Shown here piece after piece: positions 1-8,368 of a DNA stretch of 8,368 nt (position 1 is its first letter; every line of letters starts with the position of its first letter). The notes below the pieces were generated by a model that had not been told where the DNA came from, did not search any database, and saw nothing but the letters and a program-made list of their open reading frames with translations. The translations under genes and the position numbers were made by a program. This stretch comes from Chloroflexota bacterium (GTDB taxonomy: Bacteria; Chloroflexota; Anaerolineae; J102). The stretch is taken from the NCBI GenBank assembly GCA_003353825.1, contig PIVW01000252.1:1-8368 (forward strand). Direction: 5' to 3'.

Positions 1-1
1 C

Positions 2-104
2 TTCGCGTGACGATCACGAATTTCCGTTGATGATTCCCCCACACCTAGTGGCTGGTTGTGTCAAGCGCCTAGATATAGTGTGGGAAAAATCCGTATCACG
101 CGAA
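2..104. repeat. Nested palindromic element beyond the fabH 3' end
   Basis: TTCGCGTGA at 2-10 is the exact reverse complement of TCACGCGAA at 96-104. Inside it, CCCACAC at 38-44 is the exact reverse complement of GTGTGGG at 78-84. The nested arms give a roughly 103-bp cruciform or hairpin-forming stretch with no coding potential I can support. It could be a miniature inverted-repeat element or part of the fabH 3' untranslated region. The window begins one base before it, so flanking target duplications cannot be tested. The arms do not resemble those of the other elements in this window. Confidence 0.45.
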
Positions 105-134
105 ATCCCAGAGACCCTTTTTGTATTGCGCAAT

Positions 135-1337
135 CTATTGCTCATCTTCAAACTGTTGCAGACGTTTCTTGACGCCCTTCTGGAAGGTATAAAGTGGCAA
201 CATCACGGCCATGGCTGCGTCAGAGGCTTTGGTCCTTGCCTGTACTTGCATGCGCCAGGCAGTGGTTCGCATCTGCTGGGCATACTCGGTGAAGGTGTCA
301 GATACCGGCCAATCAGTTACCAGGATCGCTTCATTTTCTGTCCTGTCGCCATGCCATTCCCAAACGCAAGCGCCGAAGGTGAGCCCTGCACCGAATGCTA
401 CCAGGGTGATGTTGTCGCCGGGCCGAATACGGCCTTCATCCAGAGCCTCGCATAATGCAAGGGGCACCGACGCTGCCGAGGTATTGCCATAGCGGTCGAG
501 ATTGATCACAACTCGTTCCCGCTCAATACCCAATCGGCGAATGGCGAGGTCGACAATGCGTGCATTCGCCTGGTGGGGGATGAGCAAGTCAATATCGTTG
601 ATAGTCAGCCCTGCTTCAGTGACGGCTTTTGTGACGGCGTCGGTCATTGCCTGAGTTGCGAACTTGAACACCGCCCGTCCATCCATCCTCAGTTTGTGCT
701 CTTTTTTCGCCAGCGTCTCTTCAGTGATCTGCCGGTTACTGCCGATACCTGGCAAGATCAATGAATCCCAACCCGATCCTTCTGATCCTAACACCATGCT
801 TTGCATGCCACCCGGTTGCTGGCTACGGCTGACAATCACCGCCCCTGCGCCATCGCCGAAGAGGATGCACGTGTCACGGTCTTCCCAGTCGATGGCATAG
901 CTCAACGTCTCGGCGCCTACCACCAGCACATGTTTAAAGGCGCCGTTTTCTACGAATTGAGCGGCCGTTACCAGCCCATACATAAATCCTGTACAGCCGG
1001 CAATGATCGTCATCGCACCCGCCTTGCTTGCTCCGAGTCTATCCTGCAACAGACTGGAAGCCGGTGGGCACAGATAGTCGGGAGTGGAGCTGGCCAGGAT
1101 GATCAGGTCGAGGTCAGAGGCGCTGATGCCGGCTCGTTCCAGTGCCTGCTTTGCGGAATGGATAGACATATCGACGGTCGCTTCCCCTTCTGCTGCGATG
1201 CGACGCTCGCGAATGCCGGTACGTGAGACAATCCACTCGTCACTAGTGTCCACCATGTTGGATAGATCATCATTGGTGAGCACCCGCTCAGGCGCGTACA
1301 TTCCCCACCCCGTGATACGACTATAGTATTGAGCCAT
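135..1337 (-). CDS. fabH: 3-oxoacyl-ACP synthase III (FabH) with C-terminal extension
   Basis: This is the cytoplasmic condensing enzyme that starts type II fatty-acid synthesis by joining acetyl-CoA (or another short acyl-CoA) to malonyl-ACP. The 400-residue product shows the family pattern throughout. The N-terminal TSDEWIVSRTGIRER block is at 31-45. The nucleophile Cys115 lies in AGCTGF, His255 in LIPHQAN, and Asn285 in YGNTSAAS, completing the Cys-His-Asn triad. The thiolase fold closes at GAGLTFGACVWEW (316-328), where most FabH proteins stop. About 72 further residues follow in frame, mostly helical and charged with a hydrophobic patch (AMAVMLPLY), of unknown role. I chose the ATG at 1337 because GAGGAA (1346-1351, minus strand) sits 8 nt upstream and the protein then begins just before the conserved fold. 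An in-frame ATG at 1430 would add 31 residues unlike the family. No acp gene is adjacent. Confidence 0.93.
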   Translation of the reverse strand: MAQYYSRITGWGMYAPERVLTNDDLSNMVDTSDEWIVSRTGIRERRIAAEGEATVDMSIHSAKQALERAGISASDLDLIILASSTPDYLCPPASSLLQDRLGASKAGAMTIIAGCTGFMYGLVTAAQFVENGAFKHVLVVGAETLSYAIDWEDRDTCILFGDGAGAVIVSRSQQPGGMQSMVLGSEGSGWDSLILPGIGSNRQITEETLAKKEHKLRMDGRAVFKFATQAMTDAVTKAVTEAGLTINDIDLLIPHQANARIVDLAIRRLGIERERVVINLDRYGNTSAASVPLALCEALDEGRIRPGDNITLVAFGAGLTFGACVWEWHGDRTENEAILVTDWPVSDTFTEYAQQMRTTAWRMQVQARTKASDAAMAVMLPLYTFQKGVKKRLQQFEDEQ

Positions 1338-1345
1338 AATTGCTT

Positions 1346-1351
1346 TTCCTC
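1346..1351 (-). promoter_or_regulatory. Shine-Dalgarno deciding the fabH start
   Basis: GAGGAA on the minus strand lies 8 nt before the ATG at 1337. It supports that start over the in-frame ATG at 1430, which has no such site. Confidence 0.7.
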
Positions 1352-1406
1352 GTAATAAGAGCCAATGAATTGGAGGTAGATAAATCCTGATTAGAACGGC
1401 CAACAG

Positions 1407-1423
1407 GGTACATAAAGTGTACC
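1407..1423. promoter_or_regulatory. Operator-like palindrome upstream of fabH
   Basis: GGTACA (1407-1412) and TGTACC (1418-1423) form a perfect 6-bp inverted repeat around a 5-bp AT-rich centre, 70 bp before the fabH start. Half-sites of this geometry usually bind a dimeric repressor or activator. On the minus strand the site contains TACACT, a plausible -10 hexamer, so binding could occlude a fabH promoter, but I see no convincing -35. A smaller palindrome, GTATTGTAC, lies next to it at about 1431-1439. The cognate regulator is not identified here. Confidence 0.4.
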
Positions 1424-1455
1424 TTGCCATGTATTGTACGGACAGCGTGTTTAAG

Positions 1456-1593
1456 TAAAGGAGCTGAAAACTCTGGGATAGTCTAAAACGGCTGTTCGCA
1501 CCCTCATATACAGGGGGGTTTTGCTCGTTCGCACCTGTGTAAACAGGGCAAAAAATAGCTCAAAAAAGTCTTCCAGAGTTCTCAGTAAAGGAG
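1456..1593. mobile_element. MITE-like inverted-repeat element, copy A
   Basis: The core at 1464-1585 (122 bp) starts with CTGAAAACTCTGG and ends with CCAGAGTTCTCAG, terminal inverted repeats matching at 12 of 13 positions. It is flanked on both sides by the identical octamer TAAAGGAG (1456-1463 and 1586-1593), which looks like a target-site duplication. No transposase is encoded. The interior carries an inner hairpin (CCCT/AGGG and ACAGG/CCTGT arms) and an imperfect internal direct repeat beginning GTTCGCACC. It is about 80% identical to copy B near 3101-3223, in the same orientation. It sits between the 3' end of the anti-sigma-like gene and the upstream region of fabH. An alternative is a structured RNA or regulatory repeat rather than a transposable element. 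Confidence 0.75.
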
Positions 1594-1597
1594 ATGA

Positions 1598-1987
1598 TTA
1601 CGCAGCTAGTGCTTGTTCTTCAGGTGCAGGGGACCGTGTAAAACGCCAGAATGCGTAAACTCCCACCAGTGAAGCTGTACCCAACGCAGCCACAGGCACG
1701 ATCCAGGAAGGACGTGAGGCTTTACGTTCTAATTCTATTCCCAACGCTCGCTGCACCCGACGGCGTTCTGCCTCGGCCACCAAACCAGCTTGCAGCCCCT
1801 GCCGAAATTCTTCGGAAGGTTTGACCGGCGCCATGGTCTCCCACAAGAGGCGCGCCACGGCAAAAAGGCTGGTGGTCTCCTCTGAATGCGAGGGATCAGT
1901 TTCGATTAGTGCAGCTTTTGCTTCACCCTGACTGGCAAGCATTTCATAGTAGTTGTTCAAAGCCTCTTCGGCAGGTTGTGGTTTCAT
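1598..1987 (-). CDS. Probable membrane-anchored anti-sigma-type protein
   Basis: The 129-residue product has a soluble, helix-rich N-terminal part of about 90 residues and one clear membrane segment at about 95-116 (WIVPVAALGTASLVGVYAFW), then a short Ala/Pro-rich tail. The stretch LLWETMAPVKPSEEFRQGL (48-66), followed by an AEAERRR run, resembles the juxtamembrane region of short proteins that accompany ECF sigma factors, so an N-in membrane anti-sigma role is inferred. I do not see the HxxxCxxC zinc motif of classical ZAS anti-sigma factors; the protein has no cysteine. The ATG at 1987 is supported by AGGTGA about 6 nt upstream. It lies downstream of the sigma gene on the same strand, separated from it by the degV remnant, and was probably in the same operon. 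Function is inferred from topology and position only. Confidence 0.6.
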   Translation of the reverse strand: MKPQPAEEALNNYYEMLASQGEAKAALIETDPSHSEETTSLFAVARLLWETMAPVKPSEEFRQGLQAGLVAEAERRRVQRALGIELERKASRPSWIVPVAALGTASLVGVYAFWRFTRSPAPEEQALAA

Positions 1988-2017
1988 CTTATCACCTGAC
2001 TGGAAAATCCGGGGAAT

Positions 2018-2207
2018 CTAATAGGGGTATGCAATCAATCCGACGGTGCCCGCTCCCAGGTGGACGGTGATGGAGGTTGCCAGCAGTGTAGATCAGATTT
2101 TATCGTAATTGAATGTGCATGGGAGCCACATAGACACACTTACATCCCGAACACTGTGGCGGCATATCAAACGTAGAGTCGGTGACGATGGCGACTTTGG
2201 CGGGCAT
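2018..2207 (-). pseudogene. degV-family (fatty-acid-binding protein) remnant with internal deletion
   Basis: Two pieces of a DegV protein lie in this short gap. An ATG at 2207, 6 nt after the sigma stop, opens a 35-codon frame containing KVAIVTDSTFDMPP and VYVAPMHIQL, which is the DegV N-terminus (IVTDSTADLP followed by the VVPL-type strand), ending at TAA 2100-2102. In another frame the stretch ending at TAG 2018-2020 reads ITVHLGAGTVGLIAYP, which matches the DegV C-terminus (the HxGPGxxG-type ending). A full DegV protein has about 280 residues, so over 200 residues are missing between the two pieces, and the frames no longer agree. DegV/FakB proteins bind fatty acids for phosphorylation by FakA. 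The match is by eye from known family motifs. Confidence 0.72.
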
Positions 2208-2213
2208 AAAGGG

Positions 2214-2774
2214 CTAAGCAATGTCTCGCTCTTGTAAATCGTCGCGTAAGCTGAGCAAAGTGCGATGATATAGTGACTTAATTGAGGACTCGGTACGGCC
2301 CATCAAACGGCCAATCTCTGCATTGGGCAGGCGTTCGACATACTTGAGGATGAGCAGTTGCTGCCTATCGTCGGCCAGACGGCGGACGGCATCCAGGAGT
2401 TCTTCCTGTGTTTCACGCTCTTCTGCGGCATTTCCTGGGTTGGGTGTACGCGTGCTGACGAGCGTGAGGTCTTCTAATGGTACCGACTTGCGTCGCGATT
2501 GCTGTCGATGCCAGTTGGCTACCAAGTTATGGGCAATACGATAGAGCCAAGCTGAGAAAGGAGCGCCGCGATGCTCATAACTATCGATCTTATCCAGCGC
2601 CTGAAAAAAGGTGCGCGCCGCTAGATCTTCGGCATCATCTCGGTTGCTAACGCGGTAATAAATGTAATTGTAGATTTTATCGACATGCCGCTCATATAGC
2701 TCGCCAAATGCTTCAGGATCGGTTTTGGCATTTTCGATGAGCGTGCTTTCGCTTGCATCTTTGAATAATGACAC
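2214..2774 (-). CDS. ECF-type RNA polymerase sigma factor
   Basis: The 186-residue protein has the two-domain layout of an ECF sigma factor. Region 2 is at about 20-91, with YERHVDKIYNYIYYRV, the DAEDLAARTF core-binding segment, and the WLYRIAHNLVANWHR segment that reads the -10. Region 4 is at about 124-178, with LILKYVERLPNAEIGRLMG and a helix-turn-helix ending SSIKSLYHRTLLSLR, which reads the -35. It directs RNA polymerase to a dedicated promoter set and is normally held by an anti-sigma factor; the small membrane protein downstream (1598-1987) is the likely partner. The start is a GTG at 2774. An in-frame TAA lies 9 nt upstream, so no longer form is possible, but I see no Shine-Dalgarno, so a leaderless or shorter product cannot be excluded. 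It is transcribed divergently from fabF. Confidence 0.9.
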   Translation of the reverse strand: MSLFKDASESTLIENAKTDPEAFGELYERHVDKIYNYIYYRVSNRDDAEDLAARTFFQALDKIDSYEHRGAPFSAWLYRIAHNLVANWHRQQSRRKSVPLEDLTLVSTRTPNPGNAAEERETQEELLDAVRRLADDRQQLLILKYVERLPNAEIGRLMGRTESSIKSLYHRTLLSLRDDLQERDIA

Positions 2775-3011
2775 AGCTGTTTACACACTGCTGTCGATGC
2801 ATTTGGTAAAACACCGACAGGGCTACTTGGTTGCGGAGGGGAATGGTGGTGCTCGGGATCTGCAGTTGATCTACAGATTTTCTGGTTCGAAATTGCCGTT
2901 CGTGGTCATCGCCGAGAGCACACTGATTGGGTATCGAGTATAAACGATCATCGCTAACTCAAATGAATCAACATGTCATTGTAGCATTAGCGTCAGACAG
3001 GGGGCAAAGCG
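2775..3011. other. Divergent intergenic region, no gene seen
   Basis: This is the upstream half of the 463-bp gap between the sigma gene (minus) and fabF (plus). No frame in it shows recognisable protein similarity. On the minus strand TATACT (2937-2942, plus-strand AGTATA) is a good -10 hexamer but lacks a well-spaced -35. If used, it would give the sigma mRNA a leader of about 155 nt. A 9-bp imperfect tandem pair, GATCTGCAG and GATCTACAG (2857-2876), lies between. Nothing else stands out. Confidence 0.35.
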
Positions 3012-3040
3012 TTGTCAACATACTATCTCTGTGCTATTCT
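3012..3040 (+). promoter_or_regulatory. Sigma-70-type promoter for fabF
   Basis: TTGTCA (3012-3017) and TATTCT (3035-3040) match the -35 and -10 consensus at 5/6 and 4/6 positions with the ideal 17-bp spacer. A start near 3047 would give a leader of about 190 nt before fabF. That leader contains a terminator-like hairpin and the whole of inverted-repeat copy B. Confidence 0.65.
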
Positions 3041-3061
3041 TGTCCGACCTGACACAAATAT

Positions 3062-3091
3062 CCTCATCTTTAGGGATGAGGCTTGTTTTTT
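3062..3091 (+). terminator. Terminator-like hairpin in the fabF leader (possible attenuator)
   Basis: CCTCATC (3062-3068) pairs perfectly with GATGAGG (3075-3081) around a 6-nt loop. A T-rich run ending in six Ts (3086-3091) follows, which is the shape of an intrinsic terminator. It lies downstream of the fabF promoter and on the same strand, so it would act within the fabF leader. It might attenuate fabF or stop transcription from further upstream. No alternative anti-terminator pairing was worked out. Confidence 0.55.
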
Positions 3092-3093
3092 GA

Positions 3094-3230
3094 TAAAGGA
3101 CTGAAAACTCTGGATAAGTCTAAAACGGCTATTCAGCTCCCCCGTATACAGGGGTTTTGCTCATTCACACCTGTGTAAACGGGGGCAAAAAAATGACTCA
3201 AGAAAGTTTTTCAGAGTTTTCAGTAAAGGA
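3094..3230. mobile_element. MITE-like inverted-repeat element, copy B
   Basis: The core at 3101-3223 (123 bp) runs from CTGAAAACTCTGG to TCAGAGTTTTCAG, terminal inverted repeats matching at 12 of 13 positions. It is bracketed by TAAAGGA at 3094-3100 and 3224-3230. It shares about 80% identity with copy A (1464-1585) in the same orientation. The inner hairpin is better formed here: CCCCCGT (3139-3145) pairs with ACGGGGG (3179-3185), followed by ACAGG with CCTGT. Copy A has T-A where copy B has C-G in that stem, which hints at structural conservation. No protein is encoded. The right flank continues as AAAGGAG, the Shine-Dalgarno of fabF, so the element lies wholly within the fabF leader. Confidence 0.77.
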
Positions 3231-3231
3231 G
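3225..3231 (+). promoter_or_regulatory. fabF Shine-Dalgarno, part of the element flank
   Basis: AAAGGAG lies 6 nt before the TTG at 3238 and justifies that start. The same bases form the right-hand flanking repeat of inverted-repeat copy B, and a second copy of most of this site is at 3095-3100. Confidence 0.8.
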
Positions 3232-3237
3232 TGAAAT

Positions 3238-4494
3238 TTGACAGCTAAGAACGGACGGAAACGCGTTGTTATCACCGGCATGGGGGCTGTCAGTCCTTTG
3301 GGACTTGATGTTCAATCCACATGGGAAGCGATGCTTGCCGGGCGCTCAGGCGCGGTTCCGATTACCACTTATGAAACGAAAGACCTACCCACGAAGATGG
3401 TTGCCAAAATCGAGGGTTTCGACGTAGAGAAATACATGAAGCGCCGCGAGTCCAAGCGCTTAGGACGCGTGACACATCTGGCTGTAGCAGCTACAGAAGA
3501 AGCCCTGGCCGATTCGGGATTAGATCTCGCTGCGGAAGATCCGACTCGGGTAGGTGTCGAGATGGGCAGCGCTTTTGGCGCCTTAGATATTGTCGAATCG
3601 GAATCACATTTGGGCAAAACTCAGGGGGTGCGTAAAACCAATCCGACCATCGCTCCGGCTGTGCTTGTTTCAACCACTCCCTGCCATTTAGCAATCCGTC
3701 ATGGTATCCAGGGGCCTGTCAATTCGCCAGTTGCAGCCTGCGCCACCGGCGTATTCAGCTTGGGCGAAGCTGCACATCGTATTCAGCGCGGCGCTGCAGA
3801 TACGATCTTGGTCGGCGGTACCGATTCTTACATGACTTCTTTGTTAGTCTATGCTTTCGGCCGTTTGGGCGCCATGTCAACCCGCAACGATGATCCTCAA
3901 CACGCCTGCCGGCCCTTTGACCTTGAACGTGATGGCATGATCCTGGGTGAAGGGGCTGTTGCGATGGTGATGGAGTCGTTGGAACACGCCTTAGCGCGAG
4001 GGGCCACTATCCTTGCCGAATATGGTGGGATGGGATTTACCTGCGATGCTTATCATATCGCCGCCCCTGATCCTGAAGGATCGGGTGCAGCTCGTGCCAT
4101 GAAACAGGCGCTGATCGAAGCGGAGATGGAACCAGAAGGGATTGGTTATGTGGCTGCACACGGCACTGCCACCAAGCTGAACGATCTGTCTGAGACCAAA
4201 GCGCTCAAACACGCATTGGGTGAGCATGCCTATAACGTGCCTGTAGTTTCTATCAAGCCAATGATCGGCCATGCTATGGGCGCTGCGGGTAGTTTCGGAG
4301 CGTTTACCATCATCCAGGCCATTCGCACCGGCTGGGTACCCCCCACCATCAATTATTCTGTTCCCGATCCTGAATGTGATCTCGACTATGTACCTAACGA
4401 AGCGCGAGAAGTGCAGGTCGATGCCGGTGTCGCCAATGCCTTTGGTTTTGGCGGACAAAACGGTTCCCTGATTATCAAGCGTTTTGAAGCTTGA
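3238..4494 (+). CDS. fabF: 3-oxoacyl-ACP synthase II (FabF)
   Basis: This cytoplasmic elongating condensing enzyme joins acyl-ACP to malonyl-ACP in type II fatty-acid synthesis. The product has 418 residues, close to the usual 410-415. It opens with KRVVITGMGAVSPLG (8-22). The nucleophile Cys168 sits in VAACATG, His308 in AAHGTATKLND, Lys340 and His345 in SIKPMIGHAMGAAG, and the C-terminal GFGGQNGSL loop is at 403-411, so the Cys-His-His set plus Lys is complete. The usual TACATG and GFGGTN read AACATG and GFGGQN here, which are tolerated variants. The start is a TTG with AAAGGAG 6 nt upstream. fabF is separated from fabH by the sigma/anti-sigma block and lies on the opposite strand. It could be co-transcribed with lutA, 81 bp downstream, though a hairpin lies between them. 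Confidence 0.95.
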   Translation: MTAKNGRKRVVITGMGAVSPLGLDVQSTWEAMLAGRSGAVPITTYETKDLPTKMVAKIEGFDVEKYMKRRESKRLGRVTHLAVAATEEALADSGLDLAAEDPTRVGVEMGSAFGALDIVESESHLGKTQGVRKTNPTIAPAVLVSTTPCHLAIRHGIQGPVNSPVAACATGVFSLGEAAHRIQRGAADTILVGGTDSYMTSLLVYAFGRLGAMSTRNDDPQHACRPFDLERDGMILGEGAVAMVMESLEHALARGATILAEYGGMGFTCDAYHIAAPDPEGSGAARAMKQALIEAEMEPEGIGYVAAHGTATKLNDLSETKALKHALGEHAYNVPVVSIKPMIGHAMGAAGSFGAFTIIQAIRTGWVPPTINYSVPDPECDLDYVPNEAREVQVDAGVANAFGFGGQNGSLIIKRFEA

Positions 4495-4504
4495 CAAGCA
4501 ACAA

Positions 4505-4534
4505 GCCAACGTAACAGAGTATAGCAGCGTTGGC
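4505..4534 (+). terminator. Hairpin between fabF and lutA, weak terminator candidate
   Basis: GCCAACG (4505-4511) pairs perfectly with CGTTGGC (4528-4534) across a 16-nt loop, 10 nt after the fabF stop. There is no T-run after it, so it may be a pause, processing or factor-dependent site. I see no convincing promoter between here and lutA. Confidence 0.3.
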
Positions 4535-4575
4535 CGACCTTTCACCCTACCCTCAACCTCCCAGATCGAGCTTCA

Positions 4576-5310
4576 ATGGTGGTGATGAAGGTACAATTTT
4601 TTATTACCTGTTTGTTGGACCACCTTTATCCTGACATCGCAGAAGCCGTGGTGGCAGTTTTGCAACGCCAGGGTTTAGACGTGCAGGTGCCGCGCAATCA
4701 AACATGCTGTGGTCAGCCCGCCTTTAACGGTGGGTTTTTAGCCGATGCCCGCCGTATGGCCGAGCATTTTCTTGATGTGTTTGCAGATACAGAGGGACCC
4801 ATTGTCTGCGCCTCAGGGTCTTGCGCCGCCATGGTCATCCACCACTATCCCGAACTCTTCGCGGATGACCCCGAACAGTTGCTGCGAGCCCAAGCTATCG
4901 CCGGGCGTATGAGAGAATTTAGCCAGTTCTTGGTCGAAGATATGGGATTGAGTTACGCGGGTGGTCGGGCGGGGTGTTACACGTATCATCCATCCTGCCA
5001 TCTCACACGCGATCTAGGTGTACGGGGCTGTGCCGAAACACTGCTCGATGCCATACCGAACAGCCAGCATCGGCTGCTGCCTGAAGCTGAACAGTGCTGC
5101 GGTTTCGGCGGGTTATTTGCTATCAAAATGCCCGCCATGTCTGCGTCGATGATGCGGCGTAAACTGGACAATATCGCTGCCAGCGGAGCCGATACCTGTG
5201 TTGTCTGTGATGTCTCTTGTATGATGCACATGAATGGAGGTCTGATCCAGCAGGGGAGGGAACCTGTGGTCAGGCATATCGCCGAGGTGTTAGTGGAGGA
5301 GTTGCCTTGA
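4576..5310 (+). CDS. lutA: LutA/YkgE-family lactate-oxidation iron-sulfur protein
   Basis: This is a subunit of the LutABC system, which oxidises L-lactate to pyruvate in the cytoplasm. The 244-residue product is built of two cysteine-rich (CCG) domains, as in heterodisulfide-reductase-type subunits. The first has Cys12, Cys44-Cys45-Gly and CASGSC (78-83). The second has Cys141 in HPSCHLTRDLG, Cys174-Cys175-Gly in EQCCGFGG, and CVVCDVSC (208-215). Length and cysteine spacing are normal for the family. The ATG at 4576 gives MVVMKVQFF; family members usually begin near MKV, so the ATG at 4585 is equally possible, and neither has a good Shine-Dalgarno. Its stop overlaps the lutB start (TTGA), a sign of translational coupling. 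Confidence 0.9.
   Translation: MVVMKVQFFITCLLDHLYPDIAEAVVAVLQRQGLDVQVPRNQTCCGQPAFNGGFLADARRMAEHFLDVFADTEGPIVCASGSCAAMVIHHYPELFADDPEQLLRAQAIAGRMREFSQFLVEDMGLSYAGGRAGCYTYHPSCHLTRDLGVRGCAETLLDAIPNSQHRLLPEAEQCCGFGGLFAIKMPAMSASMMRRKLDNIAASGADTCVVCDVSCMMHMNGGLIQQGREPVVRHIAEVLVEELP
5295..5309 (+). promoter_or_regulatory. Strong Shine-Dalgarno and TTG start of lutB inside lutA
   Basis: GGAGGAG (5295-5301) lies 5 nt before the TTG at 5307-5309, whose last two bases begin the lutA stop TGA (5308-5310). This fixes the lutB start and rejects the in-frame ATG at 5217, deep inside lutA. Confidence 0.8.
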
Positions 5311-6719
5311 CCTCCCTCGACCAACGTTGTGAGATCGCTCTGCAGGATATCCCCCTGCAACAGGCTCTTGGCAGCGCCATGGATCATTTTGTCTTTGGCC
5401 GGTTAGGGGCGTTCTCGGCGTTGCCGCATGGTGAAGCACTGCGGGATCACGCTCGCACCATTCGTGCAAACACCTTAGCGCGGTTAGATGAGCACCTGCT
5501 GGCATTTGAAGCAAGTGCGCTCGCCAATGGCAGCCAGGTGTACTGGGCAAGTGATGCGGCAGAGGCGTGTGATCTGGTCGTGCGCATAGCCAAAGCGGAG
5601 ACAGTACGCAAGGTCGTTAAAAGCAAGTCGATGTTGACAGAAGAAGTGCAGCTCAATAGCGCTCTTGAAACGGCCGGCATCCATGTCATAGAAACAGATT
5701 TGGGCGAATATGTTGTCCAGCTCAGTGGCGACCACCCCAGCCACATCATTGCACCTATCGTTCATAAAAGGCTCGAAGATGTGGCAGAGTTATTTCACGA
5801 CGAACTGGGCACGCCACTAGATGCTACCATTCCGGTCTTGACTACCGCTGCCCGCCAAGCGTTGCGCGATGCATTTATCGACGCCGATATGGGTATCACA
5901 GGCGCTAATTTTGCTGTGTCCGAAACTGGCTCGATAGTGTTGGTAACCAATGAGGGTAACGGTCGTTTTGTGACTACCACGCCCCGTATTCATGTCGCCC
6001 TGGTCGGTATCGAACGCCTTGTCCCCACATTGCCAGAATTGGGGACGCTCTTGCAGGTGCTGGCCCGCAGTGCCACCGGCCAACCTTTGAGCAGTTACAC
6101 CTCCATCGTCACCGGTCCTCGCCACAGTGTCGAGGAAGATGGGCCCGAGCAGGTACACATCATTCTGGTGGATAACGGCCGAACCGACGCCTTGAAAGGG
6201 GAGTTGGCGGAAATGCTCTATTGCATTCGCTGCGGCGCTTGTCTCAATGTCTGCCCGGTGTACCGAAATGTGGGAGGGCACGCTTACGGGTCGGTCTATC
6301 CTGGCCCGATGGGGATTGTCGTCACTCCGGCCATCGATGGGCTTGATCCCTGGTATGAACTTCCTCAGGCTTCCAGCCTTTGCGGCGCCTGCACCGAAGC
6401 TTGCCCCGTACGCATCGATATCCCACGCATGTTACTCAACCTACGCGCCGAAAGCGTGGATCGGGGCCACACCCCCCGCTGGTTGCGGCTGGGGTTACGG
6501 GCTTATGGCTGGGCGGCGGTTCATCCCCGACTGTATCGTTTGGGTGCAAAAATCGCCAGTCTCGGCCAGCACCTGATGCCACGGACCAAACAAGGATGGA
6601 CCAGACACGTACCTGGCCCTCTGGCCGGATGGACTGATTCTCGCGCTTTTCCACCCCTGGCCGGCCGCAGTTTCAGCGAACGCTGGGAAAAGAAAACGGC
6701 GAGATCGAAAGACCCCTGA
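5307..6719 (+). CDS. lutB: LutB/YkgF-family lactate-oxidation iron-sulfur protein
   Basis: This is the large iron-sulfur subunit of the LutABC lactate oxidation system, 470 residues, a normal length. The N-terminal two thirds is the LUD (DUF162-type) domain shared with LutC, with SKSMLTEE at 106-113, DMGITGANFAVSETGSIVL at 194-212 and a TGP motif at 269-271. The C-terminal third carries ferredoxin-type cluster ligands: CIRCGACLNVCP (Cys306, 309, 312, 316) and SLCGACTEACPVRIDIP (Cys359, 362, 366). The second motif has three cysteines, as is usual for LutB. A basic and aromatic tail follows (391-470). The start is a TTG overlapping the lutA stop with GGAGGAG upstream. The stop codon lies inside the left flanking repeat of the 126-bp element at 6723-6848. 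Confidence 0.93.
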   Translation: MTSLDQRCEIALQDIPLQQALGSAMDHFVFGRLGAFSALPHGEALRDHARTIRANTLARLDEHLLAFEASALANGSQVYWASDAAEACDLVVRIAKAETVRKVVKSKSMLTEEVQLNSALETAGIHVIETDLGEYVVQLSGDHPSHIIAPIVHKRLEDVAELFHDELGTPLDATIPVLTTAARQALRDAFIDADMGITGANFAVSETGSIVLVTNEGNGRFVTTTPRIHVALVGIERLVPTLPELGTLLQVLARSATGQPLSSYTSIVTGPRHSVEEDGPEQVHIILVDNGRTDALKGELAEMLYCIRCGACLNVCPVYRNVGGHAYGSVYPGPMGIVVTPAIDGLDPWYELPQASSLCGACTEACPVRIDIPRMLLNLRAESVDRGHTPRWLRLGLRAYGWAAVHPRLYRLGAKIASLGQHLMPRTKQGWTRHVPGPLAGWTDSRAFPPLAGRSFSERWEKKTARSKDP

Positions 6720-6856
6720 ACCGTATCTTCTCAATAACTTGGGGGAACCAACCCGCCCACGAAGGTGGACGTTCGGCGTAGGTTCGTAGAACCCCGCCCC
6801 CAGAGCCCGAATTGATTAGGCGAGTGCCCCGGAATATTGAGAAGATACCCTAAACC
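6715..6856. mobile_element. 126-bp inverted-repeat element at the lutB stop codon
   Basis: GTATCTTCTCAATA (6723-6736) and TATTGAGAAGATAC (6835-6848) are perfect 14-bp terminal inverted repeats. The immediate flanks, CCTGAACC (6715-6722) and CCTAAACC (6849-6856), match at 7 of 8 positions, as expected for an aged target duplication. The left flank contains the lutB TGA. The GC-rich interior has no gene but can fold into nested stems: CCAC/GTGG around 6757-6769, GGTTC/GAACC around 6780-6793, and an outer GGGGG/CCCCC pair. The termini are unrelated to copies A and B, though the size and 8-bp flanks are similar. It pushes lutC away from lutB; without it and one flank the gap would be about 59 bp. 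Confidence 0.75.
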
Positions 6857-6912
6857 GGCCATCCAGTCCGACCATAACCCGCAGCACCCTGCCACCTTGT
6901 CACTCCATCACT

Positions 6913-7602
6913 ATGTCCTCCCGCACCGACATCCTCACTCGTATCCGTAGCTCGCTGAATACAGCCTATCTGCCCGCAGCATCAGGCGCCACGTCACCGG
7001 CGCCGGTTCCGCCGACCTTCGAGGAACCATTGCTCGATGTATTTATCGAAGCCCTGCTGGCTGTGCAAGGCGTGATTCATGTCGTCGCAGATGTAGATGC
7101 TGCCCGAGATCTGTTGCTGTCTGAGTTCAGGACGAGAGGCGTTGTTCAGGTGCTCTGTTGGGATCCGGGGCGTTTGTCTGTGCCCGACCTTGAGGGCACG
7201 CTAGCCCATCATGGCATTGAGTTGGTCAAGAGTGGTCTGTCTGGGGCGGATCGCCAGCAAGAGATCCAACGATTGTCCGCGATTGAGATCGGACTCACTG
7301 GAGCGGATGTCGGGCTCGCTCGCACCGGCAGTGTTGTGCTACATGCCGATTCAGCACAAGGACGGCTGGCTTCCTTGATGCCGCCAGTTCATTATGTTTT
7401 GCTACGAAGCGATCAAATCTATCCCGACCTGGCTGCCTGGATTACAAGCGATGGTGCGGACGAGGCCATTGCCGGCAGCAGCAATACCGTGATCATCACC
7501 GGACCCAGCCGCACTGGTGATATCGCCCAGACGCTGACACTTGGTGCTCATGGGCCAAAGGAGCTACATGTGATCTTGCAACTGGGGCCGGCCTCAGCTT
7601 GA
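6913..7602 (+). CDS. lutC: LutC/YkgG-family lactate utilization protein
   Basis: This is the third LutABC component, a 229-residue LUD-domain protein without iron-sulfur motifs; its only cysteine, Cys82, is isolated. The conserved blocks are GLTGADVGLARTGSVVL (127-143), LMPPVHYVLL (155-164), TGPSRTGDIAQTLTLG (196-211) and HGPKELHVIL (213-222), all typical of the family. The region before about residue 40 is variable and Pro/Ala-rich. The ATG at 6913 has no clear Shine-Dalgarno. It is the third gene of the operon, 193 bp after lutB because of the intervening inverted-repeat element, so its translation and perhaps its transcription may be uncoupled from lutAB. Confidence 0.9.
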   Translation: MSSRTDILTRIRSSLNTAYLPAASGATSPAPVPPTFEEPLLDVFIEALLAVQGVIHVVADVDAARDLLLSEFRTRGVVQVLCWDPGRLSVPDLEGTLAHHGIELVKSGLSGADRQQEIQRLSAIEIGLTGADVGLARTGSVVLHADSAQGRLASLMPPVHYVLLRSDQIYPDLAAWITSDGADEAIAGSSNTVIITGPSRTGDIAQTLTLGAHGPKELHVILQLGPASA

Positions 7603-7606
7603 GGCC
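7590..7606 (+). terminator. Hairpin overlapping the lutC stop codon
   Basis: GGCCTCA (7590-7596) and TGAGGCC (7600-7606) form a perfect 7-bp GC-rich stem with a 3-nt loop, the right arm containing the lutC TGA. The following bases are not a clean T-run, so intrinsic termination is uncertain, but it is a natural end for the lut transcript. Confidence 0.4.
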
Positions 7607-7648
7607 TTGCAATGTGGGGATATTGCCGCACTCTATTTTCACAGTGCC

Positions 7649-8344
7649 ATGGCTTAACGCATTTTAGTTGTAGAAGATGACAGACAGATCGTGCGGTTGC
7701 TGCGCGCCTACCTGGAACAGGCGGGCTACCATGTCGTTGTGGCGTACGATGGCGAAACCGTCTTGCACGCCATCCGTAGCGAGAAGCCGGACCTGGTTGT
7801 CTTGGACTTGATGTTGCCGGAGAGAGATGGTTGGGAAATCACGCACATTATGCGAAATGATGAACTCCTGGCCGGAACACCGATCATCATGCTCACTGCC
7901 CGCATCGAAGACACCGACAAGATCACCGGGTTGGAACTGGAGGCCGATGATTATGTACCCAAGCCCTTCAATCCTCGCGAAGTGGTGGCGGACATCGCCC
8001 ATGAGTTGCGCACTCCTCTCACCGTCATCCAGGGTAATCTCCAGGCTATCTTGGATGATGTTTACCCACTTGAAAAGCGCGAGATCGTCACCGTTTATGA
8101 TGAGACCATCGTCCTTGGCCGCTTGGTTAGCGATCTGCGCGACTTATCCCAGGCAGAGGCGAGGCAACTGAACTTGAATATACAGCCGACTGCGGTGCAT
8201 CCGACAGTGGATGGCGTGCGCAATGCCACCAGTTGTGCTTTGTTGCACTCAAATCTGGCGGCTAGGCAGCAATCGCCACCTGTTGTTGCCGGGGCGGGGG
8301 GCGAAATAAGAGCAATTCCTGCAATGGACAAATATGACTGGTGA
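7649..8344 (+). pseudogene. Broken response regulator fused to histidine-kinase dimerisation domain
   Basis: Reading from the ATG at 7649, codon 3 is TAA (7655-7657) and the same frame then continues as a canonical receiver. It has RILVVEDD with acidic residues 9-11, phospho-acceptor Asp53 in VVLDLMLP, Thr83 and Lys105 in VPKPF. The first usable start after the stop is GTG 7691, which would lose the first strand and the acidic pocket. At about codon 114 (near 7988), where an output DNA-binding domain should begin, the frame passes directly into DIAHELRTPLTVIQGNL, the H-box of a histidine kinase (His118), and a dimerisation helix pair to about codon 180. Similarity fades after about 8215. No winged-helix or HATPase domain remains. 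This is best explained by deletion between adjacent regulator and kinase genes plus a nonsense mutation. Confidence 0.8.
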
Positions 8345-8368
8345 TGCCTGCAGCCATAGCAGGAGTGC
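8215..8368. other. Unassigned tail of the window
   Basis: After the kinase-like similarity ends, the sequence to the window edge shows no family I recognise in any frame. CCTGC (8347-8351) and GCAGG (8359-8363) form a short hairpin with a 7-nt loop. It may be the far side of a second deletion junction or the start of an unrelated region. Confidence 0.3.

Follow-up and report, generated by a model that had tools for sequence, protein, structure and literature searches.

MITEAba12 of Acinetobacter, as described in PMC6382973, is a non-coding element of 111–114 bp with inverted ends in common with the resident insertion sequence ISAba12; target duplications are present at 40% of its copies, AT-rich targets are preferred, and 90 copies are spread over many genomes. 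Within the IS4 family of insertion sequences, the ISPepr1 subgroup is characterized, in PMC2266710, by 5'-CT ends with the consensus YT-AA-YTT---A, a length of 1500–1600 bp, duplications of 7–8 bp, AT-rich targets and a complete YREK motif, and IS50 elements by duplications of 8–9 bp. A literature search for MITEs of the IS4 family found nothing.

The element analysed here is present as two copies in a stretch of 8,368 nucleotides of Chloroflexota DNA (the window, meaning this whole stretch). As far as MITEAba12 is described in PMC6382973, both are short and non-coding, carry the ends of a resident insertion sequence, and show target duplications and AT-rich targets; the duplications are, however, 9 bp for MITEAba12 against 6–8 bp for the window element, and the insertion sequences listed there with ends similar or identical to those of MITEAba12 start with GGCTTTGTTGCA, whereas the window element has the ends CTGAAAACTCTGGAAAA and a mover that is probably IS4-like. 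No sequence relation is claimed by this comparison. With the ISPepr1 subgroup, as defined in PMC2266710, the element and its putative mover share 5'-CT ends, AT-rich targets (73% A+T) and a complete YREK motif; by eye, the ends match the consensus at five of its eight fixed positions, the larger element being known from its ends.

Two copies of the element in the window

The features of the window concerned are as follows, G001:C60 being the counterpart of the locus in the related genome G001 (the Chloroflexi MAG Bse_26).

1456–1463, unstranded: left target-site duplication of copy A (TAAAGGAG), 8 bp direct repeat
1464–1585, unstranded: MITE copy A, 122 bp, inverted ends; missing from the orthologous locus in G001:C60
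1586–1593, unstranded: right target-site duplication of copy A (TAAAGGAG); not the ribosome-binding site of any called gene
3012–3040, plus strand: fabF promoter-like site (TTGTCA-17-TATTCT) upstream of copy B; a consensus match only, both hexamers identical in G001:C60
3094–3100, unstranded: left target-site duplication of copy B (TAAAGGA)
3101–3223, unstranded: MITE copy B, 123 bp, situated in the presumed leader of fabF, with inverted ends
3224–3230, plus strand: right target-site duplication of copy B (TAAAGGA), within the fabF ribosome-binding site AAAGGAG; based on the empty site GATAAAGGAGTGAGATTTG in G001:C60
3238–4494, plus strand: fabF (beta-ketoacyl-ACP synthase), TTG start at 3238, Pfam PF00109 and PF02801

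Copies A and B, which make up families D1, D3 and D6 in the repeat scan of the window, agree in 103 of 125 aligned columns (82%). The inverted ends are CTGAAAACTCTGG on the left and, on the right, CCAGAGTTCTCAG in copy A and TCAGAGTTTTCAG in copy B; for copy B the repeat scan gave ends of 18 nt at 89% (I4), with one flanking base counted. The longest stop-free run is 40 aa in copy A and 39 aa in copy B. The preliminary description of two about 80% identical, non-coding elements with inverted ends was thus confirmed, as was the presence of TAAAGGA(G) on both sides of each copy (TAAAGGAG at A and TAAAGGA at B). Its further statement that both insertions are in Shine-Dalgarno sequences held for copy B, at fabF, but not for copy A. 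The neighbours of copy A are both minus-strand genes: a KAS III gene with a likely start near 1337, and a gene lacking a Pfam match, the end of which is at 1598 (1598–1987). The TAAAGGAG of copy A adjoins the stop codon of the gene at 1598–1987, just beyond it, and within 200 nt on the TAAAGGAG side there is no start codon that opens 100 codons. Since this plus-strand TAAAGGAG serves no called gene, only copy B is located at a ribosome-binding site. At 3062–3081, in the interval that separates copy B from the promoter-like site of fabF, there is a terminator-like hairpin with a T-rich tail behind it, largely retained in G001:C60.

A second, unrelated MITE-like repeat with perfect inverted ends of 14 bp (GTATCTTCTCAATA) is located at 6723–6848 of the window between the flanks CCTGAACC and CCTAAACC; it is absent from G001:C60, in which CCTAAACC occurs once, and has 17 matches elsewhere in G001. 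At 7691–8344, a single short frame encodes a response-regulator domain that passes directly into a HisKA domain, and this gene may be truncated or fused at the window end.

Empty orthologous sites in a related genome

The window locus is present in G001:C60 as four long pieces with 91–96% identity and one 43-base piece with 88% identity. The alignment extends over both sides of copies A and B, and neither copy is present. At the B locus G001:C60 has TTTTTTGATAAAGGAGTGAGATTTG, with TAAAGGA once, where the window has TAAAGGA-element-TAAAGGA, and TAAAGGA is therefore duplicated target DNA. The A locus (AATTAAGGAAATAATTATG) has diverged and shows only the absence of the element. Of the two possibilities originally considered, selection of this sequence by the element was not supported by the flanks of the other copies, and the heptamer being part of the element was contradicted by this comparison and by those flanks. 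The view that insertion at B duplicated the ribosome-binding site and left one to fabF was supported by the clean empty site. The agreement of both window copies in TAAAGGA could also be taken to mean that the unit is the entire 138-bp block, with TAAAGGA as part of the element, but the flanks of other copies differ and the empty site at B already carries one TAAAGGAG, so that the probability left to this reading is close to nil.

Upon comparison with shuffled sequences, both copies were better folded on the plus strand (z of -5.3 for copy B and -3.5 for copy A), as would be expected if the block were an immobile RNA element that serves fabF as a conserved regulatory leader. The orthologous fabF leader in G001:C60 is, however, without the block, the conservation of which among relatives had been named beforehand as evidence against mobility; no Rfam match was obtained up to E 1, a change on both sides was found in only two of 36 predicted pairs, one of them in the inverted ends, and the remaining copies are at unrelated loci. 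On the missing block, the lack of an Rfam match and the near absence of covariation, the RNA leader was rejected as extremely improbable.

Copies of the element in G001

A left-end pattern of 28 positions, 25 of them specified, matched 16 stretches in genome_contigs, every one in assembly Bse_26. In G001, at least 41 matches to copy B and at least 40 matches to copy A were identified; these numbers may be low, because only 40 first-look candidates were scored of 61 for copy B and of 55 for copy A. With one copy as the query, the 60 relatives of G001 gave no match at E 0.001, leaving matches in G001 alone among 61 genomes, and one pattern searched in viral_contigs gave 0 stretches. The search of the genome and its relatives that had been proposed thus yielded about 40 copies in a single related genome, a recurrence far above chance; these copies, their duplications and the empty site support the claim of a mobile inverted-repeat element.

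The set consists of 43 records (41 from G001 and two from the window), not counting L057 and L058, which are repeat fetches of L046 and L031. A total of 31 are of full length (121–124 bp), 28 of these with at least 8 bp on each side, and 30 of the 31 were included in alignment A1, L040 being omitted for having the same right flank as L038. The contig-end records L032/L044, L038/L040 and L041/L055 probably represent, pair by pair, a single copy, seen either in two versions or in halves. In L084 (G001:C573), at 3089–3360, a copy of the element is split by a small repeat starting with CAGCAATTCCCGG and ending with CCGGGAATTGCTG, and AACTCTGGA seems to be duplicated; in L048 and L070 (G001:C209 and C30), a longer repeat, its ends resembling GGCAATACCGCAAAAGTCGGCAGG, seemingly splits a copy.

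Target duplications and location of the copies

Among the 28 full copies with both flanks readable, exact direct repeats were found at 21 (12 of 7 bp, six of 8 bp and three of 6 bp), of which 18 have the 7–8 bp of the ISPepr1 subgroup. For G001 alone, 19 of 26 copies have duplicated flanks, for example AAATAGAC, CATCTACA, CACAAAT, CAAGGCG and TATTTGAT. A direct repeat was absent at seven of the 28 (L021, L025, L026, L031, L033, L036 and L051). The A+T content of the 19 G001 duplications is 73%, against 57% outside. Flanks both unrelated to TAAAGGA and unduplicated would have counted against the preliminary description; those in G001 are unrelated to TAAAGGA but mostly duplicated.

From the TAAAGGA(G) at both window copies, and from the right repeat at B being the ribosome-binding site of fabF, it might be supposed that purine-rich ribosome-binding sites such as TAAAGGAG are preferred targets of the element, the duplication rescuing the downstream gene. 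None of the 19 G001 duplications contains AGGA or GGAG on either strand, however, and their mean likeness to TAAAGGAG (3.84) is not clearly above that of shuffled sequences (3.63, sd 0.16; 12% of shuffles reach 3.84); at copy A, moreover, TAAAGGAG has no called gene behind it. One near-match was found outside the 19, the split contig pair L055/L041, which has TCCTTTG (CAAAGGA when read from the opposite strand) at either side and, 15 nt beyond, an ATG that opens fewer than 100 codons. When 64 flanks, those of the window included, were read outward, 10 had, no more than 25 nt away, an ATG, GTG or TTG opening at least 100 codons, and two of these (window B and L023) carried a correctly placed purine-rich motif, the count being uncontrolled. 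At L042 the duplication TGTCATG spans a likely start codon, with the purine-rich motif left beyond the element; the ribosome-binding site was therefore separated from its gene there rather than preserved. Insertions into leaders occur occasionally, but a preference for ribosome-binding sites does not follow. Such targeting was rejected for G001 on its 19 duplications; the proposed preference is largely refuted for this genome and, taken as a whole, very unlikely. Likewise, only a slim chance is given to the reading that in the lineage of the window the element, or a variant of the transposase, prefers AAAGGAG-like strings near starts, the 7–8 bp duplication making insertion at a ribosome-binding site self-repairing and the insertion adding a structured 123 nt to the fabF leader. 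From base composition alone, a given pair of duplications would share a 7-mer with a chance of about 2e-4, a figure that is not a test of coincidence because the finding was picked for that coincidence.

Of the 29 full copies in G001, 18 have 600 bp to their left and to their right; open frames of at least 300 nt were found on both sides for 1 of these 18, compared with 63% of 360 control points taken from these loci. Most copies lie between genes, through target choice or selection, which this crude measure does not separate.

A larger element with the same ends and its likely transposase

A larger element with the same ends was found in G001 as six left and eight right ends; 20 bp of the left end and up to 19 bp of the right end are shared with the MITE. 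A full-length element with a transposase gene between the same ends, which had been suggested as a check, was thus obtained in its ends but not as an intact frame, the interior being unassembled. The link between the larger element and the transposase is provided by its first and last stretches and by interior pieces of 63–82% identity, one of which contains two stop codons. At all six left ends with the transposase-like frame (L073, L076, L077, L078, L079 and L083), a run of A (seven in one and eight in five) puts the nearest ATG out of that frame, which may reflect slippage or a later start; most of the 24 transposase relatives aligned start later.

As stand-ins for the unassembled interior, 24 relatives, chosen from the 120 listed of 940 found, were aligned. 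The Y-(2)-R-(3)-E-(6)-K motif (Y324, R327, E331 and K338, with that spacing) was invariant in 24 of 24, as were D62 and D195; a DDE triad thus appears to be present, the choice of the catalytic D residues being our own reading. A Tn5-like transposase fold was predicted by the structure model built from the alignment of 24, which was used in place of the single-sequence prediction (pLDDT 36). Identity to the IS50/Tn5 transposase is 14–16%, and searching the PDB sequences with P0001 yielded two matches, neither of them significant (E 0.46 and 0.94). The NCBIfam models IS4_1 and IS4_3 matched with 27–36 bits, under their cut-offs of 115 and 160, and therefore the transposase is referred to as IS4-like; models NF041680, IS1380 and IS701 likewise matched below cut-off, and a model of unnamed transposases outscored the IS4 models in two of three.

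PF01609 is found at eight places in G001, of which those at C494 and C456 were examined. The place at C494 falls beyond the element end found near it and was rejected as the mover, and the piece at C456 belongs to a relative of the mover. L031 and L033 (G001:C456 and C327) are MITE copies beside pieces of the IS4-like transposase gene, with a common right flank and different left flanks.

Discussion

The element is short and non-coding, has terminal inverted repeats, and occurs as many dispersed copies with duplications of 6–8 bp, with ends in common with a larger coding element and with an empty orthologous site. It is an ordinary Chloroflexi mini-transposon, found elsewhere at a variety of AT-rich sites, and the match to a ribosome-binding site in the window is most likely a coincidence of two insertions. 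With a probability of roughly 93%, we consider it a non-coding MITE that is moved in trans by an IS4-like transposase recognising its ends, with AT-rich targets and a match in TAAAGGA by chance. Counted against this explanation are the seven of 28 copies without direct repeat, the unassembled interior, the IS4 models below cut-off and the heptamer coincidence of about 2e-4.

Movement, and the identity of the mover, are deduced from sequence. The transposase of the larger element would bind the shared ends, excise the MITE and paste it with a stagger of 6–8 bp into AT-rich, mostly intergenic DNA, the target being copied. At B the stagger would have fallen by chance on the TAAAGGA of the fabF leader, beside the start; repair would have copied it, and the right-hand copy would have preserved a ribosome-binding site before the start codon. 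This insertion would also have made the presumed leader of fabF longer by a foldable stretch. A similar string, behind which there is no called gene, would have been hit by chance at copy A.

Targeting of ribosome-binding sites, which made the preliminary description striking, was not borne out by the other copies. The element opens no new mechanism and is of a kind already known. What is described, for a Chloroflexi lineage that is uncultured, is a MITE with its likely IS4-like mover and a clean empty site, and one point is instructive: a target duplication of 7–8 bp can span a whole ribosome-binding site, and therefore insertion at such a site need not silence the gene.
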